Assembly: GCF_030413175.1 (NCBI RefSeq)
Contig: NZ_CP129212.1
Span: 5,308,450-5,372,449 of the forward strand
Length of the DNA: 64,000 nucleotides
Source of the DNA: Bradyrhizobium roseum
GTDB lineage: Bacteria; Pseudomonadota; Alphaproteobacteria; Rhizobiales; Xanthobacteraceae
Reading direction: 5' to 3'
Shown: positions 1-64,000 of the stretch, piece by piece
How positions within the stretch are numbered: position 1 is the stretch's first letter
How the letters are laid out: every line of letters starts with the position of its first letter
Made by a program: the position numbers and the translations under genes
The notes under the pieces: generated by a model
Database searches by the model: none
The model's input: the letters and a program-made list of their open reading frames with translations, nothing else
What the model was told of the DNA's origin: nothing

Positions 1-322
1 CGTCGAACACCGGCGTGCCGTCGGTGAAGGTGCCGGGCTTTTGCACCGCGAAGAAGCCATTGCCGTTGATCGCCATGAAGGTCGCAACCGAGGCCGACTG
101 CACGTCGCCTTGCACCGAGTTGGTGGAACGGGATTGCGTGGTCACGCCGCCGGCGAGCTGGGAGGTGACGGCGGTCTGCGGAATCAGATCGAGGAACGAG
201 GTATCGATGCGCTTGAACGCCGTGGTCTGCGAGTTGGCGATATTGCCCGAGACGTTTTCCAGGGCATAAGAGTTGGCGCGGAGGCCGCCGACCGCGGTGG
301 TAAGTGCGCCGAAGATACCCAT
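1..322 (-). CDS. flgE: Flagellar hook protein FlgE, 5' part only
   Basis: Only the N-terminal 107 or so residues are present; the gene runs off the left edge. The protein begins MGIFGALTTAVGGLR and contains the SGNIANSQTTAFKR stretch typical of flagellar rod/hook proteins, then a hook-type segment with NGNGFFAVQKPG. In this family the N-terminal helix packs in the core of the hook that joins the flagellar basal body to the filament. The ATG at 320-322 is preceded by GGAG at about 8 nt. No other flagellar gene lies downstream in the window, so this is the edge of a flagellar locus to the left. The alternative is another hook/basal-body rod protein, but the start matches rhizobial FlgE best. 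Confidence 0.85.
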   Translation of the reverse strand, partial: MGIFGALTTAVGGLRANSYALENVSGNIANSQTTAFKRIDTSFLDLIPQTAVTSQLAGGVTTQSRSTNSVQGDVQSASVATFMAINGNGFFAVQKPGTFTDGTPVFD

Positions 323-441
323 GACATGTTCTCCACATTCGATACGGGCGGCTCGCCATTCCCAGGGAACCGAGGCCGCGTCGGGAGAACATGTCGCAAG
401 CGCTGTGCCAGGCAACAAAATCGAGAAATATCAATATCTTG

Positions 442-471
442 ACAAAAAAGCCCCGGTCCAAGGACCGGGGC
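442..471 (-). terminator. Rho-independent terminator for msrB
   Basis: A perfect 10-bp inverted repeat (GCCCCGGTCC / GGACCGGGGC) at 450-471 is followed, on the minus strand, by a run of six T (442-449 region). It sits about 40 bp past the msrB stop and ahead of flgE, so it ends the msrB transcript. Confidence 0.8.
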
Positions 472-510
472 ACATTTGCCGGGCGGGCAACATTTGCCGG
501 GCAGCGTTGC

Positions 511-1011
511 CTATGAGGCCTGCGGTCCGGCGGGGTGAAACACCAGCCCGAACCCGTCGATGCAATAGCGCAGACCGGTCGGTTGCGGCCCGTCGTCGAA
601 CACGTGCCCCATGTGGCCGCCGCAGCGGCGGCAATGCACTTCGGTGCGCGTCATCCCGAACGTCGTGTCCTTGGTTTCGCCAAGGGCGTTGTCGAGCGGC
701 TTCCAGAAACTCGGCCAGCCGGTGCCACTTTCATACTTGGTTTCCGAGGAAAACAGCGGCAGGTCGCAGCCGGCGCAGGCAAAGATGCCCTTGCGCTTTT
801 CCTTCAACAGCGGGCTCGAGCCCGGCCGTTCGGTGCCGTGCTTGCGCAGGATCTCGTACTGCTGCGGCGTGAGCTGCGCGCGCCACTCGGCGTCGGTCTT
901 TTCGATCTCGAATTTCCCGGCGGCCTCAGCCGGCGTGGCGCGCAGCCAGCGGAAAGCGGCGAGGCCAAACAGGCTGGCCACGGATGCGAGCAGGATACGG
1001 CGGTCCATCAT
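511..1011 (-). CDS. msrB: Peptide-methionine (R)-S-oxide reductase, exported
   Basis: About 166 aa. MsrB repairs the R-epimer of methionine sulfoxide in proteins. The SelR fold is clear: two zinc-binding CxxC pairs (CAGC and CRRC), the GTGWPSFW motif, GHVFDDGP, and a catalytic Cys in RYCIDG near the C-terminus. The N-terminus MMDRRILLAS, followed by a hydrophobic stretch and an A-E-A-A site, looks like a Tat or Sec signal, so the enzyme probably acts in the periplasm. I chose the ATG at 1011 because GGAG lies 7 nt upstream and a longer frame would add about 30 unrelated residues. The gene lies 64 bp downstream of the FAD oxidoreductase on the same strand and may be cotranscribed with it. Confidence 0.92.
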   Translation of the reverse strand: MMDRRILLASVASLFGLAAFRWLRATPAEAAGKFEIEKTDAEWRAQLTPQQYEILRKHGTERPGSSPLLKEKRKGIFACAGCDLPLFSSETKYESGTGWPSFWKPLDNALGETKDTTFGMTRTEVHCRRCGGHMGHVFDDGPQPTGLRYCIDGFGLVFHPAGPQAS

Positions 1012-1075
1012 GTAAAATCTCCGTGCGGGGCGAACGTAACGGTTCGCTATCAGGTACGGCCCAACCACGCCGACG

Positions 1076-2524
1076 TTACACCGAACCGTCCCGAATGATC
1101 TCACTTTCCTGCGAGGACGCCGCGGCCGGCCGCGGCGGCTGCGGGCGCGGCCCGGCCGGCGGACGGGCCTGCCGGGTTCCGGCCTGCCGGTTGGCTTCGG
1201 CCAAACGCGCCTCGCGCATGCGTTCCCGGGCGCGGGCGCCTTCGCGGTAGCGGGCCAGCGCGCCCGCGGCGGCGGAATGGCCCCGCCCCCATAGGCCGAT
1301 CAGGTGGCCGGCAACGCGGCCGGTGGCGCCGCCCGCCCAGACCAGTTCGAACGGCGAAAACAGCTTCCAGCGTTCCTCGCCCCACAAAATGCTGCGCGCG
1401 ATCACCTGCCCCGCCATCGCCGAGGTATTGAGCCCGTGGCGGCCAAAACCGGAGGCGACCCACAGCCCTTTGCGCAACTGCCCGATCTGCGGCATGCCGT
1501 GCACGGTTACCCCGACCGCGCCGCCGAACACATCCGCTATCGCGACCTTGCCGAGCTGGGGAAAGACCGTGGCGATGCGGCGCTGGATGGCGGGCCCGAA
1601 ACGGCGTGGCCGCGCCTCCCAAGTGGTTTCCGGGCTCGCCCATAACAGCCGGTCGCCGTCGACGATGCGGAAATGATCGATGCCGTCGCTGTCGGCGATC
1701 GACCCCCTGAAGGCGATCACCTGCGCGAGCCGCTCGCCCAGCGGCTCGGTGACCGCCGCGTAGCGCCAGACCGGCAGCAGCGTCTCCGACAGCCGGCGCA
1801 ACGGGGCGCCGAGGTGAACGTTGCCGGCCAGCACGATATGCGAGGCGCGCAGCCGTGCCGACGGCGTTACGATGCGCTTGCGAATGCCCGAGGGATCGAT
1901 GCTGACGACCGGCGTATCCTCGAAAATGCGCGCGCCCGCCCGCCGCGCCAGCGCGGCCAGCCCGTGGACATATTTGCAGCCGTCGATCTGGAAGGCGCGC
2001 GGATAATGGATGCCGTGGAAATAGCGCCCCGTCTTGAGCTGATCGCGAACGCGATCGACCTGCCAGCCCTCGACCTCGGTCGCGAAATCCTCGCTCAGCG
2101 TCTGCAGCCGGCTGATCAGCGTGTCGCCGGCATCGACGGTGGAGACTTCCAGCGCGCCCTCGGTCAGCGCGATGCCCGGCATCGCCTCCTCGGTGGCGGT
2201 GGCGCGAATGTAGTCGGCGCCCTCCTTCGACAGCGCCCACAATTCGCGCGCGTCCTCCAGGCCGACGCGCTCGATCAGTTCGCCGATCGGAAGGCTGTAC
2301 CCCGGCATCACGGTACCGAGCTGATGGCCGGATGCGTTCCAGCCGACATGCCGGCCCTCCAGCACCGCCACGCTGGCGCCGAGCCGCGCGGCCTCCAGCG
2401 CCACCGTCAGCCCGGCAAGCCCCGCTCCGACCACGCAAATGTCAACATCCAGGTCGAAAGACAGGCGCGAGCGAACAGGCGCGTCATCGGGGCTGTTGGT
2501 CGCACTTGTGAAAGTCTCGGGCAT
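1076..2524 (-). CDS. FAD-dependent oxidoreductase of the DAO family (PuuB/glycine oxidase-like)
   Basis: 482 aa. A Rossmann dinucleotide-binding motif VVGAGLAGL begins near residue 31, with an acidic residue (VLEGRH) closing the second strand. The NASGHQLG segment, the PVWRYAAVTEP stretch and a C-terminal GFGRHGLNTSAMAG are typical of the DAO superfamily, which oxidises amines or amino acids and includes gamma-glutamylputrescine oxidase. The last 80 residues are rich in Arg, Pro and Ala and look disordered, which is unusual for the family. The substrate cannot be told from sequence. The gene is transcribed away from the sixA-like gene, with a short palindrome between them. Confidence 0.8.
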   Translation of the reverse strand: MPETFTSATNSPDDAPVRSRLSFDLDVDICVVGAGLAGLTVALEAARLGASVAVLEGRHVGWNASGHQLGTVMPGYSLPIGELIERVGLEDARELWALSKEGADYIRATATEEAMPGIALTEGALEVSTVDAGDTLISRLQTLSEDFATEVEGWQVDRVRDQLKTGRYFHGIHYPRAFQIDGCKYVHGLAALARRAGARIFEDTPVVSIDPSGIRKRIVTPSARLRASHIVLAGNVHLGAPLRRLSETLLPVWRYAAVTEPLGERLAQVIAFRGSIADSDGIDHFRIVDGDRLLWASPETTWEARPRRFGPAIQRRIATVFPQLGKVAIADVFGGAVGVTVHGMPQIGQLRKGLWVASGFGRHGLNTSAMAGQVIARSILWGEERWKLFSPFELVWAGGATGRVAGHLIGLWGRGHSAAAGALARYREGARARERMREARLAEANRQAGTRQARPPAGPRPQPPRPAAASSQESEIIRDGSV

Positions 2525-2583
2525 GGCGTTTCTTACGGACGGCTGCGGCGCTTGTCACCCTATCCGGGACATGAGCCTGTAGA

Positions 2584-2597
2584 TTAGTCCAGACTAA
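2584..2597. promoter_or_regulatory. Palindromic candidate operator between divergent genes
   Basis: TTAGTC-CA-GACTAA, six-base arms with a 2-bp spacer, lies in the 94-bp gap between the divergent FAD oxidoreductase and SixA-like genes, 22 bp before the latter's start. Its place and symmetry suggest a repressor site. No regulator is identified. Confidence 0.4.
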
Positions 2598-2618
2598 GAC
2601 CGAATCGAGATCGCGCCC

Positions 2619-3170
2619 ATGCGCCGTTTGATGCTGCTGCGTCACGCCAAGACCGAACACGACGCGCCGTCGGGGCATGACCACGACCGCCGCCTCGACG
2701 AGCGCGGCCGGCTGGATGCCGCTGCGATCGGAACCTGGATCGGCCGGCATCCGCCGCTGCCCGACGCCGTCAAGGTGTCCACCGCGGTACGGGCCAGGCA
2801 GACTTGGGAGATCGCGCGCGACGCGATCATGGCCGCGCGGGAACAGGTCGCCCAGCCCAGCGCCGAATGGCTCGACGAAATCTACGGCGCCGAACCGGCG
2901 CAGCTGCTGCAAATCATCCGGATGGCCGCCGCCACCGATCCCGCGCACCTGATGCTGATCGGGCACAATCCCGGCATGCATGAGCTGGCACTGATGCTGT
3001 CCGGCAGCGGCGACGCGGCGGCGAAGAAAGCACTAGAAGACAATCTGCCAACCGCCGGCGTCGCCGTGCTGGATTTTGCGACCGACGACTGGAACGAGGT
3101 CGCCTTCCGCCGCGGCAAGCTCGTGCGATTCACCAGCCCGAAACTGCTGAAGCAGGCGCCGGACGACTGA
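2619..3170 (+). CDS. SixA-like histidine phosphatase
   Basis: 183 aa. The N-terminus MLLRHAKTEHD carries the RH(G/A) catalytic histidine motif of the histidine phosphatase superfamily; the second histidine lies in LIGHNPGMHEL. In SixA the enzyme removes phosphate from the histidine of Hpt domains; family members of this size also include general phosphoesterases. The match in length and in the HNPGM block favours a SixA-type protein. An Hpt protein is encoded at 30.5-30.9 kb, but nothing links the two beyond being in the same window. The product is probably cytoplasmic, as no signal or membrane segment is seen. Confidence 0.82.
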   Translation: MRRLMLLRHAKTEHDAPSGHDHDRRLDERGRLDAAAIGTWIGRHPPLPDAVKVSTAVRARQTWEIARDAIMAAREQVAQPSAEWLDEIYGAEPAQLLQIIRMAAATDPAHLMLIGHNPGMHELALMLSGSGDAAAKKALEDNLPTAGVAVLDFATDDWNEVAFRRGKLVRFTSPKLLKQAPDD

Positions 3171-3239
3171 GCCGCGCGGACATCTCAGCCGCGCGGTGCT
3201 ATGCCCGGTGACGCGCATTCAAGCGAATTGAGAACAAGT

Positions 3240-3300
3240 TCGCGTCAAAGAAAATGCATCAGAGCAACAAGAGCCTAGCCCTCGATCCTGACAAATCAGG
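3240..3300. repeat. Possible diverged intergenic repeat
   Basis: The segment GCGTCAAAGAAAATGC...AGAGC just upstream of the UspA gene resembles, in reverse orientation, the TCTAGATTATTTGTTTTGCGCG-type element found in the mlaF-mlaD gap. The match is partial, so this is a weak call. Confidence 0.25.
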
Positions 3301-3327
3301 CCGGCATGGCCGAAGCAGGAGGCGCCG

Positions 3328-3753
3328 ATGTTCAAATCCATACTCGTGCCGATCGACCTGGCCGATACCGATCTGACCAAGCCCGCGATCGCCACCGCCG
3401 CGACGCTGTCGCAGACCTGGAACGGCGCGGTGCGCCTGCTCAACGTGCAGCCGATGACGCCGCCGATGCTGGCCGAATACGTGCCGGCCGATTTCGACGC
3501 CCAGCAGCGCGCGGCGTCGGAAGACGCGCTCGCCATCGTGGCCAGGGAGTCCGGCATCGACGCCGCCCGCATCTCTATCGCGGTGCGGCAGGGCGGCATC
3601 TACCACGAGATCCTCGAAGAGGCCGAGGCGATCAAGGCCGACCTGATCGTGATGACCTCGCACCGGCCGGCGATGCGGACCTATTTCCTCGGCTCCAATG
3701 CCGGCCATGTCGTGCGCTACGCTACGTGCTCGGTGCTGGTGGTGCGGCACTAG
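3328..3753 (+). CDS. Universal stress protein (UspA family)
   Basis: 141 aa single Usp domain. It starts MFKSILVPIDLADTD, with the early Asp that contacts nucleotide in this family, and ends with a FLGSNAGHVVRYATCSVLVV block, the typical glycine/serine nucleotide-binding loop followed by the last beta strand. A strong AGGAGG lies 6 nt before the ATG, which fixes the start. Such proteins bind ATP and respond to stress. It stands alone, with a small hairpin (CCATGC/GCATGG, 3776-3793) downstream. Confidence 0.9.
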   Translation: MFKSILVPIDLADTDLTKPAIATAATLSQTWNGAVRLLNVQPMTPPMLAEYVPADFDAQQRAASEDALAIVARESGIDAARISIAVRQGGIYHEILEEAEAIKADLIVMTSHRPAMRTYFLGSNAGHVVRYATCSVLVVRH

Positions 3754-3775
3754 ACTCAAAACATCGAAAACAACC

Positions 3776-3793
3776 CCATGCAAAGTAGCATGG
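3776..3793. repeat. Small hairpin after the UspA gene
   Basis: CCATGC-N6-GCATGG. It has no T run, so it is not a convincing terminator. It is embedded in a GAAAACAACCCCATGC context that I associate with a recurring intergenic sequence of Bradyrhizobium. Confidence 0.4.
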
Positions 3794-3818
3794 AGACGGC
3801 CCTATTCCAGACTTAAGA

Positions 3819-5150
3819 TCATGAATTTACTGTACTTTTCCTGACATTCAGGAGCAGCGCCAAAACCGCTGTCAGCGCCACCACGGTGGCAAGCCCGATG
3901 GCCGGATCGGTGGCGAGGACCGCGGCGAGCGACGCGCCGCAGGCCGCGCCGGCCATTTGCGCGAAGCCGAACAGAGCGGCGACCGCGCCGGCGCTGTCGG
4001 CGAACGGCGATAGCGCCGCCGCACTCGACAGCGGGCTCACGATCCCCAGGCCGAACAGAAAGATCGAAACGGCGGCGAGAAACGGCGGCAGCGAATGCCT
4101 CGCGAGCAGGACCGCGAGCAACAGCGCGATACCGCCAACAGCGGCCGTCACCAGCCCGATCAGCGTCGCGCGATGCAGACCGAACCGTGCCGACAGTCTC
4201 GGCGCCAGCATCCCTGCGCCGAACACCAGGAAGACGACGCCCGCGAACAGCAGACCCAGCATCACCGGCGACAAACCAAATCCTTCGAGCAGCACGCGCG
4301 GCGCGGCGGAGAACACCGCGAACAGGCCGGCCATCATCAGACCGGCGGTCCTGGCCGGCGCCGCGAACCGTGCGTCGCGTAGCAGGCCGAGATAGGTGGC
4401 GGCGATCCCGAGCGGACGCACGAAACGGTCGGAGGCCGGCCGGGTCTCGCCGACGAACGCCGCATAGGCCGCCCCGGCGCCGATGGCAAAGGCCGCGACA
4501 AAGGCGAATTCGGCGCGCCAGCCGAACAAATGATCGAGCGCGCTGCCGAGAAGCGGCGAAAACCCGGGCGCCGCCGCCGTCGCGATGGTGATCGCCGCCA
4601 TCGTGCCGGCAAGCGCCTGGCCGTCGAACAGATCGCGGGCGATGGCGCGCGCGAGCACGTTGAAGATACAGGCGCCGGCCGCCTGGATCGAGCGGCCGAT
4701 CAGCAAGCCCAGCAAGTCGCCGGCGACGGCGCACCACATCGTGCCCAGCACGAAGAGGCACAATCCGATCAGGATCGGCATTCGGCGCCCGAGCCGGTCC
4801 GACAACGGACCGGCGATCAATTGTCCGACCGCGACGATCGCCAGGAAAACCGTGATGGTCGACGTGACGGCCGCGCTGGAGACGCGCAGATCGGCGGCCA
4901 TCGCCGGCAGCGAAGGCAGAAAAATGTTGGTCGACAGGATGCTGATGGCGGCGAACGCGCAGATCACCGCCCTGCAGGCGGTTGCGGTTCGCTGCCGCAG
5001 TTTCGCGGCAGGCGTTTTGCTCAGAACGACGTCCGTGCGCATGGCTTGCGTGTCCCGTGCCTGGTTCAAAGCGCAGCGGATCGCCTGCACTGCCACGGCG
5101 CTCGGGCCGGACGGTTGCATCCTGAGCAATGGTCTTCGAGGTGTCGTCAT
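3819..5150 (-). CDS. MFS drug-resistance transporter, Bcr/CflA type
   Basis: 443 aa in the longest reading; the conserved part begins near residue 60. Twelve hydrophobic segments are visible. The first loop carries the MFS signature GPLSDRLGRRMP, preceded by NIFLPSLPAMAADL, which is typical of Bcr/CflA drug:H+ antiporters, and RSIQAAGA follows in helix 4. It probably exports an amphipathic drug or metabolite from the inner membrane. The start is uncertain: ATGs at 5150, 5120 and 5042 all lack a good Shine-Dalgarno, and the one at 5042 would leave a more usual N-terminal length. It marks the left edge of the accessory segment. Confidence 0.85.
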   Translation of the reverse strand: MTTPRRPLLRMQPSGPSAVAVQAIRCALNQARDTQAMRTDVVLSKTPAAKLRQRTATACRAVICAFAAISILSTNIFLPSLPAMAADLRVSSAAVTSTITVFLAIVAVGQLIAGPLSDRLGRRMPILIGLCLFVLGTMWCAVAGDLLGLLIGRSIQAAGACIFNVLARAIARDLFDGQALAGTMAAITIATAAAPGFSPLLGSALDHLFGWRAEFAFVAAFAIGAGAAYAAFVGETRPASDRFVRPLGIAATYLGLLRDARFAAPARTAGLMMAGLFAVFSAAPRVLLEGFGLSPVMLGLLFAGVVFLVFGAGMLAPRLSARFGLHRATLIGLVTAAVGGIALLLAVLLARHSLPPFLAAVSIFLFGLGIVSPLSSAAALSPFADSAGAVAALFGFAQMAGAACGASLAAVLATDPAIGLATVVALTAVLALLLNVRKSTVNS

Positions 5151-5335
5151 AGGAATGACGGAGGTGATGCTGTGCCAAAGGCGAAAAACTGACAGATGTT
5201 AACAGAATGATAGGCTCGTGATTTCACCTCGGGAGCTGTCCGCGCTTTTTGTCAGATCTCGACCTGAAGGCCGGCGCGGGCGACCAAGATAGGATCGCCG
5301 CTAAGGGCCGTGAGCGGACACCGTAACGCTCTTTC

Positions 5336-5737
5336 TTATTCTTGAAAGAAGGAAGCACCGTATCTCTCGTCAATGTAACTGCTTGGTGGCCGTCCGATAT
5401 CGGCTACATGTTGGGGTCCGAAGATGACTTGGCTCCCCGGGCGTAGCGTCAAGTTCTCAGCATGTCCCGGATCACTGTCGAGAACTCCGAGATAGCCGTG
5501 CTCTGTCTTCGTCTTGACGATCACCCACATTCGATCAACGCCTCGGTCGATGATTTGGCCGTTCTCTTTCGTTTCAATATCGAAGAGCAACTTTGCAGCG
5601 TCCCCAGGCGACAATGATTGCCGCTTGGCTAGAGACGGCAGCTGAAATGTCCCCGGAAAAGCCAGAGCTCGCTCTTCAGCGGAGATCAGCGCCCATCCAT
5701 TCGCTGAGATCGTCGGGTCTAATTCACTCATATCCAT
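5336..5737 (-). CDS. Hypothetical protein with DUF2314/YegJ-like segment
   Basis: 133 aa, no signal or membrane segment. The middle, VDRMWVIVKTK...GYLGVLDSDP followed by a GSQVIFGPQHVADIG strand pair, resembles the RMWV...G.LdNdP...V.F....i.D pattern of DUF2314 (YegJ) proteins. The family has no firm function; members often lie next to variable loci. The gene sits alone in the accessory segment with moderate GC, unlike the flanking core genes. The assignment is by pattern only. Confidence 0.65.
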   Translation of the reverse strand: MDMSELDPTISANGWALISAEERALAFPGTFQLPSLAKRQSLSPGDAAKLLFDIETKENGQIIDRGVDRMWVIVKTKTEHGYLGVLDSDPGHAENLTLRPGSQVIFGPQHVADIGRPPSSYIDERYGASFFQE

Positions 5738-5862
5738 CCTGCTTCTGACCGGATCGAAGTTAGCACTCTATCGCTATGCCAGAGCGTAACGGATTTGCCG
5801 GGTTCAAGAACCCTGCTTCGCTTTGGGTCAATCGAGACGGTTCTGCCTGATCCCAGTCAGGT

Positions 5863-5930
5863 CCGGTTTTCCCCTGATAGGCGACATACTCGCGGCCGAG
5901 AGACTCGGCAGCGACGGGCCACAAGGCGAC
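5863..5930. repeat. Diverged intergenic repeat, copy 1
   Basis: This 68-bp stretch aligns without gaps to 12180-12247 at about 50 of 68 positions by hand. Both start CCGGT, pass through CGACATA and end CGGCAGCGAYGGG...GCGAC. A further related copy is at about 9701-9770. Confidence 0.55.
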
Positions 5931-5933
5931 CTT

Positions 5934-6563
5934 TCAAAACGCGAAGTTCACTATGTCAGCCAGGTAGTGTCCAAGAACTGCTGGCCAAAGTGCCCCGGAT
6001 CGGCGGTACAACATCATCAACAAGCCACCTATCACCACCGCCACGCCGATATTCCCGAAACCCGTCCACCAGTGATAGGCTCCAAACAAGAAAGATGTTG
6101 CGAGAACCAAGGCATAGCCGTCGTCCAAATAACTCTGGAGCAGATGACGCGCACATCGCCGAAATACGATCTCCTCGCTTAAGGCGACTAGGCCAAGACC
6201 AAAAAAGATATCGACGACATGTAGCCAACCTTGCACTGCGGGATATGGCGCGAGCACTGTTGCAGGTAGGACCGCATTGATGGTGCGTCGGATCCAACCA
6301 TCCAAATAGTGGTCCGCGAGAACAATACCGACAATCCAGATGGTCACTTCCCATCGAGGTATTCGAAGTGGTTCAAATCGGAAGGCTATTGTTCGCGCAG
6401 CAGGTATGGCGAACAGAACTGCCAAAGCCCCGAGGCGACCTGCGTAGTCCCAAACCATCCATGCCGCCGGATCGGATTGCTGCAGTCTTACAATTTGCGA
6501 CACAACCATTGGGAAAAGGGCCGCTGCGAACCAGAGAGGCGTGGGTATCGCGCGAACCATCAT
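5934..6563 (-). CDS. CPBP-family intramembrane protease (CAAX/Abi-like)
   Basis: 209 aa with about six hydrophobic segments. It shows the three blocks of the CPBP/Rce1 family: the EEIVFR motif with the paired glutamates, the later FGAYHWWTGFGN histidine block, and a C-terminal HYLADIVNF histidine/asparagine block. The family are intramembrane glutamic proteases or bacteriocin-immunity/phage-abortive proteins. The 5' end lies 75 bp from the IS1182 element, and the IS transposase frame runs antisense through this gene. No obvious ribosome binding site precedes the ATG pair at 6558-6563, so expression may be low. Confidence 0.78.
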   Translation of the reverse strand: MMVRAIPTPLWFAAALFPMVVSQIVRLQQSDPAAWMVWDYAGRLGALAVLFAIPAARTIAFRFEPLRIPRWEVTIWIVGIVLADHYLDGWIRRTINAVLPATVLAPYPAVQGWLHVVDIFFGLGLVALSEEIVFRRCARHLLQSYLDDGYALVLATSFLFGAYHWWTGFGNIGVAVVIGGLLMMLYRRSGALWPAVLGHYLADIVNFAF

Positions 6564-8166
6564 CGTGTATCTTTAGCGCGGCTGATACATTTACCGCAAT
6601 ACGGCCTAGCGAGCACGGGCACGTCCGCTTCGGGTCTTGGCCGTGTAAAAACCCCATTCCAGAGAAGCCGGAGAGAAGGTCGGACCGTTCGGCCTCAGGC
6701 CGCGATCGCGCCATCAACGGCTTGGTCCCAACGATGTTCATAACCCGGGTCAGATTGTAGGCCAGGACCGAGAGGGCCATCTCGGCGGCTACTTTAGGAA
6801 GCGTTTTGGTCAGGAAGTGCGTCGCACCCATGCGCGCTTTCATGGTGCCGAACGGATGCTCGACGGTCTCGCGACGTAGTCGCATGGCGAGCGGGTTCGC
6901 ATCGAGCCGCTGCTGCACGGCGTCGAGCAGATGCTCGTGTTCCCATCGTGTGATCCGTCGCTCGGACCCGGGCGTGCACTGGGATTTGATCGAACAATTC
7001 TTGCAGGCGTTGGTCCAGTAGCGCCTCAGCATCTTGTCGGCTTCTTCGTTTGTATAGCGATAAGGCAAACGCTCCCCGGCCGGACAACGATAGGCATCGT
7101 CCTCCGGCAAATAGACGAAGTCCTGCTTGCCGAAGCGTCCGTCCGACTTGGCGCCCGAAGTCATCGGCTTGGGCAGGGTTATCGTGATGCCGGCCTCGTG
7201 GCAGGCGAGGATCTCCGGGCTGTTGAAGTAGCCGCGGTCGGCAACGGCCTCGAGGGTCTCGGTCTGCAATACAGCCTTTGCTTGCCTGGCCATATTGGCG
7301 AGTTGCGCCCGATCCGAGCCGCTGTTCGTCACCTCATGGGTAATGATCAGGTGATGATCGGTATCCACAGCGACCTGCACGTTGTAGCCGACGACGCCCG
7401 AGCCACGGCCGCTGGTTGCCATCGAGCGACTGTCGGGGTCGGTCAGAGATATCTGCTGGTCGGGCGAAGCCAGCATCTGCTTCTCGTAGACAGCAAGCTT
7501 GCCCATTTGCTCCTTCACCTTCGCCAGCTTCTCCTTGAGTCTCGTCACCTTCCCGGCCAGCGCTTCGGTCGGCTCCTGCCGGTCGGCGGTGTCAAGCTGG
7601 CTCAGATAGCGGGCAACGCTTTCCTCCAGTTGGGCACGCCGCCGCTCCACCTTTGCCCGCGTGAAGTTCCTGTCCCGGTTGTTCACGGCCTTGAACTTGC
7701 TGCCATCGATGGCAACGCTCGCCGTCGCGAGAAGGCCCATCTCACGGCAAAGCTCAACGAAGCGCGCGCAGACCTTGCGGAGCCCCAGGCCGTTGTCCTT
7801 GCGGAAGTCTGCGATCGTCTTGTGATCAGGCACGAGCCGGCCCAGCAGCCACATGACTTCGACATTGCGACCGGCCTCTCGCTCCAGCCGCCGGCTCGAC
7901 TGCACCCGGTTAAGGTAGCCGTAGATGTAAAGCTTCAGGAGAACCGAGGGATGGTACGACGGCCGTCCGGTCGCCGCCGGGTCCACCCCATCGAAGCCCA
8001 TTTCCGCCAAATCCAGCGCATCGACAAACACGTCGATCACCCGAACCGGGTTGCCTTCGTCAATGAAATCATCGAGGCATTCGGGCAGCAGCGTCGATTG
8101 CCCACGATCCGCCTCTTCAATGAAGCGCCTCATCAATTCTCTCCCGAGAATCATCGAGGTAATCAT
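6373..8166 (-). CDS. IS1182-family transposase, reading through the IS end
   Basis: 597-aa frame. The N-terminal part (QSTLLPECLDDFIDEGNPVRVID; GRPSYHPSVLLKLYIYGYLN) and the DDE-type residues in VAIDGSKFKAV, AVADRGYFNSPE and VEHPFGTMKARMG mark an IS1182/IS5-like transposase with a central insert and a cysteine-rich block (CKNCSIKSQC). The family normally ends around residue 480-500. Here no stop occurs before the terminal repeat, and the frame continues about 88 codons into flanking DNA, antisense to the CPBP gene. The catalytic core looks complete, so it may still be active. Confidence 0.85.
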   Translation of the reverse strand: MITSMILGRELMRRFIEEADRGQSTLLPECLDDFIDEGNPVRVIDVFVDALDLAEMGFDGVDPAATGRPSYHPSVLLKLYIYGYLNRVQSSRRLEREAGRNVEVMWLLGRLVPDHKTIADFRKDNGLGLRKVCARFVELCREMGLLATASVAIDGSKFKAVNNRDRNFTRAKVERRRAQLEESVARYLSQLDTADRQEPTEALAGKVTRLKEKLAKVKEQMGKLAVYEKQMLASPDQQISLTDPDSRSMATSGRGSGVVGYNVQVAVDTDHHLIITHEVTNSGSDRAQLANMARQAKAVLQTETLEAVADRGYFNSPEILACHEAGITITLPKPMTSGAKSDGRFGKQDFVYLPEDDAYRCPAGERLPYRYTNEEADKMLRRYWTNACKNCSIKSQCTPGSERRITRWEHEHLLDAVQQRLDANPLAMRLRRETVEHPFGTMKARMGATHFLTKTLPKVAAEMALSVLAYNLTRVMNIVGTKPLMARSRPEAERSDLLSGFSGMGFLHGQDPKRTCPCSLGRIAVNVSAALKIHDDGSRDTHASLVRSGPFPNGCVANCKTAAIRSGGMDGLGLRRSPRGFGSSVRHTCCANNSLPI

Positions 8167-8195
8167 AGCAGCGCAATGGCGTTTTCACACAGCCA
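6638..8195 (-). mobile_element. IS1182-family insertion sequence
   Basis: A transposase gene is bounded by 21-bp imperfect inverted repeats: TGGCCGTGTAAAAACCCCATT at 6638-6658 and the complement of TGGCTGTGTGAAAACGCCATT at 8175-8195, matching at 18 of 21. The size of about 1.56 kb is normal for the family. Both flanks continue with partly similar GTCCGCTT-type sequence belonging to the intergenic repeat family, so the element may have landed in such a repeat. No target duplication is evident. Confidence 0.8.
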
Positions 8196-8224
8196 GGGTC
8201 ACAAGCGGGCCTTGGACGGGGCGA

Positions 8225-8257
8225 CAGATAGGGTCCGCTGAGGGCCAAAAGGCGACG
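8225..8257. repeat. Fragment of the intergenic repeat family beside the IS
   Basis: GGTCCGCTGAGGGCCAAAAGGCGAC, just outside the IS right end, matches the GGGYCAAAANGCGAC end of the repeat copies at 5863 and 12180. Nothing else is seen between the IS and the next gene. Confidence 0.4.
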
Positions 8258-8362
8258 CCTCCCAAGAGGGGGCGGCGATCGCAATATAACGGCATTGCGC
8301 AACCGGAGGTGTTATCTGCAGCAATTTACGTTTGCTTAGGTCGGTTCCGCTAGTCTCTCGTC

Positions 8363-9646
8363 ATGATCCGGATTGGACAGCGCGAACAAGAAGTGCCGAT
8401 GTGGATATGGGCGACGGTGCCGCTGATATTCGTCGCCCTTGCGCTCCGCGAATCGACCACATATCGCGGGATAGTCTTCGAGCCCGACGTCGACTACGTC
8501 CGCATCGTTGCCCGATGCGCGGTGGCTTCCATCGCAGGCTTCCTGCTGATGGACCTGATGCGCCGGGCGACTACGCCTTGGTACAGCCTACCATTCCTGT
8601 TGATGGCGAGCTTTGCAGCCCCGGCGATCGCGATCGGCTGGCTGAACGACGCGATGCGGGAGCTTATCGCCGTTGTCGTCGGGGCCGCGATCACGGCGGC
8701 CGCCGGGCGAGGCGGCTCGGGTGCGGCGGGATTGCTTCTGATGGGAATTACCCTTGGCACGCCTCTGGTCGCCGGCGCGCTGCTAACGCTATTTTTCACG
8801 CTGGTGAGTAGGTTTCTGGCCGACTTACCTCTGTGGTCGCGCGATGCCCGGCGCGAGTTGCTGGCCAATCTTGGCGCGATGGTACTCTGGCTGGTCGTCG
8901 CGCTCGGCGGCTATATCGCAATCCGCTCTTCATTCGGTCTGTCGACGGTTCGAATGTCGGCAGCCGGAGCTGTGCCGCACTGGTTGCCGGTCGTCGCTGC
9001 CTTGCTCGGAGCTTTTCTGGCGACCGCCGCCCATCTCGCATCGGCTGCGCGTGCCCGCCGAGAAGAAGCCAATGAGCGCCGTGGCCTAAAGATCTGGCTG
9101 CTCGCGGTGGTCTGCGGCGCAGCTTTTTTCCATAGCCCCGATCTCTTCGGATTTACGAGCCACCGGCTCATGTATGATCACATCCGGCCGATGTTGCGTT
9201 CGGCGCATTTGTTACCGTCGCCGGACATCATCGTTGCAGATTATCGCGTCAGCGTTCCGTTTCACGACTACAAGACCAATAAGGGCGCGCTGATGCCCGA
9301 CGGGAAGCCGTCCTATCTCGGCGTAACCATGCCGGACGAATATGGTCTGAGCAGCAAACGATTTATCCCGAGCGTTACCGTCTACCGTCGCGACATCACG
9401 TTGCAGCAAACCTCAACCTGGTGGACCGACCGCCGCAAACTGCTTGAAATTGCCAAGGCGGCCGAGCCGGACCAAGACGCAGTTGTCCGCTTTGCCGGTC
9501 CACGCGGCTCCATCGGGCTACGCAGCGATCAATATCCGGAAGTCGATATACAGCTCAACGATTTTGATCCGGCTGTTTCAACCGAGACAGCTGAGCAGGC
9601 GCTGCGCCGATTCCTGCGCGAACGCCTCCAGCGCGTAAGCGGCTAA
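8363..9646 (+). CDS. Hypothetical multi-spanning membrane protein with C-terminal soluble domain
   Basis: 427 aa, not recognised. Residues 10-260 hold about seven or eight hydrophobic segments (for example MWIWATVPLIFVALAL, LLLMGITLGTPLVAGALL and KIWLLAVVCGAAFF). Residues 260-427 are soluble and begin with SPDIIVADYRVSVPFHDYKTNKG, contain many Tyr/Trp/Asp, and end LRRFLRERLQRVSG. A second possible start is the ATG at 8399 (MWIWATV). The gene lies alone between the IS and a stretch of repeat DNA, and its codon use is close to that of the core genes. A sensor or transport role would be a guess. Confidence 0.7.
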   Translation: MIRIGQREQEVPMWIWATVPLIFVALALRESTTYRGIVFEPDVDYVRIVARCAVASIAGFLLMDLMRRATTPWYSLPFLLMASFAAPAIAIGWLNDAMRELIAVVVGAAITAAAGRGGSGAAGLLLMGITLGTPLVAGALLTLFFTLVSRFLADLPLWSRDARRELLANLGAMVLWLVVALGGYIAIRSSFGLSTVRMSAAGAVPHWLPVVAALLGAFLATAAHLASAARARREEANERRGLKIWLLAVVCGAAFFHSPDLFGFTSHRLMYDHIRPMLRSAHLLPSPDIIVADYRVSVPFHDYKTNKGALMPDGKPSYLGVTMPDEYGLSSKRFIPSVTVYRRDITLQQTSTWWTDRRKLLEIAKAAEPDQDAVVRFAGPRGSIGLRSDQYPEVDIQLNDFDPAVSTETAEQALRRFLRERLQRVSG

Positions 9647-10001
9647 GGCTAACTTCTGCTTCGGGTCAATCGCTTCGTTTTGACGGTCATCCGCTTCCTT
9701 CCGGTGTACCCTCAACTCCGGACATCCGACCGGTAACCGCACATGGCAGCAACGGGCCAACAAGAAACATTCGCCCGGCCGCCTATTCGATCACCTCGTC
9801 AGCTTGAGCCATCAGCGTTGGTGGCACGGTGAGGCCAAATGACTTGGCAGTTCTGAGGTTGACAACCCGTTCGTGCCTGGTTGGACCGGAACGCTGCGTC
9901 TCCGACCGCACCGGAAACTGTCAGTCCGACCGCCCATGGCAGTTGATCCGCGATCACCATCGCTTGAGGCGAGCCCTCTCAGCGCGATCGAAATTCGAAG
10001 G
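9647..10001. other. Intergenic stretch with a repeat copy
   Basis: I see no convincing gene in these 355 bp. Positions 9701-9770 hold a third, more diverged copy of the repeat seen at 5863 and 12180 (CCGGTGTACCCTC...GGACATCC...GGCAGCAACGGGCCAACAAG). The rest shows nothing clear. Confidence 0.5.
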
Positions 10002-10775
10002 TCACCGAGTTGCGGCAAGAATGACCGCGACTGTCTCGTCGGGCATGTCCCACGCGGGGAAGTGGCCGCTGGACTCGAACCAGTGCAGATCTGCCGACGG
10101 GAAAGCGGCTTTGGCGCGCGTCGCCTGGCGGGGCAAGCAGAGCCGATCCCGCCTGCCCCAACCGATCACGACGCGACCGGGGGAGTGCGCGGCTGGCCCA
10201 GTCTGTTCGGGGCCTCGGGCAAGATCGTCGACCAGCGCGTCGAACGTCGGCGTGTTGCTAAGACCTGTCAGTTCGGTGGCCACAATCACCGGGTCAAGCG
10301 CCCATGGCCGCACGGACAATTGTGCCAGCAACGCTGTGCGCGAAGCCCCATACCGGCTAAGCATCGGCAGCAGCGGCCGGATTGCACGCAGCAGTCGTCC
10401 CGACAGCCCGATAGTGACCTTGAAAAAGGTTCGTTCCCAACCACGCCAAAAGCCCCCCGGATCTAGTGCGACCACGTTGCCGACGCCGCCGCGCCGTGCA
10501 AGTTCGAGGACGATCCGTGCGCCCATCGAGCTGCCGACAATGTCGACCCCCGTCAGATCATTGTCCACGATGTAGCGCTCGACGCTGCCGACCAGTCCGA
10601 CGAATGTTCCGCTATCGCCTTCAACCCGCGTTGCACCGTGTCCGGGAAGGTCGACAGCGATTACAGTGCGATGCGCGCTGAGCGCATCAAGGATCGTGCA
10701 CCACGATTGCCAACTTCCACCAAGGCCGTGAATGAGCAGGAGCTTTGGCCCTGTGCCGCGTTGAATATGGTGCAT
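10002..10775 (-). CDS. Alpha/beta hydrolase
   Basis: 257 aa. The fold is clear: oxyanion-hole HGLGGS near residue 16, nucleophile elbow GSSMGA near residue 82, and the catalytic His in SSGHFPAWDMP near the C-terminus, with an acid expected in WGRRDRLC. A mobile lid lies between residues 120 and 190. Members of this family hydrolyse esters, epoxides or lactones; the substrate is unknown. It is not in an operon and stands in the accessory segment. The product looks cytoplasmic. Confidence 0.82.
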   Translation of the reverse strand: MHHIQRGTGPKLLLIHGLGGSWQSWCTILDALSAHRTVIAVDLPGHGATRVEGDSGTFVGLVGSVERYIVDNDLTGVDIVGSSMGARIVLELARRGGVGNVVALDPGGFWRGWERTFFKVTIGLSGRLLRAIRPLLPMLSRYGASRTALLAQLSVRPWALDPVIVATELTGLSNTPTFDALVDDLARGPEQTGPAAHSPGRVVIGWGRRDRLCLPRQATRAKAAFPSADLHWFESSGHFPAWDMPDETVAVILAATR

Positions 10776-11335
10776 CTTACGCCTTCTTGGTTGCCGTACA
10801 CCCTAGACTAACGCACCAGATTGGCTTATGGGGCCATGGACGAACCCGTCGCCACCTATTCTTGCGCGCGCGTGGCGGCTTCGCCGCTGCTCGGTTGACC
10901 GCCCAAGTTCCGGATTTCACGAATCAAGCAACGCTTGCGCTCTATTTCCCATCGACACTTGCCGAGTCGAACCTCAGCCACCTCGCGATGGCAATACTTT
11001 GCTATCGCGAATGTCATGCGCCGCGATGTGCGTCAAATCTCCACTGGCGCCATTGAAAGGGCTTGCGGCGGCCCTGTCCCTACTTGTCCGCTTTCCATTG
11101 GAAACGGACATCGGATCTAGCCGCGGCCACGTCAGCTAAGGGCCACAGCCGGACTCGGCCAGCCTGCCCGAATTGGTCTGCTTAGGCGTCAAAAGCGGAC
11201 GCCAGCAGGCTCGGCGTCTGGGGCGCTGATACGCCGCGGCCGGTCGCGATGGCTCATGTAGATCGAAGCGCTCAGCTTCATTCCTAACGGCTGCTTCCGC
11301 CTTCCAGCAACGGTCATTCCCTCTGGAACATTTTG
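10776..11335. other. Non-coding stretch with repeat remnants
   Basis: No convincing gene in 560 bp. An imperfect palindrome TGTCCGC-TTTCC-ATT-GGAAA-CGGACA occurs at 11085-11110, followed by GACATCGG...AAGGGCCACAGCCGGAC, both resembling the intergenic repeat family of this segment. The few open frames here have repeat-like, Arg-rich composition and no ribosome binding sites. Confidence 0.5.
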
Positions 11336-11851
11336 CTATCGCTGCTTGAACATCAGCATCAGATGGAACGCTCTCTTTTGCTCGATGCTGGACGAATTGA
11401 ACCAAGTCATGGCCTGATAAGCGTCAGATACAGCAATCTTCGCTTCCACATCCGTAAAGGTTCGGTTGGGATCGTAGTCTGCCAACAGGCGCTGGGCTTG
11501 CAGGTTACCGGTGACGCGCGCGAAATCTGCGACAGGGCCCAGACCGGCGCTCGGCACGATGGCCAATCCCTGCGGATTTGTCTGACTGAGTTGCCGGCAC
11601 AGCTTCGCCAGGGTCGAGTGGTCAACGCTACGATAAATCAATGAATAGCTGCTCGTCGAACTGGCGGTCGAACGATTGGCCGGCCCACCGTGAAAGACGT
11701 CCGCCAAAGTTGTCAAAGCGAAATGAAATACCGCGTAATAGGCATTCGAGATAGCTCTCCGAAAGTCGGCCTGAGTTGCGCCCGACCGGGAAGCGAGCAT
11801 GGTTGCTTGCTGGAGCAGTTCGTCGGGATCAGGGGGCACCCTGTTCCTCAT
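11336..11851 (-). CDS. HEPN-domain-like protein, second gene of a two-gene module
   Basis: 171 aa. The N-terminal third reads DELLQQATMLA...DFRRAISNAYYAVFHFAL, the R(R/S)AxSxAYYAxFH helix typical of HEPN-domain proteins, a fold shared by many RNases and toxins. The family's usual length is 120-170 aa. The rest is helical, with a DVEAKIAVSDAYQAM helix and an FHLMLMFKQR end. Its ATG lies inside the upstream 90-aa gene, whose stop is 23 nt further on, so the two are translationally coupled. The function may be an RNase toxin or an RNA/nucleotide-binding partner; I cannot place an RX4-6H active site with confidence. Confidence 0.7.
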   Translation of the reverse strand: MRNRVPPDPDELLQQATMLASRSGATQADFRRAISNAYYAVFHFALTTLADVFHGGPANRSTASSTSSYSLIYRSVDHSTLAKLCRQLSQTNPQGLAIVPSAGLGPVADFARVTGNLQAQRLLADYDPNRTFTDVEAKIAVSDAYQAMTWFNSSSIEQKRAFHLMLMFKQR

Positions 11852-12101
11852 ATCGCACGATCGGGAGTCGTTCTTCGCCCTTGTCGGCCAGTTGCCGGAT
11901 CAAGTCGGAGACGGTCATGGCAGAAGGTTGGCCCATAGCAGCGGCCGAGGAGCCGTGGCTCAGAACAATCTTGATTTCAATGGCCACGTTCCCTGCCCAA
12001 TCGATAGTGGGCGAGGTCGAGACGTTGGACACGGCAATGTTGTTCGCTTGCGCGACAGTTCGCGTCAACTGAACGATTTCCCGGTCAGACAGAGTGCTCA
12101 T
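11829..12101 (-). CDS. Unknown 90-aa protein, first gene of the HEPN module
   Basis: 90 aa: an N-terminal helix (LSDREIVQLTRTVAQAN), two strands around PTIDWAGNVAIEIKIVLS, then a helix (TVSDLIRQLADKG) and a short C-terminal strand (RLPIVRYEE). GAGG lies 6 nt before the ATG, and the 3' end overlaps the HEPN-like gene by 23 nt, which both argue that it is real and co-translated. I do not recognise the family; it is not an MNT nucleotidyltransferase, the common HEPN partner, as there is no GSxARG-type motif. An antitoxin or adaptor role is inferred from position only. Confidence 0.65.
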   Translation of the reverse strand: MSTLSDREIVQLTRTVAQANNIAVSNVSTSPTIDWAGNVAIEIKIVLSHGSSAAAMGQPSAMTVSDLIRQLADKGEERLPIVRYEEQGAP

Positions 12102-12504
12102 GATCGTCCTCGTTCACGATGATAGTATTCCCCGGCGGCTTTGTCTCTCCGTGCGAGGATTAATTTCACCGGGTCTTCTCCGGTCTAACCCTGACAGCCG
12201 ACATATCGTCGCCCGTGGGATGCGGCAGCGATGGGTCAAAACGCGACTTCAGGCGGCCACCGGTCTACTTCAGCTTGTCTCCCAGCAACGGACATCGGCC
12301 GGGCCGCTCGGGAGGTCTGTTGAGGGCCAATAGGCGACATGCTTGCAAAGGCACGGATCCGGGCTCATGCGCAATGGTCGTTCGTTGTGGTCGCAAGTGC
12401 CGTCGGCGGTGAACCTTTCTCGGGCGGCCCGCGACAAACAAGCCGCCATCGTTGCGACGGCGGCGCGTGCCATGCCGATCGCGCGACGCCAATTGAGGTC
12501 GCCC
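12102..12504. other. Intergenic stretch with two repeat segments
   Basis: No gene is supported in these 403 bp. Repeat copy 2 fills 12180-12247, and a partial copy (CGGACATCGG...TTGAGGGCCAATAGGCGACAT) follows at 12290-12340. The Sel1 protein could be read from an upstream start at 12343, but that extension looks unlike a signal peptide and lacks a good ribosome binding site. Confidence 0.5.
12180..12247. repeat. Diverged intergenic repeat, copy 2
   Basis: 68 bp aligning without gaps to 5863-5930 at about 50 of 68 positions by eye. The best conserved parts are ACCCTGACAG/CCCCTGATAG, CGACATA and CGGCAGCGATGGG...GCGAC. Confidence 0.55.
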
Positions 12505-13209
12505 ATGCCGATCGTCCGAATCCTCCTGCTCCTTCTCGCGCTCGCTTCGCCGCTGTCGATGGCGGGAGGCGCTGTTGCGGGGCCGTTTGAGGATGCGCAG
12601 GCGGCGCATGGCAGACGCGACTACGCAACCGCGCTACGGCTCTGGCGTCCGCTGGCCGACCAAGGCAATGCCGAGGCGCAGTACGCACTCGGGTTCATGT
12701 ACGAAGGCGGCCAAGGTGTGCCGAAAAATTACGCCAGGGCTGCAAAGTGGTGGCGCCTCGCAGCCGATCAAGGCCATACCTTCGCCCAGTACAACCTGGG
12801 GACCTTGTACGACAACGGCAATGGGGTGCCTCGGAACAAAGCTGAAGCATTGAAGTGGTATCACCTCGCCGCCGAGCGCGGTAACGATGGTGCGCAGTTC
12901 AACGTCGGGGCCCTGCATTTCGCGGGCGTGGCCGTGTCCCAGAACCGGACCGAGGCTGCGAAGTGGTTTCGCCGCGCTGCAGACCAAGGTCATATTGGAG
13001 CGCAGGTCTATCTTGGCCTCTGTTACGCTACGGGACTAGGCGTGCCGCAGGACAATGTTCAAGCCTACATGTGGCTCAGTTTGGCGGTTGCGCGAAGTGA
13101 CCAAGATGCGATCAGCAATCGAAATCGCGTCGCGCAGAAGATGACCCCGGCACAGATCGCCGAAGCGCAGAAGCTGGCGGGTGAGTGGAAGTCGAAACCG
13201 GAACGGTAG
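12505..13209 (+). CDS. Secreted Sel1-repeat protein
   Basis: 234 aa. A signal peptide (MPIVRILLLLLALASPLSMAG, cut after AVAG) leads into four to five Sel1/TPR-like repeats of about 36 residues, each with the pattern A(E/Q)AQYxLGxxYxxGxGVPxxxxxAxKWxxxAAxQG. Such repeats bind protein partners, usually in the periplasm or cell envelope. I chose the ATG at 12505 because GAGG lies 6 nt upstream and the signal peptide starts there. It has no operon partner on its strand. Confidence 0.88.
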   Translation: MPIVRILLLLLALASPLSMAGGAVAGPFEDAQAAHGRRDYATALRLWRPLADQGNAEAQYALGFMYEGGQGVPKNYARAAKWWRLAADQGHTFAQYNLGTLYDNGNGVPRNKAEALKWYHLAAERGNDGAQFNVGALHFAGVAVSQNRTEAAKWFRRAADQGHIGAQVYLGLCYATGLGVPQDNVQAYMWLSLAVARSDQDAISNRNRVAQKMTPAQIAEAQKLAGEWKSKPER

Positions 13210-13424
13210 TATTCCCGTGCGTCGCGGAAGCAATGTCTGCTGTCGGTCACACGCGACGGTCCGACCGCACAGCTCGTTATGTCTCCTCCGAAAGCGGCCT
13301 CTACGGGCCTCATCGGGAGATCGGCTCAGGGCGGGATGCGAGCGAACTATAAAACTTTAGATGCCACAACAATTGAGCGGCAATCCCCACGCACTATGCT
13401 GACGGAGCATGAGGCTGCAATAAA

Positions 13425-13709
13425 GTGTCAAAAGATAAGGTCAGAGTTTGGCGGTCACGGGCGCAAGCCTTCACGGTTGCGTTCGCCCTGGGCGTAGCCT
13501 TGGTTAGCCTGCTGAAGATCTTCGGTCCAACCGAACTTGCGGGAACACTGATTATTCCGCTTGCTATGTTGTTCGTCGTTTTTTGGCTGTCCGGGCTTTA
13601 CAGCAACCATCGGTATTGGAAAGAGTTTTGCAAAGATGAAATACAGCGCGGCGGATCAAAACAAACCGCACGTGAGAAATGGCGAGTGCTGTACCCGCCC
13701 ATGAGTTAG
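13425..13709 (+). CDS. Small two-helix membrane protein, unknown
   Basis: 94 aa from a GTG start with GAGG about 10 nt upstream. Two hydrophobic segments (AFTVAFALGVALVSLLKIF and TLIIPLAMLFVVFWLSGLY) are flanked by basic residues, with a charged C-terminal tail ending in KWRVLYPPMS. I do not recognise the family. Composition and start context make it a likely real gene, though no homology is claimed. Confidence 0.5.
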   Translation: MSKDKVRVWRSRAQAFTVAFALGVALVSLLKIFGPTELAGTLIIPLAMLFVVFWLSGLYSNHRYWKEFCKDEIQRGGSKQTAREKWRVLYPPMS

Positions 13710-13774
13710 GTACGCATAAGCCAGTTAAGTACTCGTGGGCCAGCTATTGGTCATGTGCAAGCCCACCGCGCGCC

Positions 13775-14941
13775 TCACTCCGCCAGCGGGGTCGCATACC
13801 CTGCCACCAGCTTGACGAGATCGGCCTGCCGCGAGGTTCCGGTCTTTTCGAACAGGTGGGTGACGTGGGTTCTGACCGTCGTGTCGGCGATGCCGAAGGC
13901 GCTGGCGACTTCCGGGACGCCGCCGACCTCGACGATCGCCATCAGCACGCGAAGCTCGGTCGGCGTCAGCTTGAAGGCGCTGCCGATGGCCTGGGACGCG
14001 GAAGGCACGGCCAGGCTCGCCTTGCGAACGAACAGCGCCGCCGCGGTGGAGACGACGCCGGCGCGGCGCCGCGCGCCCGAGGTCAGCGGCAGCGCGTGGG
14101 CGATATAGCGTTCGCCGTCGCTTCCGCTCAGCGGCACGGCGATGCCTTTGGTGCCGAGCGCCGCATCGCCCTGCCCTGCGGCCGCAAAGACCTCGCGCAA
14201 GGCCCTGTCGGTCTGCGCCTCGCGGGCGACCAGACGGCCGCTTACGCAACGGAGAATGTCGCTCTCCGCGAGCAGCGCGTGGCCGGCGGCATTGGCGTGG
14301 ATCAGCCGTCCGTTCGCATCGACCAGATACATGCCGGCGCTGAGCCCATCGAGCGTATCGACGAAGGTCGCGACTTCCGCCGCCTTGAATTCGAACATCC
14401 GGCCGATCAATACCGCCCGCCGGATATGCGGCGCGATCAGCTTCATCTGACGGCGCGCGTGGTCGTCGACGACGCCGTTTCGCTGGTGCCGGAACACGCC
14501 GAAGATCGCCGCGCTGATCGTCGATCGCTCGACCACCGCGCTGAGGAAATCGACCAGGCCCTGGGGCTCGGCCCATTGCCGATACAATTCGCTCGCGGTC
14601 AGTTCGCCTGATGACATCAGGTCGGTGGTCGCGATCGGCTGTTCGAGGTCGCCGAGAAAGTGTCCTTCCGCGGCCGGATAGATCTGTTGAAACAGCGCCA
14701 CCGGCAACGGCATCTGGAATCCGACGCGGTACGGTATCGACGCATGCACGGCGCCGACGTCCTTGCAGAACAGTCCTCCGCCGGCGCCGCCGACAAAGCC
14801 GGCGACCCGTTCGATGGCACTTTCCCAAAGCGATGACTCGATGGCCGCATCGTAAACGGCGCTGATCAGATCACTCAGCCGTTGCCGATTGGAGAAATCG
14901 CCTGACAGAACCAGTTCGGAAGCCGATCGCAAGCCTGACAC
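13775..14941 (-). CDS. LuxR-type transcriptional regulator with PAS-like sensor
   Basis: 388 aa. The C-terminal 65 residues form a LuxR helix-turn-helix: LTPTELRVLMAIVEVGG, then VASAFGIADTTVRTHVTHLFEKTGTSRQADLVKL. Residues 190-290 look PAS-like (VDTLDGLSAGMYLVDANGRLIHANAAGHALL), which suggests a small-molecule or redox signal. There is no receiver domain. The gene ends the accessory segment and is followed by nothing on its strand. This domain layout is common in Bradyrhizobium; targets are unknown. Confidence 0.85.
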   Translation of the reverse strand: MSGLRSASELVLSGDFSNRQRLSDLISAVYDAAIESSLWESAIERVAGFVGGAGGGLFCKDVGAVHASIPYRVGFQMPLPVALFQQIYPAAEGHFLGDLEQPIATTDLMSSGELTASELYRQWAEPQGLVDFLSAVVERSTISAAIFGVFRHQRNGVVDDHARRQMKLIAPHIRRAVLIGRMFEFKAAEVATFVDTLDGLSAGMYLVDANGRLIHANAAGHALLAESDILRCVSGRLVAREAQTDRALREVFAAAGQGDAALGTKGIAVPLSGSDGERYIAHALPLTSGARRRAGVVSTAAALFVRKASLAVPSASQAIGSAFKLTPTELRVLMAIVEVGGVPEVASAFGIADTTVRTHVTHLFEKTGTSRQADLVKLVAGYATPLAE

Positions 14942-15029
14942 CTCTCTTCATTCCCCGTCATCTATCGACGAGAAGTTTGCGACCACTTTGAGTTTTTCCG
15001 ATGATCCAAACGCTCTGTCCGCTCAAAAT

Positions 15030-15296
15030 TTATTGACCGTGCCGATGCGATCTTGGCGGAATAACCGCCATCATCCGATGGAGGCTGACCGGCTCACACA
15101 ACGCCCCGGTCGCGGCGTCAGCGGAGAAACGCGAGGCATGATACCCCGCTCGGTGTCGCTCGCGAGCACGCCTCAACCCGATTTTCCGGGAAGAGCGTCG
15201 AAACCGGCGCGCAAGCGCCGGTGCGATCACGAGGCTGAGGGACACTGAGAGGGCCGTCCAGATCGCGAGGATCTTGACGATGGCGAGCATCACCAC
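15030..15296 (-). CDS. Possible small membrane protein (weak)
   Basis: 88-aa frame beginning GTG-GTG-ATG with GGGAG about 9 nt upstream; the first 30 residues (MVMLAIVKILAIWTALSVSLSLVIAPALARR) form one clean hydrophobic helix followed by Arg, as in a real membrane anchor. The remaining 55 residues are Arg/His-rich with no recognisable pattern, so the true protein may be shorter or a remnant. The rest of the 14942-15796 gap shows no gene. Confidence 0.3.
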   Translation of the reverse strand: MVMLAIVKILAIWTALSVSLSLVIAPALARRFRRSSRKIGLRRARERHRAGYHASRFSADAATGALCEPVSLHRMMAVIPPRSHRHGQ

Positions 15297-15745
15297 GTTG
15301 ATTCACTCCCGGATTTGGATCCGCCGACAAACTGTACTGACGGCCGTCGCGATGCAGGAGCTACGCCCACCACAGCGGTCCGCTTCGGCATCGGCTCGCT
15401 TTCAGCACCGTGGTTCGATTGCAACCGGCGCGCTTCAGGACGCCACCCCGGACCTGTCTCACGCTTCCGCGCAGGTGACGGTGACGTCGCTCACCCGCGA
15501 TACCGTATCGCATCGCGATGACGGTGCAGTGGGCGCGTATCGCAGCATCGAATGGCATTGGGCCACCAAACTCATTTCGATCTCCAGGTTCGCTCAATTC
15601 CGCGCTGAGCGTTGAACTACCGATCGCGCGCCAAACCTGCATCATAGGAACCTGGGAGACGGCAGCTTGCTTCCATCCTCTTGCGGCGGGTGGGATATTT
15701 CGGTCACGCGGCACGAACGCGGGTAGCGCGAGGTCATAACAAATC

Positions 15746-15767
15746 GGCCCGGTCTTGCGACCGGGCC
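15746..15767 (-). terminator. Hairpin after the DUF1127 gene
   Basis: GGCCCGGTC-TTGC-GACCGGGCC, a perfect 9-bp stem with a 4-nt loop, 30 bp past the DUF1127 stop. On the minus strand it is followed by GATTTGTTAT, a weak T-rich tail. Confidence 0.65.
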
Positions 15768-15796
15768 AATGCCCTCGGAGCATTCGGTGCAATATC

Positions 15797-16033
15797 TCAC
15801 ATGATCCGGCCGAAGTCCGGATCGACGGCGCCGCTCACGGCCGATTCAATCCGGCTGCGTTCGATGCCGATGTCGCGGAGCGCGCGATCGTCGAGTTCGC
15901 GCAAGGTCTGGATGGCCTGGCGGCGCGCGAGATGGTTGACGATTCCATGTACCCATTTGCCGAGCAGGCGGAAAAAGCCGCCCGTCGCGCTGGAAATCAC
16001 AGGTTGGCCTGCGGTTCTGGATATCGTCGTCAT
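15797..16033 (-). CDS. DUF1127 domain protein
   Basis: 78 aa. Residues 20-62 match the DUF1127 (YjiS-like) pattern: a W near the start, ARRQAIQTLRELDDRALRDIGIERSRIE, with the hallmark L..Ld.r.L.DIG.. core. Small DUF1127 proteins of alphaproteobacteria bind RNA or respond to phosphate and stress in some studied cases. AGGAGA lies 6-7 nt before the ATG; a longer upstream frame exists but is antisense to the MocR gene. It diverges from the MocR-type regulator across a 180-bp gap holding a repeated GTGCAA operator, so it is the likely target of that regulator. Confidence 0.85.
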   Translation of the reverse strand: MTTISRTAGQPVISSATGGFFRLLGKWVHGIVNHLARRQAIQTLRELDDRALRDIGIERSRIESAVSGAVDPDFGRIM

Positions 16034-16097
16034 CGCGCTTCTCCTTGCTTGGGCGGGCCAAGCCGCTACCGCCGGCGCAAACGCCTGCGAGAGCGCT

Positions 16098-16211
16098 TGC
16101 ACTTTGATGGACCGATTGTCTTGCACCCCTCTCAGTGCAATCTCTGGCTTGATGGTTCCTAAATGATCCGATACATTTCTCGGTGCAAGTAAAACATTGC
16201 TCTCGGTGCAA
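16098..16211. promoter_or_regulatory. GTGCAA operator array between DUF1127 and mocR-type gene
   Basis: The hexamer GTGCAA occurs at 16135-16140, 16183-16188 and 16206-16211 and in reverse (TTGCAC) at 16098-16103 and 16121-16126. Three forward copies sit in a longer (C/T)TCTC(A/G)GTGCAA context. Spacing is 23 bp within the reverse pair and within the last forward pair. The last copy ends 2 bp before the regulator's ATG. MocR-type proteins are known to bind spaced direct repeats beside their own genes. Confidence 0.6.
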
Positions 16212-16213
16212 TT

Positions 16214-17554
16214 ATGTCCAAATTCGAATACCTGAAACTGGCCGACACCGTCGCCGCCGAGATCGCCAATGGCGCGCTGAAGCCCGGCGACCGCCTGCCG
16301 CCGCAGCGCAGTTTTGCGTATGAGCGCAAGATCGCGGTCTCCACCGCCAGCCGCGTCTACACCGAGCTGCTGCGCCGCGGCCTCGTGGTCGGCGAGGTCG
16401 GGCGCGGCACCTTCGTGTCGGGCGAGACGCGCCGCGGCATCACCTTGACGACCGAACCCCGCGGCGGACGCATCGACCTGGAAGTGAACTATCCGATCCT
16501 GCCGACGCAAACCGTGATGATTGCCAGAAGTCTTGCCGGGCTGGAGCGCCCCGAAGTGCTCGACCTCGCGCTGCGGCACTCGACCACGGCAGGCACGCAG
16601 GCGGCGCGCACCATCTCCGCCGAGTTTCTCGCCCGCGAGGACTGGTCGCCCGCGCCCGATCAGCTGGTGTTCACCGCGAACGGCAGGCAGTGCATCGCCG
16701 CCGCCCTGGCGGCGATCGTGCCGAGCGGCGGCCGCTGCGGCGTCGAGGCGCTGACCTATCCCTTCATCAAGGACATCGCCGCGCGGCTCAACGTCACGCT
16801 GGTGCCGCTGGCGATGGACGAGCAAGGCGTTCGCCCCGACGCCGTGCAGAAGGCGCATCGCGAGGCGCATCTGTCGGCGCTGTATGTGCAGCCGACGATC
16901 CAGAATCCCCTCGGCATGACCATGCCGCCGGCGCGCCGGGCCGACCTGCTGCGCGTCGTCGAAAAGCTCGGTCTCACCGTCATCGAGGACACGGTGTACG
17001 GCTTTCTCGACGAAGAAACGCCGATGGCCGCGCTTGCGCCCGATCGCTGCATCACGCTCGACAGCCTGTCGAAGAAGGTCGCGCCGGGTCTTGCGCTCGG
17101 CTTCATCGTTTCGCCGCCGCGCCTGCGCGAGCGCATCATGGCCGCGGTGCGGTCGGGCGGCTGGACGGCTTCCGGATTTGCGTTCGCCGCCGGACAGCGG
17201 CTGATGGCCGACGGCACGGTGGCCGAGCTGTCACGGCTGAAACGGATCGACGCGGCGCGGCGCCAGCAGACGGCGGCGAAATACCTCGCCGGCTTCGAGA
17301 TCCAGGCCAATGCAAAGTCCTACCATCTCTGGCTCACGCTGCCGCCGCATTGGCGCTCGCAGACGTTCGTTGCGGCAGCGGCGCGGCGCGATATCGCACT
17401 GACCCCCTCGACGACCTTCGCCGTCACGCCCGGCCACGCGCCCAACGCGGTACGCCTGGCGCTTGGCGCCCCCAGCACCGAACAACTCGACCTGGCGCTA
17501 CGCACGCTCTCGGGAATGCTGACGGCGAAGGAAGATTTCGATACGACCGAGTAG
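16214..17554 (+). CDS. MocR-type GntR/aminotransferase regulator
   Basis: 446 aa. Residues 1-75 are a GntR winged helix (LADTVAAEIANGALKPGDRLPPQRSFAYERKIAVSTASRVYTEL, then a VVGEVGRGTFVSG wing). The rest is a fold-type I aminotransferase domain with the SLSKKVAPGLALGF segment holding the PLP lysine and an IEDTVYGF block where the PLP-nitrogen aspartate lies. MocR proteins sense PLP or amino acids and usually control a divergent gene. There is no Shine-Dalgarno, and an operator copy abuts the ATG, so self-repression is likely. Its divergent neighbour is DUF1127, not a catabolic gene. Confidence 0.9.
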   Translation: MSKFEYLKLADTVAAEIANGALKPGDRLPPQRSFAYERKIAVSTASRVYTELLRRGLVVGEVGRGTFVSGETRRGITLTTEPRGGRIDLEVNYPILPTQTVMIARSLAGLERPEVLDLALRHSTTAGTQAARTISAEFLAREDWSPAPDQLVFTANGRQCIAAALAAIVPSGGRCGVEALTYPFIKDIAARLNVTLVPLAMDEQGVRPDAVQKAHREAHLSALYVQPTIQNPLGMTMPPARRADLLRVVEKLGLTVIEDTVYGFLDEETPMAALAPDRCITLDSLSKKVAPGLALGFIVSPPRLRERIMAAVRSGGWTASGFAFAAGQRLMADGTVAELSRLKRIDAARRQQTAAKYLAGFEIQANAKSYHLWLTLPPHWRSQTFVAAAARRDIALTPSTTFAVTPGHAPNAVRLALGAPSTEQLDLALRTLSGMLTAKEDFDTTE

Positions 17555-17556
17555 GG

Positions 17557-18156
17557 TTACGTTTCGCAGACCGGCCACTCCGCGATAAATCCCCTCGCCT
17601 TGTACGGCTCGATCTTGCGCCATTCGCGCAACATGCGGCGCGCAAATTCGGCGTCGGTGTGCCAGAGCGCGCGCGGCGTTTCAAAGCCGTCGACCATCAC
17701 CAGCATCTTCTCGACCTCCGGCCAGTGCCGGTGCAGCGTCATGGGATAGCGGCGCGCGGTCCAGCTGTTGCCGAGGCAGATCACGCTGCGGATATTGGCA
17801 AGGCCGAGCGCGGCGTCGATGATCGGCAGCGAGAAGATGACGTTCTCGCCGGTGTTTTTCGCGCGGTCCTCGCGCAGGATGATGGTGTCGGGAATGCCGC
17901 GCGCGATCATGGCGCCGGCGATGATCTCGCATTCCGAGCGGTCCGAGCCCGGTGTCACGCCGCCGCTCACGATCGCCCAGCGAAAAAACCCTTCACGCCA
18001 CAGCCGGCAGGCCTCGTCGATGCGCAGATCGACGTCCTCGCGGGTGCCGAACACGAACAGCAGGTCGGCCGGCCGCAGCGGCGTCTCGACCAGATGCCGC
18101 GCATTGATCGCGGCGATCTCGGCCTCCGTCGGTGATGGCGTTGTCGAAGTCGTCAC
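17557..18156 (-). CDS. YdcF/SanA-family (DUF218) protein
   Basis: About 199 aa from a GTG start; an ATG at 18198 would add 14 residues but has no ribosome binding site. DUF218 features are present: LLFVFGTREDVDLRIDEACRLWREG, AIVSGG, SECEIIAGAMIARGIP, LREDRAKNTGENVIFS and ICLGNSWTARRYPMTL, in the usual order. The family includes ElyC and SanA, linked to envelope polysaccharide, and YdcF, which binds S-adenosylmethionine. No membrane segment is seen, so this is the soluble YdcF form. It converges tightly with the MocR gene (2 bp between stops). Confidence 0.8.
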   Translation of the reverse strand: MTTSTTPSPTEAEIAAINARHLVETPLRPADLLFVFGTREDVDLRIDEACRLWREGFFRWAIVSGGVTPGSDRSECEIIAGAMIARGIPDTIILREDRAKNTGENVIFSLPIIDAALGLANIRSVICLGNSWTARRYPMTLHRHWPEVEKMLVMVDGFETPRALWHTDAEFARRMLREWRKIEPYKARGFIAEWPVCET

Positions 18157-18249
18157 GGCCGCTCGCCTGCCATGGGGATGGGATACAGCGTGCCGCACCT
18201 CATGGCGTCTTGCGAAATCACGTTTGGTGTCGCTTGGTTGCGACGCCGG

Positions 18250-18852
18250 TTACGGCAGCAGTTTTTCGGGCAGCGCATCGAACGAGTATGTGCGCGGCCG
18301 GTTGCGTTTGACAAAGCCGCCGATGGTCCAGGCGAACCAGATCGCGATGCCGATCAGGAACAATGCGCCGGTGAATTCGGACGTCGCCAGCGCCCGCACC
18401 AGCAGCCCGGTCATGGCGATCGCCAGCAATACCAGCATCGCGACCGCCGTGGCATAGCTCACCATGCCGATGCCGCCGGTCAGCGACGCCGTGCTGCCCG
18501 CCGCCTGCATGCGCCGATGCAGTTCGGTGATGAAGGCACGGTAGCCCTGGTCCTGCGGCGTCATCAGCGAAACGGTCTGCCAGGTGGTCGACAGGATGGC
18601 GATCCGGCCGCCGCCGGCTTTTGCGATATCGGCGCGAAAACGGCGGGATTGCAGCGACATCGGCCGGTACGACAGGCGGACCGAGGCGATGTCGGCATAG
18701 GGCCACACGCCGGAGCGGCGGCCGATCCGCCACGACAATCCCTCATCGGTCAGTTCGAATTGCTGCGCGGACGACACCAGCGACGCCTTGTAGGCATAGC
18801 TCGTGCGCGCGCCCTCGCCTTCGCCCGGCTGGTTCGGCAGTGAAGTCGGCAA
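18250..18852 (-). CDS. Hypothetical membrane protein
   Basis: 200 aa from a TTG start. Residues 25-115 form a soluble beta-rich region (FELTDEGLSWRIGRRSG...YADIASVRLSYRPMS) with a pattern close to PH-like domains: an inner F/W-rich strand pair and an IAxVRL strand. Two membrane helices follow (SYATAVAMLVLLAIAMTGLL and LFLIGIAIWFAWTIGGFV), then a basic tail. I do not know the family name. It is divergent from the next gene and separated by 68 bp. Confidence 0.7.
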   Translation of the reverse strand: MPTSLPNQPGEGEGARTSYAYKASLVSSAQQFELTDEGLSWRIGRRSGVWPYADIASVRLSYRPMSLQSRRFRADIAKAGGGRIAILSTTWQTVSLMTPQDQGYRAFITELHRRMQAAGSTASLTGGIGMVSYATAVAMLVLLAIAMTGLLVRALATSEFTGALFLIGIAIWFAWTIGGFVKRNRPRTYSFDALPEKLLP

Positions 18853-18920
18853 TGCAAAAATCCCGTGTCGTCAAACCCGCCTGCTTGCGCGGCGCGCCGG
18901 CTTTACCTTACAAGCGGGCC

Positions 18921-19355
18921 ATGGCCGAGACGACCTATTTTCCACCCCGCCTGATTCTCGCCGGTGCGATCGTGTCCGGCGTGCTGCTGGCGCTCGCGGT
19001 GCACATGCTCGGCGCGCGTTACGGGCTCGATCTCGGCGGCCTGTGGCGAAAAGACACCGCCGAATTCATGCCCGCGGGCGCCGCCATCGCCTGGTGGCTG
19101 ATCGCAACGGTGGGATTTTCCGGTGGCTATTTCACCGCCAATCTGATGCACAGCGCGGCCTCAGGCCAGATTCCGCTGCGGATGCGCCAGTTCCTGGTCG
19201 CGGTCGGCGTGCTGGTGCTCGCCGGCGCGGGGCAAGCCGCCTCGGCGCCGAGCCCGGTGCCGAGCTTGTCGGGCGTGCTGGCCGGCCTCGCGGCGCTGTG
19301 CCTCGGCGCCGCGATGGCGTTCTGCGGTGCCCATTTCGCGCTGCGCAAGGCCTGA
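18921..19355 (+). CDS. Hypothetical membrane protein
   Basis: 144 aa with four hydrophobic segments: LILAGAIVSGVLLALAVHML, AIAWWLIATVGFSGGYFTA, LVAVGVLVLAGAGQAA and GLAALCLGAAMAFCGAHFA. The ATG at 18921 starts the conserved-looking part; a longer frame from 18621 is antisense to the neighbouring gene. I do not recognise the family. It converges on the c-di-GMP gene that follows. Confidence 0.7.
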   Translation: MAETTYFPPRLILAGAIVSGVLLALAVHMLGARYGLDLGGLWRKDTAEFMPAGAAIAWWLIATVGFSGGYFTANLMHSAASGQIPLRMRQFLVAVGVLVLAGAGQAASAPSPVPSLSGVLAGLAALCLGAAMAFCGAHFALRKA

Positions 19356-19373
19356 GCATTTCGACGCCTGCCG

Positions 19374-21779
19374 TTACGCCGTCAGACGCTGCCGCGACTG
19401 CATCAACATGTCCTCCACCTCGGACGCGGGACGCGGGCGGCTGAACAGATACCCCTGCGCCTGCGTGCAGCCCTCCCGGCGCAACAGTTCGAACTGCGCG
19501 TCGGTCTCGACGCCTTCGGCCGTGGTGGCGATACCGAGGCTCTTACCGAGGCCGGTCACCGCACGGACGATCGCCATGGAGTTCTCGCGCGTCGCCAGTT
19601 CGCTGATGAAGGAGCGGTCGATCTTGATCTTGTCGAACGGGAAACTGCGCAAATAGCTCAGCGACGAATATCCCGTTCCGAAATCGTCGAGCGATATCCT
19701 GACGCCGAAGCCGCGAAGCTCGTGCAGAACCCGAAGCGTCGCCTCGCTGTTCTGCAGCAGCACCGATTCGGTGATCTCCAGCTCGAGCCGCTGCGCTGGA
19801 AGCCCGGAAGCCTGCAGCGCCGCCTTCACGGTGGAGACCAGACTGGGATTCTTGAACTGCACCGGCGAGAGATTGACGGCGACGCCGACCTGCTGCGACC
19901 ATCGCACGGCGTCCATGCAGGCCTGCCGCAGCACCCACGCGCCGATCGGCACGATCAGGCCGGTTTCTTCCGCCAGCGGAATGAAATTGGCCGGAGGAAT
20001 CATGCCGCGCAGCGAATGATTCCAGCGCACGAGGGCCTCGAAGCTGACGACGAGGTCTCTGGCGACGTCGCGGATCGGCTGGTAATACACCTCGAATTCG
20101 TCGCGCTTGAGTGCCATGCGCAGATCGAGCTCCAGCAGCCGCCGCGCCTGCGCGCGCGCATCCATCCCGGTCTCGAAGAAGCGATAGGTGCCGCGGCCGT
20201 CCTCCTTGGCGCGATACAGCGCAAGGTCGGCCTTCTTCAACAATTCGTCGGGATTCCTGCCGTCCTCGGGGGCCAGCGAAATGCCGATGCTGACGCCGAT
20301 GACGAGCTGGTGGCCGGCGATCTCGTAGGGCGCGGAAACCTGCTCGACCACCTGGCTGGCGAGCGAAGCGACCGCCGTCGGCTCGCAGTCGTTGCAGAAC
20401 TGCACGATAGCGAATTCGTCGCCGCCGAGCCGCGCCACCGTGTCGTGCTCGGTGATGCACTCGCCGAGACGGCGCGCGACCTCCTTCAGCAGGATGTCGC
20501 CGACGGGGTGGCCGAGCGAGTCGTTGATGTCCTTGAAATGGTCGAGGTCGAGGCAGAGCACCGCGAGCTGGTCGCTGCGCCTGACGAGCCGCAGCGCCTT
20601 TTCGAGCTGCTCGCGGAACAGCGTCCGGTTCGGCAGATCGGTCAACGCGTCGTGGCGCGCCATGTGCGAAATCCGTTGCTGCGCGGCCTGCCATTCCGTG
20701 ATGTCCTCGAAGGTGGCGACCCAGCCGCCGCCCTTCATGGGTTGATCGACCACGCGAACCGAACGGCCGTTGCGGTCGATCGTCCTGGTCACGGTCCGGC
20801 CGGCCCTGGCGTCCTGCAGCGCGCCGGCGAAGAACTCGTCGGGATCGCCGTGCCATTCGCCGGCCGCTTTCGATTCCCGCAGCACGTCGACGAGCAGGCG
20901 GCCCTGCATCGGCATGCCGGACCTGTCCATCAATTCGGCGTAGCGCTGGTTGACCAGGAGAATGCGGCCGTCCGCGTCGAACATGCAGAGTCCCTGCGAC
21001 ATGTTGTCGAGCGCGGTATCGAGCAGGATTTTCTGGCTATGAAGTTCGCCTTTGGCGCGGCGATCGATCATCGCCGCCAGCAGCGAAAGGCCGAGGATCG
21101 CAAACGCCGCGACCGCCGTCAGGAACGACAGTTCCGTCGGCGAGATCGACAGTCCGTCGGTGCCGAGGATCGGCTCGGGGACCAGCGTGATCGCGCCCAT
21201 CGCCGTGAAATGATGTGAAATGACGGCAACCGTCAGCAGCGCGGTGGCGGTCATCGTCCGGGCGGGACTGTCGCGGCGCGCGGCAACCACGAGCGCGATC
21301 GCCGCGAAAAGGCTGCCCACCACGACGGAGACCACGACGAGGCCGGATGACCATACGAAGAATGCCGGCAGCACCAGCGCCGCGATGCCGGCATAGTGCA
21401 TCGCCGCGATGCCGCCGCCGATCACGGCGCCGCCGAGCGCCGCCGCCCATGGCCGCGCGCTGGACAATGCGACGCAGAGGCCGATGGCAACGATGCCGAT
21501 CGCGAGCGCCAGCGACAAAAGCGTGACCGGGATGCTGTATCCGGCGCCGGCGCCGGGATCGTAGGCCAGTATCGCGATGAAATGGGTGGCCCAGATCCCG
21601 CAGCCGCCGACAACGGCGTCGAGGCCGACCCAGGTCGCCCGGATCCGGCCGTGCGAGGCTTTGGCCCGATGAAACAGGCTGATCGCGACCGCGCTGGCGA
21701 GCCAGCAAATGGCGGCGGACAGAACGACCAGCCGCCAGTCATGTTCGGTGACGAGGCAGGTTAGAACGCGGGTCATCAC
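19374..21779 (-). CDS. MHYT-PAS-GGDEF-EAL cyclic-di-GMP signalling protein
   Basis: 801 aa. Residues 1-215 are a seven-helix MHYT sensor with WATHFIAI, AAMHYAGIAAL and SHHFTAMGAI, the three motif copies whose His/Met may bind metal. A PAS_7-type domain follows at about 250-365 (LCMFDADGRILLVNQRYAELM). GGDEF spans about 375-540 with an intact LGGDEFAIV; I see no RxxD inhibitory site five residues before it. EAL spans about 558-795 with SFEALVRW, ELEITESVLL and DDFGTGYSSLSYL intact. Both synthesis and breakdown of c-di-GMP are therefore possible. GGGGGAGAG precedes the GTG/ATG start pair. Confidence 0.95.
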   Translation of the reverse strand: MMTRVLTCLVTEHDWRLVVLSAAICWLASAVAISLFHRAKASHGRIRATWVGLDAVVGGCGIWATHFIAILAYDPGAGAGYSIPVTLLSLALAIGIVAIGLCVALSSARPWAAALGGAVIGGGIAAMHYAGIAALVLPAFFVWSSGLVVVSVVVGSLFAAIALVVAARRDSPARTMTATALLTVAVISHHFTAMGAITLVPEPILGTDGLSISPTELSFLTAVAAFAILGLSLLAAMIDRRAKGELHSQKILLDTALDNMSQGLCMFDADGRILLVNQRYAELMDRSGMPMQGRLLVDVLRESKAAGEWHGDPDEFFAGALQDARAGRTVTRTIDRNGRSVRVVDQPMKGGGWVATFEDITEWQAAQQRISHMARHDALTDLPNRTLFREQLEKALRLVRRSDQLAVLCLDLDHFKDINDSLGHPVGDILLKEVARRLGECITEHDTVARLGGDEFAIVQFCNDCEPTAVASLASQVVEQVSAPYEIAGHQLVIGVSIGISLAPEDGRNPDELLKKADLALYRAKEDGRGTYRFFETGMDARAQARRLLELDLRMALKRDEFEVYYQPIRDVARDLVVSFEALVRWNHSLRGMIPPANFIPLAEETGLIVPIGAWVLRQACMDAVRWSQQVGVAVNLSPVQFKNPSLVSTVKAALQASGLPAQRLELEITESVLLQNSEATLRVLHELRGFGVRISLDDFGTGYSSLSYLRSFPFDKIKIDRSFISELATRENSMAIVRAVTGLGKSLGIATTAEGVETDAQFELLRREGCTQAQGYLFSRPRPASEVEDMLMQSRQRLTA

Positions 21780-21953
21780 AGACTCTCCCCCAACTGCCTG
21801 CCAGTAACACCCCTATTCGTATAAATACGGTAATTCATCGCGGCATGGTTGTGTAAATGGTGAACGAATATCTCAAATGGAACTTTGGGGGCGGGTTTGG
21901 GACAGCGGTGCCCCGGCGCGCCTTGACCCGCCCGACCCGCGGATGGGCAAAGG

Positions 21954-21990
21954 AAAACGCCGCGCGGGATGCACCCCCGCGCGGCGTTTT
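21954..21990. terminator. Strong bidirectional terminator hairpin
   Basis: A perfect 15-bp stem, AAAACGCCGCGCGGG / CCCGCGCGGCGTTTT, with a 7-nt loop. It lies 18 bp past the DUF892 stop; on the minus strand it is followed by TTTTCCTTT, so it ends that transcript, and the plus strand also has a T run. Confidence 0.8.
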
Positions 21991-22008
21991 GCCTCAATCG
22001 GGTGGAGA

Positions 22009-22515
22009 TCAGCTGGCGGCGCGCAGGTTGACCTTACCTTCGGCCAGCGACGTCAGCTTCTGGTCGGTGGCCTTTTCTTCGTCGAGCGTCTTCTGCAGAA
22101 CGCTGGCGCAATCGCTGCGGCCGAGCTGGCGCGCCCACGCGATCAGGCTGCCGTAGCGGGTGATCTCATAGTGCTCGACGGCCTGCGCCGCGTTGATCAA
22201 CGCTGCGTCGAGCACGGACTTGTCGGCAACCTCGCCGGCCACCTCGTCAGCCTCTTCGAGAATGCCGTCGATCGCCGGACAATCGACCGCCTTCACCTCG
22301 GCGCCGTGCATGCGGAAGACTTCTTCAAGGCGCTGCACATGCGTTTTGGTTTCGTCGAGATGGGTCAGAAAACCCTGCTTGAGCTGCGCGTCGGTGGCCT
22401 TTTCGACCATTTTCGGCAGCGCTTTCACGAGCTGCTTTTCGGCATAGTAGATGTCCTGCAATTGATGCACGAACAGGTCGTCCATGGTTTTGATGTCTTT
22501 GCTAAACAGTCCCAT
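22009..22515 (-). CDS. DUF892 ferritin-like protein (YciE/YciF type)
   Basis: 168 aa. The sequence starts MGLFSKDIKTMDDLFVHQLQDIYYAEKQLVKALPKM, the classic YciF/YciE opening, and carries ferritin-like metal ligands in the four-helix pattern (a glutamate in YYAEKQ, H in THLDETKTH with later EE, and AVEHYEITRYG). The family is induced by osmotic and envelope stress; a di-iron site is likely. It ends in a KVNLRAAS tail. No operon partner lies on its strand. Confidence 0.9.
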   Translation of the reverse strand: MGLFSKDIKTMDDLFVHQLQDIYYAEKQLVKALPKMVEKATDAQLKQGFLTHLDETKTHVQRLEEVFRMHGAEVKAVDCPAIDGILEEADEVAGEVADKSVLDAALINAAQAVEHYEITRYGSLIAWARQLGRSDCASVLQKTLDEEKATDQKLTSLAEGKVNLRAAS

Positions 22516-22895
22516 TGCGGTCTTTCCCTGGTTTTGAACATGCCGGCGCCGGCCTTTGGCGGCCGGGCGCGCTACGCTTCATGTTCGAGGCTTGCGGGGG
22601 TTAACCGGCTTGCAAAAAGGATGTTCCTAACGGCCTCGAAAACGCCGCGATGGAACGGTCGAGAGCGGCAAAAGCGCGTGCGGAACGGGCCGGTCGCGAC
22701 TCGAAATCGTCAATGCGGTGACATATGTACGGCGTATGACAGGAGCGGCCTGACGTAGCCAAAAGGCATGCTTGTCAAGGGCTGCACAACGGCCCGGATT
22801 TAGCTTATGGATTTCGCGCACGGTGCCTCTGACCGTCGACTGTCACCCTTCGTGACAGGTCCGTTTTTACGTACTGCCCCCCGCCGGGAGGATGA
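22516..22895. other. Divergent intergenic region
   Basis: 380 bp between the DUF892 gene (leftward) and the YbhN-like gene (rightward). It must hold both promoters. The only structure I noticed is a short near-palindromic CATATG/GTATG patch near 22721-22741. No gene is supported. Confidence 0.4.
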
Positions 22896-23972
22896 ATGCA
22901 TCGGTTGCTGACCGCGCTCGGGCGTGGCTTCAAGGAGAAGATCGGCTGGAAACGGCTGGGGATCGCAGCGAGTCTGCTGATCATCGGTCTTGCGATCACC
23001 CATCTGGTGCGCACCCTCAAGGGGGTCGATACCGGGATCATCCTGACGGCGCTCACAGAGATCGCCCCGCATCGCATCGCGCTGGCCGCGCTGTGCGTGG
23101 TGGGCGCGTTCTGCACGCTGACCTTCTATGATTTCTTCGCGCTGCGAACCATCGGCAAGACGCACATCCCCTATCGCATCGCCGCGCTGTCGAGCTTCAC
23201 CAGCTACACCATCGGGCACAATATCGGCGCCACCGTCTTTACCGGCGGCGCGATCCGATTCCGGATCTATTCCGATTACGGCCTGACCGCGATCGATGTC
23301 GCCAAGATCTGCTTCCTCTCCGGCCTCACCTTCTGGCTCGGCAATCTGTTCGTGCTCGGCATAGGCATGGCGTTCCATCCCGAGGCGGCGTCCGCGATGG
23401 ACCTGCTGCCGGACGCGATGAACCGGCTGATCGGGATCGGCTGCCTTGCCGGCATCGGCGCCTATTTCGTCTGGCTGGTGACCGGCGAAAAACGCCGCGA
23501 GCTCGGCCAGAACGGCTGGAAGGTGGTGCTGCCCTCGGCACGGCTGACACTGCTGCAGATCCTGATCGGCGTGGTCGATCTCGGCTTCTGCGCGCTGGCG
23601 ATGTATCTCTTGATGCCGATGACGCCGTACATCGATTTCGTTTCGCTGGCGGTGGTGTTCATCCTGGCGACACTGCTCGGCTTTGCCAGCCACGCGCCGG
23701 GCAGCATCGGCGTGTTCGACGCCGCGATGCTGCTGGCGCTGCAGCAGTTCGGCCGCGAGGAATTGCTGGCGACGCTGGTGGTGTTCCGCATCTTGTATTT
23801 CCTGATCCCGTTCGGCATCTCGATCGGCATCATGGGAACGCGCGAACTCTGGCTCAGCGTCGTGCAGCCCTGGCTGGAACGGCGCCGGCTCGGCGAGGCC
23901 TACACCGCCAAGGCGCGGGTCGAGGCGCGGGTGCAGCCGCCGGTCAAGCGCCGGCAGTCGGGAGGCCGGTAA
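22896..23972 (+). CDS. YbhN/MprF-type flippase-like membrane protein
   Basis: 358 aa with about eight membrane segments and the pattern of the lysylphosphatidylglycerol synthase transmembrane domain family (UPF0104, YbhN): YDFFALRTIGK, SFTSYTIGHNIGATVFTGGAIRFRIYS, and FASHAPGSIGVFDAAMLLAL near the C-terminus. It has no soluble aminoacyl-transferase domain, so it would act as a lipid flippase or carrier rather than an MprF synthase. A GGGAGG lies just before the ATG. The C-terminus is strongly basic. Confidence 0.85.
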   Translation: MHRLLTALGRGFKEKIGWKRLGIAASLLIIGLAITHLVRTLKGVDTGIILTALTEIAPHRIALAALCVVGAFCTLTFYDFFALRTIGKTHIPYRIAALSSFTSYTIGHNIGATVFTGGAIRFRIYSDYGLTAIDVAKICFLSGLTFWLGNLFVLGIGMAFHPEAASAMDLLPDAMNRLIGIGCLAGIGAYFVWLVTGEKRRELGQNGWKVVLPSARLTLLQILIGVVDLGFCALAMYLLMPMTPYIDFVSLAVVFILATLLGFASHAPGSIGVFDAAMLLALQQFGREELLATLVVFRILYFLIPFGISIGIMGTRELWLSVVQPWLERRRLGEAYTAKARVEARVQPPVKRRQSGGR

Positions 23973-24060
23973 CGGCGTCGTTATCGGCGCCGTCCGGTCT
24001 TTTGACGCAGAGCCGCCGCATTCTCTTATTTCTGCCTCACCGCTAACGTCAAACGGCGCC

Positions 24061-26049
24061 ATGGCTGGAATTTTCTCACGTTCAATGCTGTCGGTCGCAC
24101 TGCTTGCCGCTGCGCTCGCCGGCCTCTCGACCTCCGCTGCGCAGGCCCAGACCGCTCCCGGCTACGGGGCGCTGCAGATTTCCTGGGAGGTGCGCAACCG
24201 CTTCCGCCTGTTCCGCGAGGAGCGCGATTTCCTGCTGCACGCCGAGAGCGGGCGCGGCCGCAGCGTGCTGGCCGCCGAGCAGGCGCTGGCCATCCAGAGC
24301 GACGGCCGCGGCTGGGCACGCAACACGGTGAACCGGCTTTGCATCGATCTCGCCGGCCGCGTCAGCGAGCCCTGCACCCGCGACAACGTCAAGGAAAGCT
24401 ATCTGACGCCGACCGATCATCCGGTCGTGATCCGGCTCACCGGCCCGGTACCGGTCGGCGCCACCTGCGCCTGGACCGTCGACGATGGCGACGGCCCGCA
24501 GACCTCCACCTTCGACTGCGCCGAACCGGTCAATCTGCGCGTCCGCTACGGCCGCACCACCGTGGTCACGGCCGACGTCTCCAGCTCGGAGGGTAGCCAG
24601 CGCGCCTTCACCGAGATCGCGGTGCGCGACATCTTCATCGCCGGGCTCGGCGACAGCGTCGCCTCCGGCGAGGGCAATCCGGACCGGCCGGTGGCGCTGG
24701 CGGACGAGGGCTTTTGCTTCCGCTCCTATCTCGGCACGGCCGCAGCGCAATATTACCGTCCGAGCCGCGCCGGCTACAAGGGCGGACGCGCCTGCGAGGC
24801 GCCGGAGCAATTGTCGGTGTGGCAGCGGCAGAGCGCGCTGTGGTTCAATCCGGCCTGCCACCGTTCGCTCTACAGTTACCAGACGCGCACCGCGATCGCG
24901 CTCGCCGTGCGCTATCCGCACATCGCGGTGACCTACCTGCCGCTGGCCTGCACCGGCGCCACCATCGCCGACGGGCTGTTCGGCTCGCAACGCGCCCGCG
25001 ACTGCCTGCCGTCGAAATCGGGCAGCGGCGCGTGCCAGGGCACCGTCAACGGACAACTGGCCGAACTGCGCGATGCGCTGACCGCCGCGAAACGCCGCCA
25101 GCCGGATCGCAAGCTCGACCTGATGCTGCTGTCGATCGGCGCCAACGACATCTATTTCTCCGGCCTCGTCGCCGACGTGATCGTCGACCACGCGACCGAG
25201 CGGGCATTGTTCCGGCGCTCCGGCGTGATGGCGTCCGTCGACGACGCCCGCAGCGCGATGACGCGTGACTTGCCACAGGGCTTTGCAAAACTGCGCGACG
25301 CACTGAAGCCGTTGGTCGGCGACCTCGCGCGCGTGGTCTACACCTCCTACGCCAATCCCACCCTGGCGAACGGCGGCGCGCCCTGCCCCGGCGGCCGCGC
25401 CGGGTTCGACATCCATCCCTCCTTCAACGCGCAGCCGCAGCGGCTCGCCGCGGTCTCGAACTTCGTCGAGCGCGAATTCCTGCCGCAGCTGCAGGCGCTG
25501 GCGCAGTGCGAAGGCGGCATCCTGTGCCGCAACCCGCGCACCGACCGCATGACCTTCGTCGACGGCCACCAGGCCAGCTTCGCCAACCACGGTTTTTGCG
25601 CGCGCGCCGAAACCGATCCCGATTTCGACCGGCAATGCTTCTCGAAGAACGGCGACAGTTTTGATTCCGACATCGTCACGGCGGCGAGCCAGCCGATGAC
25701 CTGCGGCCGCAGCGCCGCCGAATACCGCGCCTACCTGCCGCGCGCGCGCTGGATCCGCGACGCCAACGACAGTTACTTCGCGGCGATGACCTACCCGCAG
25801 GGCCTGCCGACATCGCAGCAGCCATCCGACATCCATGACGCGACCTGGGGCGTGCTGTCGGCGGTCTATGGCGGCGCGGTGCATCCGACCGCCGAGGGCC
25901 ACGCCGCGATGGCGGATGCCGCGGTGCCGGCCGCCGCCGCCGTGCTGCAGCTCGATGCCGGGGTGCCGGAAGTCAACTCGCAACCGATGGCGCCGATCCA
26001 AGGCGCGCCGGACGCGCCGCGGCCGCCGGGACGGACGGGGTTGAACTAG
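24061..26049 (+). CDS. Secreted SGNH/GDSL-type hydrolase
   Basis: 662 aa. A signal peptide (MLSVALLAAALAGLSTSAAQAQ) is followed by about 170 residues with a beta-rich, paired-cysteine character (TCAWTVDDGDG). The SGNH domain starts near residue 195 with GLGDSVASGEGNPD, block I with the nucleophile Ser. Block III SIGANDIYFSG follows near residue 360, and the catalytic Asp/His lies in AVHPTAEGHAAMADA near the C-terminus. The product is thus an exported esterase, possibly acting on polysaccharide or lipid. More than ten cysteines suggest disulphides. It is a single-gene unit on the plus strand. Confidence 0.85.
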   Translation: MAGIFSRSMLSVALLAAALAGLSTSAAQAQTAPGYGALQISWEVRNRFRLFREERDFLLHAESGRGRSVLAAEQALAIQSDGRGWARNTVNRLCIDLAGRVSEPCTRDNVKESYLTPTDHPVVIRLTGPVPVGATCAWTVDDGDGPQTSTFDCAEPVNLRVRYGRTTVVTADVSSSEGSQRAFTEIAVRDIFIAGLGDSVASGEGNPDRPVALADEGFCFRSYLGTAAAQYYRPSRAGYKGGRACEAPEQLSVWQRQSALWFNPACHRSLYSYQTRTAIALAVRYPHIAVTYLPLACTGATIADGLFGSQRARDCLPSKSGSGACQGTVNGQLAELRDALTAAKRRQPDRKLDLMLLSIGANDIYFSGLVADVIVDHATERALFRRSGVMASVDDARSAMTRDLPQGFAKLRDALKPLVGDLARVVYTSYANPTLANGGAPCPGGRAGFDIHPSFNAQPQRLAAVSNFVEREFLPQLQALAQCEGGILCRNPRTDRMTFVDGHQASFANHGFCARAETDPDFDRQCFSKNGDSFDSDIVTAASQPMTCGRSAAEYRAYLPRARWIRDANDSYFAAMTYPQGLPTSQQPSDIHDATWGVLSAVYGGAVHPTAEGHAAMADAAVPAAAAVLQLDAGVPEVNSQPMAPIQGAPDAPRPPGRTGLN

Positions 26050-26100
26050 GCTGGCTATGGCGGTGGGCAACCAGCCCACACAGCCCCACGACCACACGCT

Positions 26101-26280
26101 TCATCCCCGCGTCGACTCCATCCATAGCAAACAAGAAAAAACCACCGCCACAAGCACTGCAGCGGCTGTAATTTCAATAGCGAAAGGAAAGCCGAGGATT
26201 GCCCACATTGGCAGGCAAATGATTGCAACGACGCCGAAGATGATATTGTCAATTCTCTCGGTAACAGACCTTAGAGACAT
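26101..26280 (-). CDS. 59-aa membrane protein, unknown
   Basis: A complete ATG-to-TGA frame. It starts MSLRSVTERIDNIIFG and contains two helices (VVAIICLPMWAILGFPFAI and AAAVLVAVVFSCLLWM) with a basic, polar N-terminus and a short MESTRG end, the usual look of a real small membrane protein. A weak GAGC sits about 5 nt upstream. The other open frame over this stretch has no membrane pattern. I do not recognise the family. Confidence 0.45.
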   Translation of the reverse strand: MSLRSVTERIDNIIFGVVAIICLPMWAILGFPFAIEITAAAVLVAVVFSCLLWMESTRG

Positions 26281-26546
26281 TGCCGCTCGACCATCGTCGG
26301 ACCACCGACGCTCTAGAAGCTAGATTGTTGTTGCCGGCGAGGAAAGGCAACCTCGGACCCGCTCCGATCACCGTGGCGTGTGAGCATCCGGTCCCGCACC
26401 GGCCTGGAAGGCCATTGCGCCGGGTGCCCGGTTAAGACGGGCGAGCGCCTTTAACGAAACATTCAGAACTGAGCAGCTTGTGTGCGGGGTGAGAGAGCAC
26501 AATTGGAGAGGGGCGCACCTGGGCGACCTCGAACCGGGCGACAAGC

Positions 26547-26954
26547 ATGCTGTCGGCGATCGAAGTTATCGGGGCTTGCTCCATCATCCTCATCGCGCTG
26601 TATGGCTTGATCGCGATGGCGTTGATGCTTCTGATCTGGATCAAAGGTCTATTCGCCACCGTCAAGGAATACGGCTTTCCTGGCAGCGGAACCAGGACAG
26701 GTTTCCGCGCGCTGATGGCTGACGCCAAAGCCCGCCCCAGAAGATTTCTGCTCGTCCTGGGCATTGCCTGCGTATGCATCTATTTCGCCGAGTACGTTTT
26801 GCTCGGACTGATTGCGCTGGGCCTTATCGCCGCCGTGATCGAGACGTGGCGTGGCGACAGTGTCGAGGGACGCCTCACCCGATATCTGAGCCGCCCTCCG
26901 TTCGTGGATGAAGGCCGCCGAGCAACCCGTGACGGCTCCAGCTCCGTCAGCTGA
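26547..26954 (+). CDS. Hypothetical membrane protein
   Basis: 135 aa. One long or paired hydrophobic segment at residues 5-36 (EVIGACSIILIALYGLIAMALMLL), a basic loop, then a second region at 66-95 (FLLVLGIACVCIYFAEYVLLGLIALGLIAAVI). The C-terminus is polar. No family is recognised. The 26281-26546 stretch just upstream has no gene, and this start is supported mainly by the composition. Confidence 0.55.
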   Translation: MLSAIEVIGACSIILIALYGLIAMALMLLIWIKGLFATVKEYGFPGSGTRTGFRALMADAKARPRRFLLVLGIACVCIYFAEYVLLGLIALGLIAAVIETWRGDSVEGRLTRYLSRPPFVDEGRRATRDGSSSVS

Positions 26955-27076
26955 TATCAACTCCGTCGTTTTCGACGGGCTCAATGAAGGCACGGCAGAG
27001 ACAAGCCAACACGGAACATAGTCCGTGCGCTCACCGGTCCTTACCGGGACGCGCCCGACAAGCTGGCATCCTTCCA

Positions 27077-27691
27077 CTAGCGCGCGGGAACCGCCGCCGG
27101 CGCCGCCGCCTTCTTCGGCGCCGCGGGCGCGGCCTTTGCCGGACCGGGCGCGACCGGCAGCAGCTTCATCGCCGCGGCTTGCGCCGGCAGATACTTCACG
27201 ACGATCGCCGGATCGATCTGCGCCAGCGCCGTATCCGGAAGCCGCGTCCAGACTTCATCCCTGCCCAGCAGCGAGATACCGAGATAGCCGCGCATCGTCA
27301 GCGTCTGGCCGTCCGGGCTCAGCGTCATCTTGGCCTTGTAGATCTTGCCGTCGCGCGGATCGAGCACGTTGCCGTTTTCGTATTTCAGGCCATCGCGCTT
27401 CATGTCGCGGATGAAGGACATGCCGAGCCACGGCGCATCCTTGCGATCGTCGACGCATTTCGCGCAGGTCGGATTCGGCGGATCGCCGGCTTCGAGAAAC
27501 AGTCGGGCGAAAACGCCCTCGAAGACACCGGCGTGATCGACAACCAGGAACCAACCGACCGGCTTGCCCTTCTCGACCTTCTCCCACAAGCCCGCGGCGG
27601 AAGGTTCCACCGGCTGCGCGGCGAGTTCGCCTGACACCGCGATGGCGATCACGATGGCGAGTATCAGTTGAAATCCAGCAAGCCTGCGCAT
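27077..27691 (-). CDS. DUF2147 secreted protein
   Basis: 204 aa. I chose ATG 27691 because AGGTGA lies 6 nt upstream and it starts a signal peptide ([26 protein letters not shown]). The body, [19 protein letters not shown], then FEGVFARLF..., CxxC (CAKC), and [17 protein letters not shown], fits the DUF2147 family of exported small proteins with the usual W-E/K...G.i.dP.(d)G..Y start and G.G..L end. The last 40 residues are Ala/Pro/Lys-rich, an extension. Function is unknown. Confidence 0.8.
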
Positions 27692-27816
27692 CGTCGTCAC
27701 CTGATCAATGGCCTCAATCAATGGGCGGAGACTAAGGCCATTTCGCGGACGGAGCCAGTAACGATCGCCCGCGCGTCGGCACGGCGCGGTGAGCCCAGCT
27801 GTCACATTTCGGGACG

Positions 27817-28953
<1,137 letters not shown>

Positions 28954-29004
28954 TCATTCGACAACTGGGCTGTAAGGGATGCGAGATTTTCGGAGATTGA
29001 GCCT

Positions 29005-29460
29005 GTGAACGCCCCCTTGCGCACCGACGCCGCCCCGCGTCTGGAGGATTTCCCCTACCGCCTGTCGGACAATGTGAGATTTGCCGATCTCGATCCCAAC
29101 CAGCACGTCAACAATGCGGTCTACGCCAGCTATTTCGAAACCGGCCGCGTCACGCTGATGAAGGACCGCAGCTACGGGCTGATGCCGGACGGCGTCACCT
29201 GGATCATGGTGCGGCTCGACATGCATTTTCGCGCCGAACTGCGCTGGCCCGGCACGATCGAACTGGGGCTTGGCGTCGTCAAGTTCGGCCGCACCTCCGT
29301 CACCTTCGATCAGGTGGTGTTTTCCGCAGGCATCTGCGTGGCTTCGGCGCAATCGGTCTCCGTGCTGCTCGACGAAGCCACGCGCAAGCCCACGCCGCTG
29401 ACGCCGGAGATCATCGGAAAATTTCAGCCCTGGATTCGCCGCGGAGCCAATCCGGCATGA
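29005..29460 (+). CDS. Hotdog-fold acyl-CoA thioesterase
   Basis: 151 aa from a GTG with GGAG 9 nt upstream. The hotdog (4HBT) motif is clear: RFADLDPNQHVNNAVYASYFETGR, with the D..NH..N catalytic and substrate-binding pattern. Strands follow in LDMHFRAELRWPGTIELGLGV. It would hydrolyse acyl-CoA in the cytoplasm. The TGA overlaps the ATG of the next frame by 4 nt, so the thioesterase and the (now damaged) hydrolase were an operon. Confidence 0.9.
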   Translation: MNAPLRTDAAPRLEDFPYRLSDNVRFADLDPNQHVNNAVYASYFETGRVTLMKDRSYGLMPDGVTWIMVRLDMHFRAELRWPGTIELGLGVVKFGRTSVTFDQVVFSAGICVASAQSVSVLLDEATRKPTPLTPEIIGKFQPWIRRGANPA

Positions 29461-30012
29461 TCCGCGTGGCGATGCTGGCGGCACTCTTCGTTGGCATCGC
29501 CGTGCAGCCCGCCGCGGCTCAGTCGTATTATCGCGAAGACCTCCGCATTCCGATGAACGCGGCCGGCCCGCGCGGACTCGAAGCGATGCTGCTGCGGCCG
29601 TCGGGCACGCAACGCTATCCGCTTGCTTTGCTCAGCCACGGCGCCCCCGTGATGTCGCGGCGCGCGCAACGATGTCGCCCTACGGAGCCTACCGATGATC
29701 GACAGCTTCTTGCGCGACCATCATCTCGGAACGCGCGATATCGCGGCAGGGCCGACGCCTCCGTCGCTGCCTGCGCCGCCGCAACTACGCGAAAAAGGTC
29801 GCGCGGGGTTTGCCGATTATCTTGCCACGAGCTCGCCGCACCGCGCCTTCGCGGTCTCACCCAAGGGCGCCTATGCGTATCGCAGCGGGCGCCGCTCGGC
29901 GCGTGAAGCGGCGGAAGCTGCGCTGGCCGCCTGCACGGAATACGGACCCGATTGCGCCGTTTATGCGATCGATGATGAGCTGGCCGAACCGGCCGGCGCC
30001 GGATCGCGCTGA
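29457..30012 (+). pseudogene. Internally deleted alpha/beta hydrolase
   Basis: The 5' part (29457-29650) encodes a signal peptide (MLAALFVGIAVQPAAAQ) and the start of a secreted alpha/beta hydrolase up to LALLSHGAP. There the frame breaks: DVAARATMSPYGAYR continues the expected protein in another frame and then meets a stop. The 3' part (from 29695, or from upstream in frame) encodes the C-terminal region, MIDSFLRDHHLGTRD...FADYLATSSPHRAFAVSPKGAYAYRSGRR. The catalytic core between them, including the nucleophile, is missing. It starts inside the thioesterase stop. It is probably non-functional; a short 105-aa C-terminal product could still be made. Confidence 0.65.
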
Positions 30013-30040
30013 CCGTGTCTTGACAGTCGCAGGCTTGAAA

Positions 30041-30361
30041 TCAGGCCTGGCGTTCCGGCGTCGACACCACGAGGCCGTCGAGCTCGTCGCTCACCTTGAT
30101 CTGGCACGACAGGCGCGAGTTTGGCCGCACGTCGAAGCCGAAATCCAGCATGTCCTCTTCCATCGGGGTCGGCGCGCCGACCTTCTCGCGCCAGGCTTCG
30201 TCGACATAGACGTGGCATGTCGCGCAGGCGCAGGCGCCGCCGCATTCGGCCTCGATGCCGGGAATGGCGTTGCGGATCGCAGCTTCCATCACGGTCGCGC
30301 CGTTCTCGACTTCGATGGTGCGTTTCTCGCCGGTATGGTCGACAAAGTGAATTTTGGCCAT
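30041..30361 (-). CDS. 2Fe-2S ferredoxin, adrenodoxin type
   Basis: 106 aa. The cluster ligands are C40, C46, C49 and C86 (CX5CX2C, then 36 residues), with C44 extra; [11 protein letters not shown] is the signature of vertebrate-adrenodoxin/putidaredoxin-type ferredoxins. It carries one-electron transfer, often to a P450 or a Rieske-type oxygenase, and may receive electrons from the ferredoxin-NADP reductase encoded 1.2 kb away. I used the ATG at 30361, not the upstream frame. It converges with the hydrolase remnant. Confidence 0.93.
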
Positions 30362-30499
30362 GATCGCTCGTGCTGCCGGAATGCGTAAGGAAAGTCCCGG
30401 CAGTCCTATAACGGGTCGATCCGCACAGCGCCAGCGGTCGGGACGAAAACCTGAAACGCCCATGTGCCGGGATTTTGCCCGGTACGGACCGCGTTCCGT

Positions 30500-30877
30500 T
30501 CAGGACCGGCGCAGAAACGTCTCGATTTCCGCCCGCGCCTCGCCGACCGCCTCGCCGAGTTCGGCGAGCGCCGCGGAGGCATCGAAACCTCGCGCTATGG
30601 CCGTCTCCAGCCGCGCGGCGGCATCGGCGACGGCAAAAGCGCCGACAGCCCGGGCCGAGCCCTTGAGTGTGTGCGCCAGCACGCTCGAATCCACCGGCAA
30701 GGCCGCGAGCTTTTCGACCAGATCTGCCGTTTGGGCCGAGAACATCGCCAGCACCTCCTGCTCGATCGCGGCATCGCCAAGCGTCATGCGTTGGAGGTGG
30801 TCGAAATCAATCGGCCCGCCGCCGGGGGCCAGCGGAGGCGATGGCATCCATTCAATCCGTTCGAGGTGAAGCGACAT
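30500..30877 (-). CDS. Hpt domain phosphotransfer protein
   Basis: 125 aa. HTLKGSARAVGAFAVADAAARLE is the classic Hpt helix with His69 as the phosphorylation site. The N-terminal 20 residues are polar and proline-rich. A free-standing Hpt passes phosphate between a hybrid kinase and a response regulator; no partner is encoded nearby, so its partners are elsewhere. The start is the ATG at 30877, without a clear ribosome binding site. Confidence 0.88.
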   Translation of the reverse strand: MSLHLERIEWMPSPPLAPGGGPIDFDHLQRMTLGDAAIEQEVLAMFSAQTADLVEKLAALPVDSSVLAHTLKGSARAVGAFAVADAAARLETAIARGFDASAALAELGEAVGEARAEIETFLRRS

Positions 30878-31265
30878 GATGAGGGGTCCGGGTCGCCGCG
30901 CCGAAAGTGATTCGGCGGAGGCCATTTTCCACAGCCAAGCACGCCGGCGGTTAACGGAACGTTCCCCGAACTTGCCGCATATTTACCCGATTTTGGACGC
31001 AAATCCGCCCAGAAACCCCGCGTCGTTCAAGAATTTTGTGCACTTTGAATGTCTTAGCGGACAGCGCTGTTAACGATGATTAAGGATGTCTTAATCGCGG
31101 CCATTTCATTCGCACCGCTCAACCAATAGGATGTGTGGCGGATGTATGCGGACTGGCTGCCGGCGGGCACGCTTGCAGTCCGCGGGGGGTTATGAATCCG
31201 GCTTCGAGCTTGCGACTTTTGCAGGAACGGCCGGGTGCGTAAACGTTAGAGGGGTCGGACTGAAG
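30878..31265. other. Divergent promoter region upstream of the giant gene
   Basis: 388 bp between the leftward Hpt gene and the rightward giant coiled-coil gene. It contains an A/T-rich patch (about 31021-31115) that probably holds the promoter. I see no gene. Confidence 0.4.
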
Positions 31266-34200
31266 ATGGCGAACAATCCAAAGAAGGTCAAAGACCCCAC
31301 TGAAGTCGCGCTGTCCGCCATTCAGGAAGCGCTCAACATCAGCGATACCTCGGTCGACCCCCACCGGAATTCGAGCGGTGGCGAGTTGTCGCCGCCCGCC
31401 ATGCCGTCCACGCCGCCCTTTCCCGAAATGCCGTTCGACACGCGCGGAGGCGGCGACCGGCCGGCGTTCGATTCCATCGATGAGCCGCGCAGCCCTCGTC
31501 GCCCCGCCAATGACGATCGCGAGACCATCGGGCAGCTTTTGCAGGCGATTCAGAAGAATCAGCCGGCGCGCAGCGTCTATACGCTGGCCTCCGTGTTCGG
31601 CGGCGTCTGGGTGGTCGGTTGCGGCCTGCTGACCGTCAGTTTCCTGCCCGCACTGCAGGCGGCGATCGGACAGAGCGGCGGCGTGCTGGTGCTCGCCGGC
31701 CTGGCCGCGCTGTTCTTCGCGCCGGTACTGCTGTTCTACTTCCTCGCGAGCCTCGCCTGGCGCGGCCAGGAAATGCGCATGATCGCGCAATCGATGGCGC
31801 AGGTCGCGATCCGCTTCTCCGAGCCCGAGGGCGCCGCCGCCGATTCGATGGTCACCGTGGGTCAGGCGATTCGCCGGGAAGTTGCAGCGATGGGCGACGG
31901 CGTCGAGCGCGCGATCGCGCGCGCCGGCGAACTGGAATCGCTGGTCGCCAACGAAGTCGCCGCGCTCGAGCGCGCCTATTCCGACAACGAGGTGCGGATC
32001 CGCGCGCTGCTGCAGGACATCGCCCATCAGCGCGACAATCTGGTCGGCCAGGCCGAGCAGGTCCGCAGCGCCATCTCCGGCGTCCAGATCGACCTGCGCC
32101 ACGACATCGCGCTGATCTCGGATGCCATCGCCTCGCGCGTCGACGAGGTCGCGAAAAGCATCACCGGCGCGCTGGAAGAGCGCGGCCAGCACATCACGAG
32201 CGCGCTCAGCCACGCCGGCGACAACATGATTCTCGCGCTCGGCGAGCGCGGCGGCGACCTGCTCGACCGCCTCGAGGAAGCCAGCGCCGAGACCACCCGC
32301 GCGGTGCTCGACGCCTCCGAACGGCTGACCACCAGCCTCAACTTCAAGACCGGCCACGTCCATGACGAGTTCGTCGACCTCGCCGACCGTGTTCACGAGA
32401 TGCTGAACGAGCGCATCGACCGCATCACCGGAGAATTCGAGCAGCGCTCCTCGACCATCGTCGACGGCATTTCCGACCGCACCGAGCAGGTCCACGACTC
32501 CCTGAAGAACTCTTCCGACTCGCTGCTGCTGGAACTCGAACTGCGCTCGGGCGACCTCGTCAACAAGATCGACGACGCCGGCAACCGGCTCGCCAGCCGC
32601 ATCCTCACCTCCGGCGACAAGGCCAGCGAAGCGCTGGACGTGACCGTGAATACGCTGGTCGCCAAGGTGATCGGCCAGACCGAGAACGCGCACGACAGCC
32701 TCGCTTTGCAGATGAACGCCTACGAAGAACTGGTGAAGAACCAGGGCAGCGAGCTTGCGGAGAAATTCGCGCGTGACAGCGGCACGCTCGGCGCGTTGAT
32801 CACGCGTCATATCTCCGAGTTCGACCGCACCGTCAAAACCTTCGGCGGCGAGATCGTCGAGCGCATGGGACAGCGCACCCAGGAAATCAGCGACAATCTG
32901 AAGACCTACGTCGACACCTTCGACACCCGCCTGGTCGCCAACAGCGGCGAGATCACCGCGGTGCTGGATCAGCGCCTGCTGCAGTTCGAAACCACGCTCG
33001 GCACCCGCGTCACCGGCCTCGACGCCTCGCTCGACAGCAAGATCAAGTCGTTCGACGAGACCATCGACGGGCGGCTGAAATCGCTGGAGACGAGCTTCGA
33101 CAGCCGCGCCAAATCCGTCACCGAAACCATCGAGGGCCGGCTCGGCTCGCTGACGGGATCGCTGACCGACGGTGCGGCGCAGGCGATCCAGTCGATCGAC
33201 CAGCGGCTCACCCTCCTCACCTCCTCGCTGACCGACGGCACCGCGCAGGCGATTGCGGCAATCGACCATCGCATCGCCAACGTCACCGAGACCATCGACG
33301 GCCGCAGCGTCCATCTCGCCGACACCATCCAGGCGCGGTTCCAGGAAATCCATCAGGGCCTCGAGACCCGCGTCGACAACCTCGTTGGCGGGATCGATAT
33401 CCGCGTCGGCGATATCGCCAGCGGCATCGAGAGCCGGGTCGGCGCCATTGCCGGCCAAATCGATACCCGCGTGGCGCAGTTCGAGGATCTGCTCGGCACC
33501 CGCATCGAGGCGGTGGCCGGCCGGATCGAGAGCAGCGGCCGCCAGGCCAGCGAAGACCTGACGGCGCGCGCCGAGATGCTGTCGTCCGGAATCAAGTCGC
33601 ATGTCGAGGACGCCGAGCGGTCGCTGACCAACCTCGTCGTCAACACCGCCGAGACCATCCAGACCGGCGCGCGCAGCGCACAGCAGGCGCTGCTGACGGT
33701 GTCCTCCGACGTCGGCGAGAAGCTGAAACTGACCTCCGCCGAGGTCGAGGCCTCGCTGACCGCGATCGGTACCGGCGCCGCCGTATCGATCCTCACCAGC
33801 GCCCAGGAGGCGCAGGCCACGCTGGTGTCGGCCTCCTCCGAGGCGGCCTCGCAGATCAAATCGCTGGCCGCGGACGTCGAGCGCACCCTGTCGGCCGCCG
33901 GCGACGCCACCGCCGCGTCGGTCCTGGCCGGCGCGCGCGAGGCGCAGAACATGCTGGTGACGGCGTCCTCGGATGCCGCCAACCACGTCAAGTCGCTGAC
34001 CTCCGACGTCGAGCGCTCGCTGTCGCTCGCCGGAACCTCGACCGCCGAAGCCGTCACCGCGGGCGCGCGCGAGGCCCAGAGTACGCTGGTCGCCGCTTCC
34101 ACCGAGGCCGCCAACCAGGTCAAGTCGCTTGCCGCCGACGTCCAGCGTTCGCTCTCGATCAGCGGGGTTGCAACGGCCGAGGCGATCACGGCCGGCGCGC

Positions 34201-36596
34201 GCGAGGCGCAAAGCGCCCTGCTCAGCGCTTCCGCCGAAGCCTCGACCCAGGTCAAGTCGCTCACATCCGATGTCGAGCGCTCGCTGTCGATGGCCGGCAA
34301 CGCCACCGCCGAGTCGATCACGACGGGCGCGCGCGAAGCGCAGAACACGCTGATCACGGCGTCGACGGAAGCCGCCAACCACGTCAAGTCGCTGGCGATC
34401 GACGTCGAACGCACGCTGACCACCGTCGGAACCAACGCCGCCGCCGTCATCCTCGGCACCGCGCGCGACGCCCAGACCTCGCTTTCCGCGACCTCTTCCG
34501 AGGCCGCGAACCAGATCAAGGCGATCGCCGCCGACATGGAGCGATCGATCAACGTCGTCACGACAGGCACGACCGATACCATCCAGACCACCGCGCAGAA
34601 CGCGCAGAGCGTGCTGATCGCCGCCACCAACGAGGTGACCACCAAGGTCAAGTCGACCTCGATCGAGATCGAGCGTTCTGTACTGGCCGCCAGCACCAGT
34701 TTCGGCTCGACGATGACCGGCAAGACCGACGAGATCGTCACCTATGTCCAGCAGCAGACCGACCGTCTCGCGCAGATCGTCGACGCCCGCCGCGGTTCGC
34801 TGGTCGAGGCGCTCGGCAGCAGGACCACGCAGCTCACGGGCGACATCGATCGCGTCACCTCCGACGCCCTGAAATCGATCGAGACCCGCGGCCAGGCGTT
34901 CGCGCAATCGATGGCGACCCACGGCTCGGAAGTCGCGCGCACCATCACGACCGCCGGCGACCAAGCCACCGGCGCGGTGGCCAAGTCGCTGAAGGACCTC
35001 GAACAGGCGTCGCGTTCGGCCATCGACCAGTCGCGCCAGGTCTCGATCGCCGCCGTCACCGAAATGCAGGAGACCAGCAAGATCCTGCGCACCGACACGG
35101 TGGCGCTGTTCGAGCGGCTGCGCGAGGGCAACATCCTGCTGCAGGAAGTGCTGACCGGCGCCCACGACAATCTCAACTCGCTGGAACGCGCGCTGGTGAC
35201 CCGCGTCGCCGACTTCGTCTCGGCCATGAACGACGTCACCGCCCGCAACGGCCTCGCCACGCAGACCCTGGAAGACCAGCTCACCGTCTTCAACAGCAAG
35301 ACCTCGAAGGCGCTGGAAGATCTCGGCGCGCTGTCGAGCGAGTTCGAGCGGCACGGCAAGGAGCTGGTCGAGGCGGCCGGCGCCGTCGAACAGGCCAACC
35401 GCACCACCACGAATTCGGTCGCCGACCGCAAGTCGCAGCTCGACTCGCTGGTGACCACCATCGACTTGCGCACCACCGACCTCGACCAGCGGCTGTCGCG
35501 CTTCACCACCCTGCTCGACGAATCGCTCGCCGCGGCCGAAGAGCGCGCCCGCGACATCGCGCGCGTGGTCGCCGAAACCGCCGGCGCGGGCTCGGCCGCA
35601 CTCAACCGGCAGTTCGAAGCGGTGCGTGCGGCGGCCGAGAACGAGCGCCGGCAGACCATCGACGCGATGAGCGACATGTACCAGCAGAGCAACATCGAGA
35701 CGGACGCGATGTTCAAGCAGTCGACCGAGAAGTTCGCGTCGATGGTGCAGGCGATGAAGCAGATGGCCGCCGAAATGCACGACGAGCTCGAGCAGACCCG
35801 CAACGAACTGCGCCGCGGCGTGCTGGAGATGCCGCAGGAGGCCGCCGACAACACCGCGCAGATGCGCAAGGTGATCGTCGACCAGATCGAGGCGCTTGCC
35901 GAACTCAACCGGATCGTCGCCCATCACGGCCGCGGCCTCGACGTCGTGACCGCAAGCCGCCCCACCCCGCCGCGCCAGGAAGAGCAGCCTTTGATCGCGG
36001 CCGTCACCAACCGGAGCAGCGAGACGCGGATGCGCGAGAACGAGCCGCGGATGCGCGAAAGCGAAGTCCGCATGCGCGACATGCCGAGCGCCTCGACGCT
36101 GCCGCCGCCGGACCTCGGCGGGTCGAGCGGCCGCCGCGCCGAAGCCCCGCCGATGTCGCCGGCGGGCGGCGGTCAGGACGGGTGGCTGTCCGACCTGCTC
36201 CATCGCACCGACGCCGGCGTCGGACAGCCGCCCCGCGGCCGCGCCCCGCAGCCAGCCGCCAATCCGCTGGAGTCGCTGTCGCTCGACATCGGCCGGCTGA
36301 TGGATCGCAACCTCGCGGGCGAAATGTGGGACCGCTACCAGCGCGGCGAGAGCAAGGCGTTCACCAAGCGGCTGTACACGCCGGCCGGGCAGAAGGCGTT
36401 CGACGAGGTCTCGCGCAAATACCGCGCCGATCGGAGCTTCAAGCAGACGGTCGACCGCTACATCGCCGAGTTCGAACGGCTGCTCGACGAGGTCGCGCGC
36501 GACGACCGCGGCCCGCAGGCGCTGCGCAGCCACCTCACCTCGGAGACCGGGCTGGTCTACACCCTGCTCGCACACGCGGCCGGGCGGCTTGGGTAA
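31266..36596 (+). CDS. Giant membrane-anchored coiled-coil protein with apolipoprotein-like 11-residue repeats
   Basis: 1776 aa. Residues 1-100 are polar. Two membrane helices follow at about 103-125 and 139-160, so both long arms face the same side, probably the cytoplasm. Residues 165-1580 are almost continuous helix with no proline, made of 11/22-residue units like apolipoprotein A/E; inside it, residues 813-1164 form eight exact 44-residue tandem repeats. Residues 1590-1660 are a Pro/Arg/Met linker with MRE-type repeats. The last 105 residues (from LDIGRLMDRNLAGEMWDRYQRGE) form a separate conserved domain with KRLYTPAGQKAFDEVSRKYR. Similar 'kinesin-like' or ATPase-annotated giants occur in other Rhizobiales; I know of no tested role. 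The ATG was chosen where a GAGGGG lies 11 nt upstream. Confidence 0.85.
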   Translation: MANNPKKVKDPTEVALSAIQEALNISDTSVDPHRNSSGGELSPPAMPSTPPFPEMPFDTRGGGDRPAFDSIDEPRSPRRPANDDRETIGQLLQAIQKNQPARSVYTLASVFGGVWVVGCGLLTVSFLPALQAAIGQSGGVLVLAGLAALFFAPVLLFYFLASLAWRGQEMRMIAQSMAQVAIRFSEPEGAAADSMVTVGQAIRREVAAMGDGVERAIARAGELESLVANEVAALERAYSDNEVRIRALLQDIAHQRDNLVGQAEQVRSAISGVQIDLRHDIALISDAIASRVDEVAKSITGALEERGQHITSALSHAGDNMILALGERGGDLLDRLEEASAETTRAVLDASERLTTSLNFKTGHVHDEFVDLADRVHEMLNERIDRITGEFEQRSSTIVDGISDRTEQVHDSLKNSSDSLLLELELRSGDLVNKIDDAGNRLASRILTSGDKASEALDVTVNTLVAKVIGQTENAHDSLALQMNAYEELVKNQGSELAEKFARDSGTLGALITRHISEFDRTVKTFGGEIVERMGQRTQEISDNLKTYVDTFDTRLVANSGEITAVLDQRLLQFETTLGTRVTGLDASLDSKIKSFDETIDGRLKSLETSFDSRAKSVTETIEGRLGSLTGSLTDGAAQAIQSIDQRLTLLTSSLTDGTAQAIAAIDHRIANVTETIDGRSVHLADTIQARFQEIHQGLETRVDNLVGGIDIRVGDIASGIESRVGAIAGQIDTRVAQFEDLLGTRIEAVAGRIESSGRQASEDLTARAEMLSSGIKSHVEDAERSLTNLVVNTAETIQTGARSAQQALLTVSSDVGEKLKLTSAEVEASLTAIGTGAAVSILTSAQEAQATLVSASSEAASQIKSLAADVERTLSAAGDATAASVLAGAREAQNMLVTASSDAANHVKSLTSDVERSLSLAGTSTAEAVTAGAREAQSTLVAASTEAANQVKSLAADVQRSLSISGVATAEAITAGAREAQSALLSASAEASTQVKSLTSDVERSLSMAGNATAESITTGAREAQNTLITASTEAANHVKSLAIDVERTLTTVGTNAAAVILGTARDAQTSLSATSSEAANQIKAIAADMERSINVVTTGTTDTIQTTAQNAQSVLIAATNEVTTKVKSTSIEIERSVLAASTSFGSTMTGKTDEIVTYVQQQTDRLAQIVDARRGSLVEALGSRTTQLTGDIDRVTSDALKSIETRGQAFAQSMATHGSEVARTITTAGDQATGAVAKSLKDLEQASRSAIDQSRQVSIAAVTEMQETSKILRTDTVALFERLREGNILLQEVLTGAHDNLNSLERALVTRVADFVSAMNDVTARNGLATQTLEDQLTVFNSKTSKALEDLGALSSEFERHGKELVEAAGAVEQANRTTTNSVADRKSQLDSLVTTIDLRTTDLDQRLSRFTTLLDESLAAAEERARDIARVVAETAGAGSAALNRQFEAVRAAAENERRQTIDAMSDMYQQSNIETDAMFKQSTEKFASMVQAMKQMAAEMHDELEQTRNELRRGVLEMPQEAADNTAQMRKVIVDQIEALAELNRIVAHHGRGLDVVTASRPTPPRQEEQPLIAAVTNRSSETRMRENEPRMRESEVRMRDMPSASTLPPPDLGGSSGRRAEAPPMSPAGGGQDGWLSDLLHRTDAGVGQPPRGRAPQPAANPLESLSLDIGRLMDRNLAGEMWDRYQRGESKAFTKRLYTPAGQKAFDEVSRKYRADRSFKQTVDRYIAEFERLLDEVARDDRGPQALRSHLTSETGLVYTLLAHAAGRLG
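33702..34757 (+). repeat. Eight tandem 132-bp coding repeats
   Basis: Units start at 33702, 33834, 33966, 34098, 34230, 34362, 34494 and 34626, each exactly 132 bp (44 codons, four 11-residue turns) inside the giant gene. The typical unit is S(S/T)EAANxVKSLxxDVERSLS, then AGxxTAEAxxAGAREAQSxL. Units 2 to 6 are most alike; the first and the last two are diverged. Confidence 0.9.
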
Positions 36597-36621
36597 GGCT
36601 TAGATCAATCGGACATCTAGA

Positions 36622-36653
36622 AACGGAGGCAGCGATGCCTCCGTTTTGTTTTT
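36622..36653 (+). terminator. Rho-independent terminator after the giant gene
   Basis: AACGGAGGC-AGCGAT-GCCTCCGTT, a 9-bp stem with a 6-nt loop, followed by TTTTGTTTTT. It lies 25 bp past the giant gene's stop. Confidence 0.85.
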
Positions 36654-36705
36654 CCAACCGTTGATCAAAGACTGCAGCAACATACTGTTGATCGCTTGAT
36701 TGGGA

Positions 36706-37008
36706 ATGGCTTTGGCGGTGGACTACATAAAGGTCGGTTGGAAACAGAACGCCCTTGACACGCCACTCCTGCTTTACAGCGAGTTGGACGATAAACGGTG
36801 GGAGGTCAGGAAAGTGGAAGTATTTCCCGACGGGTCGCTCGGATATGCCGATCGCTCTACGCCTGAGGGGACGACTTTCTTAAGTCTCGAACCGCTACCG
36901 ACGCTTTTGCAAATTGCTTTAATGCCTGAGTTCGATGCTGTGGCGATCACAAAAGACGAGTTTGAAACAATTTGGTTGAAGGCCACAGTACGGACTAGCG
37001 AAGCGTAA
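36706..37008 (+). CDS. DUF6881-like protein
   Basis: 100 aa from the ATG at 36706 (a TTG two codons earlier is possible). YIKVGWKQ, then PLLLYSELDDKRWEVRKVEVFPDGSLGYADRS, then FLSLEPLPTLLQIALMPEFDAVAITKDEFETIWLKA, matches the pattern of DUF6881 proteins, which often lie near toxin or polymorphic loci. Function is unknown. Its GC is lower than that of its neighbours, so it may have been acquired. It converges with mlaD, 5 bp between stops. Confidence 0.65.
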   Translation: MALAVDYIKVGWKQNALDTPLLLYSELDDKRWEVRKVEVFPDGSLGYADRSTPEGTTFLSLEPLPTLLQIALMPEFDAVAITKDEFETIWLKATVRTSEA

Positions 37009-37013
37009 TCAGC

Positions 37014-37922
37014 TTACTGCCGCTTCTGCCCAGCTGGCACCCTCGGCGGCGCCGAGGCGTTCGCGCCTCTGGGCGGGGTCGAAGCGGTTGGCTCCGGCGG
37101 CGGCGGGGGGGCGTTGTTGCTGCCACCAAAAATCACGCGGCTCGGGTTGCGATCAAAATTGTTCACGGCGCGGCTGATGTCGGCGAGCGTGCGGCGGCCG
37201 TCGGCCATCAGCGCGCCCGAGCGCTTGTCGAAATCCTCGGCGAGTTCGCGGATCGATTTCACCATCAGGTTCAATTCGCCGCCGGCGGCGCCGCCCGCGA
37301 TGGTGTTCAGCCCGAGCATCAGGCTGTCGGCCTTGCCCATCACGCCGTCGACCCGCAGCATGACGTTGTCGATCTTCTCGGAGTTGCGCGCGAGCGCGGC
37401 GGTGAAGGTTTCCAGGTTCCGCAGCGAGTTCTTCACCGACTCCTGGTTGTCGGCGACGATGCGGTTGACGTTCTGCAAGGTGGCGCGGATCGACTCGGTA
37501 ACGTCCTGCAGCGCGCTCGGGTCGGCGGTCAGCATCGGCACGCCGTCCTCGTCGAGCGGCACGGCGGCGGCGTTCTCCTCGCCGCCTTTCAGCGAGATCG
37601 CGGCGACCCCGGTCAGGCCCTGGAACTCGAGACCGACCAGGGTGTCTTTCCGGATCGGTGCGTTGTTCTCAACCATCGCGAGTGCGACCACGCGGCGGGG
37701 GTTGTCGAGCTTGACCGAAACGACTTCCCCTATCCGGATACCGTTGAAATTGACGCTACCGCCGTTGCGCAGGCCGGACGCCGGGCCTTCGAACACGATG
37801 CGGATCGGGCTGCGCAGCTTGGTGGTGTGCAGGCTCTGAAACCACAGCACGAAGCCGAACGCCGCGGCGATCACCGCCAGCGTAAAGGCCCCGATCAGGA
37901 CGTAATTCGCCCGCGTTTCCAT
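37014..37922 (-). CDS. mlaD: MlaD-type MCE protein of a phospholipid transport system
   Basis: 302 aa. One N-terminal helix (NYVLIGAFTLAVIAAAFGFVLWF) anchors it in the inner membrane; the MCE domain follows at about 38-120 (IRIVFEGPASGLRNGGSVNFNGIRIGEV). Then comes a helical region (TESIRATLQNVNRIVADNQESVKNSLRNLETFTAAL) and a proline-rich C-terminus. In MCE systems the hexamer forms the channel for lipids in the periplasm. It is the last gene after mlaE and mlaF, but a 211-bp gap with an intergenic repeat separates it from mlaF. Confidence 0.9.
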   Translation of the reverse strand: METRANYVLIGAFTLAVIAAAFGFVLWFQSLHTTKLRSPIRIVFEGPASGLRNGGSVNFNGIRIGEVVSVKLDNPRRVVALAMVENNAPIRKDTLVGLEFQGLTGVAAISLKGGEENAAAVPLDEDGVPMLTADPSALQDVTESIRATLQNVNRIVADNQESVKNSLRNLETFTAALARNSEKIDNVMLRVDGVMGKADSLMLGLNTIAGGAAGGELNLMVKSIRELAEDFDKRSGALMADGRRTLADISRAVNNFDRNPSRVIFGGSNNAPPPPPEPTASTPPRGANASAPPRVPAGQKRQ

Positions 37923-37929
37923 AACTCAA

Positions 37930-38133
37930 GGTACTCCGGAAGCTGGATCCGGTCAGCTTCGCCGACCCAACCCGTCGTTTATCGCATGTTCGGGCATGAT
38001 CGCATCAAAACCCGCTACCCGCTTCGTGATCCTGCGCTGGATCCCCATTCCGATTGAGTCGGAACGGGGCTCTAGATTATTTGTTTTGCGCGTATTCCAA
38101 GCGCGAACAGCTCCCACTTCGCTGGAAAACGCT
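37930..38133. repeat. Intergenic palindromic repeat inside the mla operon
   Basis: The gap holds the hairpin CCCC-A-TTCCGA...TCGGAA-C-GGGG (38043-38069), followed by CTCTAGATTATTTG and a CGCGTATTCC...CTTCGCTGGAAAACGCT tail. I recall this layout as a recurring intergenic element in Bradyrhizobium genomes. A similar hairpin lies at 63937-63962. No gene is present; the element could weaken or end the mlaEF transcript. Confidence 0.6.
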
Positions 38134-38910
38134 CTACCCCATGACCGCGCGGGCGCGCTTGCCATGAAAATATTGCCTGAGCCAGGGATGCTGGGAAGCC
38201 TGCATGTCGGCAATCGAACCTGCAGCAATGATCTTACCGTTCCCTAAAACCGCGATCCGGTCGCAGGCCGTGTAAAGGCTGTCGAGGTCGTGCGTTACCA
38301 TGAAAACGGTCAGGCCCAAAGTGCGCTGCAGGGTGCGCACCAGCTCGTCGAAATCGCCCGCGCCGATCGGATCGAGGCCCGAGGTCGGCTCGTCCAGGAA
38401 CACCAGTTCGGGATCGAGCGCGAGCGCACGCGCCAGCGCCACGCGCTTGATCATGCCGCCTGAGAGTTCGGAGGGATAGCGGTCGGCGACTTCGGGCTTC
38501 AGGCCCACCATGCCGAGTTTCGCCACCATGATCTCGTCGAGCAGCCGCTGCGACACCCTGAGATATTCGCGCACCGGGAACTGGATATTCTGGCGCACGG
38601 TGAGCGAGGAGAACAGCGCGCCCTGCTGGAACAGGATGCCCCAGCGGCGCTCGACCCCGCGGCGCTCGGCGGTGCTCGCCGCATCCAGATCGACGCCGAA
38701 CACCTCGATGCGCCCGGCGATCTTCGGCACCAGGCCGATGATGGTCCGCGTCAATACCGATTTGCCGGCCCCCGAAGGCCCGACGAAACCCAGGATTTCG
38801 CCGCGCTTGACGTCGAGGTTGAGCCCATCCAGCACCCGCGTCTTGCCGAATTGAACCGTAATGTCGCGAACGCGGATGATCGCGTCGGAAATCTCCTCCG
38901 CCATGGTCAC
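38134..38910 (-). CDS. mlaF: MlaF-type ABC transporter ATPase
   Basis: 258 aa. All ABC motifs are intact: Walker A GPSGAGKS, Q-loop in GILFQQGALFSS, the signature LSGGMIKR, Walker B LVFLDEPTSGLDP, and the switch His in MVTHDLDSL. It powers MCE-type phospholipid transport, working with MlaE and MlaD at the inner membrane. Its start overlaps the mlaE stop by 4 nt, so the two are coupled. Confidence 0.93.
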   Translation of the reverse strand: MTMAEEISDAIIRVRDITVQFGKTRVLDGLNLDVKRGEILGFVGPSGAGKSVLTRTIIGLVPKIAGRIEVFGVDLDAASTAERRGVERRWGILFQQGALFSSLTVRQNIQFPVREYLRVSQRLLDEIMVAKLGMVGLKPEVADRYPSELSGGMIKRVALARALALDPELVFLDEPTSGLDPIGAGDFDELVRTLQRTLGLTVFMVTHDLDSLYTACDRIAVLGNGKIIAAGSIADMQASQHPWLRQYFHGKRARAVMG

Positions 38911-40040
38911 ATTCCGATCGATGCGAAGAAGATCGCGAACACGCCGTCCATCACGATCACGAAGAATATCCCCTTTACGACGGAGGATGTCGTGTGCTGG
39001 CCGAGCGATTCAGCGCTGCCCTGCACCGCCAGCCCCTCGACGCAGGCGACGATGCCGATCACGGCGGCCATGACCGGCGCCTTGATGATGCCGACGATGA
39101 AATGGTCGATCGAGATGGCGTCGCGCAGGCGCAGCAGGAACGCCTCGGGCTCGACGCCGCCATAGAGCCAGGCCACCAGCCCGCCGCCGTAGAGCGCGGC
39201 CATCGCGCCGAGGAAGGCGAGGATCGGCAATGCCAGCACCAAAGCGAGCATCCGCGGCAGGATCAGGACCTCGATCGGGTCGAAACCCATGGTGCGCAGC
39301 GCGTCGATCTCCTCGCGCATCTTCATCGAACCGAGTTCGGCGGTGTAGGCCGAGCCGGAGCGGCCCGCCACCATGATCGCGACCAGCAGCACGCCGATCT
39401 CGCGCAGCACCAGCACGCCCAGCATGTCGACCACGAAGATGTCGGCGCCGAATTTTCGGAAATGGAAGATGCCCTGTTGCGAAATGATACAGCCGATCAG
39501 GAACGTGATCAGCACCACGATCGGCACTGCGCGCCAGCAAACCTGCTCCAGATGATGGATGGTCGAGGTCATGCGGAAGCCGCGGGGGCGGATCAGGACA
39601 TGGCCGGCTGCCGCCAGCACCGCGCCCAGCATTTCGATCAGCCCGATCAGCGTGCCGCCGACGCCGGCCACGGCACGACCGATCTGTTCCAGCATGCCTG
39701 ATATGGTCACCCGGTCGGTCTCGACGGCCGGCTCGGCCTTCACCCGGCGCACCTCGTCGACCAGACTGGCATAATTGGCCGAGAGCCCGGCGATTTCGGT
39801 CTCGACGCCGCCCTGGGTCAGGCTGCGGCGCAGCCGCTCGATCAGCCAGGCGCCAAAGGTGTCGAGCTTGGACACCCGGGAGGCGTCAATGACGATGTTG
39901 GGCGACTTGCCGCCGAGTTTTTCGGCGTCCGCGACCATCCGTTCCAGCACCGGCGCAAAGCGGGCTGTCCATGACCCGGTCGCACACAGCGCCAGCCCGT
40001 TGCCTTGCGCTATCCGCTCCAATGTCGGGTCGCCGCTCAC
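38907..40040 (-). CDS. mlaE: MlaE-type permease with fused STAS-like N-terminus
   Basis: 377 aa. Residues 1-110 resemble a STAS domain (NIVIDASRVSKLDTFGAWLIERLRRSL), the position and role that MlaB has as a separate protein in E. coli. The MlaE permease follows, with five or so helices and the conserved RPRGFRMTSTIHHLEQVCWRAVPIV, LGVLVLREIGVLLVAIMVAGRSGSAYTAELGSMKMREEIDALRTMG blocks. It forms the membrane core of the phospholipid transporter. It is the first gene of the operon mlaE-mlaF-mlaD. Confidence 0.92.
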   Translation of the reverse strand: MSGDPTLERIAQGNGLALCATGSWTARFAPVLERMVADAEKLGGKSPNIVIDASRVSKLDTFGAWLIERLRRSLTQGGVETEIAGLSANYASLVDEVRRVKAEPAVETDRVTISGMLEQIGRAVAGVGGTLIGLIEMLGAVLAAAGHVLIRPRGFRMTSTIHHLEQVCWRAVPIVVLITFLIGCIISQQGIFHFRKFGADIFVVDMLGVLVLREIGVLLVAIMVAGRSGSAYTAELGSMKMREEIDALRTMGFDPIEVLILPRMLALVLALPILAFLGAMAALYGGGLVAWLYGGVEPEAFLLRLRDAISIDHFIVGIIKAPVMAAVIGIVACVEGLAVQGSAESLGQHTTSSVVKGIFFVIVMDGVFAIFFASIGM

Positions 40041-40183
40041 GATGCCTACCCCTCGAGGCCAGTACGGTATCGATGCAAAACGTTCAGGTTCCGCACGCCA
40101 TACGCCTTGTCGAATCCGTCCCTAACCAGCCATAGTTGGCCGCGCCGGGCAAGCTTGCGGTTCAGAAATTGCCAGATTTTAAA

Positions 40184-41179
40184 ATGACTTCCAGCCCATC
40201 TCGAAAGCTTGCCGTCAGCATAGAACGCTGGCCGATCGCGGGCAGCTTCACGATCAGCCGCGGGGCCAAGACCGAGGCCGTGACCGTGATTGCCACGGTC
40301 AGCCAGGACGGCGCGAGCGGCCGCGGCGAATGCGTGCCCTACCCGCGCTACCACGAGACGCCGGAAGCGACACTTGAAGCGCTTCATGCAATGCGGGAGC
40401 CACTTGCGAAGGGGCTGGACCGCGCAGCGCTGCAGGCGGCGATGCCGGCGGGCGCCGCCCGCAACGCGCTGGATTGCGCGCTGCTCGATCTGGAGGCCAA
40501 GCGCGCCGGGCAGCGGGTCTGGACCCTGCTCGGCCGGCCGGCGCCGCGCCCCTGCACCACCGCGTTCACGATCTCGCTCGGTACGCCGGCCGCCATGGCC
40601 TCGGCGACCGCGAAAGCCGCGCACCGGCCGCTGCTGAAGGTCAAGCTCGGCGGCGAGGACGACGAGGCGCGGATCGCCGCGGTGCGCAAGGCGGCGCCTG
40701 AGTCCGAACTGATCGTGGACGCCAACGAGGCCTGGACCCCGGGCAACCTCGAACAAAACCTGGCCGCCTGCGCCAATGCCGGCGTGACGCTGGTCGAGCA
40801 GCCGCTGCCGGCCGGCGGCGACGAGGCGCTGGCGCGCATCCGGCGGCCGATCGCGGTCTGCGCCGACGAAAGCGTGCATGACCGCGCCTCGCTCGACGAA
40901 CTGCGCGGGCGCTACGACGCGGTCAACATCAAGCTCGACAAGACCGGCGGGCTGACGGAAGCGCTCGCGATGGCGGACGCCGCGCACGCGCTCGGCTTTG
41001 AAATCATGATCGGCTGCATGGTCGCAACCTCACTGGCGATGGCGCCCGCCATGCTGCTGGCGCCGCAGGCCCGATTCGTCGATCTCGATGGTCCGCTGCT
41101 GCTGGCGCACGACCGCGAGAACGGGCTGCGCTATGACGGCAGCCTGGTCTACCCGCCGGAAGCCGTCTTGTGGGGCTGA
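40184..41179 (+). CDS. L-Ala-D/L-Glu epimerase-like enolase-superfamily enzyme
   Basis: 331 aa. The enolase-superfamily pattern is complete: the KxK pair in LLKVKLGG (general base lysine), metal ligands in LIVDANEAW, LVEQPLP and CADES, and the second lysine in NIKLDKTGG. The order and the IGCMVATSLAMAPA block fit dipeptide epimerases, which convert L-Ala-D-Glu from peptidoglycan recycling to L-Ala-L-Glu. The ATG at 40184 has no clear ribosome binding site. Its 3' end overlaps the MFS gene's 3' end by 31 bp on opposite strands. Confidence 0.85.
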   Translation: MTSSPSRKLAVSIERWPIAGSFTISRGAKTEAVTVIATVSQDGASGRGECVPYPRYHETPEATLEALHAMREPLAKGLDRAALQAAMPAGAARNALDCALLDLEAKRAGQRVWTLLGRPAPRPCTTAFTISLGTPAAMASATAKAAHRPLLKVKLGGEDDEARIAAVRKAAPESELIVDANEAWTPGNLEQNLAACANAGVTLVEQPLPAGGDEALARIRRPIAVCADESVHDRASLDELRGRYDAVNIKLDKTGGLTEALAMADAAHALGFEIMIGCMVATSLAMAPAMLLAPQARFVDLDGPLLLAHDRENGLRYDGSLVYPPEAVLWG

Positions 41180-42348
41180 TGGGCGAGCCGCCGCCGCGCC
41201 AGCCAGATCACGAGCCCGCCCGACGCGGCCATCGCCGCCATGACGTAATAGATGCCCTGTCCCCAGCTTTCGTAGATCGTGCCTGACGCGACCGAGGCGA
41301 GGCCGGCGACGATGCCGCCGCAGGCGGTCATGTAGCCCTGCCCCCGCGCCATCACGTGGCCGGGCACCTGACGCAGCATCAATCCCATGATGCCGACCTG
41401 CGTCAGCCCGAAGCTCAGCGCATGCGCGAGCTGGACGATCGCGAGAACGGCCAACGGCGGATCCTGCGCCATGACCGCCCAGCGCACGGCCGCGCTGAGC
41501 GCCGCGATCACCACCAGCATCCACGGCGGCAGGACAAATCGCGGCGACAGCGCGAACAGCACGATCTCGGCGATCACGCCCAACACCCAGAGAATCGCAA
41601 TCGTCAGCCCGTCATATCCCGCCTGCTGCCAGGCGATCGACGCAAAAATGTAATAGGCGGCGTGGCTGCCCTGGATCAGCGCCGACGCGACAATGACGGC
41701 GATAAAGCCGCCGTCGCGCAGCAGCGCGCCCGCCCCGCCGCTATCCGGGCGGGCCGTCCTGGTGTCGTCCAGCGACGGCAGTGCGAGGCTCGCCAGCGCC
41801 CCGAGCGCGGCAGCGCCGGCGATGATCCAGATCAGGTTCTTGGCGGCGATCAGGTCGAACAGCATGCCGCAGACCAGTGCGCCCAGGACGAAGGCGGCCG
41901 AGCCCCACAGCCGCAACGGCCCGTAGTTCAGGCCGTAGCGTTTCACGCCGCACAACGCATAGGCATCGGTCAGCGGTACCATCGGCGTCCACAGGCAACA
42001 GGTCAGGGCGTAGACCAGAAACACCAGCACCGGCAAATGCTGGGTGCCGAGGAGGAAGAAGCCCAAAGCCGTGGCAAAGGCGGTCACGACGATGCCGCCG
42101 CGCAAGGCCTGGCGCCGTTCCGCCAGTCCTGTCACCAGCGGCAGCGCCGTAAACCGGGTCACCGCGGGGACGGCCGTGATCAGGCCTATCCAGAACGCAT
42201 CGATCCCGACCGCCTTCAACCAGACCGTGAAAAACGGCAGATGAGCGCCGGTCATTCCGAACAGGGTGCCGTAAAACAACGCCACCCGGGTCGCGAAACG
42301 CCGGGATACATCTTGAGAAGCTGTGGGGATTTGTGATTCGCTCTGCAT
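41149..42348 (-). CDS. MFS transporter, HcaT/PPP-like
   Basis: 399 aa from the ATG at 42348; a longer frame exists but overlaps the divergent neighbour. Twelve hydrophobic segments. The opening RVALFYGTLFGMTGAHLPFFTVWLKAVGID and SAVGLITAVPAVTRFTALPLVTGLAERRQALRGGIV-type block, plus YGPLRLWGSAAFVLGALVCG, match the MFS_1-like/phenylpropionate permease group (HcaT). It probably imports an aromatic acid or a sugar-like solute. No catabolic gene stands beside it. Confidence 0.78.
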   Translation of the reverse strand: MQSESQIPTASQDVSRRFATRVALFYGTLFGMTGAHLPFFTVWLKAVGIDAFWIGLITAVPAVTRFTALPLVTGLAERRQALRGGIVVTAFATALGFFLLGTQHLPVLVFLVYALTCCLWTPMVPLTDAYALCGVKRYGLNYGPLRLWGSAAFVLGALVCGMLFDLIAAKNLIWIIAGAAALGALASLALPSLDDTRTARPDSGGAGALLRDGGFIAVIVASALIQGSHAAYYIFASIAWQQAGYDGLTIAILWVLGVIAEIVLFALSPRFVLPPWMLVVIAALSAAVRWAVMAQDPPLAVLAIVQLAHALSFGLTQVGIMGLMLRQVPGHVMARGQGYMTACGGIVAGLASVASGTIYESWGQGIYYVMAAMAASGGLVIWLARRRLAHQPHKTASGG

Positions 42349-42424
42349 CAATTCAATTGCGATTCGGGCAATATCGTGTTGTCTCGTTATCGCAGTGCGC
42401 GTTGATTTGCGCGAAGAGTTTGAC

Positions 42425-43750
42425 ATGGCTGACGACGTATTCGCCCTCTCTCCGATCTCGGCACGCGCCACGCTGCCGCGGGAGGAAGATTATGCCGCGA
42501 TCGCCGAAGCCTTCATGGAAACCTCGCGGGGCCGCTGGTTCCTGACCGAATACGCCAAGCGCAACCGCAATGCCGACACCCGCATGGTGCTGGACGCGGT
42601 AGCGCGGATCGAACAAAATCTTGCCGCGCAGCGCGAAGAAGAACTCGAGCGCGAAGCAAACCTGCAGCGCGAGGAAGGCCTTTCGGCGCAGCAGGCCAAG
42701 GACGCTGTCGCCGCGGCCGCCGCCGCGCAGGATCGGCTCACCGAGGCGCTCGCCGCCATCCGCAGTCTGGTCGAAGCGGCCGAGGAATCGGCGATGGAGG
42801 CACTCGACAGCCTGGCGCTGGAAAAACGGATGGCACCGGTCCGCAAGGGCGCGCGGGTGTTGCGGGAAATCGCCTGGCGCTTACGGGAAATCGGCAATGA
42901 CGGTCGGATCTGCGACCTGATCGATTCGCAGGTCACCGTCATCGAAAAGAGCACCGACCAGTTCTCCTCCGACGAGGCGCGCCTGGCGCTGCGCGCGGCC
43001 TTTGCCGCCCTGCAGGGCCGGCTGGTGGAATTCACCGACGACGATGCGTCGATGGAGATGGAGACCGAAGCGGCGGCGCCCGCCCCGGCCGCACCGGCAT
43101 TGGACCTGGTGGCAGAGATCGCCGAAGCGTTTTTCGCAAGGGAAGCTGCCAAGGCGTCGTCCGTTTACAAGGCGCCGCCAGCTGACAAGGCGCCGCCCGT
43201 CGCCCCGCGCGTGCACGCCGAACCCGCGCCAACGGAAACCCCGCAACCTGCCGCGGTCGCGGCCGTCGCGGAAGCGGCCGCTCCGGAGACCGCGTTCCAG
43301 AATGCCGACGCGCAGGACGCTGACGAAACGACCACAGGCACGACGGATACGAACGCAGCGGATGCCGACGCCCAGGACGAGGCGGTCCTCGACATGATCG
43401 CGATGGAGATGGGCGCGCCCGATCCGATCGGCGACGACGAAATCGAGATCGCCGAGGCGGTCGCCGAGCAAGCCCGTCCCCCCGAGCCTGCTCCCACCGA
43501 GCCAGTTCCGGTGGCCCCCACGATCGTCGCCAAAGCGCCTGAACCGGTTTTCGTCGCGCCGCCTGTTCAACAGGTCGTTCAAGCGCCACCTTCGCCGCCC
43601 GCTCCTGTCCCGGCACCCGCCGTGGAAATGTCGCTTGGCTCCAGCCTGATCGCCAGCGGCTTGCTGAAAAAGCCGATCACCGCGGCCAACGACCCGCTGG
43701 CGCCGATCCGTCGCATGAGCCAGGCCGAGAAGATCGCGTTCTTTTCGTGA
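42425..43750 (+). CDS. Conserved alphaproteobacterial protein of unknown function
   Basis: 441 aa. The N-terminal half has the conserved block FMETSRGRWFLTEYAKRNRNADTRMVLDAVARIE, followed by helical coiled-coil-like segments up to about residue 210. Residues 210-400 are Ala/Pro/Glu-rich and disordered. The C-terminus ends DPLAPIRRMSQAEKIAFFS, reminiscent of the short C-terminal peptide that ends CheZ and related proteins. I have seen this type in Rhizobiales but know of no proven function; a link to chemotaxis is only a guess. It is divergent from the MFS gene. Confidence 0.75.
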   Translation: MADDVFALSPISARATLPREEDYAAIAEAFMETSRGRWFLTEYAKRNRNADTRMVLDAVARIEQNLAAQREEELEREANLQREEGLSAQQAKDAVAAAAAAQDRLTEALAAIRSLVEAAEESAMEALDSLALEKRMAPVRKGARVLREIAWRLREIGNDGRICDLIDSQVTVIEKSTDQFSSDEARLALRAAFAALQGRLVEFTDDDASMEMETEAAAPAPAAPALDLVAEIAEAFFAREAAKASSVYKAPPADKAPPVAPRVHAEPAPTETPQPAAVAAVAEAAAPETAFQNADAQDADETTTGTTDTNAADADAQDEAVLDMIAMEMGAPDPIGDDEIEIAEAVAEQARPPEPAPTEPVPVAPTIVAKAPEPVFVAPPVQQVVQAPPSPPAPVPAPAVEMSLGSSLIASGLLKKPITAANDPLAPIRRMSQAEKIAFFS

Positions 43751-43899
43751 GAAGCCGCCTGCTCTCCCGCGCGAAGCTTTCGTGGCTGCGATAACGCGTC
43801 CGCAGCATTTGTTGCACAAGCGAAGAGTTCGCTTTCCGGTTGCTTCGCCCCTTCGCCGACGTCAAGCTGACGCGATCGTCATCGCGCGCGGAGACGGCC

Positions 43900-44841
43900 G
43901 TGAAGTCCAGAATCATCGTCAATCCAATGGCGAACAAGGGCGGTTGCGGCAGGCGCTGGCCGCAGATCCGCGCCGAACTCGAAAAGCATCTCGGCCCGCT
44001 CGATGACGACGACATCGCGACGACGAGCGCCCCCAATCATGCGACGCTGCTGGCGCGGGAAGCGGTCGATGCCGGTTACCGGCGCCTGATCTCCGTCGGC
44101 GGTGATGGCACCTTCAGCGAAATGATGAACGGCGTGATCGCGGACGATCGTCCGATCGTGGACGACCTGGTGCTGGCGCAACTGCCGGGCGGCACGTCGA
44201 ACGAACTGTGCCGCTCCTTCGGCCAGATCTCCTTCGAAGCGGCCAGCAAGGCGATCGCCATGGGCCACACCCGCGACATCGACGTCTTCCGCGCCGAAGC
44301 CAGGGGGTACGGCGGCAACCAGGTGACCCGCTACGGCTTCGTGCTCGCTATTGTCGGCGCCGCCGCCACCATCTCCTGGCGCGCGCAACGCGTGCCACTG
44401 CTGAAGCGGCTCGGCCCGTTCAGCTACATCCTGATGACCGCCTTCACGTCGCTAACCTACAACCCGCATGACTACCGCATCAGGATCGACGACGAGGCCG
44501 AACAGAGGCTGCCGATGTGGTCGCTGATGCTGTGCAGCTTCGACGGCGCCGGCGAAGGGCTGATGCTCGCCCCCGGCGCCGACCCCGGCGACCGCAAATT
44601 CGACCTGATCATGGTCGGAGACATCGGTCATTGGGAGACCCTGACCAAGATCGTCCCCAGGCTCGGCGACGGCAGCTATCTGGCGCACCCGAAAGTGTCG
44701 CGGCGTCACGCGACGCGGATCACGATCGACAGCGATCAAATGGTCCGCGCCGACGTCGACGGCGAAAGCATCGGACGATTGCCGATGTCGGTGACGATGC
44801 TGCCGTTCCACCTCAAGGTGGCGGCCGCCGGCCGGATTTGA
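43900..44841 (+). CDS. Diacylglycerol/lipid kinase (DagK-like, YegS type)
   Basis: 313 aa from a GTG with GGAG 6 nt upstream. SRIIVNPMANKGG and the nucleotide-binding loop SVGGDGTFSEMMNG mark the DAGK catalytic domain; LPGGTSNELCRSF follows. The C-terminal half has a beta-sandwich character (MLCSFDGAGEGLMLAPGA...KFDLIMVGDIGHWETLTKI) as in YegS. It phosphorylates a lipid such as diacylglycerol with ATP at the inner membrane. Confidence 0.88.
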   Translation: MKSRIIVNPMANKGGCGRRWPQIRAELEKHLGPLDDDDIATTSAPNHATLLAREAVDAGYRRLISVGGDGTFSEMMNGVIADDRPIVDDLVLAQLPGGTSNELCRSFGQISFEAASKAIAMGHTRDIDVFRAEARGYGGNQVTRYGFVLAIVGAAATISWRAQRVPLLKRLGPFSYILMTAFTSLTYNPHDYRIRIDDEAEQRLPMWSLMLCSFDGAGEGLMLAPGADPGDRKFDLIMVGDIGHWETLTKIVPRLGDGSYLAHPKVSRRHATRITIDSDQMVRADVDGESIGRLPMSVTMLPFHLKVAAAGRI

Positions 44842-44868
44842 CCGTCCGCTCGCGCAGCCCTTTCATAT

Positions 44869-44884
44869 TGTGAACCACATCACA
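44869..44884. promoter_or_regulatory. CRP-type site TGTGA-N6-TCACA
   Basis: TGTGA-ACCACA-TCACA is a perfect CRP-consensus palindrome. It lies 114 bp before the catalase-like start and 28 bp past the lipid kinase stop, so it can only serve the downstream operon. No promoter boxes were confirmed. Confidence 0.55.
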
Positions 44885-44997
44885 CATTCGGCCGCGGATC
44901 GAAGGTAACATTTGAAGAAGGGAACAGGGCTGAATTCGATAGGCACCGCGCCGGAGTCGCCAAACGCATCCCGCGGTCCGTCCATCTCGGAGGGGGC

Positions 44998-46032
44998 ATG
45001 GTCGATCCGTCAACAGCAAAGCGCCTCGTTCAGGTCATCCACGACAATTTGCCGGCTCCCGTCCCAGGGAGACGGCCGGTTCATACCATCGGCATCGGCG
45101 TGAAGGGCAAATTCGTGGCGTCGGAGGTGGCGCGCACCTATTGCATTGCGGAACATTTCAACGGAGAGCCCGTCGACGTCTCGATCCGGTTCTCCAACGG
45201 ATTGGGGGGCCTGGAGCAGCACGATGGATGGTCCGATGTCCGTGGCATGGCGGTACGCTTCCACTTGCGGGACACGACGGCAAGCGACCTGATCGCGACG
45301 ACGCTCGGCGAATTCTTCGTCCGCAATGTCGACGACTTCTTCGAATTTTCCAGGGTTGCGAAGCGCGAGCCGCATCGGCGACGGCACTGGCTGCTGAAGA
45401 TCGCAGATTTTCTGCAGCTCAAGATCCCTCCCCGCACGCCCTACGCGGGCGAAACCCAGAGCGTCGACGCGGGCGCGCTTCGTTACGCCAACCGGCACCG
45501 GTTCGCCCAGCTGGGCATCTTTCAGGTCGGCACGATCGGCGCACCGGAGAGCTATGCCCGCGCGAGCTATCATGCCGTCCATACCTTCTGGGTGACGGCG
45601 CCCGATGGCGTTCGCCGCCCGGTTCGCTTCTACTGGCAGCCGGTCGCCGGCGTGAACAACACCGACCCCAAGGCCGTACCGAAAGACAAATATCTGTTCG
45701 AGGAGCTCAAAGACCGTCTGCGGCGGTGGCCGGCCCGGTTCATGCTGATGATGACCATCGGCGAAGAGGGCGATGCGATCGACGATTGCACCAAGCCCTG
45801 GCCGGGAACCCGCGTCCGTGTCGCCATGGGCACCCTCACCCTCACCGAGATCCCCGAGGGCGACGACCAGGCCGCCGCCGGAGAGCGCATCAGCTTCAAT
45901 CCCTGCCGCCTCGCGCCCGGCATCGAAGCCTCCAACGATCCGATCCTCGAAGCCCGCCTCGGCGCCTACGAAGTCTCGCGTGAAATGCGCGGCGGATGTC
46001 CCTTCAAATGGAGACCGGACGATGTCGCGTGA
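44998..46032 (+). CDS. Catalase-like heme protein, first gene of a peroxidase operon
   Basis: 344 aa, shorter than a full catalase (about 480). The family pattern is present: PVHTIGIGVKGKF around the distal His, VSIRFSNGLGG, DVRGMAVRFHL, RNVDDFFEF, and a C-terminal RLGAYEVSREMRGGCPFKWR with the Tyr that ligates heme iron in catalases. Such small catalase-like proteins may act as peroxidases or bind heme to handle organic peroxides. GGAGG lies 5 nt before the ATG. It overlaps the next gene by 11 nt, giving a tight operon under a CRP-type site. Confidence 0.8.
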   Translation: MVDPSTAKRLVQVIHDNLPAPVPGRRPVHTIGIGVKGKFVASEVARTYCIAEHFNGEPVDVSIRFSNGLGGLEQHDGWSDVRGMAVRFHLRDTTASDLIATTLGEFFVRNVDDFFEFSRVAKREPHRRRHWLLKIADFLQLKIPPRTPYAGETQSVDAGALRYANRHRFAQLGIFQVGTIGAPESYARASYHAVHTFWVTAPDGVRRPVRFYWQPVAGVNNTDPKAVPKDKYLFEELKDRLRRWPARFMLMMTIGEEGDAIDDCTKPWPGTRVRVAMGTLTLTEIPEGDDQAAAGERISFNPCRLAPGIEASNDPILEARLGAYEVSREMRGGCPFKWRPDDVA

Positions 46033-46741
46033 CGAAGGGATCATGGATCGTTTTGTGGACCGGCTGCCCGAAACGTCCCTTTTTAAGTTCGTGGCAGCAC
46101 GGATCCTGGTGCCGTTGTGGGCATGGTGGACGCCGGTGAAGCCGCTGCCCGGCGGTCCGCATCCGTCGTTCCAGCACAGCGACAATGTCCAGTGCATGAT
46201 GAACCTGATCATGCCGCTCAAGGACAAGTCGCCGATCGGACGCGCGCACGCCGCGATGGCGATCGCGCAGCACAAGGACGCGATCTTCGCCGGCTTGAAC
46301 AATGTCGGCACGGTGCACTTCGCGCGCTTCGTCATCGTCGGCGACAACATCTGCATGTTTTCGGTCTATGACGGCGACTTCACCAATTACATCCGCGATT
46401 TCATCGCCACGATCGGCGAGGTGTTCGACGCCGTGGTCGGCCTCGTCGAGGGTGGAGAAAAAGTGATTCCGTGCGAGAAGAATGTCGAGGCGTTCATCCA
46501 GTGGGTGCACGAGCGCGACCTGTACCAGGTGCCGGACACGCCCACCGACTTTCTGCGCGACCAGGAAGCGCTGAACGGCGACAGGAACGTGTCGCCCGTC
46601 AATGACGATCTGACGCTGCTGCCGCGCAAGATGGTGCTTCAGCTGCGCGCCAACGCCAACGTTTCGCTTGGCAGCGGCTACCGGGCGTATCCCGGATTTT
46701 CGGTGGCACAGGTCCGCAAGCAACTGGGGCTAGGCTGGTGA
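46022..46741 (+). CDS. Unknown 239-aa protein between catalase-like and DyP genes
   Basis: 239 aa, soluble. The middle (FQHSDNVQCMMNLIMPLKD; AIFAGLNNVGTVHFARFVIVGDNICMFSVYDGDFTNYIRDFIATIGEVFDAVVGLVEGG) has an alternating strand-helix pattern like a ferredoxin-like/dimeric alpha-beta barrel, the fold DyP and related heme proteins are made of. No heme ligand is obvious. I do not recognise the family. GGAG lies about 8 nt upstream; the gene overlaps both its neighbours (11 nt and 4 nt), so it works with them. Possible roles: heme loading, cargo, or a non-heme partner. Confidence 0.6.
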   Translation: MSRDEGIMDRFVDRLPETSLFKFVAARILVPLWAWWTPVKPLPGGPHPSFQHSDNVQCMMNLIMPLKDKSPIGRAHAAMAIAQHKDAIFAGLNNVGTVHFARFVIVGDNICMFSVYDGDFTNYIRDFIATIGEVFDAVVGLVEGGEKVIPCEKNVEAFIQWVHERDLYQVPDTPTDFLRDQEALNGDRNVSPVNDDLTLLPRKMVLQLRANANVSLGSGYRAYPGFSVAQVRKQLGLGW

Positions 46742-48159
46742 GCGCGATGTTCGATCTCTCCGATCTGCAGGGCAACATCCTGCGCGGCTACACGAGGAAG
46801 CCGTACGTGCGATATCTCATCCTCGAAGTCGCCGATCGGATCGCGGCCCGGCGCTGGCTCGCCGCCGCGATCTCCGGCCGCGACCACGACGTGCCGCAGA
46901 TCACGACGGGGGATTGGGGGAAAGCCCGGCCCGACACCTGTTTCAACATCGGCCTGACCTACGAGGGACTGCGCGCCCTCGGCACGCCGACCGCCTCGCT
47001 TGAAATGTTCCCCAACGAATTCATCGAGGGCATGACCGCCCGCGCCATCAAGCTCGGGGATGTCGGGCAGAGCGCGCCGGAAACCTGGCCATCGCCGTTC
47101 GACGAGCCCGGACGCATTCATCTCATCGCAACGATCTATGCCGAAAAAATCGAGCAGCTGGACCACGTGCAGCAGCGCGCCCTCGATCGAAACGCGCTGA
47201 GGCTGCTCGGCATGCGCGAGGGATATAATTTCAACGGCGACTTCGTTCACTTCGGATACCGCGACAACATCATGCAACCACGGTTCGAGGGCGTTCACGA
47301 CCCGGAGCGCCATGCCGACGGGCAACCCATGGCGCCGCTCGGCACCGTGCTGCTCGGACACAAGACCAATCTGGAAGGTTTGCTATGGCGGGTGCCCCAG
47401 CCCGCCGAACTCGGACACAACGGCACCTTCAACGCCTTCCGCGTGCTGCGACAGGACGTCGTGGGCTTCGAGAACTATCTCGATCAGGCCGCATCCGATC
47501 TGCTCAAGCACACGCAGGTCGACGAAGTGCTGCCGCCAGGCGCGGAAACAAAAATCTGCCAGGTGCTCTCCATCAAATCGCCCTCGCGTCATGCCGCCTT
47601 GCGCGAGGTGGTCGCCGCCAATTTGTGCGGCCGATGGCGCGATGGCACGCCGCTGGCCCTTTCGGCGGACCTGCCCGATCCCGGCGTGGACCAGGCGAGG
47701 TTCGACTATGATCACAACTCACGCTGCCCCTACGGCGCCCATATCCGCCGCTGCAACCCGCGCGGCGGGCAGATCGTGCAAAGGGTGGCCAACAACAGCC
47801 GGCGCCTGGTCCGCCGCGGCGTACCCTATGGACCGGCCTATGATCCGGCGACGCCCAACGGGGACCAACCGGAACGGGGGCTGCTCGGCAATTTCATCGG
47901 CGCCAGCCTCGGCGCCCAGTTCGAGGCGATGTCCTGCGACTGGCTGAACCTCGGCCTGCAGGATCCGCGCATCACCGGCTCCAACGATCCGATCACGGGC
48001 ACCAACGATCCCGCCACCAGCTGGTTCGACCTGCCGCTCAAATCCGGCGGCACGATCCGGCTGCGCGGATTCCCCGAGTTCGTTTCGACCCGGGGTGGCG
48101 CCTATACGTTCCTCCCGAGCCTGTCGGCGATCCGATACCTGGGATCGCTGACGACGTGA
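46738..48159 (+). CDS. DyP-type heme peroxidase, atypical GxxDN motif
   Basis: 473 aa from a GTG overlapping the previous stop by 4 nt. The opening DLSDLQGNILRGY and the proximal-heme segment CPYGAHIRRCNPR (His near 335) are typical of DyP peroxidases, as is the GPAYDP loop. The distal motif is normally GxxDG; here it is FGYRDNIMQPRFEG, Asp kept (near 176) and Gly changed to Asn. DyPs oxidise dyes, phenols or lignin-like compounds with peroxide. There is no Tat signal, so it is cytoplasmic or carried by an encapsulin-like shell, of which there is no gene nearby. Converges with the cyclase gene. Confidence 0.88.
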   Translation: MSAMFDLSDLQGNILRGYTRKPYVRYLILEVADRIAARRWLAAAISGRDHDVPQITTGDWGKARPDTCFNIGLTYEGLRALGTPTASLEMFPNEFIEGMTARAIKLGDVGQSAPETWPSPFDEPGRIHLIATIYAEKIEQLDHVQQRALDRNALRLLGMREGYNFNGDFVHFGYRDNIMQPRFEGVHDPERHADGQPMAPLGTVLLGHKTNLEGLLWRVPQPAELGHNGTFNAFRVLRQDVVGFENYLDQAASDLLKHTQVDEVLPPGAETKICQVLSIKSPSRHAALREVVAANLCGRWRDGTPLALSADLPDPGVDQARFDYDHNSRCPYGAHIRRCNPRGGQIVQRVANNSRRLVRRGVPYGPAYDPATPNGDQPERGLLGNFIGASLGAQFEAMSCDWLNLGLQDPRITGSNDPITGTNDPATSWFDLPLKSGGTIRLRGFPEFVSTRGGAYTFLPSLSAIRYLGSLTT

Positions 48160-48201
48160 GCAGCCGACCCAGGGTCATTCGGCGGTCATGGCAACCTGCA
48201 T

Positions 48202-51200
48202 TCACCGGTTCAAGGCCCTGACCAGTTCATCCGCCTCGCGCAGGTCGCGCGAGGTTTCCGCGGACGCGAATTTCGCCCGGGTCGACATCAGCAAGTCCCG
48301 CGCTTCGGCGCGCGCCGATCCGCTCTCGGCCAGATGCGCCATGCTGATCGCCGTGCGCAATTCCCAACCGACCGCCCCGATCTTCCTCGCCGATGCGAGC
48401 GAGCGCTTGAACAGACGCATGGCGGCCCGGTCGTCCCGCGACGGTTCGCGGCACAGCAGCGAACCCTGAATCCGATAGATCTCGGGCGCTGCCCAGCTTT
48501 CGCCGGTCTGCTCTACCAGCGACGCCGCCGAGGCCGCGAAGTTTCGCGCCCGCTCGATCTGCCCGATCCGTCCGAATTCCGTGGCGAGCAGAATTCGATA
48601 GAGCGGCATCTGAATGCAGCGATTCTCGGCGGGTAGTTTCTCGAGCAGGCCGCACAGTTTCTCCAGCACCTCCGGCGCCGGGCCCCGCGCCGCCAGCGCG
48701 GAGGTCGCCCACAACGGACCGATCACCCCGTACATCGGGTAGCCATACTCATTGGCGACCTCCAGGCCGCGTTCGACGCTGGCGAGATTGGCCGCGAGAT
48801 CGCCTTCATACCAGTGATCGGACACGCCGAGGATGGCGGCAAATGCCAGCATGAAAGGATGCCCGAGCTCGTTTGCGAGCTGCCGCGCGGTCTCACAGCA
48901 CTCCCTTGCCCGGCCGGGCCGGCCCAGCAGCCACTCGACATGGCCGGAATAGACCAGCGACACGATCAACGGATCATGCTGGTAGATCTGAACCAGCTTG
49001 CCGTGCTCACGGGGATTGTAGCGGGCGCTGATGAGCGCCGCGAGCTCGCTCGCCTGCTCCAGACGGCCGAGAAAGAAATTGGCGATCAGGGCGGCGGTGT
49101 ACGCCATCAGCGCGGCCTCGCCGTCGCGCCACTCCTCGGCCCGCCGGACGAAATCCTCCGATTGCCCGAGACCCTTGGCAAGCTCGCAATTGACCAGCTT
49201 GGCGATGGTGCTTCCCCACAGGACCGCCGCCTTCTCGCTGATGGTGCCATGGCTCTCGCAGAGTTTGAGCGCGCGATTATAGGATTCGTAAACGTGCGGA
49301 TCGGACCATCCCGCATTGGCGGTGTACGCCATCGCCAGGCTGGATTGCAGCGCGATCTCGGTTTCGAAGCGTTGCGGGGAAGCGGGCAGCTTCGGAATCA
49401 GCGAGAGGCCTTCGCGAAGATGAACCACCGCCTCCTTGGTGGCCGACCGGCGGAGCGCCGATTTGCCCGCGTGCAGCCACGCTTCGATCGCCTCGGGAAT
49501 GTTGCCCGCGCGCGCATAGTGATAGCCGAGCACGGCAGGCTGGCTGCTTGCCCTGATCGACGCCTCCTGCAAAAGCCACGACGCCACGCGCGCATGAAAC
49601 TCGCGCCTGTCCTCCAGCAGCAGCGAAGAATAGGCCGCTTCCTGGATCATCGCGTGCTTGAACGTGAACGCGGTGCCGTGGGATCCCTCGACGCGATATG
49701 CGATCTCGGCGCTCTCCAGCGCCTGCAACGCACGCTTCAGCGTTTCGCCCTGGCCCGGCAGGATGTTGAGGATGCCTTCATAATTGAATTGCCTGCCGAA
49801 CACCGAGGCGATCTGCGCGACGCGCTTGGCGGGGCCGAGCCGGTCAAGGCGCTCCATCAGCGAATCGTGAATGCTCGACGGCACCAGCGGCTTGGGCAGT
49901 CTCTCGCCCAGCGCCAGGCCGTCGACGTCGCGCGCGGCGGCGCGGGAATCGATCACAGACCGCGTGAACTCCTCGACGAACAGCGGCACGCCATCGGTTC
50001 TTTCCACGATCTGGCTGGTGATCCGGCGCGACACGATATCGCCGCCTGCGACGGCTGCGACCATCTGCTCGCATTCGTTCGGCGCCAGCTTTTGCAGGGG
50101 AATGCGTCGAACCGGCAGGCCCGCCAACCAGTCGGCGCTGTAATCGTCGCGATGTGTGATCAGCAACATGATCCGTTCGCCGGGACAGTGGGCGATCACG
50201 CGCAGCAGCAGTTCGATGGTGGTCGGGTCGATCCACTGCACGTCCTCGACGATGCCGAGGATCGGCCATTTGCGCGAGGCAGCGACAAGCGCGTCGATGA
50301 ACACCTGAAGGGCGCGCCCGCGCTCCGAGGGCGATCCGAGATCCGCAGGCTCGTATCCCGAAGATGCGGGGATCGACAGCACCGCGCCGTAGTAGCGCAG
50401 CGTCCGCTCGACATCGGTGACGGCTCTTGCCAACAGCGAACGCAGTTTCGCCAATGCGAGCTCCGCGTCGTCGGTCTCCTTGATGCCGGTCGCGCGCGTG
50501 AGCCGCTCGATTTCCGGGGCCAGCGGCGTGTTGACGTGGAACGGCGAGCATTGCAGCGACAGGGTATCGCGCGGCGATGCATCGAGCGAGCTGCGGAACT
50601 GGCGGATCAAACGCGACTTGCCGATGCCGGGTTCGCCGGAAATGACGCCGACCTGCCCCGACCCTGCCAGGGTCTGCCGCCACATCTCGGCAAGCAACGC
50701 GCTTTCGCCGGTCCGGCCGATCATCGGCGCCAGCGGCGACCTCCGCGCGCGGTCGAACCTGCTTTCGCTGGCCGCAAGCGCCTCGGCGCGCCAGGCCTCG
50801 ACCGGCTCTTCGACGCCCTTGAGCGATCGCCGGCCAAGCGGTGCATAGCTGAAGGTTCCACGGGTCAGCTCATATGTGCTCGCACCGACCACAACACCGT
50901 TCTCGCCGGCAAGCCCTTGCAGACGGGCAGCGACATGCGCGGAGCTGCCGAACACTTCCCGCCGCTCGGGCGGCTCGCCCGGCACGCTGCCGACGACGAC
51001 CACCCCCGTGTTGACTCCGATGCGCACGCCGAGGCGGACGAAACTGCCGTCCGACAGCGGAAAATGGTGCTCCTTGATCGCCGCGGCGACCGCCAGCGCG
51101 GCGCGCACCGCGCGCTCGGGATCGTTTTCATGGGCCTGCGGCACGCCGAAATAGGCGAGCAAACCGTCGCCGATCAGCCGGGCGATGTGACCGCCGTAGC

Positions 51201-51426
51201 GGCGGATCTGTTCGTCGCAGATATCGCGGTAGGTCTTGATGACCCCGAAAAACTCCTCGGGGTCGATCCGCTCGCTCAGGGGCGTCGAACCGACTATGTC
51301 GATGAATGCCACGGTGAGCTGCCGCCGCTCGGGATGCAGAGCTGCATTCTCCACATCCGGCGGCGCCTGCGTTCGATGAATTGCGCCCAAGCGATCGGGC
51401 TGCGGCTGGCTGCTCATGACCACCAT
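48202..51426 (-). CDS. Class III adenylate cyclase-AAA ATPase-TPR signalling protein
   Basis: 1074 aa from the ATG at 51426 (GTG/ATG at 51417 also possible). Class III cyclase at about 30-210: VAFIDIVGSTPLSERID, GGHIARLIGDGLLAYFG with the metal-binding aspartates, and GVRIGVNTGVVVVGSVPG. An AAA/STAND ATPase follows at about 240-560 with Walker A GEPGIGKSR and LGIVEDVQWID as Walker B. The remaining 450 residues are TPR-like helices. Such proteins make cAMP under control of a sensor ATPase. Its 3' end faces the DyP gene, 42 bp apart; upstream a CRP-type site drives that operon, so a cAMP link is possible. Confidence 0.88.
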   Translation of the reverse strand: MVVMSSQPQPDRLGAIHRTQAPPDVENAALHPERRQLTVAFIDIVGSTPLSERIDPEEFFGVIKTYRDICDEQIRRYGGHIARLIGDGLLAYFGVPQAHENDPERAVRAALAVAAAIKEHHFPLSDGSFVRLGVRIGVNTGVVVVGSVPGEPPERREVFGSSAHVAARLQGLAGENGVVVGASTYELTRGTFSYAPLGRRSLKGVEEPVEAWRAEALAASESRFDRARRSPLAPMIGRTGESALLAEMWRQTLAGSGQVGVISGEPGIGKSRLIRQFRSSLDASPRDTLSLQCSPFHVNTPLAPEIERLTRATGIKETDDAELALAKLRSLLARAVTDVERTLRYYGAVLSIPASSGYEPADLGSPSERGRALQVFIDALVAASRKWPILGIVEDVQWIDPTTIELLLRVIAHCPGERIMLLITHRDDYSADWLAGLPVRRIPLQKLAPNECEQMVAAVAGGDIVSRRITSQIVERTDGVPLFVEEFTRSVIDSRAAARDVDGLALGERLPKPLVPSSIHDSLMERLDRLGPAKRVAQIASVFGRQFNYEGILNILPGQGETLKRALQALESAEIAYRVEGSHGTAFTFKHAMIQEAAYSSLLLEDRREFHARVASWLLQEASIRASSQPAVLGYHYARAGNIPEAIEAWLHAGKSALRRSATKEAVVHLREGLSLIPKLPASPQRFETEIALQSSLAMAYTANAGWSDPHVYESYNRALKLCESHGTISEKAAVLWGSTIAKLVNCELAKGLGQSEDFVRRAEEWRDGEAALMAYTAALIANFFLGRLEQASELAALISARYNPREHGKLVQIYQHDPLIVSLVYSGHVEWLLGRPGRARECCETARQLANELGHPFMLAFAAILGVSDHWYEGDLAANLASVERGLEVANEYGYPMYGVIGPLWATSALAARGPAPEVLEKLCGLLEKLPAENRCIQMPLYRILLATEFGRIGQIERARNFAASAASLVEQTGESWAAPEIYRIQGSLLCREPSRDDRAAMRLFKRSLASARKIGAVGWELRTAISMAHLAESGSARAEARDLLMSTRAKFASAETSRDLREADELVRALNR

Positions 51427-51762
51427 GTTCAGTTTCCACCGCCCCTGCCATGCGGCCCGGCGGACGGCGGGCCGTGTCCGGATAACGCTGCCGAGCGGCC
51501 GTGCCCGGGGCAGGCAGTGTCCGCGATTGAACACCATGTGCCCGCGATCGTACAGCGGATTTTGAACCAGTTTCAGCGACTTAACGGCGACGCCGGAGCC
51601 TGGAGCAAGCGCCTTCGCCCCTGCCCCGGGTCGTCCGATCCGTAACGCGAACCGATGCGCCGCGCGCTGCCCCGCGTGACCGCGCTCACGTACGACGCGA
51701 CCGACCTCGCCTAGCGTCCTGGCAACCAATCTCGCCAACCCGCGTCGCCTGAGGAGGCAGCC

Positions 51763-53355
51763 ATGTCCCGCTTTAAGCTATCGCATCTGGTCGCCGGCCT
51801 GCTGGCCGGCCTGTCGAGTTTCGCCACAGCCGGCATGGCGCGGGCGGAAGCCCCGACCGCCGACATCCGCAGCGGCGTGCAGACGCTACCGAAGGACCAG
51901 CGCGTCGCGCTGGTGATCGGCAATTCGAACTACCAGTCCGCGCCAAGACTCGCCAATCCCGGCAACGACGCGCAGTCGATGTCGCAACTCCTGAACGCCG
52001 CGGGCTTCGAGGTGACGCAGGCGACCGACCTGAAGCGCAGCGACATGGTCAGGGTGGTGCAGGACTTTACGGCGAAGGTCGCCGAGCGCGGCCCCGGCAC
52101 CGTCGCCATGATCTACTATGCCGGTCACGGCGTGCAGGTCGAGGGCGAAAACTATCTGCTTCCGATCGATGCGAAAATCTCGACAGCGTACGATCTCGAC
52201 GCCAATTCGCTGCGGCTGGTCGACCTGATGGGCACGCTTGAATCGATCACGAGCCGGATGCGCATCGTCGTGCTCGACGCCTGCCGCAACAATCCGTTTC
52301 CGCAGGCCAATGACGCCGGGCGGGGCCTCGCCATCGTCGATGCGCCGAACGGCTCGATCGTCGGCTACTCCACCGCACCGGGCATGGAGGCGGCAGACGG
52401 TGACGGCAACCACAGCCCGTATACGTCCGCGTTCATCAATAACGCGCGCGAACCGAACCTGCCGATCGAGCAACTGTTCAAGCGCGTCCGGCTCGAAGTG
52501 AACCACGCGACACGGGGCCGGCAGACGCCGTGGGAAAGCTCGTCGCTGACCTCCGATTTCTTTTTCTTCGGCGATACCGCCGTGGCCGCAGGCCGTGCGC
52601 CGGATCGCAGCCCGATCGTGCAGATGGCGGCGAACCTGCCGTCACGGTCGGTGCGACAGGCTTACGACTACGTGGTGTCGGAGGGGTCGCCTGAATATTA
52701 TGAGGAGTTCATCCGGCTCTATCCGACCGACCCGCTGGCGGACGAGATCCGCGTACTGCACTATAATTTGAAGGTCGCCAAGGCGTGGCACAAGGCGGTG
52801 GTCGCGAACTCGCCGCTCGCCTACAAGACGTTCCACCAGAATTATTCCAACAGCCTCTACGCGCCCGCGGCGCTGAAGCTGTACGGCGCGCCGAAGGCCG
52901 TTCCGCTGATGCAGTTCACGCATCTGGCGAAGCACTCGCCGTCGTACAAGCACGGCAACTTCGGATCCTCGTTCGCCCACAACAAGAGCGGAGGCGGATC
53001 GGGCCCGTTCCAGCATATGCCCGGTCACGGCGCATCGAAGCCGTTCGGCAACGGCAAGATGGGAGGGCTGCCCGGCAGGAACAAGCAAGGTCCTTTCAAC
53101 GCAGGCAACCACGGCAAGTTCTCAAAAATGCCCGGCAAGTTCGGCAACCATCCGATGCGGACCGGCAACAAGCACATGCTCGGCAGCGGCCAGCGTCATT
53201 TCGGCGGCGGAATGGGTAACCGATTCAGCCAGCGTTTCTCACCCGGCCCGTCGCGGATGTCGTTCGCGCGCGGCTCGTACGGCGGCGGGTCGTATGGCGG
53301 CGGCGGATCATTCGGCGGAGGCCGTTCGTTCGGCGGCGGCTTCGGACGGCGCTGA
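51763..53355 (+). CDS. Caspase-like (peptidase C14) protein with Gly-rich tail
   Basis: 530 aa. Signal peptide (MSRFKLSHLVAGLLAGLSSFATAG), then a caspase p20-type domain: VALVIGNSNYQ, the catalytic His in YYAGHG (about 122) and the Cys in DACRNNPF (about 174). Residues 310-400 are helical. The last 130 residues are unusual: Gly/His/Lys/Phe-rich with repeated NKxGG, KFGN and SYGGGS units. GAGGAGG precedes the ATG. Bacterial caspase homologs act in cell death or conflict. The exported location and the Gly-rich tail set it apart from most. Confidence 0.85.
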   Translation: MSRFKLSHLVAGLLAGLSSFATAGMARAEAPTADIRSGVQTLPKDQRVALVIGNSNYQSAPRLANPGNDAQSMSQLLNAAGFEVTQATDLKRSDMVRVVQDFTAKVAERGPGTVAMIYYAGHGVQVEGENYLLPIDAKISTAYDLDANSLRLVDLMGTLESITSRMRIVVLDACRNNPFPQANDAGRGLAIVDAPNGSIVGYSTAPGMEAADGDGNHSPYTSAFINNAREPNLPIEQLFKRVRLEVNHATRGRQTPWESSSLTSDFFFFGDTAVAAGRAPDRSPIVQMAANLPSRSVRQAYDYVVSEGSPEYYEEFIRLYPTDPLADEIRVLHYNLKVAKAWHKAVVANSPLAYKTFHQNYSNSLYAPAALKLYGAPKAVPLMQFTHLAKHSPSYKHGNFGSSFAHNKSGGGSGPFQHMPGHGASKPFGNGKMGGLPGRNKQGPFNAGNHGKFSKMPGKFGNHPMRTGNKHMLGSGQRHFGGGMGNRFSQRFSPGPSRMSFARGSYGGGSYGGGGSFGGGRSFGGGFGRR

Positions 53356-53378
53356 CAAAAGCTCACGTCATCATGCAT

Positions 53379-53404
53379 CCGGGCAGAGCTGGCGCTCTGC
53401 CCGG
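53379..53404. terminator. Bidirectional terminator hairpin
   Basis: CCGGGCAGAGC-TGGC-GCTCTGCCCGG, a perfect 11-bp stem with a 4-nt loop between the caspase-like gene's stop and the threonine dehydratase's stop (leftward). It is followed by TTATGTTT on the plus strand. Confidence 0.75.
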
Positions 53405-53424
53405 TTATGTTTCGGATGGGATGA

Positions 53425-54414
53425 TCAGGCGACCAGCCTGGCGAACAGGTCGGCGTCGACATTGCCGCCCGAGAGCACGATGACGACGTTCTTGCCCTTG
53501 GCGTCGATGCGCCCGGCCAGCAGCGCGGCGAGACCGACCGCCCCGCCCGGCTCGACCACCAGTTTCAATTCCCGATAGGCATAGGCGACCGCGGCGCCGA
53601 CTTCCTCGTCGGACGCGATCACGCCGCTGGCGAGCAGCTTGCTGTTGATCGAAAACGTGAGCTCGCCCGGCATCGCCGCCATCAGCGCATCGCAGATGGT
53701 GCGCCCGGCGGCGTGATGCGCCTCGCGGTGGCCGGCGCGCAGCGACAGGCCGTGATCGTCGTAGTCCTTGGGCTCGGCGACGATGACCTGGGCCTGCGGG
53801 AATTTCGCCTTCACCGCCGTCGCCACGCCGGCGATCAGCCCGCCACCCGATGCCGGCGCCACCACGATGTCGGGAACGAGCCCGAGTGCGGCCATGTCCT
53901 CGGCGATCTCGCGGCCCGCGGTGCCCTGTCCGGCGATGACAAACGGATCGTCATAGGGACGCACCAGCGTCGCGCCGCGCTTTTGCGCAATCCCGTTGGC
54001 GATGGCTTCCCGGTCTTCCCTGTCGCGGTCGTAGAGCACCACTTCGGCGCCGTAGCCCTTGGTGCGCTCGCGCTTGGTGACCGGCGAATCCGCGGGCATC
54101 ACGATGGTCGCCTGCATGCCGAGGATCTGCGCCGCCGCCGCCACGCCCTGGGCGTGGTTGCCGGAAGAGAATGCGACCACTCCGCCGACGCGCCTGTCGT
54201 GCGGAATAGAAGCCAGCTTGTTGAAAGCGCCGCGGAACTTGAACGATCCGGTCCGCTGCAGCATTTCGGGCTTCAGGAAGACTTTTGCCCCGACCCGTTC
54301 ATTGAGAACGGGGAACGACAATAGCGGCGTCCGCACCGCAAAGGGCGCAACCACCTTGGCGGCAGCCTCGATATCGGCCGCGCCAATCGGTGGATTTGAG
54401 ATCGTTTCTGGCAT
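53425..54414 (-). CDS. Threonine/serine dehydratase, PLP-dependent
   Basis: 329 aa from the ATG at 54414; the much longer frame is read-through into the neighbouring gene region. GSFKFRGAFNKL holds the PLP lysine; FSSGNHAQGVAAAA, SGGGLIAGVATAVK, and a PGGAVGLAALL/VLSGGNVD end fit the fold-type II dehydratase family (TdcB-like or serine racemase-like). It makes 2-oxobutanoate and ammonia from threonine. No ACT regulatory domain is present, so it is the catabolic, not the feedback-inhibited IlvA form. Confidence 0.88.
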   Translation of the reverse strand: MPETISNPPIGAADIEAAAKVVAPFAVRTPLLSFPVLNERVGAKVFLKPEMLQRTGSFKFRGAFNKLASIPHDRRVGGVVAFSSGNHAQGVAAAAQILGMQATIVMPADSPVTKRERTKGYGAEVVLYDRDREDREAIANGIAQKRGATLVRPYDDPFVIAGQGTAGREIAEDMAALGLVPDIVVAPASGGGLIAGVATAVKAKFPQAQVIVAEPKDYDDHGLSLRAGHREAHHAAGRTICDALMAAMPGELTFSINSKLLASGVIASDEEVGAAVAYAYRELKLVVEPGGAVGLAALLAGRIDAKGKNVVIVLSGGNVDADLFARLVA

Positions 54415-54467
54415 CCGCAACTTGTATCGCGGTTGCCGACGGACGGGCAAGACGCATTCCGGTGATA

Positions 54468-55526
54468 TCAGGCGGCGAAATGCGGGTCTTCTGCCCTGAA
54501 TTCGGCCACATCGCCTTCCGGCAGCTCGGGGCGAACGTTCAGGGCATGATCGACAAAGACGCGCGCAGAGGCCTGCCAGCTGTAGCCGGCGGCGAATTCC
54601 ACACAGTCGTCCCGCGAAACCTGCAGCGCCTCCAGGCAGGCCGCGCGCAAATCCTCGTCCAGCACGCCGACCGGCGAAGCACCTATCACGTCGCGCGGTC
54701 CGGTGACCGGAAAGGCCGCCACCGGCAGGCCGCTGGCGAGCGCCTCGAGGAGCACCAGGCCAAACGTGTCGGTCCGGCTGGGAAACACGAAAATATCGGA
54801 GGCCGCGTAGATTTCGGCCAGTTCCTCGCCGTGCCTCGCGCCGAGGAACACGGCATCCGGATATTTCCGCTCCAGCGCCGCGCGGGCCGGCCCATCGCCG
54901 ACGACGAGCTTGGTGCCCGGCAGATCGAGGTCGAGGAAAGCCTCGAGATTCTTTTCGACCGCGATGCGCCCGACGCTGAGGAACACCGGCATCGGCAGAC
55001 AAAGGTCGATGCTGCGCGGATGAAACAGCGCGGTATCGACGCCGCGCGACCACAGCACCACGTTGCGAAACCCGCGCGCGCGCAATTCGGTCGCCAGCGC
55101 CGGCGTTGCCGCCATCACGGCCTGGCTCGGCCGGTGGAACGCGCGCAGTGCGCGCCATACCCAGGATTCCGGCACCGGCGAACGCGCCGAAACATATTCA
55201 GGGAAGCGGGTGTGAAAGCTCGTGGTGAACGGCAGGCCACGCTTGCGGCAATAGCGCCGGACCAGCAGCCCGATCGGGCCTTCGGTCGCGATATGGATGC
55301 CGTCGGGCTTCGCCGCCGCGATCAGTCTTGCGATCTTTGCCGGGTACGGCAACGCCAGCCGCAGTTCGGGATAGCTCGGCATCGCAAAAGTGCGAAACGA
55401 TTGCGGCGTCAGGAAACTCACCTCGACGCCGAAGCCCTTGGCCGCTTCCGCCATCGCCGTCAACGTCCGCACCACCCCGTTGACCTGGGGGTGCCACGCA
55501 TCGGTCGCGACCAGGATGTGCGTCAT
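54468..55526 (-). CDS. Glycosyltransferase family 4 (GT4)
   Basis: 352 aa. Rossmann-like N-terminus (ILVATDAWHPQVNGVVRTL), the acceptor region GPIGLLVRRYCRKRGLPFTTSFHTRFPEY, and the C-terminal nucleotide-sugar block LVVGDGPARAALERKYPDAVFLG, with VFPSRTDTFGLVLLEALASGLPVAAFPVTGPRD carrying the E(X7)E motif. It is like MgtA/PimA-type transferases acting on lipids. Its start overlaps the LpxH-like gene by 4 nt, so the pair is an operon, and both may act in membrane lipid or lipopolysaccharide formation. Confidence 0.88.
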   Translation of the reverse strand: MTHILVATDAWHPQVNGVVRTLTAMAEAAKGFGVEVSFLTPQSFRTFAMPSYPELRLALPYPAKIARLIAAAKPDGIHIATEGPIGLLVRRYCRKRGLPFTTSFHTRFPEYVSARSPVPESWVWRALRAFHRPSQAVMAATPALATELRARGFRNVVLWSRGVDTALFHPRSIDLCLPMPVFLSVGRIAVEKNLEAFLDLDLPGTKLVVGDGPARAALERKYPDAVFLGARHGEELAEIYAASDIFVFPSRTDTFGLVLLEALASGLPVAAFPVTGPRDVIGASPVGVLDEDLRAACLEALQVSRDDCVEFAAGYSWQASARVFVDHALNVRPELPEGDVAEFRAEDPHFAA

Positions 55527-56335
55527 GCGGCACGCGCTGCGACGCGGGGAACGGGAGCCGTATTTCGCTGCGGATCAGCCCAGGTGATGATTTCGAACCG
55601 GCCGTCCTCGTGCTCGGCGAGCGCGGTGCAGCTTTCGACCCAGTCCCCGCAATTCATGTAGCGAATGCCGTGCTCGTCGCGGATCACGGCGTAGTGGATG
55701 TGGCCGCAGATCACGCCGTCCGCGCCGTGCCGCCGCGCCTCGCCGGCCAACGTCGTTTCGAACGCGCCGATATAGTTCACGGCATTCTTGACCTTCTGCT
55801 TCGCCCATTGCGACAGCGACCAGTAGGGCACACCGAACATGCGCCGGAAGAAGTTGACCAGCCGGTTCATCTGGATGGCGAAATCGTAGGCCTTGTCGCC
55901 AAGATGAGCGAGCCAGCGCGCGTTCTGCACCACGAGATCGAAGATATCGCCGTGGATGACGAGATAGCGCTTGCCGTCGGCGCCCTCGTGAATGGTGTTT
56001 TCGACGACGTCGATGCCGCCGAAATGCGTGCCGTAATAGTTGCGCAGGAACTCGTCGTGATTGCCCGGCACGTAGATGACTTTGGCGCCCTTGCGCGCCT
56101 TGCGCAGCATCTTCTGCACGAAGTCGTTGTGCGATTGCGGCCAGTACCAGCTCGATTTCAACGCCCAGCCATCGACGATGTCGCCGACGAGATAGATGGT
56201 ATCGGCGTCGTGGCTTCTCAGGAAATCCAGCAGGCGGTCGGCTTGCGATCCGCGGGCTCCGAGATGGACGTCGGAGATGAACAAGGTGCGAAAACGCCGT
56301 TCAGGGCTGTCTTCACTCAAAGAGTCACTACCCAT
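55523..56335 (-). CDS. LpxH-like UDP-2,3-diacylglucosamine diphosphatase family protein
   Basis: 270 aa. Calcineurin-like metallophosphoesterase motifs in order: FISDVHLGARG (metal), YLVGDIVDGW, VPGNHDEFLR, HGDIFD and CGHIHYAV. It resembles the LpxH group, which cleaves UDP-2,3-diacylglucosamine in lipid A synthesis; however many alphaproteobacteria have LpxI for that step, so the role may differ. It is coupled to a GT4 gene downstream, which argues for a glycolipid product. The start codon has no obvious ribosome binding site. Confidence 0.8.
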   Translation of the reverse strand: MGSDSLSEDSPERRFRTLFISDVHLGARGSQADRLLDFLRSHDADTIYLVGDIVDGWALKSSWYWPQSHNDFVQKMLRKARKGAKVIYVPGNHDEFLRNYYGTHFGGIDVVENTIHEGADGKRYLVIHGDIFDLVVQNARWLAHLGDKAYDFAIQMNRLVNFFRRMFGVPYWSLSQWAKQKVKNAVNYIGAFETTLAGEARRHGADGVICGHIHYAVIRDEHGIRYMNCGDWVESCTALAEHEDGRFEIITWADPQRNTAPVPRVAARAA

Positions 56336-56516
56336 ACCTGTCCCCTGACAGATTTTTGTGACAGGGCGATGACTAGTTCACGCGACCCATAGCCCCACGA
56401 GAATCATTGTCGCGCCCCGCAGATTGCGGATACCAGCGCGATGCGACAGGCAGGCGACATCGGCGAGGCAACATTTCGGTGGCGTCGCTGCGAGCGGAGG
56501 GACGACGAGAGATAAA

Positions 56517-57317
56517 TCAATAGAACTTGTGAAAATGATGGATCGGGCCGTGGCCGTGGCCGACGCTGAAGCGATCGGCTGCCGCGATCGCGACGCTAAC
56601 CCAGGCCTTGGCGTTGCGCACGGCGGTCGTCATGTCCTCCCCCTTTGCCAGCCCCGCGGCGATCGCCGAGGAGAGCGAGCAGCCGGTGCCGTGGGTATTT
56701 TTGGTGGCGACGCGCGGCGCGGCGAGCGCCGTGACGCCGGACGCGTCGATCAGATAGTCGATGCTCTCGGCACCCTGCCCATGGCCGCCCTTGATCAGCA
56801 CCGTCTTGCAGCCGAGCGCCAGCAATCGCCTGCCCTGTTGTTCGACGGCGGCATCGTCCTTCGCCACGCCTTCGCCGAGCAGGTCGGCGGCTTCCGGCAG
56901 GTTGGGCGTGATCACCGACGCCAGCGGAATGAGTTTTGTGCGCAGCGCGTCGACGGCCTCCGCCGCGAGCAGCCGGTCGCCCGAGGTTGCGACCATCACG
57001 GGATCGAGCACGACGTGTCTTGGCGACCAGCGCTTCAACCCCGCGACGATGGCATCGATGACAGGCGGATGCGCGACCATGCCGATCTTGACCGCCCCCA
57101 CCGCCAGATCGGAAAACACCGCGTCGATCTGCGCGGTGACGAACTCGGCCGGCACCTGGTGGATGCCGCTGACGCCCGTCGTGTTCTGCGCGGTCAGCGC
57201 CGTGATCACCGAGGCGCCGTAGACGCCGAGCGCTGCGAACGTCTTGAGGTCGGCCTGGATGCCGGCGCCGCCAGAGGAATCCGAACCGGCGATGGTCAGC
57301 GCAATCGGCGTGGTCAT
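56517..57317 (-). CDS. thiD: Hydroxymethylpyrimidine/phosphomethylpyrimidine kinase
   Basis: 266 aa. [24 protein letters not shown] is the ThiD opening; [36 protein letters not shown] and [18 protein letters not shown] follow, giving the ribokinase-fold active site with the GTGC anion hole. It phosphorylates HMP and HMP-P for thiamine synthesis. No THI/TPP riboswitch was recognised upstream. It is divergent from the small Lrp-type gene. Confidence 0.95.
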
Positions 57318-57470
57318 CGAAAGTCTCGTCGAAATGAGGGGTTGAGGGCCATACCTCGTTGTTGGCCTGTCCTAGCGCGGCCCGCCATGGGCAGCAAGCC
57401 GGCTTGCCTTTGGCTTGCCTTGGAGCGTCGTTTTTGGCCTATTGGGGCAAATTTTCCGGAGACGACAGCG

Positions 57471-57716
57471 ATGGTTCCCTTCTTCGTTCAGTTCAAATGC
57501 AAGCTCGGCCAGTCCTACGCCGTCGCCAACGCGCTCGCCGAGGCGGAGATCGCCTCGGAGATCTATTCGACCGCCGGCGATTACGATCTGCTGGTCAAGT
57601 TCTACGTCGACAACGACACCGACATCGGCCACTTCGTCAACGAGAAGGTGCAGGTGATTCCGGGTATCCAGGACACCCACACCATCATCACCTTCAAGGC
57701 GTTCGGCACCGGCTAG
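57471..57716 (+). CDS. Free-standing Lrp/AsnC ligand-binding (RAM) domain
   Basis: 81 aa. The sequence (VPFFVQFKCKLGQSYAVANALAEAEIASEIYSTAGDYDLLVKFYVDN...EKVQVIPGIQDTHTIITFKAF) is exactly an AsnC C-terminal RAM domain, with no helix-turn-helix. GGAG lies 9 nt before the ATG. Such stand-alone domains bind amino acids or mix with full Lrp proteins. It lies between thiD (divergent) and the Ldh2-like gene. Confidence 0.85.
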   Translation: MVPFFVQFKCKLGQSYAVANALAEAEIASEIYSTAGDYDLLVKFYVDNDTDIGHFVNEKVQVIPGIQDTHTIITFKAFGTG

Positions 57717-57789
57717 CCTCATAACCCTCTACCCCGCATCGACTTAGCCTGCCGCGGCCACGCTCCGCCGGCCTCTGGGAGCGCCCGTC

Positions 57790-58851
57790 TTGTCCGAAAC
57801 AACCGTCACTTCTGCCCGGCTGCGGGATTTCATTCAGCAGGCACTCATTGCGGTGGGCCTGCCGGACGCCGATGCGGCGGCGGTCGCGGAGCTGATGGCA
57901 GCGGCCGACCTGCAGGGGTCCGATGGCCACGGCGTCAGCCGGTTGCCGCAATATGTCAGGCGCATCAAGGCCGGCGGCGTCAACGTCCGGCCCAACATCG
58001 ATGTGGTGCACGCACATGCCGCGACCGCCGTCTTGAACGGCGACAACGGCATGGGCCACCTCGTGATGAAACGCGCGGCCGAGATGGCGATCGAAAAGGC
58101 GCGCACCACCGGCATCGGCTGGGTCAACTCGCAATTCTCCAACCACGCCGGCCCCGCCTCGCTCTATGCCACGATGCCGCTCGCCCATGACATGATCGGG
58201 CTCTATTTCGCGGTCGGCAACGCCAACCATCTGCCGCCCTGGGGCGGCCTCGACATGCTGCTGTCGACCAACCCGATCGCCGCCGCGATCCCGGCCGGCG
58301 AGGAGAACCCTGTCGTGCTCGACATGGCGACGACGGTCGCCGCCTACGGCAAGGTTAAAACAAAAGCGTTGCGCGGCGAGACCATGCCGGAGGGCTGGAT
58401 GATCGACCGCGCGGGCAAGCCGCTGACCGATCCGAAGCGCGCCGACGAAGGCATGCTGCTGCCGCTCGGCGGCATGGAGGCCGGCTACAAGGGTTACGGC
58501 CTGGCGATGATCATCGGCCTGCTCGCGGGCACGCTCGGCGGCGCAGCGATGGGCCGCGACGTCATCGACTTCAACCACGACGACGACAGCGTCACCAACA
58601 CCGGCCAGGCGATCGCCGCGATCAACGTCGCGGCCTTCGGCGACGTCGCCACGTTCAAGCGAAGCGTCGATGCGCTGGTGCGCGACTTCCGCAACAGCCA
58701 GCGGATGCCCGGGGTGGACCGCATCTGGGTGCCCGGCGAACGCAGCCACGAAACGCGGCTCAGGCGAATGAGCCACGGCATTCCCCTGGCCGCCGCGCTG
58801 CGGAAGGGATTGGACCAGGTCGCCGACGAGCTCGGGTTAGCGCGGCTGTAG
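57790..58851 (+). CDS. Ldh2/YlbC-type malate/L-lactate dehydrogenase
   Basis: 353 aa from a TTG with GGGAG upstream. The family pattern is plain: DLQGSDGHGVSRLPQYVRRIKAGGVN, NGDNGMGHLVMKRAAEMAIEKA, SNHAGPASLYA, and GGLDMLLSTNPIAAAIP, which mark the type 2 malate/lactate/ureidoglycolate dehydrogenases with NAD(P). The substrate is open: sulfolactate, malate or a hydroxy acid. It stands alone. Confidence 0.85.
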   Translation: MSETTVTSARLRDFIQQALIAVGLPDADAAAVAELMAAADLQGSDGHGVSRLPQYVRRIKAGGVNVRPNIDVVHAHAATAVLNGDNGMGHLVMKRAAEMAIEKARTTGIGWVNSQFSNHAGPASLYATMPLAHDMIGLYFAVGNANHLPPWGGLDMLLSTNPIAAAIPAGEENPVVLDMATTVAAYGKVKTKALRGETMPEGWMIDRAGKPLTDPKRADEGMLLPLGGMEAGYKGYGLAMIIGLLAGTLGGAAMGRDVIDFNHDDDSVTNTGQAIAAINVAAFGDVATFKRSVDALVRDFRNSQRMPGVDRIWVPGERSHETRLRRMSHGIPLAAALRKGLDQVADELGLARL

Positions 58852-59043
58852 GCCTGGTGCGACCCCGCGGCCATATTTAGCCGGAAGAATTACTAACGCC
58901 CGTTAACCATACCGGCCGATTTGCACGCTTTTGCCATATCCGCATCATTCTACCGCCTTGATATTTTTTGTTAATAATTGCGTCGTCAACCGGAAGCTCC
59001 GCGGCGGAGGATTTCCGAAGGGGTTTAGTCGCGAGTACCACCG

Positions 59044-59859
59044 ATGGGGACGCTGTACGATATGCTCGGCGCGCTTCCGAGCGACGACGCCGAGGAGTTG
59101 CGGACCGCCTTCCGCAAGGCGGCCAAGGCCACGCATCCCGACACCAACCCCGACAATCCGGAAGCCGCCGTCAGGTTCAGGGAGCTGATGCGCGCCTATG
59201 ACATCCTGAACGACCCCGACCAGCGCGCGACCTACGACCATTTGCTCGCCATCGCGCTGCAGCCGTCGGCCAACCTCCCGTCGACGCGCACCTATGAAAC
59301 CGTGCGCAAGGTCGCCTCCAACACCATGGCGGCAAGCGTGATTTTGGCGGTGCTGGTTGGCGGTTACACCGTGTTCGGGCTGTTTTCGAAGGCGCCCAGC
59401 GCCGCTGAAATGGTCGCCGGCCTGACCGCCGGCGGCAATTTGGAGGTTGCCGCGGTGCACCCGGCCGCGCCGGCGCAGGAAGAGCCGCAAGCCCGGCGCG
59501 AGGCTGACATCGCCACCGGCTCGGTGACCGCTGCCGCAGCGCCTGCCGCGAAGGAAGCCGGCCCCGCGCCGGTCGGCCGCCTCGAACGTGTGCCCGCCTT
59601 CGTCAGTTACGATCTGGGGATTCAATACTACCCGCGCTTCGCCGCGGCCTATTTCGATCGCGGCGCGGCACCGCCGTACCGGATGGGCACGTTCGATCGC
59701 CCGCTGACCGACGTCACGGCGGCCCGGCGGGCGCCGGATTCAAAACGGAGCAGGATTGCGTCGCCCCTGCCGAGCAGGCCCTTGATGATCGTGCCGGTCG
59801 TATTGGAAAGGCGCGTGCCGGAAAGGCGTGAACCGGTCACCGCGGCCCTGACGCCCTGA
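59044..59859 (+). CDS. Membrane J-domain protein
   Basis: 271 aa. Residues 1-65 are a J-domain (LYDMLGALPSDDAEELRTAFRKAAKATHPDTNPDN) with the HPD tripeptide that stimulates DnaK. A single membrane helix lies at about 95-117 (TMAASVILAVLVGGYTVFGLF). The rest is Ala/Pro-rich and probably periplasmic, with FVSYDLGIQYYPRFAAAYFDRG near the end. A single-pass J-protein of this sort would recruit DnaK to the inner membrane. A 190-bp gap upstream presumably holds its promoter. Confidence 0.8.
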   Translation: MGTLYDMLGALPSDDAEELRTAFRKAAKATHPDTNPDNPEAAVRFRELMRAYDILNDPDQRATYDHLLAIALQPSANLPSTRTYETVRKVASNTMAASVILAVLVGGYTVFGLFSKAPSAAEMVAGLTAGGNLEVAAVHPAAPAQEEPQARREADIATGSVTAAAAPAAKEAGPAPVGRLERVPAFVSYDLGIQYYPRFAAAYFDRGAAPPYRMGTFDRPLTDVTAARRAPDSKRSRIASPLPSRPLMIVPVVLERRVPERREPVTAALTP

Positions 59860-59883
59860 GCCCGCGATGTCGCCGCTTGCGAC

Positions 59884-60819
59884 TTAGCCTTCCTTGCCCT
59901 GCTTCGCCTTGCTTGGCCGTGGCGGCCCTTCGACCGGCGGCAGCGACTTGAGATATTCCGCCATCGCCGCGCGGTCCTCCGGCGACAATTGCGAAGTGTT
60001 CCTGATTACGCGCGCCATCGATCCACCCGCGGTGTCGCCGTCGGGCGTTTGACCGCTTTCCAGGAAATATTCGATATCCTTCGCGCTCCAGTCGCCCAGC
60101 CGCTTCTGCGTGATGTTGGGCACCCAGCCCTCGCCCTCCGGATCGGGCCCGCCCGCAAAGCGCTGCGCCGCGACGATGCCGCCGAGGAAATTGCGCGGGC
60201 TGTGGCACTCGGCGCAATGGCCGAGGCCGTTGACGAGATAGGCGCCGCGATTCCACGACGGCGAATGCGAGGCGTCGGCCGTGAACGGCTTGCCGTCCAT
60301 GAACAGCCATTTCCAGACGCCGACGTTGCGGCGGATGTTGAATGGAAACGGCAGGTCGTGGTCGCGCGTTGTCCCGGCCACCGGCGCGAGCGTCTTCAGG
60401 TAAGCAAAGAGATCGCGGATGTCATCGACGCTCGCGTACTGGTAGGAGGCGTAGGGAAACGCCGGAAAATAATGTGCGCCATCCGGCGAGGTGCCCTTGA
60501 GCACGGCGGTCACGAAGTTCGCTTCGCTCCAGCGGCCGATGCCGGCGGACGGATCTGGCGAGATGTTCGGGGCGTGGAACGTCCCGAACGGCGACGGCAT
60601 CGCAAGCCCGCCGCCGAGCTTCAGCCGGTCAGGCTGGTTCGGCACAGCGTGACAGGAAGAGCAGCCGCCGGCATTGAACACGGAGAGACCATTGGCGAGG
60701 TTCGGCGTGCGCGGCGACAGCAGGCTTGCGGCCACAACAGAAGGTGCCGTCAGCCACCAATATATGCCGCACCCCACCGCACCGACCAACAGCAGTCCAG
60801 AAAAAATTCTTCGCAGCAT
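59884..60819 (-). CDS. Diheme cytochrome c, membrane-anchored
   Basis: 311 aa from the ATG at 60819. An N-terminal membrane helix (IFSGLLLVGAVGCGIYWWL) leads to two c-type heme sites: CSSCH at 53-57 and CAECH near 201, with Met ligands probably in later loops. The domain order is that of a diheme cytochrome c associated with dehydrogenases. It lies in front of cytochrome c556 and a molybdopterin-binding subunit on the same strand, so it may accept electrons from that kind of enzyme. The C-terminus is Lys/Pro-rich. Confidence 0.88.
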   Translation of the reverse strand: MLRRIFSGLLLVGAVGCGIYWWLTAPSVVAASLLSPRTPNLANGLSVFNAGGCSSCHAVPNQPDRLKLGGGLAMPSPFGTFHAPNISPDPSAGIGRWSEANFVTAVLKGTSPDGAHYFPAFPYASYQYASVDDIRDLFAYLKTLAPVAGTTRDHDLPFPFNIRRNVGVWKWLFMDGKPFTADASHSPSWNRGAYLVNGLGHCAECHSPRNFLGGIVAAQRFAGGPDPEGEGWVPNITQKRLGDWSAKDIEYFLESGQTPDGDTAGGSMARVIRNTSQLSPEDRAAMAEYLKSLPPVEGPPRPSKAKQGKEG

Positions 60820-60936
60820 TCGCCGATCCGTTGTCTGGCGTCTCACCCGGCCAGTATGGCCGACCTTTTCGTCCCCGGCTTGCACGAATGATTGAACGCT
60901 GCGGCGCCCGCAGAGTTCGCCGACCGCGGATCATAA

Positions 60937-60971
60937 AAAGCGGGCGGACGCTTCGTGCATCCGCCCGCTTT
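60937..60971 (-). terminator. Terminator after cytochrome c556
   Basis: AAAGCGGGCGGA with TCCGCCCGCTTT, a 12-bp stem with an 11-nt loop, just past the cytochrome c556 stop. On the minus strand a CTTTTTAT run follows. Confidence 0.8.
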
Positions 60972-60989
60972 GCGCGCATCCGATTCGAA

Positions 60990-61436
60990 CTAGCCGTTCT
61001 TCAGACGGTAGGTCTCGTGGCAGCCGCTGCATTCCTTGCCGATCGTGGGCATGGCGGCCTTCAGGGAGTCGAGATCCTTGATCTTGGCCTTGGCCTCGGT
61101 CACGGCCTTGGCGTAGCTGTCGATCTTGGCGGCGAAGCCTGCCTTGTCTTCCCAGACCTTCGGCGAGGAAGAGTAATCGCCCTCGATCTTCAGGCCCTTG
61201 ATGCTGTCCGGAAACATCGCCGGCAGCTTCTTGGCGGTCTCTTCCAGCTGCGCCAGCGACGTATCGACCACGGCCTGGTCATAGGGCTTTTCGCCCTTGA
61301 CCATCGGGGCGAGCCCGCCCATCGCCCTTCCGGTCGCCTTCATCGCCGTCTGGGTCTGGTTGGCCACTTCCTGTTGGGCCACGACCGCACCGACGCTCAG
61401 CATCAAGATACCTGCTACCACCACCACTCGCTTCAT
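60990..61436 (-). CDS. Cytochrome c556 (cytochrome c' family)
   Basis: 148 aa. A signal peptide (MKRVVVVAGILMLSVGAVVAQ) and a four-helix cytochrome c' body end in KECSGCHETYRLKNG, the single C-terminal CxxCH of this family. It is periplasmic; known members carry electrons or bind NO. A terminator follows the stop. The neighbours are a diheme cytochrome and a molybdopterin-binding subunit on the same strand. Confidence 0.92.
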   Translation of the reverse strand: MKRVVVVAGILMLSVGAVVAQQEVANQTQTAMKATGRAMGGLAPMVKGEKPYDQAVVDTSLAQLEETAKKLPAMFPDSIKGLKIEGDYSSSPKVWEDKAGFAAKIDSYAKAVTEAKAKIKDLDSLKAAMPTIGKECSGCHETYRLKNG

Positions 61437-61543
61437 TGGCTACCCCTTTTTCTGGCTATGACGCGCGCGAACCCGCGATCGTCGCGAGCCCGCCTGTTTG
61501 GCCAACACCGCATGCGGGGCATCATTCCGCATGCGACAAAATA

Positions 61544-63853
<2,310 letters not shown>

Positions 63854-63936
63854 CGTATCTCCAATTGTCAGGGAGCACGACGACGCCTCTGGGAACCGTC
63901 ATCCGCCCTATCTTTTTTGTTGCAGCACCACGCTTG

Positions 63937-63999
63937 CGGAAAACCGGTATCCCGCTTTTCCGGCGCGTGCTCTAGAACCGTTCCATATTGCAGCGGTTC
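63937..63999. repeat. Paired palindromes at the right edge
   Basis: CGGAAAA...TTTTCCG (63937-63962) is followed by GCTCTAGAACCG...CGGTTC (63975-63980 with 63994-63999). The CTCTAGA core and the hairpin match the layout of the repeat in the mlaF-mlaD gap. Confidence 0.5.
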
Positions 64000-64000
64000 G

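Follow-up and report, generated by a model that had tools for sequence, protein, structure and literature searches.

A conserved pair of a small-protein gene and a HEPN-like gene in Bradyrhizobium roseum: a candidate toxin-antitoxin module

Described HEPN systems and the gene pair

The usual explanation of HEPN proteins invokes MNT partners or restriction-modification (R-M), abortive infection (Abi) or CRISPR contexts, as stated in the accessible part of one paper on the family (PMC3710099). The same part places the presumed antitoxin gene first in HEPN-MNT modules (PMC3710099). It also describes an AF0298-like branch, HEPN-T, in which an aspartate replaces the histidine of the motif and a second conserved histidine comes from an insert between helices 2 and 3. 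This arrangement was proposed there as an alternative active site; the contexts listed for the branch are stand-alone genes, MNT fusions, Sacsin and R-M clusters (PMC3710099). AbiV lacks Rx4-6H and has an alternative histidine at the same position, again in the accessible part of that paper (PMC3710099). A survey of 2009, in the portion accessible, reports HEPN together with MNT, and a fusion of HEPN with an RHH domain in paREP1 (PMC2701414). The accessible part of the first paper makes no mention of a small KH-like partner of HEPN (PMC3710099). In the literature searched, no description of the pair reported here was found among the matches listed.

The window, by which we mean the whole stretch of 64,000 nt that was analysed (Bradyrhizobium roseum, NZ_CP129212.1, 5,308,450 to 5,372,449, forward strand), carries on its minus strand a small partner gene, the candidate antitoxin (11829..12101; 90 aa, ATG start), which was recognized from its open frame, a family search, a structure model and fold matches. 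It is followed on the same strand by a HEPN-fold gene, the candidate toxin. A hexamer model with the window as its training set scored both frames as coding, at 79.4 and 25.8. For the HEPN-fold gene, an ATG start gives an open frame of 171 aa (11336..11851) and an overlap of 23 nt with the small gene (11829..11851), while a GTG start gives 167 aa (11336..11839) and an overlap of 11 nt (11829..11839). The start of the shorter gene is supported by alignment: the relatives begin at window residue 5 (V/M/L-PP), and codon 5 is the GTG at 11839. The overlap is therefore likely to be 11 nt, not 23, and the true start is probably the GTG. The initial annotation had proposed two overlapping genes, and both frames stand as it placed them; its overlap of 23 nt is what probably has to be shortened.

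The sequence GAGGA lies 5 nt before the GTG (11845..11849, minus strand), where it consists of Glu-Glu codons near the 3′ end of the small gene, and also 5 nt before the ATG of the small gene (12107..12111, minus strand). A GAGGA-N5 start signal is thus common to both genes. The second of these sites bears out the good ribosome-binding site annotated for the small gene, and the helix sequence on which the HEPN call had been based, RRAISNAYYAVFH, is present as residues 31-43 of the 171-aa protein.

In layout, the pair is like HEPN-MNT (HepT-MntA), where likewise the first of two small neighbouring genes is the presumed antitoxin and the second has the HEPN fold. It is also like type II toxin-antitoxin systems in having two small adjacent genes, the candidate antitoxin first, in a self-contained unit, with partial mobility. 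Unlike most type II antitoxins, the partners share no DNA-binding domain in Pfam (64 members). The HEPN branch itself is known and was discussed in 2013; judging from the literature searched, a HEPN-based two-gene module with a different partner appears to be new.

Linkage, solitary copies and distribution

For 113 loci fetched by a HEPN query alone (3, plus the best 80 of 110, plus 30 from a search of 385 genomes; duplicates are counted, and the locus of the window appears as L001 and L084), we asked where members of the partner family lie. A first partner model, based on 13 sequences collected irrespective of where their genes lie, gave 30 matches at E ≤ 1e-3 among the 12,404 ORFs of these loci. 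Twenty-nine were directly upstream of the HEPN gene and the 30th was downstream of it. With an iterated model, which was trained on upstream ORFs, the figure was 101 of 109. An upstream partner was present in 99 of 113 loci, or 95 of 107 after removal of duplicates, so that the two genes are conserved as a pair. The two families are adjacent, mostly with overlap, in six phyla, which makes the pair more than a chance arrangement. Overlap was found in 75 of the 90 measurable pairs, mostly by 4, 14 or 20 nt; 14 others had gaps of 0-20 nt and one had a larger gap. Distances within the partner family co-varied with those within the HEPN family (63 pairs, r 0.76; maximum of 500 shuffles 0.12), a mirror correlation that would also be expected from co-inheritance.

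The 14 loci without an upstream partner match were inspected singly. In L011 and L015, a partner-like end was seen where the contig stops; in L074, the contig has no upstream sequence, and L101 has only a weak partner end. At L032, the partner gene is present but carries a frameshift (E 2e-13). In L050, L056 and L110, the partner is downstream of the HEPN gene, with two tandem copies in L050 and L056. L111 is a weak match to another HEPN kind. The upstream ORFs of L034, L061 and L071 are partner-like by eye only (E 0.07-3.7). At L055/L095, which are one locus, there is no partner end in 146 upstream bases, and a solitary HEPN gene is possible.

In a reciprocal test on 385 genomes of the class, HEPN was found in 28, the partner in 32 and both in 27 (Fisher p 2e-35), with the reservation that the partner profile contains the window and 12 rows from HEPN loci of these genomes, which favours agreement. 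The sole HEPN-only genome (G327) has a weak match of 27 bits, and three of the five partner-only genomes are weak (G268, G377, G414). By place, 36 of 39 HEPN places were paired; among the places counted are two genes that are each split in two. The three others are the weak match in G327, one at a contig end with a weak partner end (G464:C161), and one at a contig start with no partner end in 146 bases (G166:C24). Fourteen of the 48 partner places were solo: three are weak, six are at or beside contig ends, and five are clear (G110, G360, G462 and two in G371). The partner thus does occur alone, and for the HEPN gene G166 is the only place where this is even possible. In 9 of the 27 genomes carrying both families, at least two HEPN genes were present.

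Solitary partners together with at most one solitary HEPN gene lean, short of proof, towards a toxin-antitoxin system. From the sequences and models, we give a chance slightly better than even to the reading that the pair is a toxin-antitoxin module of a HEPN toxin and a small antitoxin. Linkage and overlap, the scarcity of solitary HEPN genes, the lack of a constant third gene, the patchy and partly mobile distribution and the predicted HEPN fold favour this reading. The missing Rx4-6H motif, the lack of a shared DNA-binding domain, the loci with no evident partner, the clustering by phylum, the constant preceding gene in two clades and the scarcity in plasmid and phage records weigh against it.

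One solitary partner gene (L183, 1739-2769) is followed after about 230 bases by a gene with a SocA/Panacea antitoxin domain (PF13274, E 1.7e-10). The genome of this locus, G371, has five partner matches and one HEPN match.

The pair occurred in six phyla among the 53 rows placed in a tree. The HEPN tree clusters by phylum, with 8 changes against a mean of 16.3 for shuffled labels, so the pair is old and has in part been inherited vertically. It was absent from all 59 congeneric genomes searched, although it is present on two Bradyrhizobium MAG contigs (L004, L005) and so is not missing from the genus altogether. The flanks of the window match congeners in scattered pieces only, and a comparison of synteny with them, aimed at an empty site, showed no insertion boundary.

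Among plasmid records, 1 of 72,556 was matched, and among phage records, 0 of 50,697. The plasmid copy (L181; NZ_CP126997.1, 71846-72659) is located between parA and an integrase gene, beside rep; both its genes are annotated as hypothetical protein, and a RelE-type module and a type I-C CRISPR locus are nearby. Such plasmid surroundings are a frequent place of addiction modules. One copy in IMG/VR holds both genes, and its setting reads like a run of tail genes. Mobility of the pair is partial.

No constant third gene accompanies the pair, the largest shared neighbour cluster spanning 8 of 104 loci. In two small clades of three loci each (L036, L046, L069; L026, L035, L081), the pair is directly preceded, on its own strand, by a gene that is constant within the clade. 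By Pfam tallies, these preceding genes are probably a Cys/Met-metabolism PLP enzyme and a class-I fructose-bisphosphate aldolase. This constancy suggests stable inheritance and hints at domestication of the pair.

Predicted folds and conserved residues

A search of 5.8 billion proteins found 25 relatives of the HEPN protein at E ≤ 1e-3, and of 7995 candidates scored with a profile of 65 members, 1477 reached E ≤ 1e-5. No precomputed Pfam domain was recorded for any of the 120 proteins listed from the profile search; several were labelled 'UPF0332 family' by their source. Pfam, NCBIfam and PADLOC gave no confident name for the window protein. Its score against PF05168, the family of HEPN-T, was 13.9 bits (cut-off 22), and 23 of the 65 members matched PF05168 at E ≤ 0.1 (best 1.4e-6). 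Other candidate names were rejected. DUF6221 matched the window protein below the family cut-off, NCBIfam names were spread over 13 families with one member each (best E 0.003), and PADLOC HEPN_IX matched weakly in 3 of the 65 members (best E 0.0018). PADLOC PDC-M05B matched one of the 65 (9.7e-5).

The structure model of the HEPN protein had a pLDDT of 94.3. Its top five VIA rows were 2hsb (11.4), 1ufb (9.6), 1wol (9.5), 3o10 (9.0) and 2q00 (9.0), Z values of a kind that helical models can reach without kinship. By their PDB titles, 2hsb, 1wol and 3o10 are HEPN, and 1ufb is presumably a HEPN structure as well. The fifth, 2q00, is listed as HEPN in Table 1 of the paper cited above, in its accessible part (PMC3710099). 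With Foldseek, the model matched 2hsb weakly (E 0.049). A profile of 22 HEPN members searched against PDB matched 9xbd, 9xbc and 2hsb at E 0.0004-0.0013, the first two of which are titled HEPN domain-containing protein. The model and its VIA matches agree with the four-helix HEPN fold, so that the fold named in the initial annotation is also the predicted one. Neither result that the initial annotation had named as a refutation, a pair that is not conserved or a second protein whose model is not HEPN, was therefore seen.

In the model, H78 lies in an insert between two helices (residues 27-53 and 106-126), and R121 is at the end of helix 3. R74 and H78, which form R-x3-H in the insert (11618..11632, minus strand), are each present in 105 of 105 aligned rows, among which the window is counted two times, once under its own name and once as L001. 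Helix 3 ends with R121-L-L-A-D125-Y126 (11474..11491, minus strand), where R121 occurs in 102 of 102 rows, D125 in 100 and Y126 in 99. R32 and H43 (104 of 105 each), S35 and Y39 (105 of 105 each) are also conserved. Residues 30-39 formed part of one search pattern used to fetch loci, so their invariance is partly selected; that of the other residues is not. Position 122 is histidine in 73 of 102 rows and leucine in the window.

The stretch R121-L-L-A-D125-Y126 occupies the place where HEPN RNases carry Rx4-6H. This canonical motif is absent at the end of helix 3 in the 102 rows, with R121-x3-D125-Y126 instead. The protein is like AbiV in lacking Rx4-6H and having an alternative histidine at the same position. 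In HEPN-MNT modules, the target motif on the HEPN protein is Rx4HxY; unlike these, the window protein has RxxADY. As in the AF0298-like proteins (2hsb), the arginine is kept (R121), an aspartate stands for the motif histidine (D125) and a histidine lies in the insert between helices 2 and 3 (H78). The window family differs from them by its score below the Pfam cut-off, its invariant insert R-x3-H and its own linked small partner.

Because the canonical Rx4-6H is absent, RNase activity of the HEPN protein is doubtful. Cutting of RNA, which the initial annotation had raised as a property of many HEPN proteins, would here have to rest on the proposed alternative site. In the alignment, R74, H78, R121, D125 and Y126 are so nearly invariant that they can hardly be accounted for unless the protein has an active or binding site.

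For the small protein, a family search found 13 proteins at E ≤ 1e-3, including the window's own copy. Its conservation is loose compared with the near-invariant HEPN residues. The model (pLDDT 87.5) has the order alpha-beta-beta-alpha-beta, where a type II KH domain has alpha-beta-beta-alpha-alpha-beta. The best six VIA rows were 8csp chain a (9.2), 1wf3 (9.1), three Era-titled structures (8.8, 8.7, 8.4) and 8fmw chain C (8.5), with 8-12% identity in the rows of KH proteins. We take 1wf3 to be Era, 8csp chain a to be ERAL1 and 8fmw chain C to be uS3, all KH proteins. The GxxG loop is absent from the window partner, which has G57-Q58-P59-S60 instead, and from the consensus of 64 rows. A KH-like fold is predicted. 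The partner is unlike the type II KH domains of Era and uS3 in lacking GxxG, in its low identity and in consisting of one small domain with HEPN as its neighbour.

At E ≤ 10, the window's small protein matched nothing in Pfam, NCBIfam or PADLOC, and no Pfam family was matched consistently, or by more than two, among 64 partner members. PF01877 RNA_binding (2 of 64 members, best E 0.0023) was taken as chance, and a PDB profile search gave repeat-protein and chance matches only (dPPR10, E 1.3e-4). The MNT motif is G[SG]...DxD. This pattern matched 1 of 96 partner rows, and the alpha-beta-beta-alpha-beta model is not that of MNT, which agrees with the earlier statement that the partner is not the usual MNT nucleotidyltransferase. 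Among the VIA and Foldseek matches listed for the partner there was no MNT or antitoxin fold, an absence that is no proof.

That the partner's top six VIA rows are taken as KH proteins speaks for a different explanation of the pair. The KH-like partner might be an RNA-binding adaptor that guides the HEPN protein, itself of an RNA-acting fold, to transcripts, and the pair would then be a regulatory RNase or translational repressor rather than a toxin with its antidote. The constant gene before the pair in two clades would fit such a role, which we nevertheless consider unlikely.

For the toxin-antitoxin module, we propose the following mechanism. The HEPN-fold protein would attack RNA or block it; binding by the small upstream partner, in a complex of the two proteins, would keep the HEPN-fold protein silent. 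Through the overlap, translation of the two genes may be coupled, with the partner produced before the HEPN protein but in step with it. The toxic site would be the alternative HEPN site, R121 with H78, and loss of the partner would free the toxin. Unlike HEPN-MNT (type VII), the window partner lacks the MNT motif and fold, so nucleotidylation of the toxin is not expected and silencing would be by binding. A wider proposal, made tentatively and well short of an even chance, is a toxin-antitoxin family in at least six phyla that has an alternative R-x3-H / R-x3-D-Y HEPN effector and a small KH-like antitoxin. This antitoxin would not be a nucleotidyltransferase, and its RNA-binding fold could sense or deliver the RNA target.

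The family is a large HEPN branch with its own near-constant partner family, unnamed by Pfam. It allows a clean test of a proposal of 2013, namely whether HEPN domains that have D for the catalytic H and one more conserved H act as RNases; the test is direct, since both genes are short, overlap each other and are easily expressed.

Surroundings of the pair

The initial annotation had placed the pair in a defence or toxin locus with an IS element, repeats and orphan genes. An IS transposase is indeed present (6373-8166) and there are a few direct repeats. The defence locus was not supported. The close neighbours in the window are the IS transposase and genes for an alpha/beta hydrolase, Sel1, LuxR and a GntR-aminotransferase, and among the 20 window proteins scanned in addition to the pair (511-26954), Pfam named no defence gene. 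The flanks are thus ordinary genes and one IS.

At other loci, 113 of the 197 nearest neighbours (the others were excluded by length and origin) were scanned with PADLOC and Pfam. Among the matches listed, which cover 25 of 53 families, each PADLOC family had at most 2 matching neighbours (raw counts), and a defence-island setting was not supported there either. A Pfam DNA-methylase was matched by 2 of the 113. The neighbours' Pfam families were mostly metabolic among the matches listed (25 of 88). We know of no phage trigger for the pair.

These metabolic neighbours would fit a physiological heterodimer whose HEPN protein has lost RNase function and which binds a nucleotide, a metabolite or a protein client. 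The absence of Rx4-6H is consistent with it, as HEPN proteins without conserved polar residues may be non-catalytic according to the accessible part of the paper of 2013 (PMC3710099). The patchy distribution of the pair and the five residues that are near-invariant over 102-105 rows speak against such a heterodimer, and we regard it as quite improbable.

That the pair is a stand-alone anti-phage (abortive infection) system, with infection releasing the HEPN effector, is very unlikely: HEPN is a common Abi effector and the conserved alternative histidine is shared with AbiV (both from the accessible part of PMC3710099), and one copy lies on an IMG/VR contig among tail-like frames, but the PADLOC matches of HEPN members are weak (HEPN_IX in 3 of 65, PDC-M05B in 1 of 65) and the PADLOC families listed for the neighbours show no recurrent defence gene.

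Several other features were seen around the pair in the window. An 18-base pattern is directly repeated at 8239-8256 and 12321-12338 (two copies; none in shuffles), and a 69-base direct repeat of 74% lies at 5862-5930 and 12179-12247. A frame of 427 aa with a good coding score and no Pfam match occupies 8363-9646. The Sel1-repeat gene with its upstream stretch (12233-13255) recurs at 92-98% identity in two congeners, with three copies in G019 and one in G033. The copy in G033 is directly followed by DNA that matches the transposase region of the window (6623-7107).
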